Shown: piece after piece, positions 1 through 64,000 of the stretch
Position numbering within the stretch: position 1 is the stretch's first letter
Layout: the number at the start of each line of letters is the position of its first letter
Source: Exiguobacterium aurantiacum
Lineage (GTDB): Bacteria > Bacillota > Bacilli > Exiguobacteriales > Exiguobacteriaceae
NCBI RefSeq assembly: GCF_024362205.1
Contig: NZ_CP101462.1
Location: forward strand, 1,826,501 to 1,890,500
Direction: 5' to 3'
DNA: 64,000 bases
Translations under genes and position numbers: made by a program
Notes under the pieces: generated by a model
Databases searched by the model: none
What the model saw: the letters and a program-made list of their open reading frames with translations, nothing else
What the model was told of the DNA's origin: nothing

Positions 1-272
1 ATCATATTGCTGAACTCCGAAATCGAGGCCATCTGGCGGTCGACGAGCACAGCGTCGAGTTGTTTCGAGATCGTCTGCATCTGTTCGAGAGAAGAGAACT
101 GAGCCATTTGGGCGATAAACTCACGATCTTCCATCGGTGACATCGGATCTTGGTTAGCGAGTTGGGCGAGCAATAGTTTCAAGAACATGCTTTGATCGTA
201 TTGGTTCGTCGCCTTCGGCATCGATTGATCCGGAAGTGTGTAATCATTCGTCTTCGGCTGGATGGTCGTCAT
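1..272 (-). CDS. flgD: FlgD, flagellar hook-capping scaffold (N-terminal part)
   Basis: Partial: the gene runs off the left edge and only the first ~90 residues are seen. FlgD caps the growing flagellar hook and directs hook-subunit assembly outside the cell. Translating the minus strand from the ATG at 270-272 gives the typical FlgD N-terminus, with the motif [20 protein letters not shown] followed by a Gln/Ser-rich [15 protein letters not shown] stretch. An AAAGGAG ribosome site precedes the ATG. The start lies inside the 3' end of fliK (28-29 bp overlap), as expected for a translationally coupled fla/che operon where flgD follows fliK. Confidence 0.93.
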
Positions 273-1296
273 CTTCTGGTTCTCCTTTCGGTTGTTCCTG
301 CTGTTCCGGTTCCGGTTGATCGAACTCGTTGAAGCCAGACCCTTTCGCCTCAAGCGCCTGTTGCGTCAAGTTGATCTCGACGCGGACGTTTTGCGTCAGC
401 GGTTGGAGCGTCTGTTGCAGCTGTTGGACCTGTGACTGAAGTAACTGCTTCGCTTCTTGGTTGCTCGCAAACAGTTTGACAACGAGTTCCCCGTTTTGAC
501 GTTCGAGTTTAACGACGAGTTCGCCTAACTGTTCAGGATAGAGCCGGACCGTGAACACTTTAGACCCATCGGCCCCGCTCTTGAACGGCGCGCGTTGCAA
601 GGCTGCTTCGATTCGAGCCTGCAAGTTCTCCGGTAACGAGCCTTTCGAGGCGTACATCACCATCTCCGAATCGATTTGCGGTTTCGACCAGGTCATCCCT
701 TTGGGCATCCATTCGGTCTCTTTCAGCGTTGGCTGCAATTGCGCGATTTGCGTTTCGGTTTGAGTAAGACCGGGTAAAGGTTTTGGGGTCTGCCCAAGCG
801 TTCCTTTAAATTGCGCAACAACTTGCTGGATGATGCGCACGTTCTCTTCGACTTGGTCGGTCGGCACGGGTGTAACGAGTGCTTCCGTTTCCTTCTTCGT
901 CAGCGTGAACGAAATCGTCGGCGCTGCCACTTGTCCGGTGAGGAGCGTGGGCGGCACGGCCGCTGTCGTCTCGGCTATTGCCGCTGATTGTTCCGGGGCG
1001 ACTTGGTTCAAGATGCCGATGTATGCATCCATGAACTTCCGATAAGCGTCTGCCGGCAGCGATTTCAACCATTGCAGGCTGTCTGGCTGTTGGAGCCATT
1101 GCTCCAATCGGTTCGAGACATTCTCGAGCGGCAGCGATTCCTCGTCTTCCGCGGCGACCGCCATCTCAGGGGATGGCGTCGACGTGCCGAGCATCGTCGA
1201 GAGCAACTCCAAAAACTGGCCGGTCGGGGTCGCAGTCGTTTCCCCGCCTTTTTGCGTCGTCCCTTGTACTGATTGGGCGAGTAAGGCGATATTCAT
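244..1296 (-). CDS. fliK: FliK, flagellar hook-length control protein
   Basis: About 350 residues. FliK is the secreted ruler that measures the hook and switches export specificity through FlhB. The N-terminal two thirds are low in complexity (Thr/Pro/Gln). The C-terminal Flg_hook domain (roughly residues 240-315) carries the diagnostic [13 protein letters not shown] pattern followed by a Gln-rich amphipathic helix, and the protein ends in an acidic tail. There are three consecutive ATGs after an AAAGGAGG site; the third (1296) has the best spacing, so the longer reading from 1320 was not used. It follows the ylxF-like gene and overlaps flgD. Confidence 0.9.
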
Positions 1297-1316
1297 CATC
1301 ATGTCCTCCTTTCTTG

Positions 1317-1877
1317 TCACTGGAGCAATTGCGTCACGACGGCGGCCTGCTGGGCATCCATCCGTCCTAAAATGTCCGCTTGTTGCTTCGGCGACAATTC
1401 TTTCAGTAAGTTGGCCACTTGTGGGCTCTCGAGCTCGTTCATGATGGCCGCGGCTTGTTTGGCGGACATCTCTTCATAGACGCGAGAGACATCCGATGTT
1501 TCTTCTTCCGTCGCACTTGCCGTCGCCAGTTCCGCGACGAGCCGGTCCCGCTCTTTAATCAACTTTGACACTTCCTCTTGACGCGCCTTTACTTCGTTCG
1601 TCAACTCGACATTGTCTGCCCGAAGTTTCTCAATCTCGGCGTTCGCCACTTTCAAACGATTTGCGGTATCGTTGTCGATCCCGGTCACGTTCACGTTCGT
1701 CTTCACTTTCTCTTCCGGCTCTTGTTTCGCACCGATCTCTAAAAACGGGACCGATAACAACGGACGGTCCATCGCATAGTTCATGACGACGATGCCTCCA
1801 ACGAGTAGAAAGATGGCCGGGACGAGAACGAGCGCGACCAATAGCTGTCTTCCCCGCTTCGAGCTGTCTTTTTCCAT
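1317..1877 (-). CDS. MotE/YlxF-like flagellar-operon membrane protein
   Basis: 186 residues. One N-terminal membrane segment (about residues 12-34) is followed by a charged coiled coil (about 70-118), then a C-terminal MgtE_N-like helical repeat with motifs such as AAAIMNELESPQVANLL and QQADILGRMD. This layout matches B. subtilis YlxF and the MotE family encoded beside fliJ and fliK. Such proteins act as periplasmic or extracytoplasmic partners of the flagellum; the exact role in Firmicutes is not well defined. A GGGAAGG ribosome site precedes the ATG. It sits tightly between fliJ and fliK. Confidence 0.8.
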   Translation of the reverse strand: MEKDSSKRGRQLLVALVLVPAIFLLVGGIVVMNYAMDRPLLSVPFLEIGAKQEPEEKVKTNVNVTGIDNDTANRLKVANAEIEKLRADNVELTNEVKARQEEVSKLIKERDRLVAELATASATEEETSDVSRVYEEMSAKQAAAIMNELESPQVANLLKELSPKQQADILGRMDAQQAAVVTQLLQ

Positions 1878-1881
1878 CGGT

Positions 1882-2316
1882 TTACTTCCCTTTCCCGTGA
1901 TGAATCACTGCCAGCTCATCGATGAAATGTTGTTCGACGAGCTTCGTCGCAGCCACTTCATGTTGACTGACTTTTTCGTGCAACGTTACATATTTCTTTT
2001 CTTCGACGACTTTTCCAAGCAGTCGTTCCTGTGACAAATGGTACCGATTGCGCGCCTGTTGGACGACGAGCTGTTGCGTCTCGATTTGACGTTTCAACCG
2101 TTCACGTGTCTGCTCACGGTATTGCGACATGAGCAGGTCGATGACACCGTCCTGTTCATCTTGACTCTTCATGAGCGACTCATACGTCAACACGAGCCGA
2201 TAGAGCGCCTCCATCTCCGTCTCGAACCGTGCTTTCTGTTGTCTCATCTCCGTAGCGGACTCTTCCTTCTCATGTTCCGCGATTGGCATGATGCGTTCTA
2301 ACAATAGTCTGTTCAT
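1882..2316 (-). CDS. fliJ: FliJ, flagellar export chaperone/ATPase stalk
   Basis: 144 residues, almost entirely alpha-helical and highly charged with heptad patterning, as expected of FliJ. FliJ forms the antiparallel coiled coil that fits into the FliI hexamer, like the gamma stalk of F1, and couples ATP hydrolysis to export. The primary sequence is weakly conserved, so the call rests on length, coiled-coil character and position between fliI and the ylxF-like gene. Its ATG overlaps the fliI stop and is preceded by GAGGTGAACC. Confidence 0.85.
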   Translation of the reverse strand: MNRLLLERIMPIAEHEKEESATEMRQQKARFETEMEALYRLVLTYESLMKSQDEQDGVIDLLMSQYREQTRERLKRQIETQQLVVQQARNRYHLSQERLLGKVVEEKKYVTLHEKVSQHEVAATKLVEQHFIDELAVIHHGKGK

Positions 2317-3632
2317 GGTTCACCTCGCACGATTTTAGCCAAGCGTTCAAGCGATTGCTCGAGCGGGGCCTCTTCTTCGATGGATTGCTTTAAAAAGGTC
2401 AATAAGTTCGGATACTGCTCGATGGCGGTATCAATCGCCGGGTTCGTCCCTTTTTTATAGGCCCCGATATTGATCAAGTCTTCGGCGTCCAAGTATGTCG
2501 CCAACCAGCCGCGGAACGTTTGAGCGACCTCACGGTGCATCGGCGTCGCAATTTGGTTCATGACGCGGCTGATCGATTTTAAGACGTGGATGGCCGGGAA
2601 CTGGCCACGGTTCGCGAGCGAACGGTCCATGACGAAGTGACCGTCCAATATACCGCGCACCGCGTCCGCGATCGGTTCGTTCATATCGTCACCGTCGACG
2701 AGGACGGTGTAAAAGGCGGTGATCGAGCCCGTCACGGCCGTCCCGCTACGTTCTAATAGTTGCGGCAACATCGCGAACACGGATGGGGTATACCCTTTTG
2801 ACGTCGGAGGTTCACCGGTCGCAAGACCGATTTCTCGTTGCGCCATGGCAAAGCGGGTCACCGAGTCCATCATGAGGACCACTTCCTTGCCTTGGTCCCG
2901 GAAGTATTCGGCGATGGCAGTAGCCGTATAGGCCCCTTTCAACCGAACGAGGGGCGGCTGGTCGCTCGTCGCCACGATGACGACTGAGCGGGCCATCCCT
3001 TCCGGACCGAGTTCTTTCTCGATGAACTCTTTCACTTCGCGACCACGCTCGCCGATCAGGGCGATGACGTTAATGTCGGCCGACGAGCGTTTGGCGATCA
3101 TCCCGAGCAGTGTCGATTTCCCGACACCGGAACCCGCGAACAATCCGACCCGCTGTCCTTTGCCGACCGTCAACAGACCGTCGATGACGCGGACGCCCGT
3201 CGATAAGACATCTAAAATCCGCGGCCGTTCGAGCGGATTGGGCGGTTTCCGAAGGACATCGTAGCGCTTTCCCGGTGAGGCTGCTTCGCCAGACAAGGGA
3301 CGGCCGAGACCGTCGAGCACTTGTCCGATCAGCTCGTCACCGACCGGGACTTGAAGCATCCGTCCCGTGCCTTTGACCATACAGCCCGGGGCGATTTGGG
3401 TCGTCTCCCCGTAAGGCATGAGGAGCACCCGCGCCTCGTTGAATCCGACGACTTCCGCCTCGACGTGTTGGCCGGAGGGGAGTTCAATCAAACAGCGTTC
3501 CCCGATGAAGGCGCTCGGCCCCGTTGATTCGATCATCAGTCCGACGACACGGCACACCCGTCCGACCTTCCTGACATATTCGTCCTCGGCGGACGCAGTG
3601 ATCGTCTCAAGGACGTGATCAATAAGCGCCAT
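2313..3632 (-). CDS. fliI: FliI, flagellar type III export ATPase
   Basis: 439 residues from the ATG at 3632, which sits 9 nt after GAGGAGG. A longer in-frame reading to 3671 adds 13 residues that do not resemble the family. FliI is the cytoplasmic F1-beta-like ATPase of the flagellar export apparatus. Visible motifs include the Walker A loop (GLFAGSGVGKSTLLGM), the GERGREV segment and the ALPQLLERSG region typical of FliI/YscN. It overlaps the end of fliH and touches fliJ, matching the fliH-fliI-fliJ export ATPase complex. Confidence 0.97.
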   Translation of the reverse strand: MALIDHVLETITASAEDEYVRKVGRVCRVVGLMIESTGPSAFIGERCLIELPSGQHVEAEVVGFNEARVLLMPYGETTQIAPGCMVKGTGRMLQVPVGDELIGQVLDGLGRPLSGEAASPGKRYDVLRKPPNPLERPRILDVLSTGVRVIDGLLTVGKGQRVGLFAGSGVGKSTLLGMIAKRSSADINVIALIGERGREVKEFIEKELGPEGMARSVVIVATSDQPPLVRLKGAYTATAIAEYFRDQGKEVVLMMDSVTRFAMAQREIGLATGEPPTSKGYTPSVFAMLPQLLERSGTAVTGSITAFYTVLVDGDDMNEPIADAVRGILDGHFVMDRSLANRGQFPAIHVLKSISRVMNQIATPMHREVAQTFRGWLATYLDAEDLINIGAYKKGTNPAIDTAIEQYPNLLTFLKQSIEEEAPLEQSLERLAKIVRGEP

Positions 3633-4341
3633 CGGCCAAAACCTCCTCGATTTTGGACTGGATGCGTTCAAAGCTATAGTTCAAATCAAGCTCATTACCG
3701 TGGTGCGGCGTCTCAATGCGTACGCTCGTCTCACTCAAACCGGCATCTGCCCGGTACTTCAATGGGGGGCCGTCTGGTGTCGCCCACTCCGAATCGAAAC
3801 GTTGAATTGAAGCGAGACGGGTCGGATGGACATACACCGTCAACGACTCGGCATCGAGCTGACGGAGCAACTGTTCTCGAATCTGATCGGCGAACAGCGC
3901 CTCTTCTTGTCGGACAAGCTGGGTCGTGACACGGGCGCTGACTTCGATGGCAAGAGCGACGAGCTGTCGCTCCGCGTCCCGCCACTTCGTATCGAACAGC
4001 TGTTCAAGTTCGACAGCGACGGTGTTCAGCCGCGTCGTCAACTCGTTATACTCTGCCTTGCCTTCTCGTCTGCCATGATCAAACCCGGCGTCAAACCCTT
4101 CTTGCCGGGCCGACGTCAACACTTCCTCCCGCAACACCGCGAGTTGTTGTTCCATCGCGTTGCGACGCTCTTGAAGCGCGGCTTCGTCTCGGCGAAGCTG
4201 TTCCCGACTCTGTTCCAACTGTTCATTTTTCTGGTCATACTGCTCCACCGACACCGGTTCAAGGAACGGTTTCGAGTCGATTCGTTGCGGCTCGAGCGAT
4301 GTCGCGTGGTAGCGTTTAATCACATTAGACAACGATGTCAT
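3619..4341 (-). CDS. fliH: FliH, negative regulator of FliI
   Basis: About 240 residues. FliH binds FliI as a dimer and anchors it to the export gate. The sequence has a long charged coiled coil (about residues 30-75), then a stretch of small residues (EGFDAGFDHGRREGKAEY) that corresponds to the FliH glycine-repeat helix, and a V/A-ATPase E-subunit-like C-terminal domain. The start is uncertain: a GTG at 4350, the ATG at 4341 or a TTG further in are possible; the ATG is used here. It overlaps the 3' end of fliG and the 5' end of fliI. Confidence 0.9.
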   Translation of the reverse strand: MTSLSNVIKRYHATSLEPQRIDSKPFLEPVSVEQYDQKNEQLEQSREQLRRDEAALQERRNAMEQQLAVLREEVLTSARQEGFDAGFDHGRREGKAEYNELTTRLNTVAVELEQLFDTKWRDAERQLVALAIEVSARVTTQLVRQEEALFADQIREQLLRQLDAESLTVYVHPTRLASIQRFDSEWATPDGPPLKYRADAGLSETSVRIETPHHGNELDLNYSFERIQSKIEEVLADGAY

Positions 4342-5332
4342 CTCCTCCACCGCGGCTGATCACGATCTCTCCGACGTCTTCTAGGCGACGGATGATGCCA
4401 ACGATACGACTTTGCGCTTCTTCGACGTCACGCAACCGGACAGGCCCCATGAATTCCATGTCTTCTTTGAACGTTTCGACCATTCGTTGTGACATGTTTT
4501 TGAAGATGATCTGTTTGACTTCTTCGGATGAGACTTTGAGGGCGAGCAAGAGATCGTCGTTCGCCACTTCGCGGATAATCCGCTGAATCGCCCGCGAATC
4601 GAGCGTGACGATGTCTTCGAAGACGAACATCCGTTTTTTGATTTCTTCGGCCAATTCTGGATCTTCGATTTCAAGAGCATCGAGAATCGTGCGCTCGGTC
4701 GTACGGTCGACGCCGTTGAGCACTTCGACGACCGCCTCGATGCCACCGGACTGGGCGTAGTCTTGCATATCGGTTTGGGACAAGTTCTTCTCAAGGATCT
4801 GTTCGATCTCATGAATGACGTCCGGGTTGAGTCGATCCATCGTCGCAATCCGTTTGGCGACTTCCGATTGAATCTCGGGCGGTAATTCCGATAGGATCTG
4901 TCCCGACTTGACCGGTTCGAGATGAGCCAAGATCAAGGCGATCGTTTGCGGATGCTCGTTCTGGATGAAGTTGAGCAACTGTTTCGGGTCGGCCTTGCGG
5001 GCAAACTCGAACGGTCGTACTTGGAGCGTCGATGTGAGCCGGTGGATGAGGGCCATCGCCTTTTCTTCCCCGACCGCTTTCTCGAGCACCGTTTTCGCAA
5101 ACCCGATCCCGCCTTGCGTGATATAACTTTGCGCCATGGCGAGTTCGTGGAACTCGCCCATGATCGCTTCTTTTTGTTCGGATGATACTTTCTTCAAGGC
5201 CGAGATTTGTAACGTCAATTGTTCCATCTCTTCTTCCGACAGATGCTTGTAGACGCTCGCTGCCACTTCAGGTCCAAGCGAGATCATGAGCATGGCCGCT
5301 TTTTCCCGGTTCGGTTGTTTTGCGTAATTCAC
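4325..5332 (-). CDS. fliG: FliG, flagellar rotor/switch protein
   Basis: About 335 residues. FliG is the rotor protein of the C ring that meets the stator and transmits torque. The middle domain carries the EHPQTIALILAHL motif, and the C-terminal domain has the charged helix around FEDIVTLDSRAIQRIIREV that interacts with MotA. The start is set to the GTG at 5332, eight nt after GAGGAG; a GTG at 5341 overlaps the ribosome site and is less likely. It follows fliF, whose C-terminal tail is the FliG-binding peptide. Confidence 0.95.
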   Translation of the reverse strand: MNYAKQPNREKAAMLMISLGPEVAASVYKHLSEEEMEQLTLQISALKKVSSEQKEAIMGEFHELAMAQSYITQGGIGFAKTVLEKAVGEEKAMALIHRLTSTLQVRPFEFARKADPKQLLNFIQNEHPQTIALILAHLEPVKSGQILSELPPEIQSEVAKRIATMDRLNPDVIHEIEQILEKNLSQTDMQDYAQSGGIEAVVEVLNGVDRTTERTILDALEIEDPELAEEIKKRMFVFEDIVTLDSRAIQRIIREVANDDLLLALKVSSEEVKQIIFKNMSQRMVETFKEDMEFMGPVRLRDVEEAQSRIVGIIRRLEDVGEIVISRGGGDDIVV

Positions 5333-5337
5333 GGTAC

Positions 5338-6906
5338 TCACTCCTCAGACATCCAAGTACGGAGCAGTTTGGCAAACTCTTCAGGGTTGCTCTCTGCCAA
5401 TTTCTCCAACTGTTTCTTCTTGACGGCCCCTTCGCCTCGTTCTTCAAGGTCGAGGTCCGGAACTTCGTCTTCATACGGGACTTCCCATTCGTTCGACTCG
5501 GCAACTGGTTCGCGGTTGCGTTTCCGCATCGCGAAGAACAATAGCGCGAGCAAGACGACGGCACCTGCTGCTGCCGCATACATCCACCACTGGGTCGGTT
5601 GTTCGACGGTAGCCGCTTCCTCCGTCTCAGCGAACGGACGCGATACGACGACGACTTTCTGTTCAAGCTCCGCCTCGGTGAGCGCCTCGCCGGTCTTGGC
5701 GAGCGATGTGCGGATGATCGAGTACATCATCGTCTCGAGATCACCCTCGAGTTGCGGGTCGATTGCCGTCGCCCCGTTCGGCGGTTCGACAATCAATTGA
5801 ACACCGAGATCGCGGATTGAGTACGGTGCGTTTTGAATCTGTTTCGTGATGCGGTTGACTTCATAATTTATGATTTCATGATTCTTTTCGCTCTCTTCTC
5901 CCCCGGTGCCGGTGGCGGCCGGGAAATTGACCGTATCGTTCTCAGCCGTGCCCGCCGCGGTCGCCGCTCCGGTACCGCCGGTGTACGCTTCAGCGATTCG
6001 TTCCGCCGAAGTGACAATCCCTTCCATGCTCTCCTCGTTGACAGGTGTCACGAGGTTTTGCTCTTCCGCCGATTGCGTCGTATCGATATCGGCCGTGACC
6101 GAGACGAGGACGCTCCGCTCTCCTAAGAGAACCGAAAGCATCTGTTGAATCTGTTGACGGACATCTTTTTCAACTTGGCGTTTCAAGACGAGCGGGTCGG
6201 TAGATGATCCTCCGGCCGTTGTCGTTTGGTCCAAATCGTAATACGTAAAATATTGGTCCATGACCGAGATGTTTTCTGGTTTCAAGTTCGGCACGCTCTT
6301 ACTAATCAAATGGTAGAGCCCTTTCACCGTCGCTGGTTCAAGATTCGTACCTGCTCCTAAATTTAAGACGATCGAAGCCGTCGGCTCGCCTTGGTCTTCC
6401 GCCAAGAAGACCGATTTTTCAGGAATCGAGATGATGACTTTCGCTTGGTTGATCCCTTCGATTTGTGTGATCAACCGCTCGAGCTCGGTCTGCATCGCGC
6501 TCCGTTCGATGACGGCCATCTCGCGGTCGGTCGTCCCGAAGCCCGCGTTCTCACTGAAGAAGCTGTAATCGATCGCCCCTGATTTCGGGATGCCTGCTGC
6601 AGCGAGGCTGACTTTCAATTGATCGACTTGTTCGCTTGGTACGTATACGCTCACACCGTTCGATGTCGCTTTAATTTCGGCTTTCACACCGTCAGCCGTC
6701 AGCTTCTCTGTAACCTCGCCCGCTTCTTGGGCGGACAGGTTCGTATAAAGCGGAGCCATGTTCGGGCGCGACAGCCAGATGGTCAAGACCACCGCGACGA
6801 GAAGTACGCCAGCGATGACGAGGCCCCAAAAGATTTTACGGTTCGTCTTCATCGTTTGAAGGGAACCGGTCAGTGAACCGAATCGTTCTTTTAACTTTTC
6901 ATTCAT
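5338..6906 (-). CDS. fliF: FliF, flagellar MS-ring protein
   Basis: 522 residues, usual length. FliF builds the membrane-embedded MS ring on which the rotor and export gate assemble. It has one N-terminal membrane helix (about residues 25-45), the ring-building motifs in a secretin-like periplasmic region (NMAPLYTNLSAQEAGEV), a variable Thr/Ala/Gly-rich loop near 300-320, a second membrane helix near 440-460, and an acidic C-terminal tail ending PEEFAKLLRTWMSEE that binds FliG. It is placed between fliE and fliG. Confidence 0.97.
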   Translation of the reverse strand: MNEKLKERFGSLTGSLQTMKTNRKIFWGLVIAGVLLVAVVLTIWLSRPNMAPLYTNLSAQEAGEVTEKLTADGVKAEIKATSNGVSVYVPSEQVDQLKVSLAAAGIPKSGAIDYSFFSENAGFGTTDREMAVIERSAMQTELERLITQIEGINQAKVIISIPEKSVFLAEDQGEPTASIVLNLGAGTNLEPATVKGLYHLISKSVPNLKPENISVMDQYFTYYDLDQTTTAGGSSTDPLVLKRQVEKDVRQQIQQMLSVLLGERSVLVSVTADIDTTQSAEEQNLVTPVNEESMEGIVTSAERIAEAYTGGTGAATAAGTAENDTVNFPAATGTGGEESEKNHEIINYEVNRITKQIQNAPYSIRDLGVQLIVEPPNGATAIDPQLEGDLETMMYSIIRTSLAKTGEALTEAELEQKVVVVSRPFAETEEAATVEQPTQWWMYAAAAGAVVLLALLFFAMRKRNREPVAESNEWEVPYEDEVPDLDLEERGEGAVKKKQLEKLAESNPEEFAKLLRTWMSEE

Positions 6907-6927
6907 CGCAACTCGTCATCCTCTACT

Positions 6928-7212
6928 TTAAACTTGCATTCGCATCATTTCTTGATAGGCCTCGACCGCTTTGTTTCGCACCTCAATGGCGAGTTGCATC
7001 GCAATCGACGACTCTTCGCTTTGAATCATGACTTGATGTAAATCCGCTTTGCCAACAGCAAGGTCGGCCCGGGCTGAACTCGTCGCTTGTTGGACGTCGT
7101 TCAACGATTGCATCGCCTCGTTCAAATACGTTCCGAACTGAGACGGTGTCTCTTTCACCGTCGGCGTTACGGTCGGTTGTGTACCGATCAACTGTATAGG
7201 GTTAATCTGCAT
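6928..7212 (-). CDS. fliE: FliE, MS ring-rod junction protein
   Basis: 94 residues. FliE joins the MS ring to the rod and is one of the first export substrates. The C-terminal two thirds are helical with the family pattern DLHQVMIQSEESSIAMQLAIEVRNKAVEAYQEMMRMQV-like (residues about 57-94). Short length and position between flgC and fliF support the call. Confidence 0.95.
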   Translation of the reverse strand: MQINPIQLIGTQPTVTPTVKETPSQFGTYLNEAMQSLNDVQQATSSARADLAVGKADLHQVMIQSEESSIAMQLAIEVRNKAVEAYQEMMRMQV

Positions 7213-7225
7213 CGCTTGTCACTCC

Positions 7226-7654
7226 TTATCCTTTACCGATTTCCATCGCTTTGACGAGCATCGCCTTCGTGGCGTTCATTGCTGCGATGTTTGCCTCGTA
7301 CGACCGGGTCGCCCCCATCAGGTCGACCATCTCTTTCAACAAATCGACGTTCGGCATTTGAACATAGCCCCGGTCATCCGAATCCGGATGGCTCGGGTCA
7401 TAGACGAGCTTATATGGGCTCTCGTCTTCCACGATTTGCGATACTTCGACGCCGCCGCTGACAGCGGACAACTGTTGTCGAAACGGCGCTTCCTGCAAGA
7501 CGGTCATTTTCCGCGTATACGGTTGCCACTCTCCGTCGACGAGTTTGCCTCGCGTCGTCTGGGCGTTCGCGATGTTCGCGGATACCGTGTCCATCCGAAG
7601 CCGTTGTGACGTCAATGCTGTCGCCGAGATATGAAAACTATCAAACATCCCCAT
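7226..7654 (-). CDS. flgC: FlgC, proximal rod protein
   Basis: 142 residues. FlgC is one of the proximal rod subunits of the flagellar basal body. The N-terminal rod motif (MDTVSANIANAQTTR) and the C-terminal EMVDLMGATRSYEANIAAMN helix are characteristic of axial proteins that use terminal coiled coils to pack. It lies 2 bp after flgB and before fliE, the standard order. Confidence 0.97.
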   Translation of the reverse strand: MGMFDSFHISATALTSQRLRMDTVSANIANAQTTRGKLVDGEWQPYTRKMTVLQEAPFRQQLSAVSGGVEVSQIVEDESPYKLVYDPSHPDSDDRGYVQMPNVDLLKEMVDLMGATRSYEANIAAMNATKAMLVKAMEIGKG

Positions 7655-7656
7655 TG

Positions 7657-8025
7657 TTAACGTCCTCCTCTAATGACGGTCTTGAGTCCGCCGAGTCGGC
7701 GGTTCAGTTGTTCCATCATCGCTTCGTATTGAAGTTGGTTCCGAGCCAACTCGCTCATCTCATAGTCGAGATCGACGTTGTTCCCGTCGCTTCGCATCGC
7801 CCCTCCGGCCCGGTCCGTGATCGTCGTCGCCGAGCGCTCGCTCGGACGGCCACCCGCCAGCTTGAGGCGCATCTCGTTGTTCAACGTCTGTTCGAACACG
7901 GCCTGTTTCGCCCGGAAGTTCGGGGTATCGATATTTGACAGGTTATGGCTGATGACTTTTTGATTTACGACCGAATGGTTGATCGCTTGCTTCATTAATT
8001 GATAGTCGGTGCCGATCCAATTCAT
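7657..8025 (-). CDS. flgB: FlgB, proximal rod protein
   Basis: About 122 residues; first gene of the fla/che operon. It carries the axial-protein motif NLSNIDTPNFRAKQ and a C-terminal helix with NQLQYEAMMEQLNRRL. The ATG at 8025 is used; an in-frame GTG at 8034 is the alternative. It is separated from codY by 274 bp that hold the codY terminator and presumably the operon promoter. Confidence 0.95.
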   Translation of the reverse strand: MNWIGTDYQLMKQAINHSVVNQKVISHNLSNIDTPNFRAKQAVFEQTLNNEMRLKLAGGRPSERSATTITDRAGGAMRSDGNNVDLDYEMSELARNQLQYEAMMEQLNRRLGGLKTVIRGGR

Positions 8026-8034
8026 GCGTTTCAC

Positions 8035-8201
8035 TCACTTTCACCAAAAGAATGCATGTATATACCTTATTTGGAAAATCTACTATTACATTGAAACAAA
8101 TCTGTAACAGTGTTGAAAGATATTTTTGTTAAAACAGGTAAATGCTATCTTCTCTTTTTGTCGAATTTACGGCGAATTCTGAAAATAATTACTTTTGCAC
8201 T
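8035..8201 (-). other. Upstream region of the flagellar operon, no clear promoter
   Basis: AT-rich stretch between the codY terminator and flgB. It should contain the fla/che promoter, but I found no pair of well-spaced sigma-A hexamers and no clear sigma-D box. A half-matching CodY-like sequence (core TTCTGAAAAT, plus strand 8177-8186) is present and is discussed in the findings. Confidence 0.4.
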
Positions 8202-8233
8202 AAAAAAAAGCGCCCCCGACGTATCGGAGGCGA
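8202..8233 (-). terminator. codY: Intrinsic terminator of the codY operon
   Basis: GC-rich hairpin with arms at 8210-8219 and 8224-8232 and a TACG-type loop, followed on the minus strand by eight T residues. It lies 67 bp past the codY stop and separates the codY operon from flgB. A five-T run on the other side would allow termination in the plus direction too. Confidence 0.9.
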
Positions 8234-8299
8234 CTTTTTAAGTCGAAAGTCCTAATTCAATAGACTTCCCTTTAATTCATATACTGAATCGTCTTTATT

Positions 8300-9079
8300 T
8301 CAATTCGATTTCAACTTTTGTAATTCGAACAAGAAGTTGTCATTTAGTATCTTAATATACGTTCCTTTCATACCAAGCGAACGTGATTCGATGACACCTG
8401 CGCTTTCCAATTTGCGGAGCGCATTGACGATGACCGAACGTGTGATTCCCACTCTATCGGCAATTTTGGAAGCAACTAACAGACCTTCGTTTCCACCGAG
8501 CTCCTCGAAGATATGTTCGATCGCTTCGAGCTCTGAATAAGAGAGCGAGTTGATCGCCATTTGAACGACCGCCTTCTTACGAGCCGACGCCTCGGCTTCG
8601 GCCGCTTTCTCACGCAGGATCTCCATTCCGACGACCGTCGCGCTATATTCTGCCAAGACGAGGTCGTCTTCCGTGAACTCATTGTTGAGACGGCCGAGTA
8701 CGAGTGTCCCGAGACGTTCACCGCCTCCGATGATTGGGACGATCGTCGTCATCGAGTCGAGGAACAGTTCACGGTTCTCGACCGGGAAGGCTGTATATTC
8801 ACTGTCGATGCCGATGTTTTCTGTCGTCTCTTTCACGTTGAACAAGTTCGAGGCATAAGGCTCCGGGAATTGGCGGTCGACTAAAAACGCCTTCATCCGT
8901 TCGTTCTCGATCTGTTGTTTGATCGCGAAACCGAGCAAGCGGCCGCGACGGCTCACGATGAACGTATTCGCTTCGAGTACTTCGCGCATTTTGTCCGCCA
9001 TTTCTTTAAAATCAACGTGCGCGCTTGCCTCTTGTTGAAGCATCGTGTTCAATTGGCGTGTTTTGTCTAGTAAGTTCAT
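8300..9079 (-). CDS. codY: CodY, GTP/branched-chain amino acid-sensing global repressor
   Basis: 259 residues, exactly the B. subtilis length. CodY senses GTP and Ile/Leu/Val through its N-terminal GAF domain (about residues 1-155) and binds DNA through a C-terminal winged helix (about 200-250), where [20 protein letters not shown] matches the conserved recognition helix. It represses nutrient uptake, amino acid synthesis and motility genes when nutrients are plentiful. It is last in xerC-hslV-hslU-codY. A near-consensus CodY box upstream of xerC suggests that it controls its own operon. Confidence 0.98.
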
Positions 9080-9116
9080 AATTCTTATTTTCCTCCCTGT
9101 ATGTGCATACAGAATC

Positions 9117-10487
9117 TTATAGTATAAATTGGCTCAAGTCTCGATCTTCCGCGATCGATCCGACTTTTTCTTTCACATAAGCCGGTGTGATTTGAACGTG
9201 TGTCTGCGGCATATCGGCCGCCTCGAACGACAAGTCCTCAAGCACGCGCTCCATGATCGTGTACAAGCGGCGGGCCCCGATGTCGTCCGTCTCTCGGTTG
9301 ACGTGCGTGGCGATACGAGCGATCTCTTCGATGGCCGAATGCGTGAACTCGACACTGATCTCCTCAGACTCGAGAAGAGCGGTGTACTGCTTGATGAGTG
9401 CTTGGGACGGCTCGGTCAAGATCTTGACGAAGTCTTCTTCGGTCAAGCTGCCCAATTCGACGCGAATCGGGAACCGACCTTGAAGTTCAGGAATCAAATC
9501 GGACGGTTTGGCCATATGGAACGCGCCGGCGGCGATAAACAGCACGTGGTCCGTCTTGACCGGGCCATACTTCGTCACGACGGTCGACCCTTCGACGATT
9601 GGGAGGATGTCACGTTGGACCCCTTCCCGCGAGACACCAGCATGATCTTGCGACTTCGTCGCAATCTTGTCGATCTCATCGACGAAGATGATGCCCATCT
9701 GCTCACTGCGGCGGACGGCCTCGTCATGAACCTCGTTCATGTCGAGCAAGTTCTCCGCTTCTTCAGCGACGATGAGCGGTCGTGCTTCACGGACTGGCAG
9801 TTTGCGCTTTTTCCGTTTTTTCGGCACGATTTGACCGAGCATGTCTTGGAGATTCGATAGTCCTTCCATGCCTTGTCCTTGGAACAAGTCGACGGTCTGT
9901 TTTTCTTCGAGGTTAACCTCAATCAACCGTTCTTCGAGCTCACCGAGTTCAAGCAAGCGGCGCAATTGCGCGCGATCGGACGACTGTGTGCTCGTCGGTT
10001 CCTCGGTCTTTTGACCTTGACCCCCGAACAGCGCCTCAAACGGATTGGATGCGGTCGGCTCGACCTTGGCTTTCCCTTGCAGGGCGTCGAGGATGCGTTC
10101 GGTCGCTGCGACCTCGGCTTGTTCTTTCACGCCTTCTTTCTTCTCTTCCTTCACGAGACGGACCGAATCCTCGACGAGGTCCCGGACCATCGACTCGACG
10201 TCACGTCCGACGTAACCGACTTCCGTGAACTTCGTAGCTTCGACTTTGACGAACGGTGCACCGACGAGTTTGGCTAACCGTCGTGCGATCTCCGTCTTCC
10301 CGACACCGGTCGGTCCGATCATCAAGATGTTCTTCGGTGTCACTTCATCGCGCAAGTCGGCGCTCAGTTTTTGACGCCGATAGCGATTGCGGAGCGCGAT
10401 CGCGACCGCGCGTTTCGCATCTTTCTGTCCGATGACGAAGCGGTCTAGCTCCGCTACGATTTGGCGTGGTGTCAGTTCACGTTTCAT
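9117..10487 (-). CDS. hslU: HslU (ClpY), ATPase subunit of HslVU protease
   Basis: 456 residues. HslU is the AAA+ unfoldase that feeds substrates into HslV. Walker A is GPTGVGKTE (about residues 54-62), followed by the pore loop [11 protein letters not shown]; Walker B is FVDEIDKIA. The insertion (I) domain, rich in charged residues, occupies about 110-245. The C-terminal tail ends [10 protein letters not shown], which in this family docks into HslV and activates it. The ATG overlaps the hslV stop. Confidence 0.98.
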
Positions 10488-11032
10488 TCAGAATCGCCTC
10501 CGATCGTTTCTACGATAACTTGGTCGTTCGTATAGACGCACAACTCCCCGGCAATCTCGAGTGCGGCCCGGGCTATATCTTCAGCCGTTTTTTCCGGCGA
10601 ATGACGCACGAGCGCACGTCCGGCGGCGAGCGCGTAATTGCCGCCCGAACCGATGGCCAAGATGCCGTCGTCCGGCTCGATCACTTCTCCGTTCCCAGAG
10701 ACGAGCAGTAAATGGTCGTTATCCATGACGATCAATAGGGCCTCAAGTTGGCGCAACATCTTATCCCCGCGCCATTCCTTGGCCAGCTCGACGGCTGCAC
10801 GCGGCAAGTTGCCGTTGTACATCTCAAGTTTTGATTCAAACTTTTCGAATAACGTGAACGCATCGGCGACACTGCCGGCAAATCCGGCGACGACTTTGCC
10901 GCCATAAAGACGCCTTACTTTTTTGGCCTTATTTTTCATGATGACGGCGTTCCCGAACGTGACTTGTCCATCTCCGCTCATCGCGCCGTGTCCGTTATGA
11001 CGGACCGCGAAAATCGTGGTTGCATGAAACAT
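10484..11032 (-). CDS. hslV: HslV (ClpQ), peptidase subunit of HslVU protease
   Basis: 182 residues. HslV is the double-ring N-terminal-nucleophile peptidase. The body is typical ([44 protein letters not shown]). The protein begins Met-Phe-His-Ala-Thr-Thr, with an AGGAGG site 7-8 nt before the only plausible ATG, so four residues precede the presumed catalytic Thr5. E. coli has only Met before it; B. subtilis ClpQ has a longer leader with serines. Processing would be needed to free the nucleophile. Confidence 0.97.
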
Positions 11033-11043
11033 CTGATGACCTC

Positions 11044-11925
11044 CTACTTTCTCGGATGTGTAGCTTGATAGACCGCTCGCAGACGCTCAGTCGAGACGTG
11101 GGTGTAACGACCCGTCGTCGAGAGCGACTCGTGTCCGAGCAGCTCCTGGACGGCGCGGAGGTCCGCCCCGCGCTCGAGCAGGTCCGTCGCAAAGCTGTGA
11201 CGGAGCGAGTGTGGCGTCAACGGCTTGTGAAGGCCCCCAAGTTTTCGGAGACGCTTCATGACGTAGCGAATTTGGTCCGTTGTCACCCGATTCCCTTTTT
11301 GACTGAGAAATAATGCCGTTTCCTGACTCGTTGCGCACGTTTGCCGCAAGTCTAAGTAACGGTCGAGCGCCTCGATGGCGAACTGTCCGATTGGGATGTA
11401 ACGTTCTTTCTTCCCTTTCCCGACGACGTGGACGAACGCGAGGCCAGTATCGTAGGACGACACGTCCATGCCGCACAACTCGGCGACACGCATGCCTGTC
11501 CCGTACAACATCTCGACAATGGCGACGTCACGGGCGCGCAGGAATGGGTCGTCTTGCCCTTCGGCTGCCTTCAGGAGCTGTTCGACCTCGCTCGGCACGG
11601 CGAACGTCGGTAGCGTCTTGCGACGCTTCGGCGACGTCAGCCCGTGGAACAACGGTTCGCCGCCCGTCTCGCGTGCCACAAATTTCCCGAATTGTTTGAG
11701 GCATGATACTTTTTGGGCGACCGTCGTCGTAGCGGTGTCTGCCTCATAAAGGGCATATAAATAACGCCGCGCCGACTGCACATCATATGGATCTTGATGT
11801 GTCGATTGGCAATAAGCGGCGTACTGGTCGAGCGTCTGCTCGTAAGAGCGTTTCGTATGAGGAGACAGTCGGCGTTCGACTTGGCAATAGCGTAAAAATG
11901 ATTGTTGATCGTCAACGAATCCCAT
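11044..11925 (-). CDS. xerC: XerC/CodV tyrosine recombinase
   Basis: 293 residues. Site-specific recombinase that resolves chromosome dimers at dif together with XerD. An N-terminal SAM-like core-binding domain (about 1-90) precedes the catalytic domain with the Arg in GTGMRVAEL, the HSLRHSFAT box, and [14 protein letters not shown] containing the nucleophilic Tyr. In Bacillales this copy (CodV) heads the codY operon, as here. GGGAGG precedes the ATG. Confidence 0.96.
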
Positions 11926-11980
11926 CCTCTCGCCTCCCGGTTTTCAGCTTAAAAACGCATGTTCCCGTCAAATCGAAATT

Positions 11981-12009
11981 AGCATAGCATACACAGTCAG
12001 AGGTGACAA
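11981..12009 (-). promoter_or_regulatory. Sigma-A promoter of xerC-hslVU-codY
   Basis: On the minus strand, TTGTCA (12004-12009) and TATGCT (11981-11986) are 17 nt apart and lie about 60 bp before the xerC ATG. A CodY-box sequence lies just upstream at 12023-12037. Confidence 0.7.
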
Positions 12010-12022
12010 TAGATACCTCTTC

Positions 12023-12037
12023 AATAATCTGAAAATT
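12023..12037 (-). promoter_or_regulatory. Candidate CodY box upstream of the codY operon
   Basis: The minus strand reads AATTTTCAGATTATT, 13 of 15 matches to the CodY consensus AATTTTCWGAAAATT. An overlapping, shifted match of 11/15 runs into 12033-12047. It ends 14 bp upstream of the -35 hexamer of the xerC promoter. This would place autoregulation of the codY operon under CodY itself. Binding is inferred from the motif only. Confidence 0.65.
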
Positions 12038-12080
12038 TTCAAAGTGTTGTACAAATTACACAATTGAAATTTAGATTCAT

Positions 12081-12108
12081 AAAAAAGGAGCCAAAAAATG
12101 GCTCCTTT
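12081..12108 (-). terminator. trmFO: Intrinsic terminator after trmFO
   Basis: Nine-bp arms AAAGGAGCC/GGCTCCTTT at 12084-12092 and 12100-12108, followed on the minus strand by a T run. It starts directly after the trmFO stop codon. Confidence 0.9.
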
Positions 12109-12111
12109 CCC

Positions 12112-13419
12112 TTAAATCTCTTTATACTGTTGAATCGTTTCGAGGGCGCGGTTCGCGTAGCGCTCGTAACGTTCTTGTTTCTTCATCTTCTTCGGGGCAT
12201 CTTCAAGCGATGGCACGAGACCGAAGTTCGCGTTCATCGGTTGGAAGTGCTTGCCGTCCGTCGTCGTGATGTAGTGCGCCATCGAACCGAGCATCGTCTC
12301 CCGGGGGAGGACGACGAGTTCTTCATCCGCGATCAGCTTCGCCGCGTTGATCCCGGCGAGGAGTCCGGATGCCGCTGACTCGACATAGCCTTCGACCCCG
12401 GTCATTTGACCGGCGAAGAACAACGTGTCGCGTGTGCGGGCCTGGTACGTCGGTTTCAATAGGCTCGGCGAGTTGATGAACGTGTTCCGGTGCATGACAC
12501 CGTAGCGCACAATCTCGGCGTTCTCGAGACCTGGGATGAGTTGAAGGATCCGTTTCTGTTCGCCCCATTTGAGGTGCGTCTGGAAACCGACCAAGTTGTA
12601 GAGCGTGCCGGCCGAGTTATCTTGCCGCAATTGCACGACCGCGTGTGGGCGTTTGCCCGTCTTCGGATCTTCGAGGCCAACCGGTTTCATCGGTCCGAAC
12701 AAGAGCGTCTTCTTACCGCGTTGGGCGAGGACTTCAAACGGCATGCAGCCTTCGAAGTAAATCTCTTTCTCGAACTCTTTGAGCGGGACGACTTCTGCTT
12801 TGACAAGTTCGTCATAGAACAAGTCGAACTCTTCTTCCGTCATCGGACAGTTGAGGTACGCCGCCTCACCTTTATCGTAACGTGATTTCAAATAGACCTT
12901 GTCCCGGTCGATCGTCTCGCCGTCCAAAATCGGCGCCGCGGCGTCGTAGAAGTAAAGGTAATCTTCACCTGTGAACGCTTTGAGCGAAGCCGAGAGGTCC
13001 GGTGACGTGAGCGGACCGGTCGCCATGATGACGATCCCGTCCGGAATCGCCGTGATCTCTTCGTTGTGCACGGTCACGTTCGGATGGTTCTTCAACGTGT
13101 CCGTCACGAATCCGGCGAAGTCATGACGGTCGACGGCAAGAGCGCCGCCGGCCGGTACACTTGCCGTGTCGGCCGCTTTCAAGATGAGCGAATCAAGCGT
13201 GCGCATCTCTTCTTTCAAGACACCGACCGCGTTTTGGAGCCCGTTCGCTCGTAGCGAGTTCGAGCAGACCAGTTCGGCGAATTGGTCCGTATGGTGTGCC
13301 GGTGTCTTTCGGACCGGTCTCATTTCATACAAATCGACTTGAATTCCGCGTTTCGCGAGTTGCCAAGCCGCCTCGGAGCCGGCGAGGCCCGCTCCGATCA
13401 CAGTTACACGTTGCTGCAA
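12112..13419 (-). CDS. trmFO: TrmFO, folate-dependent tRNA m5U54 methyltransferase
   Basis: 435 residues from a TTG at 13419, placed 7-8 nt after AGAGGAGG; this equals the B. subtilis length. A longer frame to 13470 would overlap topA and has no family resemblance. TrmFO makes ribothymidine 54 in the tRNA T-loop with methylene-tetrahydrofolate and FADH2. The N-terminus has the FAD dinucleotide motif [11 protein letters not shown], then [11 protein letters not shown] with a conserved Cys and, toward the end, [16 protein letters not shown]. It follows topA in the order dprA-topA-trmFO-xerC. Confidence 0.97.
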
Positions 13420-13421
13420 AG

Positions 13422-15518
13422 TTAATCCTCCTCTAACTGATGTACCTCGGCATGGGTACAGTTCGTACATTGATATTTCACGCCGTCTTTGATTTTTTTC
13501 TCGACCATCATCTTACCACATTCCGGACACGGTTTCGCGACCGGCTTGTCCCATGAGACGAACTCACAGTCTGGATAGTTCGAACAGCCGTAGAACAGAC
13601 GACCTTTTTTACTGCGTCTTTCGACGACTTGTCCGTCTTTGCAGCTCGGACATGGGACGCCGATCTCGACTTGTACCGGTTTCGTGTTCGTACAGTTCGG
13701 GAAGTTCGAGCACGCCATGAATTTACCGTAGCGGCCCATCTTGATGACCATCGGCGCACCGCATACTTCACAGTCGATGCCGGCCGGTTCGTCTTTCACT
13801 TCGATCTTCTCGATCTCAGACTCGGCCCGCTTCAATCGTTTCTCGAAACTGCGATAGATTGGGGCAACGACGTCGGTCCAAGCGACTTCCTCGTTCTCAA
13901 TCGAGTCGAGGAGCGTCTCCATGTCGGCCGTGAATTGCACGGTGATGAAATCGTTGAAGTACTCATCGATCATCTCGATGACGAGTTCACCGAGCTCCGT
14001 CGGGACGAACTTCTTCTCTTCGAGGACGACGTAACCACGTTTTTGAATCGTATCGAGCGTCGGCGCATACGTCGACGGACGACCGATCCCGAGCTCTTCC
14101 ATCGCCCGGACGAGTCGTGCCTCGCTATAACGCGGTGGCGGTTGTGTGAAGTGCTGTTTCGGTTCGATCGTGTCGAATTTGACGAGGTCGTCGACTTCGA
14201 GCGGTGGCAGCAACCCTTCTTTTTCTGGGTTCGTCTCTTCGATATCATCATCTTTCGATTCGATATACACTTTCATGAAACCAGGGAATTTGACGGTCGA
14301 CCCGTTGGCACGGAAAATCATGCCGTTCGACTCGACGTCGATTTTCACCGTATCGAGGATGGCCGGCGCCATTTGGCTCGCGACGAGACGTTCCCAGATC
14401 AACTTGTACAGTCGGAGCTGGTCACGTGACAAGTACGCTTTCACCGAGGCCGGGTCACGTAACGCCGACGTCGGACGAATCGCTTCGTGGGCGTCCTGGG
14501 CGTTCGCCGCCTTCTTCTCTTTTTGCTTCTGCAATGCGACGTACTCTTCACCGAACGTGGACTCGATATACGATTTCGCTTCTTCTTTCGCCAAATCCGA
14601 GATTCGCGTCGAATCGGTACGCATGTAGGTGATCAAACCGACGGTACCTTCTTTTTTACCGAGGTCGATCCCTTCGTAAAGCTGTTGCGCGAGCATCATC
14701 GTCTTCTTGGCACGGAAATTTAGCTTACGGGCCGCATCCTGTTGGAGCGAACTCGTCGTAAACGGGAGCGAGGCGTTCCGCTTCCGCTCTTTCTTCGTGA
14801 CGTCGATGACTTTGAACGAGTCGTCGATCGCTTTGAGCACCGCGTCGGCGTCAGCCTCGCTCTTGAGCTCCAGTTTCTTCCCGTCTTTTCCATAAAACGA
14901 TGTCTCGAACAATTCGCCTTCATGGTTGAGCGTGAGTTTGATCGTCCAATACTCTTCTGGGTCGAAGGCATTGATTTCCCGCTCCCGGTCGATAATCATT
15001 TTGACGGCTACCGATTGGACGCGTCCGGCCGATAAGCCTTTTTTGACTTTCTTCCATAATAATGGGCTCATCCCGTATCCGACGAGACGATCCAAAATCC
15101 GTCGTGCCTGCTGGGCGTCGACGAGATCGTGATTGATTTTACGTGGGTGTTTGAATGACTCCTTGATCGCATCTTTCGTGATCTCGTTAAAGACGACCCG
15201 ACATTCTGTCGTTTCGTCGACACCGAGGGCACGCGCTAAATGCCAAGCGATCGCTTCCCCTTCGCGATCCGGGTCAGCCGCGAGAAAGATTTTCGTCGCT
15301 TTTTTGGCTGCCGTCTTCAATTCTTTCAAAACGGGACCTTTTCCACGAATCGTAATGTACTTCGGTTCAAAGTCATGTTCTACGTCGACACCGAGTTGAC
15401 TCTTCGGTAAGTCGATGACGTGTCCCATTGATGCTTTGACCGTGTAATTCGATCCTAAATAACGTTTAATTGTTTTTGCTTTCGCCGGTGATTCGACGAT
15501 CACCAAATATTTTGCCAT
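13422..15518 (-). CDS. topA: TopA, DNA topoisomerase I
   Basis: 698 residues. Type IA topoisomerase that relaxes negative supercoils. The TOPRIM domain starts the protein ([17 protein letters not shown]) with [15 protein letters not shown] as the acidic triad. The catalytic Tyr lies in [14 protein letters not shown]. The C-terminus carries three four-cysteine zinc ribbons (about residues 575-690), each with paired Cys. It has its own strong promoter inside the end of dprA, and a GGGGAG ribosome site. Confidence 0.98.
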
Positions 15519-15557
15519 ACATCTGCTCCCCTTTTAGAGGTCATTTAAATCCCTACC

Positions 15558-15587
15558 ATAATATTCATGTTGTCGTTGGTTTGTCAA
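15558..15587 (-). promoter_or_regulatory. topA: Sigma-A promoter of topA
   Basis: Minus strand TTGACA (15582-15587) and TATTAT (15558-15563) with 18-nt spacing. The -35 box overlaps the dprA stop codon, so topA-trmFO can be transcribed independently of sucCD-dprA. Confidence 0.75.
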
Positions 15588-16375
15588 CGTCCAATCCTTG
15601 AACGCATTAGAATTTGGTCGGAATTCGTCAATGGAATCGCTCCATCCTCAATCAATCGGTTCGGTCCTTCCGCGAGCGGATCGAGCGGGCTTCCCGGCAC
15701 CGCAAACACCGTCTTTCCTTGCTCGAGCGCATGTCCGACCGTATTCATCGTCCCGCTCTTCTGACGGGCCTGAATGACGACGAGCTGGTCGCCGAGTCCG
15801 CTGACGAGACGATTTCGTTCTAAAAATTGAAATTTTTTGACAGGTGTTTCCGGTGGGTATTCGGTGAGAAGTAACCCGTGCCTCGAGATCTGTTCGAACA
15901 GTGGCTGATGGGCATGAGGATACATGTGCGAAAAACCGGCCCCGAGGATGGCGATCGTCGGGCAGTGGTGCCGCAGCGACAGCTCGTGAACGAGCCCGTC
16001 AATGCCGAGTGCCCCGCCCGATACCGATACAGTTTCTTCTATTAAAGGGCGGAAATGTTCGACGAGTCGATGGCTGATCCGGTTCAATTCACGACTTCCG
16101 ACCAAAGCGGTCGTTTGTTGTTGTAGTACCTCTAAATCGCCTCGGTAAAACAAACAATACGGAGGATTCGGGATGTCGAGCAAAGCGCGCGGGAATGCTT
16201 CGTCTTCCCACGTCAAAAAACGGTCGTACGTGACCGTTGAACGAAGCGCCCGTTTCGCCTTGTGCCAGACGTTCGGATGGAACTGATGGGAGCTCAAACC
16301 AGGATGAGACAAGTAATGATGGACGAACTCGACCGGCAGCCGTTCAGCCGCGAATCGAGCAATTGTTTGATTCAT
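15584..16375 (-). CDS. dprA: DprA/Smf, single-stranded DNA-processing protein
   Basis: 263 residues from the ATG at 16375, 6 nt after GAGGTG. DprA loads RecA on incoming single-stranded DNA during natural transformation. The Rossmann-type core shows VGSRELNRIS, SGGALGIDGLVHEL, ERNRLVSGLGDQLVVIQA and VFAVPGSPLDPLAEGPNRLI. The loop usually written SG-A-[KR]-GID has Leu in place of the basic residue here. It sits after sucD as in B. subtilis, where smf follows sucCD. Confidence 0.93.
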   Translation of the reverse strand: MNQTIARFAAERLPVEFVHHYLSHPGLSSHQFHPNVWHKAKRALRSTVTYDRFLTWEDEAFPRALLDIPNPPYCLFYRGDLEVLQQQTTALVGSRELNRISHRLVEHFRPLIEETVSVSGGALGIDGLVHELSLRHHCPTIAILGAGFSHMYPHAHQPLFEQISRHGLLLTEYPPETPVKKFQFLERNRLVSGLGDQLVVIQARQKSGTMNTVGHALEQGKTVFAVPGSPLDPLAEGPNRLIEDGAIPLTNSDQILMRSRIGR

Positions 16376-16388
16376 CACAATCACCTCT

Positions 16389-16420
16389 AAAAAAATGAGG
16401 GATGGCGCGCATCCCTCATT
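16389..16420 (-). terminator. sucD: Intrinsic terminator after sucD
   Basis: Eleven-bp hairpin with arms at 16394-16404 and 16410-16420, followed on the minus strand by five or more T residues. It lies just past the sucD stop and immediately upstream of the dprA ribosome site, so dprA depends on readthrough or a promoter not seen. Confidence 0.85.
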
Positions 16421-16429
16421 CCGAATGGT

Positions 16430-17347
16430 TTACGTGGTCGGTTGGCCCGTCACGCAAGCTTCATACAAACCTTCTTGCTTCAACACGCGGATGAGTGTCT
16501 CCCCGATGACGGCTGGCGTCTCGGCGACTTCAATCCCGTTGGCGTTCAATGTCTTGATTTTCTCGGCAGCCGTTCCTTTTCCGCCCGAGATGATGGCACC
16601 GGCATGGCCCATCCGTTTCCCTTCAGGAGCCGTTTGACCACCGATGAAGCCGATGACCGGCTTCGTCATGTTCGCTTTCACCCATTCAGCGGCTTCCTCT
16701 TCAGCCGTTCCGCCGATTTCACCGATCATGATGACCGCTTTCGTGTCCTCATCGTCGTTGAACGCTTGAAGCGTGTCGATGAAGTTCGTCCCGTTGACCG
16801 GGTCGCCACCGATTCCGACCGCCGTCGATTGACCGATCCCGGCCGTCGTCAACTGATGGACCGCCTCGTACGTGAGCGTCCCTGAACGCGAGACGATGCC
16901 CACGTGGCCTTTTGTATGGATGTAACCAGGCATGATGCCAAGTTTCGCTTCCCCTGGTGTGATGATCCCCGGGCAGTTCGGTCCGATGAGACGGGCCGGT
17001 TTGTCCTCGAGGTAACGCTTCACTTGAATCATGTCGATGACCGGGATGCCTTCTGTGATACAGATGATGAGTTCAATCCCGCTATCGGCCGCCTCCATGA
17101 TCGAATCCGCCGCGAAGGCCGGTGGTACGTAGATGATTGACGCATTCGCGCCTGTCGCTTCGACGGCCTCGGACACCGTGTTGAAGACCGGTACGCCGTC
17201 AAGGACAGTCGTGCCACCTTTACCAGGCGTCACCCCTCCGACCAACTTCGTGTTATAAGCCAACATCTGTTCGCCGTGGAACAGACCTTGTTTCCCCGTG
17301 ATCCCTTGAATGATCACTTTTGTATCTTGATTTGCCCAAATACTCAT
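16430..17347 (-). CDS. sucD: Succinyl-CoA synthetase alpha subunit
   Basis: 305 residues. Catalyses, with SucC, succinyl-CoA + NDP + Pi to succinate + NTP in the TCA cycle. The CoA-binding domain has [10 protein letters not shown] and the GGVTPGKGG loop; the ligase domain has [14 protein letters not shown] and the phosphohistidine region GHAGAIISG with the active His. It follows sucC by 12 bp. Confidence 0.98.
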
Positions 17348-17359
17348 GTCGTTTCCCCC

Positions 17360-18520
17360 TTATCGAACGAGTGCCGCGATTTTTTCTGCACCGTCAGCCA
17401 TCGAGCTCGCCGAAGTGATCGCAAGTCCAGATTCATCGAGAATGCGTCGTCCCGCATCCACGTTTGTACCTTCTAAACGGACGACGAGTGGTAAATCGAG
17501 ACCGATTTCTTTCGTCGCCGCGACGATACCTTCAGCGATGATGTCACACTTCATGATGCCACCGAAGATGTTGACGAAGATTCCTTTGACTTGGTCGTCT
17601 GACAAAATCAATTTGAACGCTTCCGTTACTTTTTCTTTCGTCGCACCGCCGCCTACATCGAGGAAGTTAGCGGGTTCGGCGCCATAATGCTTGATGATAT
17701 CCATCGTCGCCATGGCAAGGCCGGCACCGTTGACGAGGCAACCGATGTTGCCATCGAGCGCGATGTAGCTGAGGTCGTGTTTTGACGCCTCGACTTCACG
17801 CGGGTCTTCTTCTGTCGTATCGCGAAGATCGACGATATCCGTATGACGATAAAGCGCGTTGCTGTCGAAGTTGAGCTTCGCATCGAGCGCGATGACGTTT
17901 CCGTCTTTCGTCGTGACGAGCGGGTTGATTTCCGCGATCGTGCAATCCGTCTCGACATACACTTTGTACAGCTTCATGACCATGTCACTGAATTTGTTGA
18001 CGAGTTTTGTCGGCACTTCCATCTTGAAAGCAAGTCGGCGCGCTTGGAACGGACGAAGTCCGACGACCGGGTCGACGACTTCTTTATGAATCTTTTCAGG
18101 TGTATGTTCAGCGACTTCTTCGATGTCCATACCGCCCTCTGATGAACCCATGATGACAATTCGGCCGATCGAACGGTCAAGCACAAGTCCTAAGTAAAAT
18201 TCCTGGTCAATCGCAGAACCTTCTTCGATGTAAAGGCGTTGCACGACTTTTCCTTCAGGTCCAGTCTGATGCGTGACGAGCGTCTTGCCGAGAATCTCTG
18301 ACGCGTACTGTTTGACTTCCTCATCCGTCTTCGCAAGTTTGACACCGCCGGCTTTCCCGCGGCCCCCTGCGTGGATCTGAGCTTTGACAACTTTTAGTTC
18401 ACCGTCTAGCTTGGCGGCGGCTGAGACTGCTTCTTCAACCGTGAACGCCGGATAGCCCGTAGGTACGGCCACTCCGAACGCCCGAAGCAATTCTTTCGCC
18501 TGATACTCATGGATATTCAT
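17360..18520 (-). CDS. sucC: Succinyl-CoA synthetase beta subunit
   Basis: 386 residues, family length. The N-terminal ATP-grasp domain opens with [17 protein letters not shown] and has the glycine loop [17 protein letters not shown]. The C-terminal ligase domain includes [11 protein letters not shown] and [14 protein letters not shown]. First gene of sucCD; the promoter carries a catabolite-response element. Confidence 0.98.
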
Positions 18521-18559
18521 TTCGTTTCCCCCTTAGTCCCCTTTAATATCGGCATGTCT

Positions 18560-18589
18560 ATTGTAACGAAAAACTGAAAGCGCTGTCTA
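18560..18589 (-). promoter_or_regulatory. sucC: Sigma-A promoter of sucCD
   Basis: Minus strand TAGACA (18584-18589) and TACAAT (18560-18565), 18-nt spacing, about 40 bp before the sucC ATG. Overlapped by a cre-like site. Confidence 0.7.
18575..18588. promoter_or_regulatory. Candidate CcpA cre site over the sucCD promoter
   Basis: Plus strand TGAAAGCGCTGTCT matches the cre pattern TGWAANCGNTNWCA at 13 of 14 positions. It covers the -35 hexamer and part of the spacer, a position where CcpA would block RNA polymerase. Carbon catabolite control of TCA genes is established in Bacillales; binding here is inferred. Confidence 0.65.
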
Positions 18590-18631
18590 TCGTTCTTGCT
18601 TTAAGTTTTCATCTTTTTTTCACATCTACCC

Positions 18632-18901
18632 CTAGACATCCTCGATTTTTCCTTGTTCCATCTGATAAAGAAACACGAAAAGCTCGGCGATCACCTGATA
18701 CAGGTCGTCCGGAATCTGCTCTTCAATCTGCAGGGCGGACAAAAGCGACAACAAGGCCGGGTCCTCATGAATCGGAACCCCGTTCGCTTGGGCGAGGGCG
18801 AGCATGCGCTCGGCGACGAGTCCGCCGCCTTTGGCGACGACGCGTGGAGACTCCATCGATTGCTCATAGGACAAGGCGATGGCTTGTTTGCGATCGGTCA
18901 T
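18632..18901 (-). CDS. FlhB C-terminal-domain homologue (YlqH-like)
   Basis: 89 residues resembling only the cytoplasmic C-terminal fragment of the export-gate protein FlhB (SPRVVAKGGGLVAERM, GVPIHEDPALLSLL, EIPDDLYQVIAELFVFLY). The membrane part and the NPTH autocleavage motif are absent: the protein starts about where cleaved FlhB-CC starts. B. subtilis has such a gene (ylqH) at the same place. The ATG overlaps the end of the FliK-like gene, which suggests that the two work together. Function is not established. Confidence 0.8.
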   Translation of the reverse strand: MTDRKQAIALSYEQSMESPRVVAKGGGLVAERMLALAQANGVPIHEDPALLSLLSALQIEEQIPDDLYQVIAELFVFLYQMEQGKIEDV

Positions 18902-19746
18902 ACGCGTTGGTCCACCTTTCCGAGCGGGGCGAACGTGTCCTGTACCGCTTCCCGCTTTGCTTCGAACGAGAAGCGGGACAGCTCATAGCCGCTCGCTTCA
19001 AGTGCGCGCCCGAGCAGCGGCTCGTAGGCGTTGACGAACGGACTCAAATCATGCTGCTCATTGAACACTTTAACCGACACGTGCCGCTTCTGGACGAGCA
19101 GGTCGATGCCCGTCTCCCCGTACTTCGGGGTCTCGAGGAAAAGCACGATGCGGGCATGGTCGGAGTCGATGACCTCGCCTTTCGGTGCCTCGAGACGGAA
19201 CCGTACTTGTTCAAACGGCCCTAAATTCGGTATGTGAAATGCTTGAACGACATACGGCGGCGTTTGGAGGGCGTTGAACGTCTCCTGGGCCCGCACGAAC
19301 TGTTCGAACTTCGGGTCACCTTTAGCTTTGAACAACTCACCGACGAGCTGTTTCACATCCGACCCGGCCCCGCTCTCGAGCAATTGACGTCCTTGTGCTT
19401 GTAGCGAATCGGGCGTGTCGAGCGGCTGGCGGGCCAGGCGTCCGAGCTCGCTACCGAGCTGGGCGAGCGGTGACCGTGCTGCTTGCGCGAGCGCTTCTGC
19501 TTGTTGCGGCACGACCTTCAAAACGAGCTTCGGTTCGAGCTCCGTGACGATCATCTTGTACGTCACATTTTCTTTGACGTCGGCGTTCACCCCGACCCGG
19601 AACAAACCTTGCGGCAGCTGCATGACCGCCTCGCCTCCTGGCAACAGCTGGAGCACCCGGCCGACGACCGTATTGCCGACGAGCAGTTGCCGTGAATTCT
19701 GTTCCGTGACCTTGAACGGCATGACGCCTTGGTGATCGATGCGCAT
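18898..19746 (-). CDS. FliK-like protein (YlqG position)
   Basis: 282 residues, no membrane segment or signal peptide. The N-terminal ~85 residues form a beta-rich region; the middle (about 85-175) is helical and Gln/Leu-rich; the C-terminal ~90 residues (VRFRLEAPKGEVIDSDHARI, then a KVFNEQHDLSPFVNAYEPLL helix region) resemble the FliK hook-length C-terminal fold. It occupies the ylqG position between rnhB and the FlhB-C homologue. A FliK-like function is inferred from the fold pattern and from its partner gene. Confidence 0.65.
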   Translation of the reverse strand: MRIDHQGVMPFKVTEQNSRQLLVGNTVVGRVLQLLPGGEAVMQLPQGLFRVGVNADVKENVTYKMIVTELEPKLVLKVVPQQAEALAQAARSPLAQLGSELGRLARQPLDTPDSLQAQGRQLLESGAGSDVKQLVGELFKAKGDPKFEQFVRAQETFNALQTPPYVVQAFHIPNLGPFEQVRFRLEAPKGEVIDSDHARIVLFLETPKYGETGIDLLVQKRHVSVKVFNEQHDLSPFVNAYEPLLGRALEASGYELSRFSFEAKREAVQDTFAPLGKVDQRV

Positions 19747-19757
19747 CGTTTCCCCTC

Positions 19758-20510
19758 CTACATCTGTTTAATCGGTGCGAACGATTTCCGGTGAATCGGT
19801 GTGATGCCGTGTTCCGCGAGCCCGGTCAAATGGTCTTTCGTGCCATAGCCCGCATTCCGCTCGAACCCGTAACCGGGATAGAGGACGGCGAAATCTTCCA
19901 TCATGTTGTCGCGAACGACTTTGGCGACGACGCTCGCCGCCGCAATCGAGACGCTCCGGGCATCCCCTTTGACGAGCGACTGCTGCGGAATGTCGAGGTC
20001 GAGCCGCATCGCGTCGATTAACAGCGCATCGACCGCTCCGAGCTGTCGGACCGCTTCCACCATCGCCAGTTTCGTCGCCTCATAAATATTGACTTGGTCG
20101 ATCACGTCAGCGTCGACGATGCCGACGCCGACCGATGCCTCGTCCATGAGGATGCGGTAGGCCAGTTCCCGCGCCCGTTTCGACATCTTTTTCGAATCGT
20201 TCAGGCCGGGATGATAAAATCCTTCCGGCAAGATGACGGCCGCCGCGACGACGGGACCCGCGAGTGGCCCTCGACCGACCTCATCGACGCCGCCGATGAG
20301 ACTGAACCCTTGGGCCTTCAAACCGTCTTCGAACGCGTGACGGGCCGTATAATCGGCACGGAGGGCATGTTCTTGTGCGAACTGCCGCTCTCGTTGCCGG
20401 ATGAGCGTCTGGACTCCCGCCCGCGGGTCGTCTTTCAACTCGTCCCGCACCTGCTCCCACTCTTCATATCGGACCATCTGTAGCCGTTGTTTAATCGCTT
20501 GAATCGTCAT
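19758..20510 (-). CDS. rnhB: Ribonuclease HII
   Basis: 250 residues from the ATG at 20510 (GGGGGAACGG before it); the frame extends 15 codons further without support. RNase HII removes RNA from RNA-DNA hybrids and misinserted ribonucleotides. Active-site motifs: GVDEVGRGPLAGPVVAAAV (Asp and Glu), then LIDAMRLDLD and the KVVRDNMM region with the other acidic residues. The Firmicute N-terminal extension (about 65 residues) is present. Confidence 0.97.
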   Translation of the reverse strand: MTIQAIKQRLQMVRYEEWEQVRDELKDDPRAGVQTLIRQRERQFAQEHALRADYTARHAFEDGLKAQGFSLIGGVDEVGRGPLAGPVVAAAVILPEGFYHPGLNDSKKMSKRARELAYRILMDEASVGVGIVDADVIDQVNIYEATKLAMVEAVRQLGAVDALLIDAMRLDLDIPQQSLVKGDARSVSIAAASVVAKVVRDNMMEDFAVLYPGYGFERNAGYGTKDHLTGLAEHGITPIHRKSFAPIKQM

Positions 20511-20526
20511 TCCGTTCCCCCTATTC

Positions 20527-20551
20527 AAAAAAGCCCTGTTTGCACAGGACT
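20527..20551 (-). terminator. Terminator or attenuator between rbgA and rnhB
   Basis: Eight-bp stem with one G-T pair (arms 20532-20539, 20544-20551), followed on the minus strand by six T residues, starting immediately after the rbgA stop. It may limit transcription into rnhB. Confidence 0.7.
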
Positions 20552-21412
20552 TCACGCCATGTCATGGTCGGCCGGCGTCTCGAGGGAGACCCGTCCGATT
20601 TTCTCATGACGCAGTTCATTCAATAGTAATTCGCTCGCTTTCTCGAAATCGACGTAGCCGCCGCTGACGAGTCCACGTTTCTTGCCAATCAATTCGAGCA
20701 GTTCGACGGCATCTTCCGGCAGTTGATCAATTTTGAATCGCTCTTTCAACTGTTCCGGATAGCGGGCCGATAGCTCACGGGTCGCATAGAGCGCGATATC
20801 ATCAAGGTTCAAGATATCATCCTTGATGGCACCAGTCGCCGCCAAGCGATAACCGACCATCTGGTCCTCGAACTTCGGCCAAAGAATCCCCGGCGTATCG
20901 AGCAATTCCATCTCGCCGCCTTTCATCTTGATCCATTGCTGGCGCTTCGTGACACCCGGACGGTCGCCAGTGACAGCGATATTGCGTCCGGCGAGGCGGT
21001 TGATGAGCGTCGACTTGCCGACGTTCGGGATGCCGATGATGAGAGCACGAATCGGGCCAGGGTTCCGGCCTTTCTCTCGCATGCGGTCATGCTTCTCTTG
21101 CATGAGCTTCTCTGCGCCCGACATGAGCTGCTTCAAACCTTTGCTATGTTTCGCGTCGACGGCGACGACCTCGACGTCATCGCGCTTCAAGGCGCGGAGC
21201 CAAGCGTCGGTGACGACCGGGTCGGCCATATCGGCTTTATTCAAGACGATGAGACGCGGTTTGCCTTCCGTAATCTCATCGACCATCGGGTTACGGCTCG
21301 ATTGTGGGACGCGTGCATCGACGAGTTCGATGACGACATCGATGAGCTTTAACTTTTCTGTTACTTGTCTTCGTGCCTTGGCCATGTGGCCAGGGAACCA
21401 TTGAATTGCCAA
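20552..21412 (-). CDS. rbgA: RbgA (YlqF), 50S ribosome assembly GTPase
   Basis: 286 residues. Circularly permuted GTPase needed for late 50S maturation. The G motifs come in permuted order: G4 NKAD (residues about 58-61), then G1 [14 protein letters not shown], then G3 DTPGILWP. The C-terminal ANTAR-like helical domain binds 23S rRNA. It follows lepB by 12 bp. Confidence 0.97.
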
Positions 21413-21424
21413 AAAAACACCACC

Positions 21425-21967
21425 TTATTCTTGTACGGTCCCGAAATCGCCGAGCGGCCAGAACACGAAGTTCGTTTTGCCGACGACATCCTCTTTCGGG
21501 ACAAAGCCGATTTCACGGCTGTCTTTCGAGTTTTGTCGGTTGTCACCCATGACGAAGTACGAGCCTTCTGGGACGACCGCCTCGCCCGTCACTTGTTCGA
21601 GCGTAAAGTTCTCGGTAAGAGGAAAGCCGTTCATCTGGGCCCGGAAATCTTCTAAATACGGTTCTTCGACCGCTTCGTCGTTCAAATAAAGCGTATCGTC
21701 CCGATATTCAAGCGTGTCGCCAGGGATGGCGATGACGCGTTTGATATAGTCTTTCGATTCCGTCGCGTGGAAGACGATGATATCGCCCCGGTCGAGCTCA
21801 CCGACGTAATTTGAGATTTTGCTGACAATCATACGATCGGCATTTTGGAGCGTCGGCATCATTGACTCTCCCTCGACGATGACAGGTACAAAGATGAACG
21901 TCCGGATCACGAACGCGATGACGAGCGCAACGACGATCGCCTTAAGCCAACTGAACACTTCTTTCAA
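21425..21967 (-). CDS. lepB: Type I signal peptidase
   Basis: 180 residues. Membrane-bound protease that cleaves signal peptides of exported proteins. One N-terminal membrane segment (about 8-27) is followed by the nucleophile Ser in VEGESMMPTL, the general-base Lys in DYIKRVIAIPGD and the GDNRQNSKDSR box. The start is TTG, preceded by GGAGTGAGG; no nearby ATG gives a full signal anchor. It lies between the rplS terminator and rbgA, with a TACAAT -10-like hexamer 40 bp upstream. Confidence 0.95.
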   Translation of the reverse strand: MKEVFSWLKAIVVALVIAFVIRTFIFVPVIVEGESMMPTLQNADRMIVSKISNYVGELDRGDIIVFHATESKDYIKRVIAIPGDTLEYRDDTLYLNDEAVEEPYLEDFRAQMNGFPLTENFTLEQVTGEAVVPEGSYFVMGDNRQNSKDSREIGFVPKEDVVGKTNFVFWPLGDFGTVQE

Positions 21968-22007
21968 CTTGCCTCACTCCTCTGTCCGTTTGAACTTATT
22001 GTACTAG

Positions 22008-22039
22008 AAAAAAAGAAGCTTGTCGCAAGCGACAAGCTT
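22008..22039 (-). terminator. rplS: Intrinsic terminator after rplS
   Basis: Perfect 11-bp stem with arms 22016-22026 and 22029-22039, followed on the minus strand by C and seven T residues. It ends the rpsP-rimM-trmD-rplS unit. Confidence 0.92.
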
Positions 22040-22049
22040 AATCCCCATC

Positions 22050-22403
22050 TTAACGACGGATTTCTTTAATACGTGCTGCTTTACCGCGAAGGTTGCGGAG
22101 GTAGTAGAGTTTCGCACGACGGACTTTACCGTAACGAACGACTTCGATTTGCGCGACACGCGGTGAGTGAAGCGGGAATGCACGCTCAACACCTACGCCG
22201 TAAGAGATCTTACGGACTGTGAATGTTTCGCTGATGCCGCCACCTTTACGCTTGATGACTACGCCTTCGAAGATCTGGATACGCTCACGCGTTCCCTCTA
22301 CGACTTTAACGTGGACACGTACTGTGTCACCAGGACGGAAAGCAGGTACGTCCGATTTGAATTGTTCTTCTGTGATTTCACGGAACAGTTTTTGTGTGTT
22401 CAT
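22050..22403 (-). CDS. rplS: Ribosomal protein L19
   Basis: 117 residues from the ATG at 22403, which follows AAGGAG at normal spacing; the upstream in-frame extension to 22457 lies in the leader and is not conserved. L19 sits at the 30S-50S interface. Conserved body: [67 protein letters not shown]. The mRNA leader is a candidate L19 autoregulatory structure. Confidence 0.98.
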
Positions 22404-22425
22404 GAATTGTTCTCCTTTTTCTTCA

Positions 22426-22500
22426 ATGTTCATATCTTCATCTGCCCAAGCATCCAACAGCGGAACATCGGTAATCGGTGGGGTTAACCCACATGCTCAA
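22426..22500 (-). promoter_or_regulatory. rplS: Candidate L19 leader structure of rplS mRNA
   Basis: Minus-strand leader with a hairpin GTGGG/CCCAC (22478-22492) and, downstream, an ATGTTC/GAACAT closing stem (22463-22468 with 22426-22431) enclosing GCTGTTGGATGCTTGGGCAG. It ends just before the rplS ribosome site. Firmicutes carry an L19 leader in this position; resemblance is from memory, the pairing is seen. Confidence 0.5.
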
Positions 22501-22516
22501 ACATAGCATAATTTGG

Positions 22517-23233
22517 TCAATCGCGCAACGATTCAATGAATTTTTTATCCGACTTCGACATGTCGATTCGCTCGAGCAGTTCCGGTCGCCGGCGATACGT
22601 ACGTTCAAGTGACCGTTCGCGGCGCCACGTCTCGATTTTGGCGTGATTGCCTGACAAGAGAACGTCTGGCACCTTCAGGCCACGGAACTCCGCCGGTCGC
22701 GTGTAGTGCGGGTACTCGAGTAGCCCCGTCGAAAACGAGTCGTCCTCGTGGCTCGCTTGATCGCCGAGCACTTCCGGGATGAGCCGCACCGTCGCATCGA
22801 TCATGACCATCGCCGCGAGTTCACCGCCGGTCATGACGAAATCGCCGATTGACACTTCGTCCGTCGCGAGCTCGTCATGGATGCGTTGGTCGAACCCTTC
22901 GTAATGGCCGCATAAAAAAATCAGATGTTCCTCTGTCGCCCACTCTTCTGCCAGCTGTTGGTCGAAGCGGCGTCCTGTCGGCGTCGTGACGATGACGCGG
23001 GGACGCCTCTTGTCGATGGCGTCAAAGGCGTCAAAGATCGGTTGCGGGGTGAGCAGCATGCCCGCCCCGCCCCCGTATGGGTAATCGTCGACTTTGTGGT
23101 GTTTGTTCGTCGAGAAGTCACGGAAGTTCGTGAGCGTCATCTCGACTTGCCCGAGCGTGCGGGCCCGTCCGACAATCGAATGATCGAGCGGGGCGAACAT
23201 TTCGGGGAATAACGTTAAGACATCAATCTTCAT
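22517..23233 (-). CDS. trmD: tRNA (guanine-N1)-methyltransferase TrmD
   Basis: 238 residues. Makes m1G37 next to the anticodon to prevent +1 frameshifting. SPOUT fold with deep trefoil knot; visible motifs [49 protein letters not shown]. It overlaps the end of rimM by 11 bp. Confidence 0.98.
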
Positions 23234-23738
23234 CGTCGATCATTCCCGGGATCGGGGTGATGACGACACGTTTCGCCTCGACATCGATGTCGCTCACGAC
23301 CGACTCGATGTACGGGATGAGCGCATCTGACTTGCCGGGGCGCTTGATGACCCAGACGTCGTTCGCGCCGGTCTCGAAGATGTCATCGACGACTCCGATG
23401 ACCTCACCGTCGACGACGGCCTCGCAACCGATGATCTCATGGTAATAAAACTCATGTTCCGGCAACTCGTGGACGTGCTCGACATGGACGTATAGCTTCA
23501 TCCCTTTATATTTCTCGACGAGATTGATATTCTCGAGCCCCTTGAACGTCACGAGATGGAACTGTTTGTGCGGACGATACGTCGTCACCTCGAACGGGAC
23601 CTTCTTGCCGTCGATGTCCAAATAGAGCGTCTCGCCTTTTTTGAAGCGTTCCGCCGGGAAATCGGTCGCGGCGAGCAGTTTCAATTCCCCTTTTAAGCCA
23701 TGGGTGTTGGCGATTTTACCTACGTATAACCATTCCAT
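23223..23738 (-). CDS. rimM: RimM, 16S rRNA processing protein
   Basis: 171 residues. Assists maturation of the 30S head near S19. N-terminal RimM beta-barrel ([16 protein letters not shown]) and C-terminal PRC-barrel ([20 protein letters not shown]). GAGGAGG precedes the ATG. Normally khpA lies upstream between rpsP and rimM; here there is only a hairpin. Confidence 0.97.
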
Positions 23739-23754
23739 TGTTATGCCTCCTCAC

Positions 23755-23785
23755 AAAAATGGGCCGACCTCATAAAAGGTCGGCC
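23755..23785 (-). terminator. Hairpin terminator/attenuator between rpsP and rimM
   Basis: Nine-bp GC-rich stem (23762-23770 with 23777-23785) followed on the minus strand by CATTTTTG. It would reduce rimM-trmD transcription relative to the S16 gene. Confidence 0.75.
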
Positions 23786-23791
23786 ACATCC

Positions 23792-24067
23792 TTACTTCGC
23801 GTTTTTCGCGTTGTGGAATTTCTCCATGATCCCTGCTTTAGAGAACAAGTTACGTACTGTGTCAGATGGCTTCGCGCCGTCTGCCAACCATTTGAGAGCG
23901 AGTTCTTCATTGATGCGAACTTCTGCTTCTGGTTTTGCAACCGGGTTGTAGTGACCGACTTGCTCGATGAAGCGGCCATCACGTGGTGAACGTGAATCAG
24001 CTACAACGATCCGGTAGAAAGGTGATTTGTTTGCGCCCATGCGCTTGAGACGAATTTTAACTGCCAT
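23792..24067 (-). CDS. rpsP: Ribosomal protein S16
   Basis: 91 residues: [40 protein letters not shown] and a helical C-terminus. S16 is an early 30S assembly protein. It has its own sigma-A promoter in the gap after ffh and a GGAGG site. Confidence 0.98.
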
Positions 24068-24111
24068 GGTAATATACCTCCATCATGTGTTTAAGAATTG
24101 ACAACTTTAAT

Positions 24112-24140
24112 AGTATACTGTTTTTTTGCCCGACTGACAA
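24112..24140 (-). promoter_or_regulatory. rpsP: Sigma-A promoter of rpsP
   Basis: Minus strand TTGTCA (24135-24140) and TATACT (24112-24117), 17-nt spacing, about 45 bp before the ATG. Confidence 0.75.
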
Positions 24141-24148
24141 AAGTTTTC

Positions 24149-25489
24149 TTAGAAGAACGGAAGGCCGAGACCTTTTTTCTTCCCTTTCATTTGTCCTGAC
24201 ATCTGCTTCATGAGCTTTTTCATGTCATCGAACTGTTTGATGAGACGGTTCACTTCCTGGATGGAACGACCGCTCCCTTTTGCGATCCGCTTACGACGAC
24301 TCGCGTTGAGCACTTCAGGATTGGAGCGCTCATGCTTCGTCATCGAGCGAATGATCGCCTCGACATGATCGAGTTGCTTCTCGTCGATTTGGACGTTCTT
24401 CAACCCTTTCATCTTACCTGCACCAGGTAACATCGAGAGCAATTCATCAATTGGGCCCATGTTTTTCACTTGACCCAACTGCTCGATAAAATCATCGAAC
24501 GTGAACGATGCATCGCGAATTTTGCTTTCAAGCTCTTTCGCGGCATCTTGGTCCATCTGTGACTCGGCTTTTTCAATGAGCGTGAGCACGTCCCCCATCC
24601 CAAGAATCCGTGACGCCATGCGTTCCGGGTGGAATGGTTCGAGGGCATCCAACTTTTCACCGAGACCGACGAACTTAATCGGCGCTCCCGTGACTGCCTT
24701 GATTGAAAGGGCTGCCCCACCACGTGTATCACCGTCGAGCTTTGTGAGCACGACGCCGGTGATTCCGAGTTTCTCATTGAAGCTGTCGGCCACGTTGACC
24801 GCATCTTGACCCGTCATCGCATCGACGACGAGGAAGATTTCATTTGGTTTGGCAATCGTCTTCACGTTCTCGAGTTCGCCCATGAGCGTCTCGTCAATGT
24901 GAAGGCGACCGGCCGTATCGATCAACACGAAATCGTGATGATTGGTTTTGGCGTACTCGAGCGCTTTTGTGACGATTTCTTCCGGCTTCACTTGATCGCC
25001 AAGTGAGAACACCGGTAAATCGAGCTGCTTGCCGAGTGTCTCGAGCTGTTTGATGGCCGCTGGCCGATAAATATCCGCCGCGACGAGAAGTGGACTCCGG
25101 TTGTGCTTTTTGCGAATCAAGTTCGCGAGCTTCCCGGTCGTCGTCGTTTTCCCCGCACCTTGTAACCCGACCATCATGACGACTGTCGGTGGTTTTGGGT
25201 TAAATGTGATTGGGACGACATCGCTTCCCATCAAGTTCGTTAGCTCTTCATGAACGATTTTGACAACTTGTTGGCCAGGTGTCAACGATTTCATGACGTC
25301 TTGGCCAATGGCCCGTTCTTTCACGTCGTTGACGAACTGTTTGACCACTTTGAAGTTGACATCGGCTTCAAGGAGTGCGAGACGAACTTCTCTCATCATC
25401 TCTTTGACATCTGCTTCGGAAATTTTACCTTTCCCCCGCATTTTCGCCAGTGTCGATTGCAACCGTTCGGATAATCCTTCAAATGCCAT
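24149..25489 (-). CDS. ffh: Ffh, signal recognition particle GTPase
   Basis: 446 residues. Binds signal sequences and SRP RNA to target membrane proteins. N domain (1-~90), G domain with GLQGAGKTTTTGKLA, DTAGRLHID, TKLDGDTRGG; C-terminal M domain rich in Met and basic residues ending QMKGKKKGLGLPFF. It follows ylxM by 11 bp. Confidence 0.98.
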   Translation of the reverse strand: MAFEGLSERLQSTLAKMRGKGKISEADVKEMMREVRLALLEADVNFKVVKQFVNDVKERAIGQDVMKSLTPGQQVVKIVHEELTNLMGSDVVPITFNPKPPTVVMMVGLQGAGKTTTTGKLANLIRKKHNRSPLLVAADIYRPAAIKQLETLGKQLDLPVFSLGDQVKPEEIVTKALEYAKTNHHDFVLIDTAGRLHIDETLMGELENVKTIAKPNEIFLVVDAMTGQDAVNVADSFNEKLGITGVVLTKLDGDTRGGAALSIKAVTGAPIKFVGLGEKLDALEPFHPERMASRILGMGDVLTLIEKAESQMDQDAAKELESKIRDASFTFDDFIEQLGQVKNMGPIDELLSMLPGAGKMKGLKNVQIDEKQLDHVEAIIRSMTKHERSNPEVLNASRRKRIAKGSGRSIQEVNRLIKQFDDMKKLMKQMSGQMKGKKKGLGLPFF

Positions 25490-25500
25490 GCTTCAGCCCC

Positions 25501-25824
25501 CTACTCTAAATTCTCAAGCGCCGAAATCGTTTCCGTCGCGTCGGACGAATGTTCGACTTGACGTTTGAGCGTCTGAAGCAGTTGTTGTCGCTGTTCGAAT
25601 TTCTCGAACAAGGCCAACTTCTCCTCATACTGCTCAAGCATCGCTTCGGTACGCTTTATGTTATCGTAGACCGCTTGACGGCTGACTTCAAACTCTTCCG
25701 CAATCTCTCCGAGCGAGTAGTCATCTAGGTAATAAAGAGACATATAGTTGCGCTGTTTCGGTGTGAGTAGTGCTTGATAAAAATCGAACAAATAGTTCAT
25801 TCGATTCGTCTTTTCGAGCGACAT
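25501..25824 (-). CDS. ylxM: YlxM, SRP-associated helix-turn-helix protein
   Basis: 107 residues from the ATG at 25824 (GGAGGT before it). Sigma-70 region 4-like HTH ([20 protein letters not shown] then [16 protein letters not shown]) followed by a coiled coil. In streptococci YlxM stimulates SRP GTPase activity; always next to ffh. It has its own promoter. Confidence 0.93.
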
Positions 25825-25869
25825 GACCTCCACCTCCACATGTTAAGTGAAATCCCTTTACAACTACCA

Positions 25870-25898
25870 ATAGTACAGCCGTCCCCATCTCTTGTCAA
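25870..25898 (-). promoter_or_regulatory. ylxM: Sigma-A promoter of ylxM-ffh
   Basis: Minus strand TTGACA (25893-25898) and TACTAT (25870-25875) with 17-nt spacing, in the gap after ftsY. Confidence 0.8.
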
Positions 25899-25920
25899 GT
25901 TTTTTTCTTAACAGAGAAAC

Positions 25921-26922
25921 TTAGGCGAGGTCATCGTTTGTCTGTTGTTTCTCTTCGAAGATGTCACCAAATAATCCGTACACGAACTGCTCCGGGTCGA
26001 ACGCCTGTAAATCGTCGACTTTCTCACCGAGACCGACATATTTGACCGGGATATCGAGTTCGTTTCGAATCGCGAGCACGATGCCGCCTTTGGCCGTCCC
26101 GTCAAGCTTCGTCAAGACGATCCCGCTCACGTTCGTCGCTTCTTGGAACGCCTTCGCCTGGACCATCGCGTTCTGCCCTGTCGTCGCGTCTAAGGCAAGC
26201 AACACTTCGTGCGGACCATTCGGTACTTCGCGTTCGATGACACGCTTCACCTTCTCAAGTTCCTTCATCAAATTGACCTTGTTTTGCAGACGTCCGGCCG
26301 TATCACAAATCAAGACGTCGACGCCGCGCGATTTCGCTGCCTGAACGGCGTCGAACACGACCGCGGCCGGGTCCGACCCTTCGGCTTGGCGGATGACCGG
26401 GACGCCGGCACGTTCGCCCCAAACTTGGAGCTGGTCGATGGCACCGGCCCGGAACGTATCCCCTGCCGCGAGCATGACCGAACGGCCTTCCGACTTCAAC
26501 TGGTGCGCGAGCTTGCCAATCGTCGTCGTCTTCCCGACGCCGTTGACGCCGACGAACAAGATGACGGTCAATCCGTCCTGCATGTTCAACTCCCGGTCCG
26601 ACTCGTCTTCTTGAAGTCGCTTCGCCACGACTTCGACGAGCGCGTCACGGACGGCGACCGGATCTTTCAAATTGCGGCGCTTCACTTCTTCTTTCAAATC
26701 TTCGACGAGGTCCATCGTCGTCGTCACCCCGACGTCCGCCTGGATGAGCAAATCCTCGAGTTCATCGAAGAAATCCTCATCGACTTCGCGGAACCGGTAG
26801 ACGAGATCGTTGACGGCACTGGCAAACCCGTCCCGCGTCTTCGTCAATCCGTCGGTAAACTTTTGTGACGCCTCTTGCGTCGAGGTCGTCAACTTCTCTT
26901 TTAACTTCTTAAAAAAACTCAA
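25921..26922 (-). CDS. ftsY: FtsY, SRP receptor GTPase
   Basis: 333 residues. Membrane-associated receptor that docks SRP-ribosome complexes. Short basic N-terminal region, then NG domain with [28 protein letters not shown] and [10 protein letters not shown]. It overlaps the smc stop by 4 bp. Confidence 0.98.
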
Positions 26923-29900
26923 CTTAATTCCTCCATCTCTTGTTCCGTCTCGACGACGCGCTTCGCTTCGGATAGTTCGACCGAAAGCACCTCGGAGACA
27001 CCGTTTTGTTGCATCGTCACGCCATAGAGCGTGTCCGCCGCTTCCATCGTCCCTTTACGGTGGGTGATGATGACGAATTGTGTATCGATCGACAGCGTCC
27101 GGATATATTCCCCGAACCGATGGACGTTCGCCTCGTCGAGCGCCGCCTCGACTTCATCGAGCACGCAGAACGGGACGGGTCTCGTTTTCAGGATGGCGAA
27201 CAGGAGCGCAATCGCCGTCAAGGCCCGTTCTCCGCCCGAGAGCAGACTGAGCGTCTGTAATTTCTTCCCGGGCGGTTTGGCGACGATCTCAATGCCCGTA
27301 TTGAGCAGGTCGGACTCGTCGACGAGTTTCAAATCGGCCTCGCCACCACCGAACAGCTCGTGGAACGTCTGTTTAAAATGACCACGGACGAGTGTATACG
27401 TCTCGTTGAATAATCGCGTCACTTCGCGGTCCATCTCGGTGATGATGTCATACAAGTCCTCTTTGGCGCTGACGAGGTCATCCCGTTGCTCGGACAAGAA
27501 CATGAACCGTTCATTGACGAGATCAAACTCCTCGATTGCGTTCAAGTTGACCGGTCCGATCTCTTCAATTTGACGAACGAGCAACTTGAACTCTTCTTTC
27601 GCCTCATCGAGCGGGATTGTGAGCGTCGGGAGCAACTCGAAGACGAGTCCTCGTTCCTCGAGCGCGTCGAGTTTCCACTTCCGTTTCAACTCGAGCTCGT
27701 TCGCCTCGGTCTCGAGTTTGCGGACATCCGCCTCGAGCCGACGACGTACGTCTGCTGCCTGTTGTTCCCGCTGTCTGAGGATGCGGTATGACTCTTCTTC
27801 GGCGTGCAGCTGTTTCGTATGCAACGTCATCCGGTCTTTCAATCCATCCATCTGTTTGACCGCCTCGACGTGCTCGAGCTCGAGCTCGGCAGAAGAGACG
27901 ACCCGGCCGCTCGCCACATGTTCGAGCTCACGCTCGATTTGTTGGAGACGTGCCGTCTGTTTGGCGACCTCGGTCTCGAGTCGCTCGACTTCCGCACGGA
28001 CGCGGTCGAGGTCGAGCGTGTGCCGTTGACGATCGAGTTCGTTTTGACGGATGGCTGCCTGCAGTTGCCCCGTCGTCTCGGCGCCTTTCGCTTGCTCGCC
28101 GCGGAGGGTCTCAAGTTCGGTCCGAATCGAGGCTTGCAATGCATCGGTCGACTCGAGCTCTTCGGCAAGTCGCGTCAACTCATTTGTGGCAGATGCGATC
28201 GTATGGGCGTAGCGCGCCATCTCGTGGTCGAATAGTTCGAGTTGTGCCTTGGCGTCTTGCGACACCCGCTCCAAGTTTCGATACGCCTGTTCCGTCGAGC
28301 GAAGCGTCTCTTCCGCCTCGCGTTTCTTGAGCTTGAGCGCTTGGAGCGACTCACGCAACCGTGACATCTCATCGGTATACGTCGTCACGCGTAACTGTTG
28401 CTCGTGCAGCATGGCCAACCCTTGCGTCAACCCGTGTTTCAAGTCATCGAGTTCCCGGGACTGGGTGAACAAGGCGACGCCTTGCTTCCGGCTACCCCCG
28501 GTCATCGAACCACCGACGTTGACGATGTCCCCCTCGAGCGTGACGATGCGATAGCGATATCCGGTCGTCTGGGCGATCCGGTTGGCCACCTCGAGTGAGT
28601 TGGCGACGATGACGGCACCGAGAAGGGACCGCTTCAATTTATCGTAGGCCGGGTCCGTCTCGACGAGGTCGGCGGCGATGCCGACGAACCCGTCGACTGA
28701 TTCGAGGCGGTGCGCGACTTCACTCGGGACGTAACGTTCCTTCACGGTCGTCATCGGGACGAACGTGGCCCGTCCGGCGCTCGCTTTCCGTAATCGGTCG
28801 ATCTCACGGCGTCCGACCGCTTCCGTCTCGACGACGATATGTTGTTGCGTCTGACCGAGCGCCGTCTCGATAGCGGCCTCGTAGGACGGGAGGACGTGAA
28901 TCAATTCCGCGACCGCACCGAGCACACCCGGACCCCGTTCTTTCAACACGAATTTGACGGCATGGAAATAACCCTCATATGACTGCTTCATCCGTTCGAG
29001 CAACTCGATGCGGTCCTCGGTCTTCTGACGCCGTCGGTCGAGGTCGTGGTACGACTGCTCGGCCCGGGCCAGCTTGTCCCGAAGTGTCGTTTCTTGTTCG
29101 GTCAAATCGGCTTCTTCGGCGAGTAGCGTCTCCCACGTCGACCGCGCCTTCTCGAGACGAGCCTGTTCGGCCTCGAGCGATGCCGTCTGTTCGGTCCGCA
29201 CGTCGAGGCGGTCCTTGTTCTCACGAAGGAGACGGGCTTTCGCTTCTTCTGCTTGTTCGATATCGCGCTGTTCACGCTTCTGTTGGTTACTCAGCGTGGC
29301 GCGTGTCGTCGCCAGTTCGAACGCCTCGCCTTGAAGCTGTTCGATTTCTGCGTTAAAGTCACGCGTCGCCGCTGTCAATTGTGTGTCGAGCTCGGCGCGT
29401 GCCGCTTCCACGGTATGTAACGCCTCGGCTTTGGACGCCATATCCGCGTTGGCCACGTTTAACTTCTGCGTCAACTGTTCGGTCTCTTCGGCCAATTCGA
29501 TTCGTTGGCGTTCAAGGCGTTCTTTCGTCTCCGCCCCGTGCTCTTCACGGGCTTTCGCGAGCTTGATTTCACCTGTCAACCGTTCAAGTTCGGTCGCTTG
29601 GGTCCGTTCTTCTTGGTGGAGCGTGTCGAGTGTTTCCCGATCGGCGGCGAGTGTCGCTTCGAGCGCCGTCCGCTCGTCTGAAATCGTGGCCAATGTGCCG
29701 TCTTGCTCCGTAAGGTTCGTCTCGGCCGTCCGCAACTGTTCGGACACACGAGCGATACCCGTGCCGAGGTCTGTGATCTCGGCGCCGAGAATGCCCGTCT
29801 CGAGCTCATCGTGACGTGCTTTGGCGACTTGATACTCGCGGGCGAGTGCGGCTTGCTCCCGGAGCGGCTCGACCCGGTCGGCGAGTTCATACAAGATGTC

Positions 29901-30476
29901 ATCGACCCGAGACAAATTCAGCTCGGTATCCTGGAGCTTCCGTTCGGCTTGTTTTTTACGTTGGCGGTACTTCAACACCCCGGCCGCTTCTTCAATGACG
30001 GCCCGACGGTCTTCCGGTTTTCCTGAGATGACTTGTTCGACCCGGCCTTGACCGATGATGGCGAACGCGTCGCGCGATAGACCCGTGTCCATGAACAGGT
30101 CAATCACGTCTTTGAGCCGACATGGCTTTTTGTTCATGAAGTAGTCGCTGTCGCCGCTCCGTGTGACGCGGCGCGTCACGCTCACTTCTGCGTACGGCAA
30201 GCGCAAATGGGCGTCCGTGTTGTCCAAGACGAGCGTCACCTCGGCGACGTTGCGATGGTTCTCACCTTCACTGCCGGCAAAGATGACGTCTTCCATTTTC
30301 GCTCCGCGGAGCGATTTGGCCGACTGCTCACCGAGTACCCAGCGAACAGCGTCCGATATATTTGATTTTCCGCTCCCATTCGGTCCAACCACGGCTGTGA
30401 CGCCGGGACGAAAATCTAGTTCAATCCGCTTGGCAAACGATTTAAAGCCAGCGAGTTCGATTCGTTTTAAGTGCAT
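26919..30476 (-). CDS. smc: SMC chromosome-condensation ATPase
   Basis: About 1185 residues. Bacterial condensin that organises and separates chromosomes with ScpA/ScpB. N-terminal head with GPNGSGKSNISDAVRWVLG, two long coiled coils (about 165-500 and 670-1010), a hinge between them (GYFHAVKFVLKERGPGVLGA to about 660), and the C-terminal head with LLSGGERALTAIALLFAI and VLDEVEAALDEANV. Start chosen at 30476 (MHLKRIELAGFKSF); an ATG three codons earlier is equally possible. A TTGACG/TAAAAT pair (15-nt spacing) upstream is a possible promoter. Confidence 0.98.
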   Translation of the reverse strand: MHLKRIELAGFKSFAKRIELDFRPGVTAVVGPNGSGKSNISDAVRWVLGEQSAKSLRGAKMEDVIFAGSEGENHRNVAEVTLVLDNTDAHLRLPYAEVSVTRRVTRSGDSDYFMNKKPCRLKDVIDLFMDTGLSRDAFAIIGQGRVEQVISGKPEDRRAVIEEAAGVLKYRQRKKQAERKLQDTELNLSRVDDILYELADRVEPLREQAALAREYQVAKARHDELETGILGAEITDLGTGIARVSEQLRTAETNLTEQDGTLATISDERTALEATLAADRETLDTLHQEERTQATELERLTGEIKLAKAREEHGAETKERLERQRIELAEETEQLTQKLNVANADMASKAEALHTVEAARAELDTQLTAATRDFNAEIEQLQGEAFELATTRATLSNQQKREQRDIEQAEEAKARLLRENKDRLDVRTEQTASLEAEQARLEKARSTWETLLAEEADLTEQETTLRDKLARAEQSYHDLDRRRQKTEDRIELLERMKQSYEGYFHAVKFVLKERGPGVLGAVAELIHVLPSYEAAIETALGQTQQHIVVETEAVGRREIDRLRKASAGRATFVPMTTVKERYVPSEVAHRLESVDGFVGIAADLVETDPAYDKLKRSLLGAVIVANSLEVANRIAQTTGYRYRIVTLEGDIVNVGGSMTGGSRKQGVALFTQSRELDDLKHGLTQGLAMLHEQQLRVTTYTDEMSRLRESLQALKLKKREAEETLRSTEQAYRNLERVSQDAKAQLELFDHEMARYAHTIASATNELTRLAEELESTDALQASIRTELETLRGEQAKGAETTGQLQAAIRQNELDRQRHTLDLDRVRAEVERLETEVAKQTARLQQIERELEHVASGRVVSSAELELEHVEAVKQMDGLKDRMTLHTKQLHAEEESYRILRQREQQAADVRRRLEADVRKLETEANELELKRKWKLDALEERGLVFELLPTLTIPLDEAKEEFKLLVRQIEEIGPVNLNAIEEFDLVNERFMFLSEQRDDLVSAKEDLYDIITEMDREVTRLFNETYTLVRGHFKQTFHELFGGGEADLKLVDESDLLNTGIEIVAKPPGKKLQTLSLLSGGERALTAIALLFAILKTRPVPFCVLDEVEAALDEANVHRFGEYIRTLSIDTQFVIITHRKGTMEAADTLYGVTMQQNGVSEVLSVELSEAKRVVETEQEMEELS

Positions 30477-30591
30477 CGTGACCATCCTATCCTCAGTAAG
30501 CATTCATTTGTTTATTTTACCACAGTTGCCAGTTCGTCAAAATGCTAGAATCATGCTATTCTAAAAAGAACTGTAGAAAGGGGTACGACCG

Positions 30592-30786
30592 ATGACTAAC
30601 GAACAAATGATTGAGGAAATTCTCGACAAAATGAACATCATCAACCGCGGTGCCATTAAAGCGGAAGAATATAACCGTGCTGACGCCTCGGCCGTCAAAG
30701 AGATTTATGACTACGTGATGAACCGTTCATCGCTGTCGATCTCCGAAGTGGATGGAATCGTCGAAGAGCTTGGACAATTGACGTAA
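30592..30786 (+). CDS. DUF1128 family small protein
   Basis: 64 residues, helical and acidic (MTNEQMIEEILDKMNIINRG, SAVKEIYDYVMNRSSLSISE). Similar in size and pattern to B. subtilis YfkK (DUF1128), whose function is unknown. GAAAGGGG precedes the ATG and a strong terminator follows. It is on the opposite strand between rnc and smc, two genes that are adjacent in most relatives. Confidence 0.8.
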   Translation: MTNEQMIEEILDKMNIINRGAIKAEEYNRADASAVKEIYDYVMNRSSLSISEVDGIVEELGQLT

Positions 30787-30797
30787 CAGGATGACAC

Positions 30798-30837
30798 AAA
30801 AGGAGTGGACCGTTTGAGTGGTCCACTCCTTTTTTTG
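30798..30837. terminator. Bidirectional terminator between DUF1128 gene and rnc
   Basis: Ten-bp stem GGAGTGGACC/GGTCCACTCC (30802-30811, 30820-30829). Plus-strand reading gives a T tract of seven or more; minus-strand reading gives TTTTG. It serves the convergent DUF1128 gene and rnc. Confidence 0.92.
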
Positions 30838-31617
30838 TTACAGGCCGGCGTACTGCCGGTTGAATTCGATTAACGCTTCTTTCGCCGCGAGCTGTTCGGC
30901 CTCTTTCTTCGATCGACCGATGCCTTCGCCGACGATATCGTCAGACAGACGGGCATGGGCGACGAACTCGCGGCTATGCGCCGGGCCGCGCTCTTCGATG
31001 ATCGTGTAAGAGACGGGGCCGAGCCCTTCCCGCTGGACGCTCTCTTGGAGCTGGCTCTTATAATCGGTCTGTTCTTCAAACACACCGGCTAAGACTTTCG
31101 GAAAAACCGCTTCGGCGAGGAACTGTTCGACTGGTTCGATCCCTTGGTCCAGATAGAGCGCGCCGATGTATGATTCGAACACATCTGCGAGTAACGCCGG
31201 ACGCTTGCGCCCGCCGGTCAACTCTTCGCCTTTCCCAAGCAAGATAAAATCAGAGAAAGCATAGGCTTCCGCAAAGTTGACGAGTGATGGCTCACAGACG
31301 ATGGCCGCCCGCAACTTTGTTAATTCCCCCTCGGAGCGCTCCGGATACGTCTCATACAAAAACCGAGACACCGTCAACTCGAGCACCGCATCACCTAAAA
31401 ACTCTAAGCGCTCATTGTCTTTTTTCAGACCGCGTTGTTCGTTGACGTATGAGGAGTGGGTGAACGCTTGCATCAGTAGGTCTTGGTTCGTGAATCGAAC
31501 CGACAGCCGTTCTTCAAGTACTTTGAACTGCTCGAGAATCCGTGACCGCTCGAGCTCATTTCGTCGGCGTCGTTGCGCCGACCCTTGACGGTCAAACCGT
31601 CGCTTGTCCTTTGTCAT
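30838..31617 (-). CDS. rnc: Ribonuclease III
   Basis: 259 residues from the ATG at 31617, after CGGAGGG. Cleaves double-stranded RNA, including rRNA precursors. Catalytic signature [15 protein letters not shown]-terminal dsRNA-binding domain ([20 protein letters not shown] to [13 protein letters not shown]). It follows acpP with only a hairpin between. Confidence 0.98.
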
Positions 31618-31641
31618 AATTCCCTCCGTGTATAAGCACAA

Positions 31642-31668
31642 GCCCACCGCTCATGACGAGCGGTGGGA
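31642..31668 (-). terminator. Hairpin between acpP and rnc
   Basis: Ten-bp stem (31643-31652 with 31658-31667) followed on the minus strand by CTTGTGCTTAT, with no clean T tract. It is likely an attenuator or 3'-end stabiliser for the abundant acpP message, not a full stop. Confidence 0.6.
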
Positions 31669-31675
31669 GGCTTGA

Positions 31676-31915
31676 TTACAATTTAGTTTCGATGTAAGCG
31701 ACGACGTCGCCAACAGTCGCGAGTTTCTCTGCATCTTCGTCTTCGATTGTGATATCGAACTTGTCTTCAAGGTCCATGACCATTTCCATCACTTCGAGCG
31801 AATCCGCGCCGAGGTCGTCTTTGAATGATTTGTCGGCTGTGATCTCAGATACATCTTTCCCGAGTTTCTCTGCCACTGCTGCTTGTACGTCTACTAAGAT
31901 TTGTTCTGTTGTCAT
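31676..31915 (-). CDS. acpP: Acyl carrier protein
   Basis: 79 residues. Carries growing acyl chains on 4'-phosphopantetheine attached to the Ser in LGADSLEVMEMVMDLED. It has a separate promoter downstream of fabG besides the fapR operon promoter. GGAGGG before the ATG. Confidence 0.98.
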   Translation of the reverse strand: MTTEQILVDVQAAVAEKLGKDVSEITADKSFKDDLGADSLEVMEMVMDLEDKFDITIEDEDAEKLATVGDVVAYIETKL

Positions 31916-31937
31916 GATAAAATCCCTCCAAATTAAA

Positions 31938-31966
31938 GTATATAAAATGTGATTCGATTGGTAAAG
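31938..31966 (-). promoter_or_regulatory. acpP: Sigma-A promoter of acpP
   Basis: Minus strand TTTACC (31961-31966) and TATACT (31938-31943), 17-nt spacing. No FapR operator copy is seen here. Confidence 0.65.
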
Positions 31967-31974
31967 TTCTGATT

Positions 31975-32715
31975 TTAAGCCATCGTCATCCCGCCGTCAA
32001 CGGCGATTGTCTGACCTGTCACGTAAGCCGCTTGGTGTGAAGCGAGGAATGAGACAACGTTCGCCACGTCTTCGACTCGGCCGAAGCGATTGAACGGGAT
32101 TTGCCCTAGCGTCGCCTCACGTTGGGCGTCGGTCAAAGCGTCGGTCATGTCCGTTTGGATGAAACCAGGACAGACGGCGTTCACCGTCACATGGCGTCCG
32201 GCGAGTTCACGCGCGACCGACTTCGTCAGTCCGATGAGACCGGCTTTCGCCGCCGCGTAGTTCGCCTGTCCGGCGTTCCCCGTGATACCAACGACTGAAG
32301 CGATATTGATGATACGGCCCGACTTCGACTTCAAGAGCGTCCGCGTCGCGGCTTGCGACGTCAAGAACGCGCCTTTCAAGTTCGTCGACAACACATCGTC
32401 AAAATCGGCCTCTTTCATACGCATGAGCAGACCGTCACGCGTGATGCCCGCATTGTTGACGAGACAGTCGATGCGGCCGAACGTGTCGACCGCCGTCTTG
32501 ATGAGTGCCTTCACATCATCACTGTTCGAGACGTTCGCTTGGACAGCGATCGCCTCGCCGCCGTTCGCTTCGATCTCGCTGACGACGGCATTCGCTTTCT
32601 CAACACTACCCGAGTAATTCACGACGACCCGAAAGCCGTCCTCCCCTAAACGCTTCGCGATGGCGGCCCCGATTCCTCGGGATGCGCCTGTCACGATTGC
32701 TACTTGGTCATGCAC
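31975..32715 (-). CDS. fabG: 3-oxoacyl-ACP reductase FabG
   Basis: 246 residues, GTG start after AGGAGG. First reduction of the fatty acid elongation cycle (NADPH). Short-chain dehydrogenase motifs [28 protein letters not shown] and the catalytic YAAAKAG with preceding Ser. It overlaps fabD by 8 bp. Confidence 0.98.
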
Positions 32716-33628
32716 GTACTTCTCCTCCTAACGCGGCCACCTCTTCGAGCGTCGTCGCCTGTTTGATCGTCACTTTCGAATCGATCCGTTTGATGAGACC
32801 TGACAGCGGTGACGTCGGACCGAATTCAATGAACGTGTCGACGCCAGCGTCGATCGCTTTGCGGACACACGCTTCGAACCGGACCGAGGCGTACAGTTGC
32901 TCGGTGAGAAGTGCTTTCAATTTTTCCGGGGCGGTATGGACATCCGCATCGACGTTCGAGACGACCCCGATCGCCGCCGGTTTGAATGGCGACGAGGCGA
33001 GCACATCTTTGAACCGCGTCGCGGCCGGCATCATGTACGAGCTATGGAACGCGCCTGAGACGTTCAGCGGCAAGACGCGTTTCGCGCCAGCCTCTTTCAA
33101 ATCCGTCTCGGCTTGTTTGACCGCATCGACATGTCCCGAGATGACGAACTGACCCGGACAGTTGTAGTTGGCGATTTGTACAAGGTTCCCGCTAGCACTG
33201 ATTTTCTCCGTCACATGGAACGCCTCGTCGACATCGGTCATGCCGATGACGGCTGCCATCGTTCCATCCTTCACTTCTGACATCAACTTGCCGCGCTCGT
33301 GGACGAGCACGCTCGCTTCTTCCAAGTCGATGACGCCTGCGACGACGAGTGCCGCATATTCTCCGACGCTGTGACCGATCACCAAGTCTGGAGTGGCGCC
33401 CGTTTTAGCGTGAGCTTGTGCGAGTGATGCCGCATGCGCCACGATGGCCGGTTGGGCCACCTCCGTCCGTTGAAGCTCTTCTTTTGATCCTGCCGCCATG
33501 GCGTCGAGTAAATCAAATCCGAGGCGACGGTTGATCGCTTGCAGTTGTTCAGGATTGTCGAGGAACGTTTGGCCCATGCCGACGGCTTGTGACCCTTGTC
33601 CCGGAAATACCCATGCTGTTTTCCCCAT
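32708..33628 (-). CDS. fabD: Malonyl-CoA:ACP transacylase FabD
   Basis: 306 residues. Transfers malonyl groups to ACP. Motifs [12 protein letters not shown], the nucleophile Ser in [11 protein letters not shown], and [11 protein letters not shown] with the catalytic His. Part of fapR-plsX-fabD-fabG-acpP. Confidence 0.98.
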
Positions 33629-33646
33629 GTACTCACCTTCTTTGAA

Positions 33647-34636
33647 TTAGTTTGTGGCTTTTGCTTGTTTGATCTTCGTGACGACGTCGTGATCGACCAT
33701 GATTTTCGCCTGTTTGAGCGCGCTCATGATGGCGAGCGCGTCGCTCGAACCGTGCGCTTTGATGACCGGGGCGTTGATGCCGAACAAGCCGGCGCCACCA
33801 TGTTCCCGATAATCTAATGTTTGTTTCAATCGTTTCAACTTCGGTTTTAAGACGAGAGCGGCGAGCTTCGAAACGAGATCGCTCGTGAACTGCTCCTTCA
33901 TCATTTTCATAAGCATCGACGACGAGCCTTCGACACCTTTGAGCAAGATGTTTCCGGCGAACCCTTCCGTGACGATGACATCGACATCACCGGACATCGC
34001 CTCGCGCGCTTCCACGTTGCCGACAAAGTGGACCGGGGCTTGTTCAAGGAGGGGGTACGCCTCTTTCGTGAGGGCGTTTCCTTTCCCAGCCTCGGTCCCG
34101 ATGTTGAGTAGCGCGACCCGCGGACGTTTGACACCGCGGACGTGCTCAGCGTAGAGCGAGCCCATGATCGCATAGTCGACCAAGTGCTCAGGCTTAGCGT
34201 CCGGGTTGGCCCCGACGTCTAAAATGACGACACCGCTACCCGTATATGTAGGGAACGTAGGTGACAACGCGGGACGCTCGATGCCGGGAATGCGCCCGAT
34301 GACGAACAGTGACGCCGCCATGAGGGCGCCCGTATTCCCAGCCGAGACGAGGGCGTCGGCCTCGCCGTCTTTGACGAGTTTGGCCGCCACGACGAGCGAA
34401 CTGTCCTTCTTACGGCGGACGGCCCGGACCGGTTCGTCGTCCCCGGTGATGATTTCGCTCGCTGGAACGATTTTAATCCGCGGGTCGGTCAACCCGTAAG
34501 AGGCGAGTTTGACCTCGTCTCCGACTAAAAACAGTTCCATCGATTCGTTCGGGAATGCGTCAGCAAACTGTTTGACACCTTCCACGATTGCTTTCGGGGC
34601 GTGGTCCCCGCCCATTGCATCAATTGCTAATTTCAT
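33647..34636 (-). CDS. plsX: PlsX, acyl-ACP:phosphate acyltransferase
   Basis: 329 residues. Makes acyl-phosphate for PlsY, the first step of Gram-positive phospholipid synthesis. N-terminal [29 protein letters not shown] and [19 protein letters not shown] are family signatures. ATG overlaps the fapR stop. Confidence 0.98.
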
Positions 34637-35202
34637 GCCTGTTCCTCCTCACCGCGACGATAAATCGTGAAATCTCCGCTAAAGACACACTCTTCGCCGA
34701 CATAACTATCCACTGTGACGTCCGTTCTTCCGTCCCGACGTAGTTTGATCACACGAGCCTTGGCAACGACTCGCTCTCCAAGATGGACTTGGCGACTAAA
34801 GCGGATGTCCGCCTTAGTGGTCAACGCCAATTCATCATTGATGAGCGCCACCGCTAACGAGTTGGCCTGGGCGAACAATACGTGTCCCCGGGCGATCTCA
34901 TTGCGGCTAAAGACGTGTTCTCTCTCAATGTCGAGAACCGAGATGGCCGATTCATCGAGCTTCAAGTCAATCATATCACCGATGACCTCGCTCATGGCGA
35001 GCGACTTCACTTCATCGAGGTGTTCTGAGGCTACATGCTTGATCCGCTCTCTCACTTCCGGAATCTTTAATTCCATCCGATCGAGACGAATCGTTTGAAT
35101 ACTGACGGCGAACTGTTTCGACAGTTCTTCGTCTTTGATGAACGGGTTTCGATCAATCGTTTCTTGCAATAAGCGTTGCCGCTCTTTCTTAGGTACCCGC
35201 AT
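34633..35202 (-). CDS. fapR: FapR, malonyl-CoA-responsive repressor of lipid synthesis
   Basis: 189 residues. N-terminal DeoR-like HTH ([20 protein letters not shown]) joined to a C-terminal hot-dog (thioesterase-like) malonyl-CoA-binding domain ([20 protein letters not shown]). Represses fatty acid and phospholipid genes until malonyl-CoA accumulates. Its operator sits directly upstream, so the operon is autoregulated. Confidence 0.97.
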
Positions 35203-35234
35203 TCAGTTCCCTCCTAAACTCTATGCTAAAGAAC

Positions 35235-35251
35235 TTAATACCTGGTACTAA
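35235..35251. promoter_or_regulatory. fapR: FapR operator
   Basis: Minus strand TTAGTACCAGGTATTAA, nearly palindromic and close to the published FapR box (TTAGTACC then a YRG-TCTTAA-type half). It begins 4 bp downstream of the -10 hexamer, so bound FapR would cover the transcription start. Confidence 0.9.
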
Positions 35252-35255
35252 TAGC

Positions 35256-35284
35256 AGTATATATTCTTTAGATTTTATTTTCAA
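35256..35284 (-). promoter_or_regulatory. fapR: Sigma-A promoter of the fapR operon
   Basis: Minus strand TTGAAA (35279-35284) and TATACT (35256-35261) with exact 17-nt spacing, immediately after the recG stop. Confidence 0.85.
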
Positions 35285-35294
35285 GTGTTGTTTC

Positions 35295-37325
35295 TCATTC
35301 CAAGCGTCCCCCGACGAGCAAGTCGAGTCGCTTCAAGTATTGACGGAGCGGCGCATACGTCGCCTCGTTCCAAAACGCTTCGCTGCCGAGCAGACGGACC
35401 GCGTCTTGCATCGCCACTTCCATGACTTTTAAATCGAGCACCGGGTCGGCGACGCGGAAACTCGGTAGACCGCTCTGGGCCGTCCCAAAGAAATCACCGG
35501 CACCGCGCAGCTCCAAATCCTTCTCGGCTAACACGAAACCATCGTTCGTCTCCGTCATCGTCTTCAAGCGAAGCTTCCCGACATCCGACTTCGGGTCCCC
35601 TACCAATATACAATAAGATTGGTCGGCACCTCGACCGACACGCCCCCGTAACTGGTGCAGTTGGGCCAAGCCGAACCGTTCCGCGTCATGGATGATGATG
35701 AGCGATGCGTTCGGAACGTTCACGCCGACCTCGACGACCGTCGTCGAGACGAGGATTTGGAGCGCATTGCTAGCGAACGCCTTCATGACGTCATCTTTCT
35801 CGGTGCTCGACAGTTTTCCGTGCATGAGACCGACCGTGTAGTTCGGGAAGCGTTCCCGTAACATGTCGTAGAGTGCGGTCGCACTCTCGACCTCGAGCGT
35901 GTCCGATTCCTCGATGAGCGGCGCGATCACGTACGCTTGCCGTCCGAGCGCGAGTTCGCGCTCGACCATCGCATGGACCTTGTCGATTTGGTCGGTCTTC
36001 GCCCAATACGTCTCGATCGGCTTCCGCCCGGCCGGCATCTCGTCAATCGTCGAGACGTCCATCTCGCCGAAAGCGCTGATGGCAAGCGTCCGCGGAATCG
36101 GTGTCGCCGTCATATAGAGCACGTCGGCGAGTTCAGCCTTGTCGCGGAGCATCTTGCGCTGTTCGACCCCGAACCGGTGTTGTTCGTCGGTAATCGCCAA
36201 ATGTAGGCGCGAGAACTCGACCGGTCCTTGAATCAAGGCGTGCGTGCCGACGATGATATCGACCTCCCCCGCTTTGATCGCTTGAAGCAACTCATTACGG
36301 GCCTTGCCTTTGACCGAACTCGTCAACAAACCGACTCGAATGCCGTACGGCTCGAACAGTGCCTGGAGCGAGGCGAGATGCTGCTCGGCCAAAATCTCGG
36401 TCGGGACCATGAGCGCCCCTTGATAGCCGGCGCTCACCGTCGCATACAAGGCGATCGCGGCAACGACTGTCTTTCCGCTCCCGACATCTCCTTGTAGCAA
36501 TCGATTCATCCGTTCGGGTGTTTCTAAATCACCGACAATCTCCCGGATGACGCGCGTCTGTGCCCCTGTCAACGGGAACGCAAGTTGTTTGACGAACTCG
36601 TTCAATTGAGGCTTATCAAGTGTAAGGGCTCGTCCTTTGCCCGATCGTTCCATCTTCCGGAACGCCTGGAGCTTCAATTGATAGAGCAGACACTCTTCAT
36701 AGACGTAACTCCGGCGTGCCTGTTTATACGTGTCGACCGAATCGGGGAAATGCATCCCTTTCAACATCGCCTCCCGGTCCTCGAGACGATAGCGTTGCCG
36801 AATCAATTCGGGTAGACGGTTCTCGAACGAGGTCGTCTGTTCAAACGCGAGTTTGACGATGCGGCTGAAGTTTTTCTGGGTCAGACCGGCCCGAAGCGAG
36901 TAGATTGGTTGCAGCCCGTCCGACAGTTCGCCGAACTCAAGGTCGGTCGCGCTGATCGTCATCCGGTTCATGTCCCATTTCCCTTTGACCGTCACGGTGG
37001 CACCGAGCGTGAGCTTGTCTTTATAGAACGCCCGGTTGAACATCGTCACGTGGACGACGTAGCGCTCCTCGAGCAACAGCCGGAATTGGAGTCGGTTCTT
37101 GCCTTTACTGTAATAGCGAACGAGCGGTGCCGCCTGGACGGTGCCGCTCCATTTGACGAGGTCACCGTGGATGGCCGTCGTCACGGTGCCGCTATTATAA
37201 TTTTCATAACGAAACGGGACGTGCTCCAGCACGTCCTCGATTCGTTCGAGACCCATCGTCTCTAATTTTTTGGCCATCTCTGGCCCGACCCCTTTAAGCG
37301 TCGTCAACGCCTCACTTTTTGACAT
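35295..37325 (-). CDS. recG: RecG, branched-DNA helicase
   Basis: 676 residues from the ATG at 37325 (GGAGAG before it). Remodels stalled forks and Holliday junctions. N-terminal helix-hairpin and wedge/OB domain (about 1-240), then SF2 motor: LLQGDVGSGKTVVA, TDEQHRFGVEQR, TATPIPRTLA, and the QLRGRVGRG motif VI. Start overlaps sdaAA by 14 bp. Confidence 0.98.
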   Translation of the reverse strand: MSKSEALTTLKGVGPEMAKKLETMGLERIEDVLEHVPFRYENYNSGTVTTAIHGDLVKWSGTVQAAPLVRYYSKGKNRLQFRLLLEERYVVHVTMFNRAFYKDKLTLGATVTVKGKWDMNRMTISATDLEFGELSDGLQPIYSLRAGLTQKNFSRIVKLAFEQTTSFENRLPELIRQRYRLEDREAMLKGMHFPDSVDTYKQARRSYVYEECLLYQLKLQAFRKMERSGKGRALTLDKPQLNEFVKQLAFPLTGAQTRVIREIVGDLETPERMNRLLQGDVGSGKTVVAAIALYATVSAGYQGALMVPTEILAEQHLASLQALFEPYGIRVGLLTSSVKGKARNELLQAIKAGEVDIIVGTHALIQGPVEFSRLHLAITDEQHRFGVEQRKMLRDKAELADVLYMTATPIPRTLAISAFGEMDVSTIDEMPAGRKPIETYWAKTDQIDKVHAMVERELALGRQAYVIAPLIEESDTLEVESATALYDMLRERFPNYTVGLMHGKLSSTEKDDVMKAFASNALQILVSTTVVEVGVNVPNASLIIIHDAERFGLAQLHQLRGRVGRGADQSYCILVGDPKSDVGKLRLKTMTETNDGFVLAEKDLELRGAGDFFGTAQSGLPSFRVADPVLDLKVMEVAMQDAVRLLGSEAFWNEATYAPLRQYLKRLDLLVGGRLE

Positions 37326-38199
37326 TTTCTTTCTCTCCAAAGATGTTCCGTTCGAGACGACGGGCCGTCGGCGTATTGGCGAGACCGCCCCGGGCCGTCT
37401 CTTTCAACGCGGTCGGCATCATCTGTCCAATCTCATGCATCGCCGAGATGACCTCGTCGCAAGGGATGCGAGACGTGATGCCGGCGAGGGCCATATCGGC
37501 CGCGACGATGGCGTTCGCCCCGCCCATGGCGTTCCGTTTGACGCACGGCACCTCGACGAGCCCTGCCACCGGGTCACAGACGAGACCGAGCATGTTTTTC
37601 AGGGCGATCGCAAATGCTGTCGCCGATTGTTCCGGGGTCCCACCGGCCGCTTCGACGATGGCCGCGGCGGCCATCCCGGTCGCTGAGCCGACTTCCGCCT
37701 GACAACCACCGGCCGCCCCCGAGATCGAGGCGTTGTTGGCGACGACGAAGCCGAACGCCCCTGATGTGAACAAGTAGCGGACCATCGCGTCACGATCCAT
37801 CTCCAGACGGTCTTTCACCGCAAACAACGTACCTGGTACGACGCCCGCGCTTCCGGCGGTCGGGGTCGCGCAGATGCGTCCCATCGCCGCATTGACTTCA
37901 TTCGTGCCGATCGCTTTCGCGACCGCATCTAAAATCAAGTCTCCGGCGAGCGATTTGCCGGAACGGATATAGTCGGTCATGAGCACGGCATCGTTCCCCG
38001 TCAGCCCCGTCACGGACGTCACGCCTTCGAGTGCCCGCGCGACCGCTTCTTCCATCACTTCAAGGTTGCGTTCCATCATACCGACGACGTCTTCACGCGT
38101 CGAGCGTCTGACGTGCACTTCTTGCTCAATCATCACTTCTGAAATCGGAATGCCTCGTTCCGTTGCCGTTCTGACTAATTCTTCTACTGATTTAAACAT
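37312..38199 (-). CDS. sdaAA: L-serine dehydratase alpha subunit
   Basis: 295 residues. Fe-S enzyme converting L-serine to pyruvate and ammonia. Cluster Cys residues lie in CATPTAGSAGVVPG, the GGCQAEVGSA loop and CDPVAGLVEVPCVKRN. Works with the beta subunit encoded 12 bp upstream. Confidence 0.96.
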   Translation of the reverse strand: MFKSVEELVRTATERGIPISEVMIEQEVHVRRSTREDVVGMMERNLEVMEEAVARALEGVTSVTGLTGNDAVLMTDYIRSGKSLAGDLILDAVAKAIGTNEVNAAMGRICATPTAGSAGVVPGTLFAVKDRLEMDRDAMVRYLFTSGAFGFVVANNASISGAAGGCQAEVGSATGMAAAAIVEAAGGTPEQSATAFAIALKNMLGLVCDPVAGLVEVPCVKRNAMGGANAIVAADMALAGITSRIPCDEVISAMHEIGQMMPTALKETARGGLANTPTARRLERNIFGEKENVKK

Positions 38200-38211
38200 A
38201 TTGGTTTCTCC

Positions 38212-38874
38212 TTATTCCCCAAAGATGGCTACCCGCTCGATTTGAGGTAACCGCTCAATTTCCGCTAGCACGTCTTTTGACAAATGGTCATCAATCTCGA
38301 TCGCCATGAGCGCTTGTTTGCCTTTCTCATGACGACTCACTTCCATATGGCCGATATTCAACTCATGCCGGGCCAAAATACCCGTCACGGCCGCGATTGC
38401 CCCGAAACGATCGTGGTGCAAGACGACGAGTGCCGGCCCGCCGCCCGACAATTTGAGCGGGAATCCGTTCAACTCGGTGATCTCGATCGTCCCGCCGCCG
38501 ATTGAGATCCCGACGATCTCAAACGTGCCATCCTTGTCTTCTAGCCGGACGCGAGCCGTGTTCGGATGATCCGTCAGCGCGTCGCTCGTCTCAAAGACGA
38601 CCTCGATGCCGCGCTCTTTCGCGATATCGAGCGCTTGCGGGATACGCAAATCAAACGTATCGAAGCCCATGATGCCGCCGACGATGGCGACATCGGTACC
38701 GTGCCCCCGATACGTATCGGCGAACGAACCATAAAACGTGATGTGCGCGAGCTTTGGCGTCCGCCCGAACAGCTTCCCGGCCATGAGGCCGATGCGTGCG
38801 GCGCCGGCCGTATGCGAACTCGATGGACCGACCATGACCGGTCCGATGATATCAAACACACTGCGATATTTCAT
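38212..38874 (-). CDS. sdaAB: L-serine dehydratase beta subunit
   Basis: 220 residues from the ATG at 38874 (AAGGGGG before it). Contains MVGPSSSHTAGAARIG, typical of the beta subunit, and a C-terminal ACT domain (about 148-220) that probably senses serine. First gene of sdaAB-sdaAA-recG, preceded by a terminator. Confidence 0.95.
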   Translation of the reverse strand: MKYRSVFDIIGPVMVGPSSSHTAGAARIGLMAGKLFGRTPKLAHITFYGSFADTYRGHGTDVAIVGGIMGFDTFDLRIPQALDIAKERGIEVVFETSDALTDHPNTARVRLEDKDGTFEIVGISIGGGTIEITELNGFPLKLSGGGPALVVLHHDRFGAIAAVTGILARHELNIGHMEVSRHEKGKQALMAIEIDDHLSKDVLAEIERLPQIERVAIFGE

Positions 38875-38890
38875 CGCATTTCCCCCTTTC

Positions 38891-38925
38891 AAAAAAACCC
38901 TACCTTCATTATACAGAAGGTAGGG
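38891..38925 (-). terminator. fakA: Intrinsic terminator after fakA
   Basis: Ten-bp stem (38898-38907 with 38916-38925) followed on the minus strand by seven T residues. It separates fakA from sdaAB. Confidence 0.92.
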
Positions 38926-38937
38926 CTGAGTTACAGC

Positions 38938-40629
38938 TTATTCCACACTAAAAATGTAGGAGTAGAGCGGTTGTTTCCCGTCATGAACCTCGATTTCAAT
39001 CTCGTCGTTCTTTGACTCGATGTAAGCCGAGAGTGCTTCGACGTCTTCCGCTGACGAACCTTCGCCCGTCAAGATCGTGATGATCTCATCGTCGGCATCG
39101 ACGAGGGCGTCGACTAATCTCTTCGCCGCTTCGAGGCTCGAGGCCGATGAGGCGACGATCTTCTTCTCGGCGATCGCCATGTGGTCGTCTTTACGAATCT
39201 CGACACCATCGATGCTCGTATCACGGACCGCATACGTCACTTGACCAGACTTGACGGTACTTGCCGCCGTCTTCATGACGTTTTCGTTCGTGTCGACATC
39301 GGCTTCCGGGTTGAACGCGATCGCTGCCGCGAGTCCTTGTGGCACCGTCTTCGTCGGAATGACCGAGACGCCGCAAGGTGCGACCGATGCCGCTTGTTCG
39401 GCAGCCATGATGATGTTCGAGTTGTTCGGGAAGATGAAGACGTGATCCGCGTTGGCCGCTTCAATCGCCTTGACGATATCTTCCGTCGACGGGTTCATCG
39501 TCTGACCGCCTTCGATGACGTGAGCCGCCCCGAGTGAACGGAACAAGTCGCTGACGCCTTCGCCCATTGCGACCGTGACGATCGCATATGGCGCTTTCGC
39601 CTTTGGAGCCGTCGGAGCAGCCGTTTGGACGCCATGCTGGTTGGCACCGTGCTCTTCTTCTAAGATGGTCGAGTGCTGTTGACGCATGTTCTCGATTTTG
39701 ACAGCGACGAGCTCGCCGTAGCGCTGCCCTTTCGTGATGACGTCGCCTGGCGTCTCGACGTGAACGTGAACTTTGAGCAACTCTTCGTCCGCGACGACGA
39801 GGAGCGAGTCGCCGAGTTCAGACAGTTCGTTGCGGAACGTGTCCTCGTTGAACGGGGCGTCTTTTAGTTTCTCGTCTTGGAAACGGACCATGATTTCCGT
39901 GCAATACCCGAACTCGATGTCTTCGGTCGACATGAATCCTTGCGCGGCGTGGGCATGATGTTCAGCTTCGATGAGCAAATCCATGACCGGTGCATGTGGT
40001 TTCTCAAGCTCTTTGCCTTCAAGGCTCGCGAGGAACCCTTCATAAATGACGAGCAGTCCTTGACCGCCTGAATCGACGACGCCGACTTCTTTTAAGACCG
40101 GCAGTAAGTCCGGTGTCCGCTCGAGTGAAGCTTTCGCTTCCACGATCACGCGTTCCATGAACTCGTTGAAGTCGCTCGTCGACTCTGAAGCACGGAGCGC
40201 TTCGTCGGCCGCTTCACGAGCAACCGTCAAAATCGTTCCTTCAACCGGTTTCATAACCGCCTTGTATGCCGTGTCGACGCCACGTTTCAATGCCTCGGCG
40301 AAATCGACTGTCGACACTTCTGTCTTTCCTTCGATCGCTTTACCGAAGCCACGGAACAACTGGCTCAAAATAACACCCGAGTTCCCACGTGCCCCCATCA
40401 AGAGACCGCGTGCAAACTTCGATGAGACGTCAGCGATATTCGCCGAGCCGAGTGCGGCCACTTCTTTCGCACCCGATGTCATCGTTAAATTCATGTTCGT
40501 CCCCGTATCGCCGTCCGGCACCGGGAAGACGTTAAGCGAATCTACATAATCCGCATTCTGGCTCAAGTTGGCTGCACCGTTCGCGACCATGTTCGCGAAC
40601 ACCAATCCATCTAAACGTTTTAAACCCAC
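38938..40629 (-). CDS. fakA: FakA (YloV), fatty acid kinase catalytic subunit
   Basis: 563 residues from the GTG at 40629, 7 nt after GAAGGAGG; the longer frame runs back into the upstream gene. FakA phosphorylates exogenous fatty acids held by a FakB carrier. N-terminal DhaL-like kinase domain with the metal-binding NVFPVPDGDTGTNMN (about 33-47), middle domain, and C-terminal FakB-like/DegV-fold domain. Acyl-phosphate made here can enter the PlsX/PlsY route encoded nearby. FakB is not in the window. Confidence 0.96.
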   Translation of the reverse strand: MGLKRLDGLVFANMVANGAANLSQNADYVDSLNVFPVPDGDTGTNMNLTMTSGAKEVAALGSANIADVSSKFARGLLMGARGNSGVILSQLFRGFGKAIEGKTEVSTVDFAEALKRGVDTAYKAVMKPVEGTILTVAREAADEALRASESTSDFNEFMERVIVEAKASLERTPDLLPVLKEVGVVDSGGQGLLVIYEGFLASLEGKELEKPHAPVMDLLIEAEHHAHAAQGFMSTEDIEFGYCTEIMVRFQDEKLKDAPFNEDTFRNELSELGDSLLVVADEELLKVHVHVETPGDVITKGQRYGELVAVKIENMRQQHSTILEEEHGANQHGVQTAAPTAPKAKAPYAIVTVAMGEGVSDLFRSLGAAHVIEGGQTMNPSTEDIVKAIEAANADHVFIFPNNSNIIMAAEQAASVAPCGVSVIPTKTVPQGLAAAIAFNPEADVDTNENVMKTAASTVKSGQVTYAVRDTSIDGVEIRKDDHMAIAEKKIVASSASSLEAAKRLVDALVDADDEIITILTGEGSSAEDVEALSAYIESKNDEIEIEVHDGKQPLYSYIFSVE

Positions 40630-40651
40630 ACCAAATCCTCCTTCGTTCTCG

Positions 40652-41014
40652 TCAGTCATTCGTCAGACGAACGCCTTGTACGAATATGTTTACCGACGAA
40701 ACGTTTAATCCTAAAGTTTCACCGAGCGTGTATTTCACACGGCTTTGCACGTTGTATGCGACTTCCGACACTTTCGTCCCGTAGCTCACAATGATGTGCA
40801 TGTCGATATGTACGTCTTCTCCATCTTGACGTACGACCACGCCTCGGGCGTAGTTTTCACGCTTCAATAGTTCTGCAATCCCGTCTTTCAATTGAGCTTG
40901 AGACGCCATGCCCACAACGCCGAAACATTCCATCGCCGCACCGCCTGCGAGTGTTGCGACCACGTCGTTCGTGATGTCAATATTGCCATATGTTGTCTTC
41001 ATTTCAATTGCCAT
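40652..41014 (-). CDS. Asp23/Gls24 family envelope-stress protein (YloU-like)
   Basis: 120 residues. Asp23-family beta-alpha protein (TNDVVATLAGGAAMECFGVV, then VDIHIIVSYG-like strand and VKYTLGETLGLNVSSVNIFV). Members associate with the cell envelope and rise under alkaline or wall stress; the yloU-type copy always precedes fakA. AAGGAGG precedes the ATG. Confidence 0.93.
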   Translation of the reverse strand: MAIEMKTTYGNIDITNDVVATLAGGAAMECFGVVGMASQAQLKDGIAELLKRENYARGVVVRQDGEDVHIDMHIIVSYGTKVSEVAYNVQSRVKYTLGETLGLNVSSVNIFVQGVRLTND

Positions 41015-41129
41015 ATGGAGTAGCCTCCTTCATTCGGAATGATTCCTTCACTACATTCTACAATAAGTACCTAGTTATTAAAAGAACCTGCTCCATAAAC
41101 TCGGTCAATTGTAGCCGTAACCCTCATTC

Positions 41130-41158
41130 ATTATTAAAATCCTTTCCAGTAATGTCAA
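41130..41158 (-). promoter_or_regulatory. Promoter of the Asp23-fakA operon
   Basis: Minus strand TTGACA (41153-41158) and AATAAT (41130-41135), 17-nt spacing, 116 bp before the ATG. It is back to back with the rpmB promoter. Confidence 0.6.
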
Positions 41159-41189
41159 GTTTTTTTCTTGTCATCCTATGATTTTCTAG

Positions 41190-41218
41190 TTGCATCGTGA
41201 AAAAACCCGTGCTAATAT
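41190..41218 (+). promoter_or_regulatory. rpmB: Sigma-A promoter of rpmB
   Basis: TTGCAT (41190-41195) and TAATAT (41213-41218), 17-nt spacing, 50 bp before the ATG. Confidence 0.7.
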
Positions 41219-41267
41219 AAACGAGTGTCTATTAGGACGAACCCACATAAAAAAGGAGGGGAAACGC

Positions 41268-41456
41268 ATGGCACGTAAATGCTACGTAACAGGTAAATCA
41301 CCTAAATCAGGTAACAACCGTTCGCACGCACTCAACAAGACAAAACGCACTTGGGGTGTAAACGTACAAAAAGTTCGTATTCTCGTTGACGGTAAACCTA
41401 AACGAGTTTGGGTTTCAGCTCGCGCTCTTAAATCAGGTCTCGTTGAACGCGTATAA
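41268..41456 (+). CDS. rpmB: Ribosomal protein L28
   Basis: 62 residues, starting [10 protein letters not shown] after the strong AAAGGAGGGG site; the frame upstream is not coding. Near-perfect L28: [37 protein letters not shown]. The Cys pair pattern for zinc is reduced to one Cys, so this is the zinc-independent form. Confidence 0.98.
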
Positions 41457-41476
41457 TTTTTATACACGAACGAAAT

Positions 41477-41510
41477 AAATCCCAGCGGCATTCGCCGATG
41501 GGATTTTTTT
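41477..41510. terminator. Bidirectional terminator between rpmB and thiN
   Basis: AAATCCCA/TGGGATTT outer stem (41477-41484, 41499-41506) continued by GCGGC/GCCG pairing, with a T run on both sides. It ends the convergent rpmB and thiT-thiN units. Confidence 0.9.
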
Positions 41511-41514
41511 GTGT

Positions 41515-42102
41515 TCATTTTTTGACATACAGCACGAGCACCATGCCTTCATGGACGAGAAGATCCGCCGTGTCGGCATCCCATTCGTTCGAGATGGTGA
41601 GCGCCTCATGGCTGACGACATCGTGACGGTCGAGCGGATATTTGACACCACGGATGGTGACGTTCGCCTGCTTCCACGGGATAAGAGACAAATAGTAATC
41701 GTTTTGACGCGGGAGTTCATAGCGCCCCGTCCCGACGAGTCGTACCGTCTGCCCTGCGGTGATGAGACGCATCTCGGGATACGCCTCGAGCAAACCGACA
41801 TTGCCAAGCGTCATATCGAGCCGCCCGCCGAGAGCACCGTAGACGAGCATCTCTGTCGCTCCGTGGCCGCGAGCCGCCTCGAGTGCGATCTCAAGGTCGG
41901 TCACATCTTTTTCAGACGGATAGCGGACGGCGTCTCTCGGCACTTCGCCCGTGAACGAATCAAAATCGCCGACGACGAGGTCCGGGGTCAGCCCGTGGGC
42001 TAACAGCGTCTCGTACCCCCCGTCGACGCCGATGACGTAATCGACGTCAGCAGGGAGGCTAGAAATCGGTTCCGGGCTGGCTGCTACAATCAGCACCCGC
42101 AT
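41515..42102 (-). CDS. thiN: Thiamine pyrophosphokinase
   Basis: 195 residues. Converts thiamine to thiamine pyrophosphate using ATP. N-terminal catalytic domain with VIGVDGGYETLLAHGLTPDLVVGDFDS (read as two motifs: GVDGG and VGDFDS) and ALGGRLDMTLGNVGLL; C-terminal substrate-binding beta domain. It shares one base with the thiT stop, so import and activation of thiamine are co-translated under the TPP riboswitch. Confidence 0.96.
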   Translation of the reverse strand: MRVLIVAASPEPISSLPADVDYVIGVDGGYETLLAHGLTPDLVVGDFDSFTGEVPRDAVRYPSEKDVTDLEIALEAARGHGATEMLVYGALGGRLDMTLGNVGLLEAYPEMRLITAGQTVRLVGTGRYELPRQNDYYLSLIPWKQANVTIRGVKYPLDRHDVVSHEALTISNEWDADTADLLVHEGMVLVLYVKK

Positions 42103-42674
42103 CAGCGGACGTCCCGGGTCGCGAGCGTGGCGAAACGTGGCGCCGATACGAACAAGAGGACGAGGACGACGGCCGACACGAGGAAGGACGGGAGCATGTA
42201 CGTCATGTTATAGGCGAACGAGTAGGCGACGACCGGCCCTTCCGCATATTGTGCGAAGAAGACGATTCCCGACAAGACGTGGGCCCCGTAACGAAGCAAT
42301 GAACCGAGGAGCGCCCCGAGCACCAAATAGACGACGAGCGTCTTTTTTGCCTCATCCTTGGCGGCTCGTTTCACTTGACCAGCGAACAGTCCCGCCATAC
42401 CGACGACACCGTAAGCGAACGTGTAGTCGAGCAGGAACTGGACCGGTGTGAAGATGTAGGCCCCGAACAGCAGTTGCAGCGTTCCGACGAGTGCACCGGT
42501 CGCGAGTCCGCCTTTCAAGCCGTGACGATACGCCATCACGAAAATCGGCAACATCGCCAAGCTGATTGACCCGCCTTGCGGCATCCGGAACGGGATGAGT
42601 AAATCAAAGATCAACCCGAGTGCGGCGAACAATGAGATTTCAATGAGCGCCTGTAGTTTTAAACGTTGTTTCAT
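42102..42674 (-). CDS. thiT: ThiT, ECF thiamine transporter substrate-binding subunit
   Basis: 190 residues with five to six membrane segments. ThiT is the S component that binds thiamine and docks on the shared ECF energy-coupling module (not in this window). The N-terminus has the ALIEISLFAALGLIFDLL contact helix with Ala-rich face, then PQGGSISLAMLPIFVMAY, FLLDYTFAYGVVGMAGLF. Preceded by a TPP riboswitch. Confidence 0.95.
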   Translation of the reverse strand: MKQRLKLQALIEISLFAALGLIFDLLIPFRMPQGGSISLAMLPIFVMAYRHGLKGGLATGALVGTLQLLFGAYIFTPVQFLLDYTFAYGVVGMAGLFAGQVKRAAKDEAKKTLVVYLVLGALLGSLLRYGAHVLSGIVFFAQYAEGPVVAYSFAYNMTYMLPSFLVSAVVLVLLFVSAPRFATLATRDVR

Positions 42675-42705
42675 CTTATTCCCTCCTTATATATGAGCGA
42701 ACGAC

Positions 42706-42736
42706 AAAAAGCAGCATGACGTAAACGCCATGCTGC
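42706..42736 (-). terminator. thiT: Riboswitch-controlled terminator before thiT
   Basis: Stem GCAGCATG/CATGCTGC (42711-42718, 42729-42736) followed on the minus strand by TTTTTGTC. It lies between the TPP aptamer and the thiT ribosome site, so TPP binding would end transcription early. Confidence 0.88.
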
Positions 42737-42760
42737 TATCGAGTAGCAACGTGCATTTTC

Positions 42761-42845
42761 GCCACATCCCTACGTCCGTGTGAACGGAACAGGTTCAAAG
42801 GGTTAGCGTGATGCCTCTCAGCCACAGAATGTGACACCCCTTGCG
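42761..42845 (-). promoter_or_regulatory. TPP riboswitch (thi box)
   Basis: Minus strand contains all the conserved thi-box parts: AAGGGGTG at the 5' side, GGCTGAGAGG, ACCCTTTGAACCTG, and CGTAGGGA before the closing strand. The aptamer is about 85 nt and is followed by an intrinsic terminator. A TATAAT -10-like hexamer lies upstream at 42870-42875, overlapping the rpe stop. Confidence 0.96.
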
Positions 42846-42869
42846 ACAATATTTGTTGTTCTATGGACG

Positions 42870-42875
42870 ATTATA
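42870..42875 (-). promoter_or_regulatory. thiT: Candidate -10 box of the thiT operon
   Basis: Consensus TATAAT on the minus strand, 25 bp before the aptamer. The -35 at 17-nt spacing (TAGCAT) is poor. Confidence 0.4.
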
Positions 42876-43527
42876 CACGAGATGCGTTGCGAATGCTATC
42901 GATTGCGTCTTTATAGCTCGGCTCGTTATAGATGGCTGACCCGGCCACGAGCACGTCAGCCCCGGCATCGATGCATAATTTCGCCGTCTCTGCGTTGACG
43001 CCACCGTCGATCTCAATTTCAAAGTCGAGACGACGCGCTTGACGTATCTCATCCAGCGCTGCGATTTTCGGGACGACCGATTCGATGAACTTTTGGCCCC
43101 CAAAGCCAGGGTTCACCGTCATGAGGAGGACCATGTCGACGTCCCCGAGCACGTGTTCAATCGACGAGAGCGGCGTGTGCGGGTTGAGAACGACGCCACA
43201 TTTGGCGCCGGCCGCCTTGATTTGTTGGAGCACGCGATGCAAGTGATTCGTCGCTTCAACGTGGACCGTGACGATATCCGCTCCCGCCTTGATGAAATCT
43301 TCAACAAACCGTTCTGGCTGGTCGATCATCAAATGGACGTCGAGTACCATGTCCGACTTTTTCCGTAAACTCGCGAGCACTGGGAGCCCGATCGAGATGT
43401 TCGGGACGAATTGACCGTCCATGACGTCAAAATGGATGTAATCCGCGCCGGCCTCTTGGACCGCCTTCACTTCTGCCTCTAAGTTGGCGAAGTCCGCCGC
43501 TAAAATCGATGGTGCAATTTTAATCAT
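42871..43527 (-). CDS. rpe: Ribulose-phosphate 3-epimerase
   Basis: 218 residues. Interconverts ribulose-5-phosphate and xylulose-5-phosphate in the pentose phosphate pathway. TIM-barrel motifs APSILAADFANLE, HFDVMDGQFVPNIS (metal His/Asp), LMTVNPGFGGQKFI and EIDGGVNAET. Directly follows rsgA. Confidence 0.98.
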   Translation of the reverse strand: MIKIAPSILAADFANLEAEVKAVQEAGADYIHFDVMDGQFVPNISIGLPVLASLRKKSDMVLDVHLMIDQPERFVEDFIKAGADIVTVHVEATNHLHRVLQQIKAAGAKCGVVLNPHTPLSSIEHVLGDVDMVLLMTVNPGFGGQKFIESVVPKIAALDEIRQARRLDFEIEIDGGVNAETAKLCIDAGADVLVAGSAIYNEPSYKDAIDSIRNASRV

Positions 43528-43528
43528 G

Positions 43529-44413
43529 TCAGTACCTCCGTTGTCTATCGTTTAACTCTGCCATAAACGTAACATAATTCTCATAACGGGTGGAAGCGAT
43601 TTCTCCGGCTTCGACGGCCGCTTTGACGGCACAGCCTGGCTCATTCAAATGGGCACAACCACGGAATTTGCAATTGTCATGCCGCTCGACGAACTCAGGG
43701 AAACACCAACGCATCTCCTCGACTTCAAGTTCTTCCGGGAACTCGAGGCTCGAGAAACCAGGCGTGTCAGCGACGAGCCCGTCAGCGAGCGTGATGAGCG
43801 TGACGTGACGCGTCGTGTGCTTGCCTCGGCCGAGCGACTTCGAGATTTTCCCGGTCGCGAGTTCAAGCTCCGGCGCGACCGCGTTCAAGAGCGAACTCTT
43901 GCCGACCCCGGTCTGTCCGGCAAATACACTCGTCTTCTCTTTGAACGAACCGCGAATTTGTTCAATCCCCGACCCGTCCTCGGTAGACGTCTCGATGACC
44001 TCATAGCCGATTGAGCGGTATAAGGCTGCTGCTTCGTGAATCGTTTTCCGTTCCGACTCCGTCAACAAGTCCATCTTCGTCAAGACGATAATCGGATGGA
44101 CTTGCTTCGATTCGATCAAGACGAGGAAACGGTCGAGCAGATGGAACGAGAACGCCGGCTCCTTGACCGAGAACAGCAAGAACGCTTGATCGATATTGGC
44201 AATCGGCGGACGGACGAGATGGTTCGAACGCTCGTCGACGGCCAATATATAACCGGTGCCGTCCCCTTGGTCTTGGATATCGACATCATCGCCCACGACA
44301 GGCGAGATGTTCCGGTTGCGGAAATTGCCGCGGGCGCGACAACGGATCTCTTGTTTCTGTTCCGTCATGACGTCATAAAAGCCGCCTTGTAATCGAATAA
44401 TCGTACCTTTCAT
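43529..44413 (-). CDS. rsgA: RsgA, 30S ribosome maturation GTPase
   Basis: 294 residues. Late 30S assembly factor. N-terminal OB fold (about 1-65), circularly permuted GTPase with LTKMDLL (G4) before GQTGVGKSSLLNAV (G1) and DTPGFSSLEF (G3), then a zinc domain with Cys/His in HDNCKFRGCAHLNEPGCAV. AAGGAGGG precedes the ATG. Confidence 0.98.
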   Translation of the reverse strand: MKGTIIRLQGGFYDVMTEQKQEIRCRARGNFRNRNISPVVGDDVDIQDQGDGTGYILAVDERSNHLVRPPIANIDQAFLLFSVKEPAFSFHLLDRFLVLIESKQVHPIIVLTKMDLLTESERKTIHEAAALYRSIGYEVIETSTEDGSGIEQIRGSFKEKTSVFAGQTGVGKSSLLNAVAPELELATGKISKSLGRGKHTTRHVTLITLADGLVADTPGFSSLEFPEELEVEEMRWCFPEFVERHDNCKFRGCAHLNEPGCAVKAAVEAGEIASTRYENYVTFMAELNDRQRRY

Positions 44414-44429
44414 TCCATTCCCTCCTTAG

Positions 44430-44458
44430 AAAAAGAGGCGACGCGCACGCCACCTCTT
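44430..44458 (-). terminator. prkC: Terminator between prkC and rsgA
   Basis: Eleven-bp stem with two wobble pairs starting at the prkC stop (AAGAGG arms at 44433-44438 and 44453-44458), followed on the minus strand by five T residues. It would uncouple rsgA-rpe from prpC-prkC in part. Confidence 0.8.
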
Positions 44459-46395
44459 CATTGTGAATCTTTTGCTTGTGCGTAAGTCACCGTATCCGTT
44501 CGAACGACTTCACCATCGACTTCAATCGTCGCGGTTCCGACTTCGTCCGGTGCGATGACGAGCGTGTACGAATACGTCGTTGTCTCCGTTATCTTATCAC
44601 GCAACACCTCGACTTCGCCACGGGCGTCGACCGTCCGAATGACGACTTCGAGTGCCTCGGCTTCTTCGCCTTCAGCGGGCGGCTCGATTTCGACGTTGAC
44701 TTCCCGTTCGATTGAGACGTCGGTCGGTTCGACACCTTGCGACACAATGACGGTCAATTCCGTCCCCGGGTCGACTGCCGTCCCGGCCGTCGGGAGTTGA
44801 CGGATGATTTGATTCGCAGGAACGCTCGTTGAATACTCGTCACGTTTGACGATTTTCAAGCTATTCTGTTCGGCATACGTCGTCGCTTCCTCGAACGTAT
44901 AGCCCGCCAAGTTGGCGAGTTCGATCTTATTGCTGCCCGTCGACACGACGAGCGTCACCGTCTCTTCAGATGGGACGACTTCGTTGCCCGGGGCGATCGA
45001 TTGGGAGATGACATCCCCGCTATCGACCGTTTCGGACGCCTCTGACTGAATCTCGATATCCGTGAAATCAAGGTCTTTGAGCGTCCGTTCGGCCGCCGAC
45101 TGAGACAACCCTTCAACGTCCGGCATCTCGACCGTCTCTTTCCCGGCCGAGACGACAATCGTCACGGTCGTCCCACGTTTCGGCTTCCGTCCGGCTTGCG
45201 GCGTCTGGGAGATGACGTCCCCGGCGGCAATGTTGTCGCTCGCCCGTTCAGTCGCCTCGACGACAAAACCGGCCGCTTCGAGTTCGGTCGTCGCCTCGTC
45301 GCTCGTCATGCCGACGACGTCCGGGACGACGGCACGGGACATCTCATCGGCGATGACGTACGCCCCGATCCCGCCACCGATCAACAGGAGAGCGAGCAAA
45401 ATCCAGAGCCACCACTTCTTCTTCCGTTTCGGTTTGTCTTTCACGGGTTCACTTGCTGCAACCGGTTGTTCCGGTGCCTCTTTGACGTTCGGTTCATCCG
45501 GCACGACAGGCGCCATGACGAGCGTCTGATCAAACGCATCTTGCTCCGCGTTCGACCGCTTCGGTTCGTTCGCACGTTCCGAATCGAGTGACGTCATGCA
45601 ATCCTTTTTGAACGCGGCGACCGAGGCATGACGGGCACCCGGAGACTTCGCGAGCGCCTGCATGATGCAGTTCTCGAGCGCTTGCGGGATGTTTGGGTTC
45701 AAATCCATCGGTCGAATCGGGTCGTCTTGCAGATGTTGCAATGCGACGGCGACCGGCGTCTCGCCGATGAACGGCACTCGGCCAGTCACGAGTTCATAGA
45801 GTACGGCGCCGAGCGAGTAAATATCTGACTTCTCATCGGCGAACTTTCCGCGCGCTTGCTCTGGAGAAAAGTAGTGAACCGACCCGAGGACCGACATCGT
45901 ATGGGTCAGCGTCGCGTTCGACATGGCCACTGCAATCCCAAAGTCCGTCACTTTGACGTTGCCGCTTTGATCGATCATCATGTTTTGGGGTTTGATATCC
46001 CGGTGAATGATTCGATTCGCATGGGCGTGGTCAATCGCATCACAAATCTGTCCCATGATACGGAGCGCCTCGTCGACAGATATGTACTCTTCTTGTAAAT
46101 ATTGTTTCAGCGTCATCCCATCGACATGTTCCATGACGATGTAATAGATGTCGCGTTCGTCTCCGACGTCGTAGATGGCGACGATATTCGGATGGTTCAG
46201 ACTCGCCGCCGCATGGGCTTCTCGTTCGAACCGGCGTATAAATTGTTCATTATGCGAGAATTCAGATCGCAACACTTTGATGGCGACGGTTCGGTTTAAG
46301 ATCTCATCGTGAGCCCGGTAGACATTTGCCATGCCGCCGCTGCCGATTTGCTGTTCGATCCGATAACGATCGTTGATTCGTTCTCCACTTCGCAT
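44458..46395 (-). CDS. prkC: PrkC, PASTA-domain Ser/Thr protein kinase
   Basis: 645 residues from the ATG at 46395 (9 nt after GAGAGG); an ATG three codons earlier is possible. Membrane kinase that senses muropeptides and controls wall growth and germination. Kinase domain about 10-265 with GSGGMANVY loop, catalytic Lys40, HRDIKPQN (Asp133) and DFG at 151-153. A 22-residue membrane segment follows at about 328-349, then three extracellular PASTA repeats (about 356-555) and an extra ~85-residue beta-rich, acidic C-terminal domain. Paired with the phosphatase PrpC. Confidence 0.97.
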   Translation of the reverse strand: MRSGERINDRYRIEQQIGSGGMANVYRAHDEILNRTVAIKVLRSEFSHNEQFIRRFEREAHAAASLNHPNIVAIYDVGDERDIYYIVMEHVDGMTLKQYLQEEYISVDEALRIMGQICDAIDHAHANRIIHRDIKPQNMMIDQSGNVKVTDFGIAVAMSNATLTHTMSVLGSVHYFSPEQARGKFADEKSDIYSLGAVLYELVTGRVPFIGETPVAVALQHLQDDPIRPMDLNPNIPQALENCIMQALAKSPGARHASVAAFKKDCMTSLDSERANEPKRSNAEQDAFDQTLVMAPVVPDEPNVKEAPEQPVAASEPVKDKPKRKKKWWLWILLALLLIGGGIGAYVIADEMSRAVVPDVVGMTSDEATTELEAAGFVVEATERASDNIAAGDVISQTPQAGRKPKRGTTVTIVVSAGKETVEMPDVEGLSQSAAERTLKDLDFTDIEIQSEASETVDSGDVISQSIAPGNEVVPSEETVTLVVSTGSNKIELANLAGYTFEEATTYAEQNSLKIVKRDEYSTSVPANQIIRQLPTAGTAVDPGTELTVIVSQGVEPTDVSIEREVNVEIEPPAEGEEAEALEVVIRTVDARGEVEVLRDKITETTTYSYTLVIAPDEVGTATIEVDGEVVRTDTVTYAQAKDSQ

Positions 46396-46400
46396 CGGAT

Positions 46401-47135
46401 TCATCCTCTCTTTCTATCTGTGAACTGGACGAGGGCAACGGTGATATTGTCACTCCCACCCAAACGGTTGGCTTGATCGATTAATTGATCCGCCTTGACG
46501 TCCGCCGAAACAGGGCGTTCCAAGACTTGCTTGATCTCTTCATCGGTCAAATGAGTCGTCAAGCCGTCCGTACAGATTAAAATCGTATCAAACTCGGGTT
46601 CGGCAAACACTTGCAGATCAGGTTCGACATGCTCTTTCGAGCCAATCGCACGTGTGATGATGTTACGTTTCGGGTGGACCCGCATCTCTTCCTCGGTCAA
46701 TTCTCCGAGTTGTTTTAACACGTTGACGTAAGAATGGTCTTCCGTCAATTGTTGGAGTTTATTCTCACGCAAGGCATACACACGGCTATCCCCGACGTGG
46801 ACGATGACGATCGTCTCATCATGCCAACAGACACCGGCGATCGTCGTCCCCATCATGAGCAGGTTTGCTTGTTTCGAGAAGTCGAGCACTTGCTCATTGG
46901 CCAGTTCTACGTTGTGGCGAAACCAATTCTCCATCTCCATCGGTGAGGCCGGAAGCGTCGGGAAGGCACGACGAAACTGCTCGATGACGAGCTGACTCGC
47001 GACCTCCCCGGCTTCATGCCCTCCCATACCGTCAGCCACGAGAGCGATTCCGGCACGCTCGTCCCCTAAAATCAAGACGGCATCCTCATTCTGCGCTCTC
47101 ACTTGGCCCCGGTCGGTTCGGTATGCTAATTCCAT
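46401..47135 (-). CDS. prpC: PrpC (Stp), PP2C-type protein phosphatase
   Basis: 244 residues from the ATG at 47135; the upstream extension overlaps rlmN and is not conserved. Removes phosphates placed by PrkC. Metal-binding motifs RGQVRAQNEDAV, ALVADGMGGHEAGEVAS, HVGDSRVY, CTDGLTTHL and GGSDNITVALV. Its stop lies 5 bp before the prkC ATG. Confidence 0.97.
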   Translation of the reverse strand: MELAYRTDRGQVRAQNEDAVLILGDERAGIALVADGMGGHEAGEVASQLVIEQFRRAFPTLPASPMEMENWFRHNVELANEQVLDFSKQANLLMMGTTIAGVCWHDETIVIVHVGDSRVYALRENKLQQLTEDHSYVNVLKQLGELTEEEMRVHPKRNIITRAIGSKEHVEPDLQVFAEPEFDTILICTDGLTTHLTDEEIKQVLERPVSADVKADQLIDQANRLGGSDNITVALVQFTDRKRG

Positions 47136-47143
47136 CTTCCTGA

Positions 47144-48229
47144 TTACCTCGTTTCTTGTTCGCGCTCCTTCGCTCGAAGCTGCCCACAAGCCGCATCGAT
47201 ATCCGAACCTTGTTCGCGACGAATCGTCACGTTCACTTTTCGATCTTTGAGCACTTTTTCAAAGGCAAAAATTTGTTTACGTGGTGTGCGGACGTAGTCG
47301 CGCTCGAGCACGTGGTTGACTGGAATCAAGTTGACGTGGCATTTGACGCCTTTCAACAAGTCAGCGAGTTGATGCGCGTGTTCTTCCGTGTCGTTGACCC
47401 CGCCGAATAAACCGTATTCGAACGTGATGCGGCGACCGCTCTTCTCTGTATAGTAGTTGACGGCTTCCATCAACTTGTCCAAGTTGTAGGCACGGTTGAT
47501 TGGCATGAGACGTGTCCGAATCTCTGTCGTCGGTGCGTGAAGCGAGATGGCGAAGTTGATGCGCATCCCTTCATCGGCGAACTTGTAGATTTTCGGTACG
47601 ATCCCGCTCGTTGACACGGTGATGTGGCGTGAACCAATGTTCAAGCCGTCGTCGTGGTTGACCGTGCGCAAGAAACGCATCAATTCGTCATAGTTGTCGA
47701 ACGGCTCGCCGATACCCATGACGACGACCGAGTCGACACGTTCGCCGCTCGCGTCGAGCGCGCGTTGCACGTCGAGGACTTGGGCCGTGATTTCACCGGC
47801 TTCTAAGTTACGCTTCAAACCGCCGAGCGTCGAAGCACAGAACGTGCAACCGATGCGGCAGCCGACTTGTGTCGTGACACAGACCGAGTTACCGTACTCA
47901 TGGCGCATGAGCACCGTCTCGATCGAGTAGCCGTCTTGGAGCTCGAACAAGAACTTGATCGTTCCGTCCTTTGATTCTTGACGGACGAGTTCTTTCAACG
48001 TCGTCAATTGGAACGCCGCGTCTAATTTCTCGCGGAGTGGTTTCGAGACGTTCGTCATATCGTCGAACGATGTCACACGCTTGACGTACATCCAGTCATA
48101 TAACTGTTTCGCGCGGAACGATTTTTCTCCTGCCTCGATGAGCCATTGTTCGAGCTCCGAGTACGTGAGGGAATAGAGGGACGGCTTGGCACCGACTAAT
48201 GGATTTTTTTCAACTGCTTTTGGATTCAT
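47144..48229 (-). CDS. rlmN: RlmN, 23S rRNA/tRNA m2A methyltransferase
   Basis: 361 residues. Radical SAM enzyme that methylates A2503 of 23S rRNA and A37 of some tRNAs. The cluster motif Cys-x3-Cys-x2-Cys is in [15 protein letters not shown]-binding GIGEPFDNY; the methyl-carrying Cys near the C-terminus in [11 protein letters not shown]-terminal helical accessory domain (about 15-90). Confidence 0.98.
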
Positions 48230-48231
48230 GT

Positions 48232-49560
48232 TTATACCTCTTTCTTGAATGCGGCGATATAGAAACCGTCCGTCCCGAACGACGTCGGGAGTAATTTGAG
48301 TTCAGCGCGGTCCGATGACATCATCGGCCGCAATACTTGGGGAAGACGGTCTTGGAGTGTCTCATCCCACGTCAATCCGTTCGACAAAATGTAATCGGCC
48401 TGCTGTTCATTCTCAGTCGGGTCGATTGTACATGTCGAGTACACTAGCGTACCACCTCGTTTGAGGAGTGGCAAGACAGCGTCGATGATTTCACGTTGGA
48501 CTTTCGGGAGTCCGGCAAGGGCAGATTTGTCCTTCGTCCATTTGATGTCGGGCTTGCGACGGATGACACCGAGTCCCGAGCATGGGACATCGAGTAAGAT
48601 TCGATCGAAGCTTTCCGGTTCGAATTGGTCCCCGGCCTGGCGGGCATCGAGGGCAAGTGCGGTCACTCCATCGATATGCAGACGCTTCGCTTGACGTTCA
48701 ATCAACTTCGCTTTATGCGGATGCAAGTCGAGGGCGACGAGCGTTCCACCGTCCATGCGTTCGGCCGTATGCATCGCTTTTCCACCTGGTGCGGCACACG
48801 CGTCGAGCACGCGTTCCGCCTTCCCGGCTTGAAGCGCATCGGCGACAATCATTGAGCTCTCGTCTTGAATCGACAACAAGCCCATATCGATGAACGCCGT
48901 CGAGTGCACGTTTCCGGATTCGATGACGAGACCGTCCGCCGACAGCTGTGACCGCGACGCGACGACATCGACTTCGGCAAGCCGTTCAATCATCTCCTCA
49001 ACGGTGACGCGCTGGCGGTTGACCCGCACCGTGACCGGCGCCGGCTCATTGTTCAGTTTACACATCGCTTCGGTCGCTTCGACGCCGTACGTCTCCACCC
49101 ATTCAGCGACGAGCCAATCGGGATGGCTATGTTCGATGGCAATCCGTTCGGCGTCCGGCAACGTGCTCAAATCCGGGAACCCGTCCCGGATGACGTTGCG
49201 CAAAACACCGTTGACGAACTTGCCAGTGCCCGAGTGGCCCCGTTTTTTCGCGATCTCGACCGCTTCGTGCAACACGGCCCGATCCGGGATCTTGTCGAGA
49301 TAAAACAGTTGATAGACGCTCATCCGTAAGAGCGGTAAGACGAAACGATCCAATTTTTTAGGGTTTTGGACCCGCTTCTCTAAAATATAATCGAGCGTCC
49401 GTTTCCGGCCGAGCGTCCCGTAGACGAGCTCCGTGTAAAGGCCGACGTCTTTCGTCGCCAATTTCTTCTGTTTCAATAAATCGTTGACCGCAATCGTCGA
49501 ATAGGCGCCGCCTTGTTCGATTTTGATTAGCGTATCAAGCGCTGCTACTCGTACGTTCAT
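48232..49560 (-). CDS. rsmB: RsmB, 16S rRNA m5C967 methyltransferase
   Basis: 442 residues. N-terminal NusB-like RNA-binding domain (about 1-135), then NOP2/Sun-type SAM methyltransferase with [33 protein letters not shown] (PC Cys) and [11 protein letters not shown] (TC Cys nucleophile). It follows the def-fmt fusion by 1 bp. Confidence 0.97.
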
Positions 49561-49561
49561 A

Positions 49562-50947
49562 TTATCCTCCTAGTCGATCGCCGACTTGTAACTTTTGGCC
49601 GGCCCCACGCATAAACGTGGCCCCATCCATTCGTTTTTTACCAGATGGTTGCAAATCGACCACTTTAATGGCGACCGCGTCGCCTGTTGCGACGACAAAC
49701 CCATCTTCTTCAAGTCGTACAATCGTTCCCGGTTCACCCGTTCCTGTCGTTTTCGATCCGAAGAACAGTTTGACCCGTTCGCCCGCAATCGTCGTATACG
49801 CCGTTGGGAACGGATTCATCCCTCTGATATGGTTATAAATGTCTGCGCCGGAACGGGTCCAGTCAATCTGTTCCCGCTCGCGGCTGATGTTCGGTGCGAA
49901 CGTTACGTCACGCTCGTCTTGAGGCACGGCTTCAATCCAACCAGCAAGGAAGGCAGGAAGCGTCTTGAGCAACAAGTCCGATCCTGCGACCGCGAGCTTG
50001 TCGAACAACGTGCCGACCGTGTCCAATTCTTCAATCGGGACGACCGTGTTGGCAATCATATCGCCGGCATCGAGTTTATCGACCATGTACATGATCGTGA
50101 CGCCCGTCTCCTTGTCCCCGTCGAGGATGGCTTGATGGATCGGGGCACCGCCCCGATGTTTCGGCAAGAGCGAGGCATGGACGTTGATGGCGCCATGCTT
50201 CGGTGCTTCTAACAGTTCGGTCGGGACGATTTGTCCGTACGCCGCCGTCACGATCAAGTCCGGCTCGAGTGCCAAGATGTCGGCGTAATCGGTGCGCACC
50301 TTTTCAGGCTGTAACACCGGGATATCGTGGCGCAGGGCACACTCTTTCACCGGCGTCGGTTTCAGTTCGCGTTTTCGTCCGACCGGCTTGTCCGGTTGTG
50401 AGACGACACCTACGACATTGTATCCTTCTTCGAGCAAGCGCTCAAGTACGGATACGGCAAACGTCGGTGTGCCCATAAAGACGATCCGTTGATCCGTCCC
50501 TTTTTCTGGCACGGCGAGTTTGTCCGTGAACAACACCCCGTCGAGATGATCGATCTCATGTTGAATCGCCCGGGCGAAGAAACCGCTCGCTTTCACTTGT
50601 TGGTAGCGGCCTTTCATGTCTTGCGTCTTGACGACGATCGTCTCATGCCGTTCGACGAAACCGAACTCTCCCGGGATGCTTAAGCACCCTTCTAGGCCGA
50701 CCTCGCTTCCCGACGTCTCGATGATTTCTGGATTGATCAAGATGAGCGGACCGGTCTCGTCATCGGTATGGACGACGGCGAGCCGTTGGTTCAAGTTGAC
50801 CTGTGGGGCGGCCACGCCGACGCCGTCATATTCGTACATCGTGTCGAACAGTCGATCGACCGTCTGGCGCAACTTTTTATCAAACTTCGTCACCGGATCA
50901 CACGTGACCCGTAAAATCTCATTAGGGATCTCTACTACTTTATACAT
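49562..50947 (-). CDS. def-fmt: Bifunctional peptide deformylase / methionyl-tRNA formyltransferase fusion
   Basis: 461 residues in one uninterrupted frame. Residues 1-~148 are a peptide deformylase with all three motifs: GVGVAAPQ (42-49), EGCLS (86-90; Cys binds metal) and HEIDH (130-134). The deformylase C-terminal helix is cut to a short [10 protein letters not shown] linker. From about 154 (RIVFMGTP) the protein is a complete Fmt with the formyl-transfer triad Asn255, His257 and Asp293 in [17 protein letters not shown] and LDAGDM, and a C-terminal tRNA-binding barrel. The ATG at 50947 follows GAGGTGG; a GTG at 50962 is unlikely. In relatives def and fmt are separate neighbours between priA and rsmB, exactly this position. 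Activities of the two halves are opposed in the formyl cycle. Confidence 0.93.
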
Positions 50948-50958
50948 CTGGTTCCACC

Positions 50959-53283
50959 TCACATGAATACGTATGGGTTTACGTCGATACTCAATTGATA
51001 TTCTTTTTTGCTGATTGCCTTTGCTCGCGCCTGTTGCAACGCGGCGAGGACCGGATATAGCGCTTCAGGGTGTTTCGTCTTGATGAACAACTGATAGCGG
51101 TACAAGTTCTTTAGTTTCGACAGCGGCGCCGGCATCGGGCCGTTCAGCCGCGACTGCGCCACATGCGCCTCGACGAAATCAGAGGCGAACAGCTCGGCCT
51201 CGGCTTGGGCGACGAGCGGGCTCTCTGCTGCGAACGTGACGAGCGTGACGTACCAATACGGCGGATGGTTGCCGACTTGGCGCAACTGCATTTCACGGGC
51301 GAAGAACGACTCATAGTCGTGTTCGCTTGCCGTCTCGATGACGTAATGGTCCGGGTTGTACGTCTGGACGTACGCCTCTCCCGGTAAGCTGCCCCGTCCG
51401 GCCCGTCCGGCGACTTGGGTCACGAGCTGGAACGTGCGCTCGGTCGCCCGGAAATCGGGCATGCCGAGCGTCGCATCCGCTGCGAGCACGCCGACGAGCG
51501 TCACGTTCGGGAAATCGAGCCCTTTGGCAATCATCTGCGTACCGAGCAAAATGTCGGCTTCCCCATCTTCGAAGCGTTTCAACAGTTGTTCGTGCGAGCC
51601 TTTCCTAGACGTCGTGTCTTGGTCCATCCGGATGATGCGCGCCTCTGGGATCCGGTTCAACAGCTCGGTCTCGATTTTTTGCGTGCCGGTGCCGAACTGT
51701 TTGATTTTCTTACTGTCACACGTCGGACACTTCGACGGCATCCCAATCTCATAGCCGCAGTAGTGGCATTTGAGCCGGTCGCCGTGTTGATGGTACGTCA
51801 AGTTGACGGCACAGTGCGGGCAGGTGAGCCCTTCCCCGCAATCACGGCACATGACGAACGTCGTGAAGCCGCGACGGTTGAGCAAGATGACGCACTGTTC
51901 TTTTTTGGCGATGCGGTCGTTGATGGCGACGAATAAATCTTCCGAGAACATCGTCGTGTTGCCTTTGGCGAGCTCGCGCCGCATGTCGATAATATGGACG
52001 GGCGGCATCTCGCCCCCGTACCGTTCACTCAATTGCAGGTAGCGGTAGACACCTTTTTGGGCGCGGGCGTAAGACTCGAGCGACGGGGTCGCACTTCCGA
52101 GCACGACCGGACACTCATGGTAATGCGCCCGCCAAATCGCGACGTCGCGCGCATGATAGCGCGGGTTCTCTTCTTGCTTGTACGTCGTCTCATGCTCTTC
52201 ATCTAAGATGAGCAAGCCGATGTTTTCGAGCGGTGCGAAGATGGCCGAGCGGGCCCCGACGACGACATCGACTTCTCGTCGTTTGATTTTCCGCCATTCG
52301 TCGTACTTTTCGCCTTGCGATAGAGCGCTATGGAGCACGGCGACCCGGTCGCCGAAACGGCGTTTGAACCGTTTGACCATCATCGGCGTGAGCGAGATTT
52401 CCGGCACGAGCAAGATTGCCTGTTTGCCATCATCGACGACTTGACCGATCGCTTCGAGGTAGACCTCGGTCTTCCCGCTGCCGGTGACACCGTGCAAGAG
52501 TAACGTCTCCCCGGCTTCGGCGTCGCGGATGGCATGGACAGCCGTCGCTTGACTGTCATTCAATTCGACCGTCTCGACGACCTGTTCAATCGTCGCATAC
52601 GGGTCGCGGTTCAGTTCTACCTCGGTCACGTTGACGGCACCGAGCGACTCCATTTTTTGCAGTTGCGCGCGCGATAACCCGATTTGACGTAACGATGACC
52701 AATACATGCGCGGTACGTCCTGCAGCAACTGAATCGCTTCTTGTTGTTTCTTTGCCCGGGCCGGGATGAGCGTCGCATCGATGAGTTCAATGACGAGGTC
52801 CGTCTTGACCGTCCGTTTTTCTTTTAATACCGGCGCGAGCAAGATGTCCCCTTTTTTGGCGAGCGCCAAGATGATGGACTGCGTCTCTTTCGGATACTCG
52901 GAAAGATGGGTGCCGGCCCGAACGCCGTCTGGGAGCGTCTCGCCTTTGATTTCTTTGTCGTAGCTCACTTTCAGCGCCGCCGGCAGCATCGCTAGAAGCG
53001 CCGACGACCGGAAACAGAGCGTCGTCTCTTTCACGTGGGTCGATAAGTCGAGCAGTTCATCCGTGAGTGAAGACTCTTCATCCAATAACGCTTCGAGCGG
53101 TTTCAAGCCTTCCCGTGTCCCTTCCGACACACCGGTCACGATTCCGAGCAGGCGGCGTGAGCCGAACGGGACCGAGACGCGCATGCCCGGTTCGATCAAT
53201 GTCTCGAACTGGGGCGGCACTTCATAATCGAACGGCCGATCGATCGTGATGACCGGGGCGTCGACGTGGACGTGGGCGATCAT
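50959..53283 (-). CDS. priA: PriA, primosomal replication-restart helicase
   Basis: 774 residues. Recognises forks and reloads the replicative helicase. N-terminal 3'-DNA-binding domain (about 1-110), SF2 motor with [34 protein letters not shown], and a zinc region with eight Cys ([27 protein letters not shown]), followed by a QVAGRAGRG motif. Overlaps coaBC. Confidence 0.98.
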
Positions 53284-54470
53284 CGTAAATCTTCCTTAAA
53301 GTGGGTGAGCAACTCGACAGCGAGCTCGCGTTTGCTTTGACGAGGCAAGCGGACATGGGCCCCGTCCGCGCGGAACAACATGACCTCGTTGTCGTCAGAG
53401 CGGAAGCCGATATCCGGCTGCGACACATCGTTGGCGACGAGGTAATCGACCCGCTTGCGGGCGATTTTATCGCGCGCGTGTTGCTCGAGGTTCTCCGTCT
53501 CGGCCGCAAAGCCGACGAGGAGCTGATGCGTCTTCTTCTCACCGAGTGTTTTCAAAATATCGGTCGTCTCTTCAAGCTCGATCGTCAACGGCCCATGTAC
53601 TTTTTTATGTTTCTCGGTGTGGACCGTCTTCGGACGATAATCGGCGACAGCGGCCGATTTGATGACGAGATCTTGGTCATCGAAGCGTGCGAGCACCGTC
53701 GCGAGCATATCTGACCCGGATTCGACGGCGATGGCAGTTACACCGTCCGGTACCGGTACTTGCAACGGACCGTGGACGAGCGTGACGTAGGCTCCCATGT
53801 CGCGGGCCGCCTCGGCGAGCGCGACGCCCATCTTGCCCGACGAGTCGTTCGATAGGAACCGTACCGGGTCGATGCGTTCAACCGTCGGCCCCGCCGTGAT
53901 CAATACTTGCTTCCCGAGCAGATGTTTCGGGACGAACTGGCTCTCGATGATCCGGACGAGGTCTTCCGGTTCCGGGAGACGCCCTCCTCCGATCCAACCA
54001 CAAGCGAGGTTGCCGACGCCCGGTTCGATGATTTGATAGCCGAACGTTTTGAGCGTTTCGATATTGCGGCGTGTGGCCGGATGTTCGAGCATATTGACGT
54101 TCATCGCCGGTGAGACGATGACGGGGCACTTCGCGGCTAAAATCGAGGTCGTGATGAAGTCATCGGCAATACCGGCCGCGAGTTTCGCGATCATGTTGGC
54201 CGTTGCGGGTGCGACGACGATCAAATCACTCGTATCGACGACGTCGATGTGGGCGATTTTGGTCGGGTCGTGTTCCTCGAATACGTCGGTGTATACCGGA
54301 TTGCGGCTGAGCGCTTGAAACGTCGCTTTTCCGACGAACTCCTCGGCTGAAGCAGTCATCGCCACGCGCACGTTCGCACCGGCCTGGACGAGTTTCGACG
54401 TGAGCGCGCACGCCTTATACGCCGCGATGCCACCGCTCACACAAAGCAAGATATTCCGATCGTTCAACAT
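53280..54470 (-). CDS. coaBC: CoaBC, phosphopantothenoylcysteine synthase/decarboxylase
   Basis: 396 residues. Two steps of coenzyme A synthesis. N-terminal CoaC flavoprotein (about 1-185) with active His in AHIDV, SPAMNVNMLEHPAT and Cys in GNLACGWIGGGRLPEP; C-terminal CoaB with ITAGPTVERIDPVRFLSN and KSAAVADYRPK. Follows rpoZ after a hairpin. Confidence 0.98.
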   Translation of the reverse strand: MLNDRNILLCVSGGIAAYKACALTSKLVQAGANVRVAMTASAEEFVGKATFQALSRNPVYTDVFEEHDPTKIAHIDVVDTSDLIVVAPATANMIAKLAAGIADDFITTSILAAKCPVIVSPAMNVNMLEHPATRRNIETLKTFGYQIIEPGVGNLACGWIGGGRLPEPEDLVRIIESQFVPKHLLGKQVLITAGPTVERIDPVRFLSNDSSGKMGVALAEAARDMGAYVTLVHGPLQVPVPDGVTAIAVESGSDMLATVLARFDDQDLVIKSAAVADYRPKTVHTEKHKKVHGPLTIELEETTDILKTLGEKKTHQLLVGFAAETENLEQHARDKIARKRVDYLVANDVSQPDIGFRSDDNEVMLFRADGAHVRLPRQSKRELAVELLTHFKEDLR

Positions 54471-54498
54471 TCACATTTCTCCCCCTTATAGACAATGA

Positions 54499-54524
54499 GA
54501 CCCAAGTCGCATCCGACTTGGGTC
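54499..54524 (-). terminator. Stem-loop between rpoZ and coaBC
   Basis: Perfect 11-bp stem (54499-54509 with 54514-54524) followed on the minus strand by TCATTGTC and no T tract. It is more likely an attenuator or RNA-stability element than a strong terminator. Confidence 0.5.
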
Positions 54525-54529
54525 ACAAT

Positions 54530-54738
54530 TCATCCGTTGTTCTTTTCGTTCACGATGATTGTCGTGTCACCCGAGAATATTTCTTCTAGCGCTTGACCGA
54601 CCGGCTTATACGATTTTGGCACGGCGACTTTCGCTGCTTTTCCGTCCTGAATTTGGCGGGCCCGCTTCGCGGCCACCGTTACAATCGTGTATTTCGACGG
54701 GATGATACGTTGTAAGGCATCAATCGAAGGGTATAACA

Positions 54739-54739
<1 letters not shown>
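54530..54739 (-). CDS. rpoZ: RNA polymerase omega subunit
   Basis: 69 residues. Small RNAP subunit that folds around beta-prime. Typical [20 protein letters not shown] start and KRARQIQDG motif. One-base overlap with the gmk stop (TAATG). Confidence 0.97.
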
Positions 54740-55395
<656 letters not shown>

Positions 55396-55517
55396 TTATA
55401 ATAGCAGTCAATCAATTGTTCCGGCAAGAAGAAGTTCGGATTTCCTACTTCATCGTACCATATTTTCCATGAATCTGATAACGTAGAGACAGAAAAAGAA
55501 CAAAGGTGATGAGACTA

Positions 55518-57206
55518 GTGGCATATGATGGATTAATGACATATCGTGTTGTAACAGAATTACAAGCTCTCGTCGGGGGGCGCATCAATCGCGTGCACCA
55601 ACCGTATTCCCTCGACTTGATGATTCAAGTCCGCTCGAACCGCCAAAGCGTCCAATTGCTCGTTTCGGCGAACGCGATGTACGCACGGCTCCAACTGACG
55701 GATAACCCGACAAAGAACCCGCAAGAACCTCCGATGTTTTGCATGATGCTCCGGAAGCACATCGAAGGCGGCTTCATCACGGCAGTCGAACAAGTCGGTC
55801 GTGACCGTGTCATCGTCTTGTCGATCCGTTCGCGAAACGAACTCGGGGATGAAGAAAATAAGAAAGTATACATCGAACTGATGGGACGTCACTCGAACGT
55901 CGTGTTGACGAACGAGGACGGCAAGATTTTGGATGCGATCAAGCACCTGCCGCCGTCACAGAACACGTACCGGACGATCATGCCGGGCAGTGACTACTTG
56001 TTGCCTCCGGCCCAAGACAAGTGTGACCCGTTGACAGAACGCGAGGCTGGCTTGAAGCGCATCGATTGGAACGCCGGAAAACTCGACAAGCAGCTCGTGG
56101 CCAGTTTCGCCGGGCTCAGCCCGCAAATCGCCCAAGAGATCGTCCACCGGGCCAAACTTCCGAACCGGGCTAGCATCGAAGAGGCGTTCGTCAGCGTGAT
56201 GGCCGACCTCGAAGGCCCATACGTCTTCCAACAGCTCACTTCCGGCAAAGAACGCTTCAGTCCGATCGTGCTCACGTCAGGCGAAATCGCTTCGGAAGAA
56301 CGCTACGAGACGAGCAAGGAAGTGCTCGACCGCTTCTTCTATGAGAAAGCGAACCGGGACCGCGTCAAACAACAAGCGCATGACGTCGAGCGTCTGCTCA
56401 AATCCGAGCTCGAGAAAAACCTGTTGAAACGGAAGCGCCTGCTCGATGATTTGAAAGGAACGGAACGGTCCGACGAGCTCCAGAAATACGGGGAGCTGTT
56501 GACGACGTATTTGTTCCAACTCGAGAAAGGCATGACCGTCGCCCACGTCGTCGATTATTATGACGAGGAAGGCGGCATGATCGACATCCCGCTCAACAAG
56601 CTCAAGACGCCGAACGAGAATGCGCAAGCGTACTACAAGAAATACAATAAGTTGAAAGTCGCCAAAGTCGAAGTGCAGAAACAAATCGAATTGAACGATG
56701 CCGAGATTGAGTATTTAGAGACACTCGTCGCCCAGCTCGACGTCGCCTCACCGGCCGATATCGTCGAAATTCGAGAAGAGTTGGCTGAAGGCGGCTATAT
56801 GAAACAACGGAGTCAGAAGAAAAAACAAACGAAGAAAGTTTCGCTCGAAGCGTATACGTCGTCGACCGGGACAGAATTTTTCGTCGGCAAGAACAATACG
56901 CAAAATGACTACTTGACGTTCAAGTTCGCCCGTCGCGATGAGATTTGGCTTCACGTGAAAGACATTCCCGGATCCCACGTCATCATCCGCTCGAGCGAGC
57001 CGGACGAGACGACGCTGCTTGAAGCGGCGACGGTCGCGGCCTACTTCTCGAAGGCCCGTGCCTCGAGCGGTGTGCCGGTCGATTACACGAAAGCACGCTA
57101 CGTGAAAAAGCCGAGCGGCGCCAAACCTGGATTCGTCATCTATACGGACCAGCAGACGGTGTACGTCACGCCGGATGAGCGGCTCGTCAAATCACTCCAG
57201 CAATAA
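55518..57206 (+). CDS. rqcH: RqcH (YloA/FbpA-type), ribosome quality-control NEMF homologue
   Basis: 562 residues from the GTG at 55518 (8 nt after AAAGGTGA); a GTG/ATG at 55506-55509 is possible. RqcH binds stalled 50S subunits and drives alanine tailing for degradation. NFACT-N domain (about 1-170) with the tRNA-critical Asp96-Arg97 pair in QVGRDRVIV, helix-hairpin and coiled coil (about 180-430), NFACT-R with DEIWLHVKDIPGSHVIIRS (about 475-495). Historically annotated as fibronectin-binding protein. Divergent from gmk. Confidence 0.96.
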   Translation: MAYDGLMTYRVVTELQALVGGRINRVHQPYSLDLMIQVRSNRQSVQLLVSANAMYARLQLTDNPTKNPQEPPMFCMMLRKHIEGGFITAVEQVGRDRVIVLSIRSRNELGDEENKKVYIELMGRHSNVVLTNEDGKILDAIKHLPPSQNTYRTIMPGSDYLLPPAQDKCDPLTEREAGLKRIDWNAGKLDKQLVASFAGLSPQIAQEIVHRAKLPNRASIEEAFVSVMADLEGPYVFQQLTSGKERFSPIVLTSGEIASEERYETSKEVLDRFFYEKANRDRVKQQAHDVERLLKSELEKNLLKRKRLLDDLKGTERSDELQKYGELLTTYLFQLEKGMTVAHVVDYYDEEGGMIDIPLNKLKTPNENAQAYYKKYNKLKVAKVEVQKQIELNDAEIEYLETLVAQLDVASPADIVEIREELAEGGYMKQRSQKKKQTKKVSLEAYTSSTGTEFFVGKNNTQNDYLTFKFARRDEIWLHVKDIPGSHVIIRSSEPDETTLLEAATVAAYFSKARASSGVPVDYTKARYVKKPSGAKPGFVIYTDQQTVYVTPDERLVKSLQQ

Positions 57207-57217
57207 GTAGCAAAACC

Positions 57218-57340
57218 TCGGCCGGCACCCTCCGTTCCTGGGGCGATGCGGATGCCTACGCAGTGCGTACCGCACTTTACGGGGTCATCCTAGCATCGCT
57301 CTCCCCTAGGAGTTCGGGTGCCGACCCGGGCATCTTTTTG
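57218..57340 (+). repeat. Long structured element/terminator downstream of rqcH
   Basis: Nested complementary arms: CGGCACCC/GGGTGCCG (57223-57230 with 57316-57323), TCCTGGGG/CCCCTAGGA, CGATGC/GCATCG, GGATG/CATCC and an inner GTGCG/CGCAC. A T-run (57335-57339) follows, so it could end rqcH transcription. It looks like a dispersed intergenic element more than a plain terminator, but its copy number cannot be seen here. Confidence 0.6.
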
Positions 57341-57381
57341 ATTTTCCTCTAATACGTAAAGATGAAAGATTGCTTGTCCGT

Positions 57382-57480
57382 GGCGCCGAAGACTCCTACA
57401 GGATAGCAATCCGACGGAGACCCAGCAGCGACATCAGTCGCGATGCGGCTCCGGGATTGCCTGTGGAAAGCGAAGGCGCC
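57382..57480. repeat. Bacillales-type palindromic intergenic repeat
   Basis: GGCGCC arms at both ends, CAATCC/GGATTG, ACAGG/CCTGT, CGGAG/CTCCG and GCGAC/GTCGC stems. The order of motifs (GACTCCTACAGGA, GGAGACCCAGCAG, TGGAAAGCGAAGGCGCC) resembles, from memory, a repeat common between convergent genes in Bacillaceae genomes. No coding capacity. Confidence 0.55.
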
Positions 57481-57515
57481 GGAAGGACGAGTTCTCAATC
57501 AACCAATCATGAAAT

Positions 57516-57542
57516 AAGGCCCTGTCATCGCGACGGGGCCTT
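57516..57542. terminator. Hairpin between rqcH and FUSC gene
   Basis: AAGGCCC/GGGCCTT arms (57516-57522, 57536-57542) with GTC/GAC inside, close to the FUSC stop. T-rich but broken tails on both sides; likely a bidirectional terminator of modest strength. Confidence 0.6.
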
Positions 57543-57545
57543 CGT

Positions 57546-58481
57546 TTATTTCGGATTATGTTTGAACGCTTCGAGCTGTTCATGATAGTCGAGCAAGTGC
57601 CCGTGTAAGATTTCAGAAACGGATAAATCTTCGTGTGGCAATGTGAACAGCGAATACGGCTTGTCACACGTGTAGAGGATGTCGTGATGATGCGCGAGGA
57701 GATATAAAAACTCGGATTCGAACGCCCGGCGTTCTTCCTCACCCATCAATAATAGTGCCTCGCGATGTTCGGCGAGACTCTCGAGCAACAAGACAAGCTT
57801 GTCCTCAAGGTGAATCAATAACCGGTACTGCTTGATCGTCAAATGCTTCAATTTCACGTTCGTCACTTTCATATCCTCTTGGAGCATCATGTGCAGCTCC
57901 TGATGCCCGAGGATGCGGGCTCGTGTCTCGAGCAATTCCGACGGGGACCCGACGAGTTCGCGCCAATGATGGAACATGTAGGCCGATGTCTTTCGAATTT
58001 CACTAAGCAACCGATCTTCATAACGAGGCGGCAAGAACGCATAGTTGACCCCGAGTGAGACGAAAACACCGACGGCCGTCAACAGCGAACGGGTCCACGC
58101 ATAATGGAAGAAATCGGTCGTCGGGTTCTCGAGCATGAGCACGATTGCGAACGCCGCGTACGTCGACATATGCGTCTTATCGAATGTCGTGTTGAGCGTG
58201 AGCGCGACGATGACGGCGAGTCCGATTGAGATCGGGTTGACCCCGAACGCGTAGACGATCAAAAGACCACACATGAGCCCGACGATCGTCCCGAAGATTC
58301 GGCTGAAGACGATGTTCGATGACCGTTTCACGGTCGGTTGCATCGCGACGACGGCCGCGATTGCCCCCATGCCTGAATAGATGCCAAACACGTACCACGA
58401 CAAGGCGATCGTGATGGCGACGGCAATCCCCGTCTTCAATGTCCGGAGCCCGACTTTTGGGATGTATCGTTTGTTGATCAT
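57546..58481 (-). CDS. FUSC/aromatic acid exporter-family membrane protein
   Basis: 311 residues. N-terminal half has about five to six membrane helices (GIAVAITIALSWYVFGIYSG, MGAIAAVVAMQPTVKRS, GLMCGLLIVYAF, then two more to about residue 150) with the FUSC/ArAE pattern including QPTVKRSSN. The C-terminal half is a long helical cytoplasmic domain (about 155-311). Members export aromatic acids or have unknown transport roles. Start overlaps the DUF4097-like gene by 4 bp, so both form one operon. Confidence 0.85.
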   Translation of the reverse strand: MINKRYIPKVGLRTLKTGIAVAITIALSWYVFGIYSGMGAIAAVVAMQPTVKRSSNIVFSRIFGTIVGLMCGLLIVYAFGVNPISIGLAVIVALTLNTTFDKTHMSTYAAFAIVLMLENPTTDFFHYAWTRSLLTAVGVFVSLGVNYAFLPPRYEDRLLSEIRKTSAYMFHHWRELVGSPSELLETRARILGHQELHMMLQEDMKVTNVKLKHLTIKQYRLLIHLEDKLVLLLESLAEHREALLLMGEEERRAFESEFLYLLAHHHDILYTCDKPYSLFTLPHEDLSVSEILHGHLLDYHEQLEAFKHNPK

Positions 58482-59308
58482 TTCAGTTCGACCTTTCCTG
58501 TCTCGGAAATGAGTTCGATATTCGGTCGGTTCGAGTTCGACAGATGGTACACGCCGCCCCCGATTTCCTTGAACCGATCTGACGCCGTCACATTGCCCGT
58601 CGTCGTGACGTTCACTTGTCCGGTCGCGTTGCGCGGCTCGTAAGCGAGCGTCCCAGCCTCGGTCTGAACCGTCAAGCTTTGATTGACGACGATGTCACCC
58701 ACGGTCGCATTCCGATAGGATCGGATATCTCCCGTGACGACACGGACGGTCTCTAGTGTCGCATCACTCCGCGTCTCGACACGAAGTCGATCACTTTCGA
58801 GTTTCTTTACATTGACTGCGTTCGCCTCCAAGATGATCGTCTTGGCGATCAGTCCTTGTCCCGTCACTTGCTCGGCCTCGACATTGATTGACGTCATCGA
58901 GCTCGGCAAGGCGACGCGAATCTTGTAACGGGACGGCACATCGCTCGCCCGGCTGCCAAATTGACTCAGCTGGCCATACCGCTCGACGACCGAGATTGTG
59001 TCACCGACCGACTTGACTTTGATGCGACGCTCTTTCGAGTTCGTCTGCAACACTTCAATTTGAACCTTTTCATTCGTGCTCCGAACAAATTCGACGTTGC
59101 CGTGCGCCGTCTCGAGCCGAAGTCTCTTCATCTGGTATCGGTCCTCGTACGTGTCCCCGAGTGCCAACACGTGGCTGAATATGAATAAATTCAAGAAAAA
59201 GATGAGGGGCAAGACGGTGAGGACGAGTCCGAACGCGATTTTACGATGTTTCGGGATGGCTTGAAAGCGAGATTTCAAGGATTTTCCCTTTATTCTAGAA
59301 TACGCCAT
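58478..59308 (-). CDS. DUF4097-like membrane-anchored protein
   Basis: 276 residues from the ATG at 59308 (AAAGGAG six nt before it). A basic N-terminus and one membrane segment (about 25-49) are followed by a repetitive beta-strand region (VNVKKLESDRLRVETRSDAT, RNATVGDIVVNQSLTVQTEA) like the beta-helix of DUF4097/LiaG proteins. Extracytoplasmic localisation is inferred. A perfect dyad lies over its promoter. No specific function can be given. Confidence 0.7.
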   Translation of the reverse strand: MAYSRIKGKSLKSRFQAIPKHRKIAFGLVLTVLPLIFFLNLFIFSHVLALGDTYEDRYQMKRLRLETAHGNVEFVRSTNEKVQIEVLQTNSKERRIKVKSVGDTISVVERYGQLSQFGSRASDVPSRYKIRVALPSSMTSINVEAEQVTGQGLIAKTIILEANAVNVKKLESDRLRVETRSDATLETVRVVTGDIRSYRNATVGDIVVNQSLTVQTEAGTLAYEPRNATGQVNVTTTGNVTASDRFKEIGGGVYHLSNSNRPNIELISETGKVELK

Positions 59309-59337
59309 ACACATCTCCTTTGTTGACTGCTTTCCCT

Positions 59338-59369
59338 ATTCTAACATGTTCAGTATGCCATGTACTGAA
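59338..59369 (-). promoter_or_regulatory. Promoter with perfect-dyad operator before the DUF4097/FUSC operon
   Basis: Minus strand -10 TAGAAT (59338-59343). Immediately upstream lies TTCAGTA-N7-TACTGAA (59349-59355 and 59363-59369), covering the -35 zone, where the hexamer at 17-nt spacing (AGTACA) is weak. This suggests a regulator-controlled promoter, for example of the GntR/YtrA type; the protein is unknown. Confidence 0.5.
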
Positions 59370-59371
59370 TA

Positions 59372-59399
59372 GAAAAAGAATCCGCCCGGAGGTGGATTC
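59372..59399 (-). terminator. pyrE: Terminator of the pyr operon
   Basis: Nine-bp stem with one G-T pair (59378-59386 with 59391-59399), followed on the minus strand by CTTTTTC. It lies just past the pyrE stop. Confidence 0.88.
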
Positions 59400-59409
59400 T
59401 CGTTGCAGC

Positions 59410-60022
59410 TTATGAAGATAAGACACGTTCGCTCCAACCTGTCGGATCGTTTCGCCAGTCGCGTAAGGAAGCAGCTTCTTCTTTACTGATGATTCGCTTC
59501 TTGACGGCGACGTCGAGCACATCCATAAGTGTAATCAGGGCATGCGCAGTGAAGCCAGAGTCCAATAGATTGATGTGGAGACGGCTTAGACTGTACGAGA
59601 AGATCGCTTGAATCTTGATGACTTCCCCCCCCGCTTCCTGGATTGCCTTGGCGGCCTCGATGCTTGATGAGCCGGTCGACAACAAGTCTTCGATCACGAC
59701 GACACGAGCGCCTGGCTCGAACCGACCTTCGATTCGATTCCCTTTTCCATGTCCTTTCGCACTCGAGCGGACGTAGACGAGCGGCAATCCGAGCCGATCG
59801 GCGACAAGCGTCGCGTGGGGGATACCCGCTGTTGCCGTCCCGGCGATGACGTCAGCGTCGAGCGGACGGATCACCTCGACGAGCGCATCGATGATGAGAT
59901 TGCGGACGTCAGGATAGCTGAGCGTCAAGCGATTGTCACAATAAATCGGACTCTTCATCCCGCTCGACCACGTGTATGGATTTTCCGGTGACAAGGTCAC
60001 GGCCTCGATTTGTAGTAAAGCT

Positions 60023-60039
<17 letters not shown>
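59410..60039 (-). CDS. pyrE: Orotate phosphoribosyltransferase
   Basis: 209 residues from the ATG at 60039; the reading frame continues upstream 42 codons inside pyrF but these are not PyrE-like. Makes OMP from orotate and PRPP. PRPP motif VVVIEDLLSTGSSSIEA; N-terminal YTWSSGMKSPIYCDNR. Last gene of the operon. Confidence 0.97.
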
Positions 60040-62340
<2,301 letters not shown>

Positions 62341-62344
<4 letters not shown>

Positions 62345-64000
62345 ACGGTCACCCCGAATGTCGTGAACGCCGGCAAGCTCGTCGTTTGGAACGACAGGCT
62401 CTCGATGACTCGAAGCAGCGCCTCGACCGTGTCAAGCGACGTCAGGCAGAGCACCCCTTGCTCGGCCGCGGCCCGACGGATGATGAACCCGTCTTTTGTC
62501 GCGAGGGCGTCACGCGTCGTCGTGTTCAAGACGATGTCGACTTCTCCTCGTTCGATGACGCTCAGCATCGTCTCTCCCGACTCATTGATTTTCCCGACCG
62601 GGTGGACCGGCAAGCCGTCTGCCGAGAGGGCGGTTGCCGTACCGGACGTGGCCATCAGGCGGAATCCGAGTCGATTGAAGCGGCGGGCGATGTCGAGCGC
62701 CTCGTCCTTGTCTTGGTCGGCGACCGTCAACAACACGTTCCCTTTCAAGGCGATCGTCATGCCGGCGGCGACGAGTCCTTTATACAGTGCTTTTTCGAGC
62801 GTGCGGTCTGTCGCCATGACTTCACCGGTCGATTTCATCTCCGGACCAAGTGATGGGTCGACTTCTTTCAGTTTCGCGAAACTGAACACCGGCACTTTGA
62901 CCGAGATGGCATCCGCTTCAGGATGCAGGCCGGTCCCAAGCCCGAGGTCTTTCAGGCTCGTCCCGAGAATCGTCTGCGTGGCGATGCGTGCGACCGGGAG
63001 GCCCGTCACTTTCGAGATGAACGGGACGGTCCGGCTCGCCCGCGGGTTGACCTCGATGACGTATAGGTCGTCGGCGTAGACGAACTGGATATTGAGCAAC
63101 CCTTTGATCCGGAACGCCTTGGCGAGTTTGATCGTGTAATCGACGACCTTCTCTTTTAACGCTTCGCTCAACCGCTGCGGCGGGTACACCGCAATCGAGT
63201 CGCCCGAGTGGACCCCGGCCCGTTCAATATGTTCCATGATACCCGGGATGTAAACGTCTGTCCCGTCACAGATGGCGTCGACTTCGATCTCGATTCCCGT
63301 CAAGTATCGGTCGATGAGAACAGGTCGATCTTTCGAGGCGACGACGGCGTGGCGCATGTACCGCTCAAGCTCCAAGCGCTCATAGACAATTTCCATCGCC
63401 CGGCCACCGAGGACGTATGATGGGCGGACAAGTACCGGATAGCCGAGCATGTCGGCACAGGCGACGGCCTCTTCGACCGTGACCGCCGTCTTGCCTGGCG
63501 GTTGGGCGAGCCGTTCGGCCGAGAGCGTCGCTTCGAACGCTTTCCGGTCTTCGGCGCGGTCGATGTCTTCAAGCGACGTCCCTAAAATCTGGACCCCTTC
63601 CGCTTCGAGCGAGGCCGCCAAGTTGATGGCCGTCTGGCCGCCGAACTGGACGATGACACCGAGCGGCTGTTCGTTGCGGATGACCTCGAGCACGTCCTCG
63701 GTCGTGAGCGGTTCGAAGTAGAGCCGGTCCGAGATCGAGAAGTCTGTCGACACTGTCTCCGGATTGTTGTTGATGATGATCGCTTCATAACCTGCGTCAC
63801 GAATCGTCTGAATCGAGTGGACGGTCGCGTAGTCGAACTCGACACCTTGGCCGATGCGGATTGGGCCCGATCCGAGGACGAGAATCGACGGCTTGTCCGT
63901 CTTCACGGCCTCGTTCTCGACTTCGTACGTCCCGTAAAAGTATGGTGTCTCCGAGGCGAACTCGGCCGCACACGTGTCGACCATCTTGTACACAGGACGG
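62341..64000 (-). CDS. carB: Carbamoyl-phosphate synthase large subunit (C-terminal half)
   Basis: Partial: the gene enters from the right edge and about 552 of ~1070 residues are visible. Makes carbamoyl phosphate for pyrimidine synthesis. Visible: [21 protein letters not shown] linker motif read as [10 protein letters not shown], the second ATP-grasp domain ([34 protein letters not shown]) and the allosteric MGS domain (about the last 140 residues). Pyrimidine position in carB-pyrK-pyrD-pyrF-pyrE marks it as the pyr copy. Confidence 0.97.

Follow-up and report, generated by a model that had tools for sequence, protein, structure and literature searches.

In Bacillota, the joining of peptide deformylase (PDF, encoded by def) and methionyl-tRNA formyltransferase (Fmt) in one protein appears to have arisen at least twice. 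In the class that contains Thermaerobacter, otherwise represented here mostly by draft genomes, the fusion seems to be old and widespread, and one bifunctional chain is usually the only deformylase and the only formyltransferase of the cell, so that both addition and removal of the formyl tag would rest on a single polypeptide. We give this reading a probability of roughly 85%. The second lineage was recognized starting from a fusion gene in Exiguobacterium aurantiacum, in a 64-kb stretch of DNA that we refer to in its entirety as the window.

A Deformylase-Formyltransferase Fusion Encoded in One Frame

The initial annotation of the window had proposed that one open frame encodes a deformylase with all three metal/catalytic motifs, joined through a linker of about ten residues to a full Fmt with its Asn-His-Asp triad, and this description was borne out. 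The gene, its domains, and its neighbors are as follows.

49562..50947, minus strand: def-fmt fusion gene, 461 aa, ATG to stop with no internal stop codon (Pfam and NCBIfam)
50510..50947, minus strand: peptide deformylase domain, residues 1-146 (PF01327, E 4.7e-48; motifs intact)
50492..50518, minus strand: inter-domain link, residues 144-152 (AVPEKGTDQ), overlapping the final three residues of the PF01327 match
49961..50491, minus strand: Fmt catalytic domain, residues 153-329 (PF00551, E 1.3e-42, match 154-329)
49601..49891, minus strand: Fmt C-terminal domain, residues 353-449 (PF02911, E 1.5e-24)
50954..50959, minus strand: AGGTGG, a likely ribosome-binding site as judged from the sequence, overlapping the end of priA
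50959..53283, minus strand: priA, upstream neighbor (Pfam PriA_3primeBD and PriA_C)
53280..54470, minus strand: coaBC, upstream (Pfam DFP and Flavoprotein)
48232..49560, minus strand: rsmB, downstream neighbor (Pfam Methyltr_RsmB-F and NusB)
47144..48229, minus strand: rlmN, downstream (Pfam RlmN_N and Radical_SAM)

Within this unbroken frame both enzymes score above the curated NCBIfam cut-offs: the deformylase half reaches 170.4 bits with TIGR00079 (curated cut-off 103.95), as well as 163.2 bits with PF01327 (cut-off 22.8), and the Fmt half reaches 331 bits with TIGR00460 (equivalog cut-off 201.5), with the PF00551 and PF02911 domains both matched. NVH and LDAGD are present in the Fmt half, and we take them to be the Asn-His-Asp triad. 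The link of nine residues, AVPEKGTDQ, lies between FTDKL of the deformylase and RIVFMG of Fmt. The three metal/catalytic deformylase motifs ([22 protein letters not shown]), defined as quoted from PMC12690207, are all present and intact, including [13 protein letters not shown] and QHEIDHLDG. A tRNA scan of the 64-kb window found none.

The genome comprises 3.15 Mb in two contigs, the second of which (G000:C2, 111 kb) appears to be a plasmid akin to those of Exiguobacterium, as judged from its first 20 kb (L103). The four best plasmid records for these 20 kb are from Exiguobacterium. Of the 456 records that match at all, 296 are from Enterococcus, through a shared stretch; at about 2.9-9.8 kb, pieces share 99.8% identity with plasmid regions of Enterococcus and Staphylococcus whose annotation includes aminoglycoside resistance genes.

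Conservation in the Exiguobacterium Family

The fusion was recovered as a full-length, single-frame, stop-free match in all 38 genomes that constitute our whole sample of both the family and the order (68-100% identity), including 19 of 19 genomes of the genus and all of the sister-genus genomes examined. The initial annotation had raised the question of whether all Exiguobacterium carry the fusion, which those sampled do, and whether a frameshift or missing stop could account for it; an assembly error or missed stop has a negligible probability, as nothing was found in its favor and the open frame is present in each of the 38 genomes, which come from separate species.

Strong purifying selection acts on each half: dN/dS is 0.03-0.07 for both in five within-genus pairs (L003 against L010, L011, L012, L015, and L021), values that are rough because several pairs approach saturation in dS. 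Non-synonymous change in the link exceeded that in either half in four of these pairs. Across the 38 genomes, the link varies in both sequence and length, the HE motif and the Fmt motif being separated by 63, 69, 72, 78, or 84 bases, and the length changes involve whole codons, so that the frame is kept. This variability between species, together with GTG codons near the link in some of them, could be taken to mean that the two halves are made separately from an internal start or end up separate through cleavage at the link, but no start codon located between the halves is common to all 38 genomes, and the only ATG that they share falls within Fmt, in its first strand. We regard separate products as very improbable.

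The window's genome encodes a second, stand-alone deformylase elsewhere, for which the initial annotation had proposed a search (G000:C1:1958922-1959419, in a 190-aa frame). A second deformylase match was found in 19 of 19 genomes of the genus, and a PF01327 scan detected two deformylases in each of seven Exiguobacterium-family genomes. Since the second def is present and, in the two pairs tested, under purifying selection, the main deformylase of this family is not necessarily the fused one. In one genome, the second match (G012:C1:2262742-2263098) holds a TAA inside the matched stretch and is perhaps a broken copy.

Separate Genes in Other Bacilli and in Pseudomonadota

The claim of the initial annotation that the two genes are separate in Bacillales agrees with our searches of Bacilli. 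Among the matches listed for 360 Bacilli genomes outside the family (398 less the 38 family genomes; weaker matches fall outside this list), 57 run through both genes in the same frame, each of them interrupted by one or more stop codons, so that no unbroken def-fmt frame was found among them. In Pseudomonadota, 81 of 378 genomes passed E 1e-110, and it is to these, leaving aside the other 297, that the stop count applies: 80 matches span both genes and each of the 80 carries at least one stop. A fusion in Pseudomonadota was rejected on this basis for these 80 genomes.

A Second Fused Lineage in Another Class of Bacillota

A search of 398 Bacillota genomes with a six-row profile that itself includes fusions yielded 98 listed matches spanning both genes, 89 with stops and nine unbroken. 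One of the interrupted matches (G779:C6:30214-31803) holds 11 stop codons, far above the others listed, perhaps owing to a longer gap between the genes. The nine comprise the window's own genome and eight others from families f67 (four), f163 (two), f135 (one), and f166 (one). In searches centered on two of these eight, all eight fell in one class, an assignment that follows the grouping of the genome collection searched, NCBI placing Thermaerobacter and Candidatus Fermentithermobacillaceae in different classes.

In the match search of this second class, both domains were found in one open frame in 70 of the 151 genomes listed, a count that includes cut or partial copies (G790, G816, and G846), one copy found in two pieces (G880), and one genome, G891, in which the matched stretch counts a stop and the gene's own frame is open; 50 of the 151 genomes lack a match at E 1e-60 and are assigned neither as fused nor as separate. 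Profile checks identified the fusion in 43 genomes from 24 families, namely 42 sampled genomes plus locus L113, which may equal one of the sampled genomes (L109 is taken as G795 on the basis of contig number and position, and L197, also counted, is cut by a contig end), and Pfam confirmed two of the 43 as well. The broader profile search of genome contigs returned at least three fused loci among the 80 matches listed. The fusion is present in at least 24 families of this class; limitation to Exiguobacterium, a point on which the initial annotation had called for a check, does not hold, and the unbroken fusions of the second class rule out uniqueness to one genus. The class is mixed, with the genes being separate in 14 of 40 chosen regions, from 11 families.

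Among the fused genomes is G451, taken as Thermaerobacter marianensis on the strength of its chromosome of 2,844,696 bases (the length given in PMC3035304), and fused loci L104 and L113 are titled Candidatus Fermentithermobacillaceae. The gene order in G451 is priA, def-fmt, zinc peptidase, rsmB, that is, the same kind of neighborhood as in the window. Many of the second-class fusions have a junction of the form DRAxxVxExPPESxLRVVFMGTP, and much of the tail-like deformylase segment is kept. In Thermaerobacter-type fusions (L096 3247-4899, L097, and L098), the C-terminal domain of Fmt is interrupted by a long insertion rich in Gly, Pro, and Ala, and in some second-class families (L212, L220, L222, L223, L228, L233, and L236) the domains are joined by longer links of low complexity, with a high content of Pro, Gly, Ala, and Glu.

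The Exiguobacterium fusion itself is already known, as it is reported in PMC12690207. Our literature searches on the fusion did not turn up a second-class fusion in print, and the terms Thermaerobacter, Limnochord, and Fermentithermobacill have zero occurrences in the main text of PMC12690207. What is new here, beyond the literature found, is the fusion in another class of Bacillota.

Evidence for at Least Two Origins

A quick tree was built from 88 chosen rows, 39 fused and 49 separate, picked from 99 fused and 134 separate loci that include duplicates of one genome. In this tree, the fusions from Exiguobacterium cluster together with support, nested within the separate genes of Bacilli. When the 39 fused rows were constrained to a single clade, the AU test rejected the constraint (p 0.000424), and with it a common origin of all the fusions. 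The corresponding constraint on the 31 second-class fused rows was not rejected (p 0.665) and scored slightly better than the free tree, which scatters these rows and implies six changes for the fused label. Two origins would account for these results, and further gains or losses within the second class are possible.

The Fused Protein Is Usually the Only Deformylase Found in the Second Class

The PF01327 scan covered 46 genomes, among them 30 fused second-class genomes along with the seven from the Exiguobacterium family. In 27 of the 30, the scan found no deformylase besides the fused one; the other three (G813, G646, and G842) have two. Because many of the genomes are drafts (completeness 85-100%), some second deformylases may have been missed. 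G451 and G405, each assembled as a single contig with completeness of 99-100%, have one deformylase each. All 30 genomes gave a single match to the fused query at E 1e-60, and thus no second close Fmt was seen in them, the threshold being one that passes only close relatives.

Lineages that usually show no deformylase besides the fusion amount to a natural test, since the fused form must be enough there for an essential step of bacterial life. Deformylase is an antibiotic target, and inhibitors would, in such lineages, hit a protein that also carries Fmt.

Probable Function and Origin of the Fusion

The fusion is, with high probability, a genuine bifunctional enzyme that tethers an intact deformylase to an intact methionyl-tRNA formyltransferase on one chain, and very probably the two act as independent enzymes. 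The Fmt half would formylate initiator Met-tRNA and the PDF half would remove the formyl group from nascent chains, each doing its usual job on its own substrate. The likeliest effect of the fusion would be to supply the two activities in a one-to-one ratio, not to create a new reaction, because no intermediate that could be channeled from one half to the other is apparent; we know of no common intermediate that passes between the two active sites. In the Exiguobacterium family, the fusion most likely had a single origin in the family ancestor, starting from neighboring def and fmt genes in the order priA-def-fmt-rsmB. What was lost between them presumably comprised the stop codon of def, most of its short tail, and the start codon of fmt. 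This route of origin, as well as the absence of separate products and of channeling, we infer.

A selected function beyond co-production, whereby tethering positions the two enzymes close to the ribosome or adjusts the balance between formylation and deformylation, is conceivable but doubtful. The fusion appears to have arisen at least twice and was kept over many species each time, the domain order is the same in both lineages, and the AlphaFold2 model of the fusion (mean pLDDT 96.4, pTM 0.87) hints at, or is at least compatible with, a defined arrangement of the two halves, which the solved structures 4iqf (Fmt) and 1ws0 (PDF) each fit in their respective part. Against these points, the two enzymes differ in substrates and, as far as we know, in sites of action, and the link that connects them in the Exiguobacterium family is short and varies. 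Moreover, def and fmt are already co-localized in 58% of species (PMC12690207), so that stop loss could yield a fusion without selection. Co-production of two independent enzymes remains our preferred reading, and the repeated origins, from which it follows that cells tolerate the two enzymes being joined, make a benefit of tethering a directly testable question.

The initial annotation had further suggested that the fused deformylase lost a ribosome-contacting C-terminal tail for which Fmt substitutes. In Escherichia coli PDF, a positively charged C-terminal helix binds the ribosome at L22 (PMC8712518 and PMC3130931). The fused deformylase, if taken to end at FTDKL, seven residues past HExxHxxG, is indeed 8-21 residues shorter than 39 stand-alone Bacilli deformylases (39 tails from the 40 loci L044-L083), but the tails of the latter, counted after HExxHxxG, have only 15-28 residues with net charges of -8 to +1, 36 of them negative. 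Among 27 Pseudomonadota tails from 25 loci chosen by title, by comparison, 24 are of 29 residues or longer and 25 have a net charge of +4 to +10. The tail lost in the fusion thus looks like a short, mostly acidic one, and the lost part is unlikely to have been a helix of the E. coli type. In the second class, furthermore, much of the tail-like segment is retained and the genes are fused nonetheless. Replacement of a ribosome-binding tail by Fmt is accordingly very improbable and not supported.

Comparison with Known Systems

The closest counterpart is the def-fmt fusion published for four Exiguobacterium reference genomes (PMC12690207, Mol Biol Evol, November 2025), with the window representing another genome of that group: the same single-frame order, def then fmt, is found, along with a second stand-alone PDF in the window's genome, and a second PDF is reported there for all Exiguobacterium genomes. 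In the same study, a codon-optimized E. alkaliphilum fusion complemented an E. coli def-fmt mutant and both activities were shown, a result that pertains to an optimized gene in another host, E. coli, rather than to the native chain. In other Bacilli and in Pseudomonadota, neighboring def and fmt genes encode the same enzymes in the same order but differ in having at least one stop in every spanning match listed. Among the 60 chains of solved structures listed, none covers both halves; the nearest solved relatives, Fmt of Bacillus anthracis (4iqf) and PDF of Bacillus cereus (1ws0), are separate proteins. ArnA, too, is a bifunctional enzyme with a formyltransferase domain of the same superfamily, but it functions in a sugar pathway and has a different partner domain.
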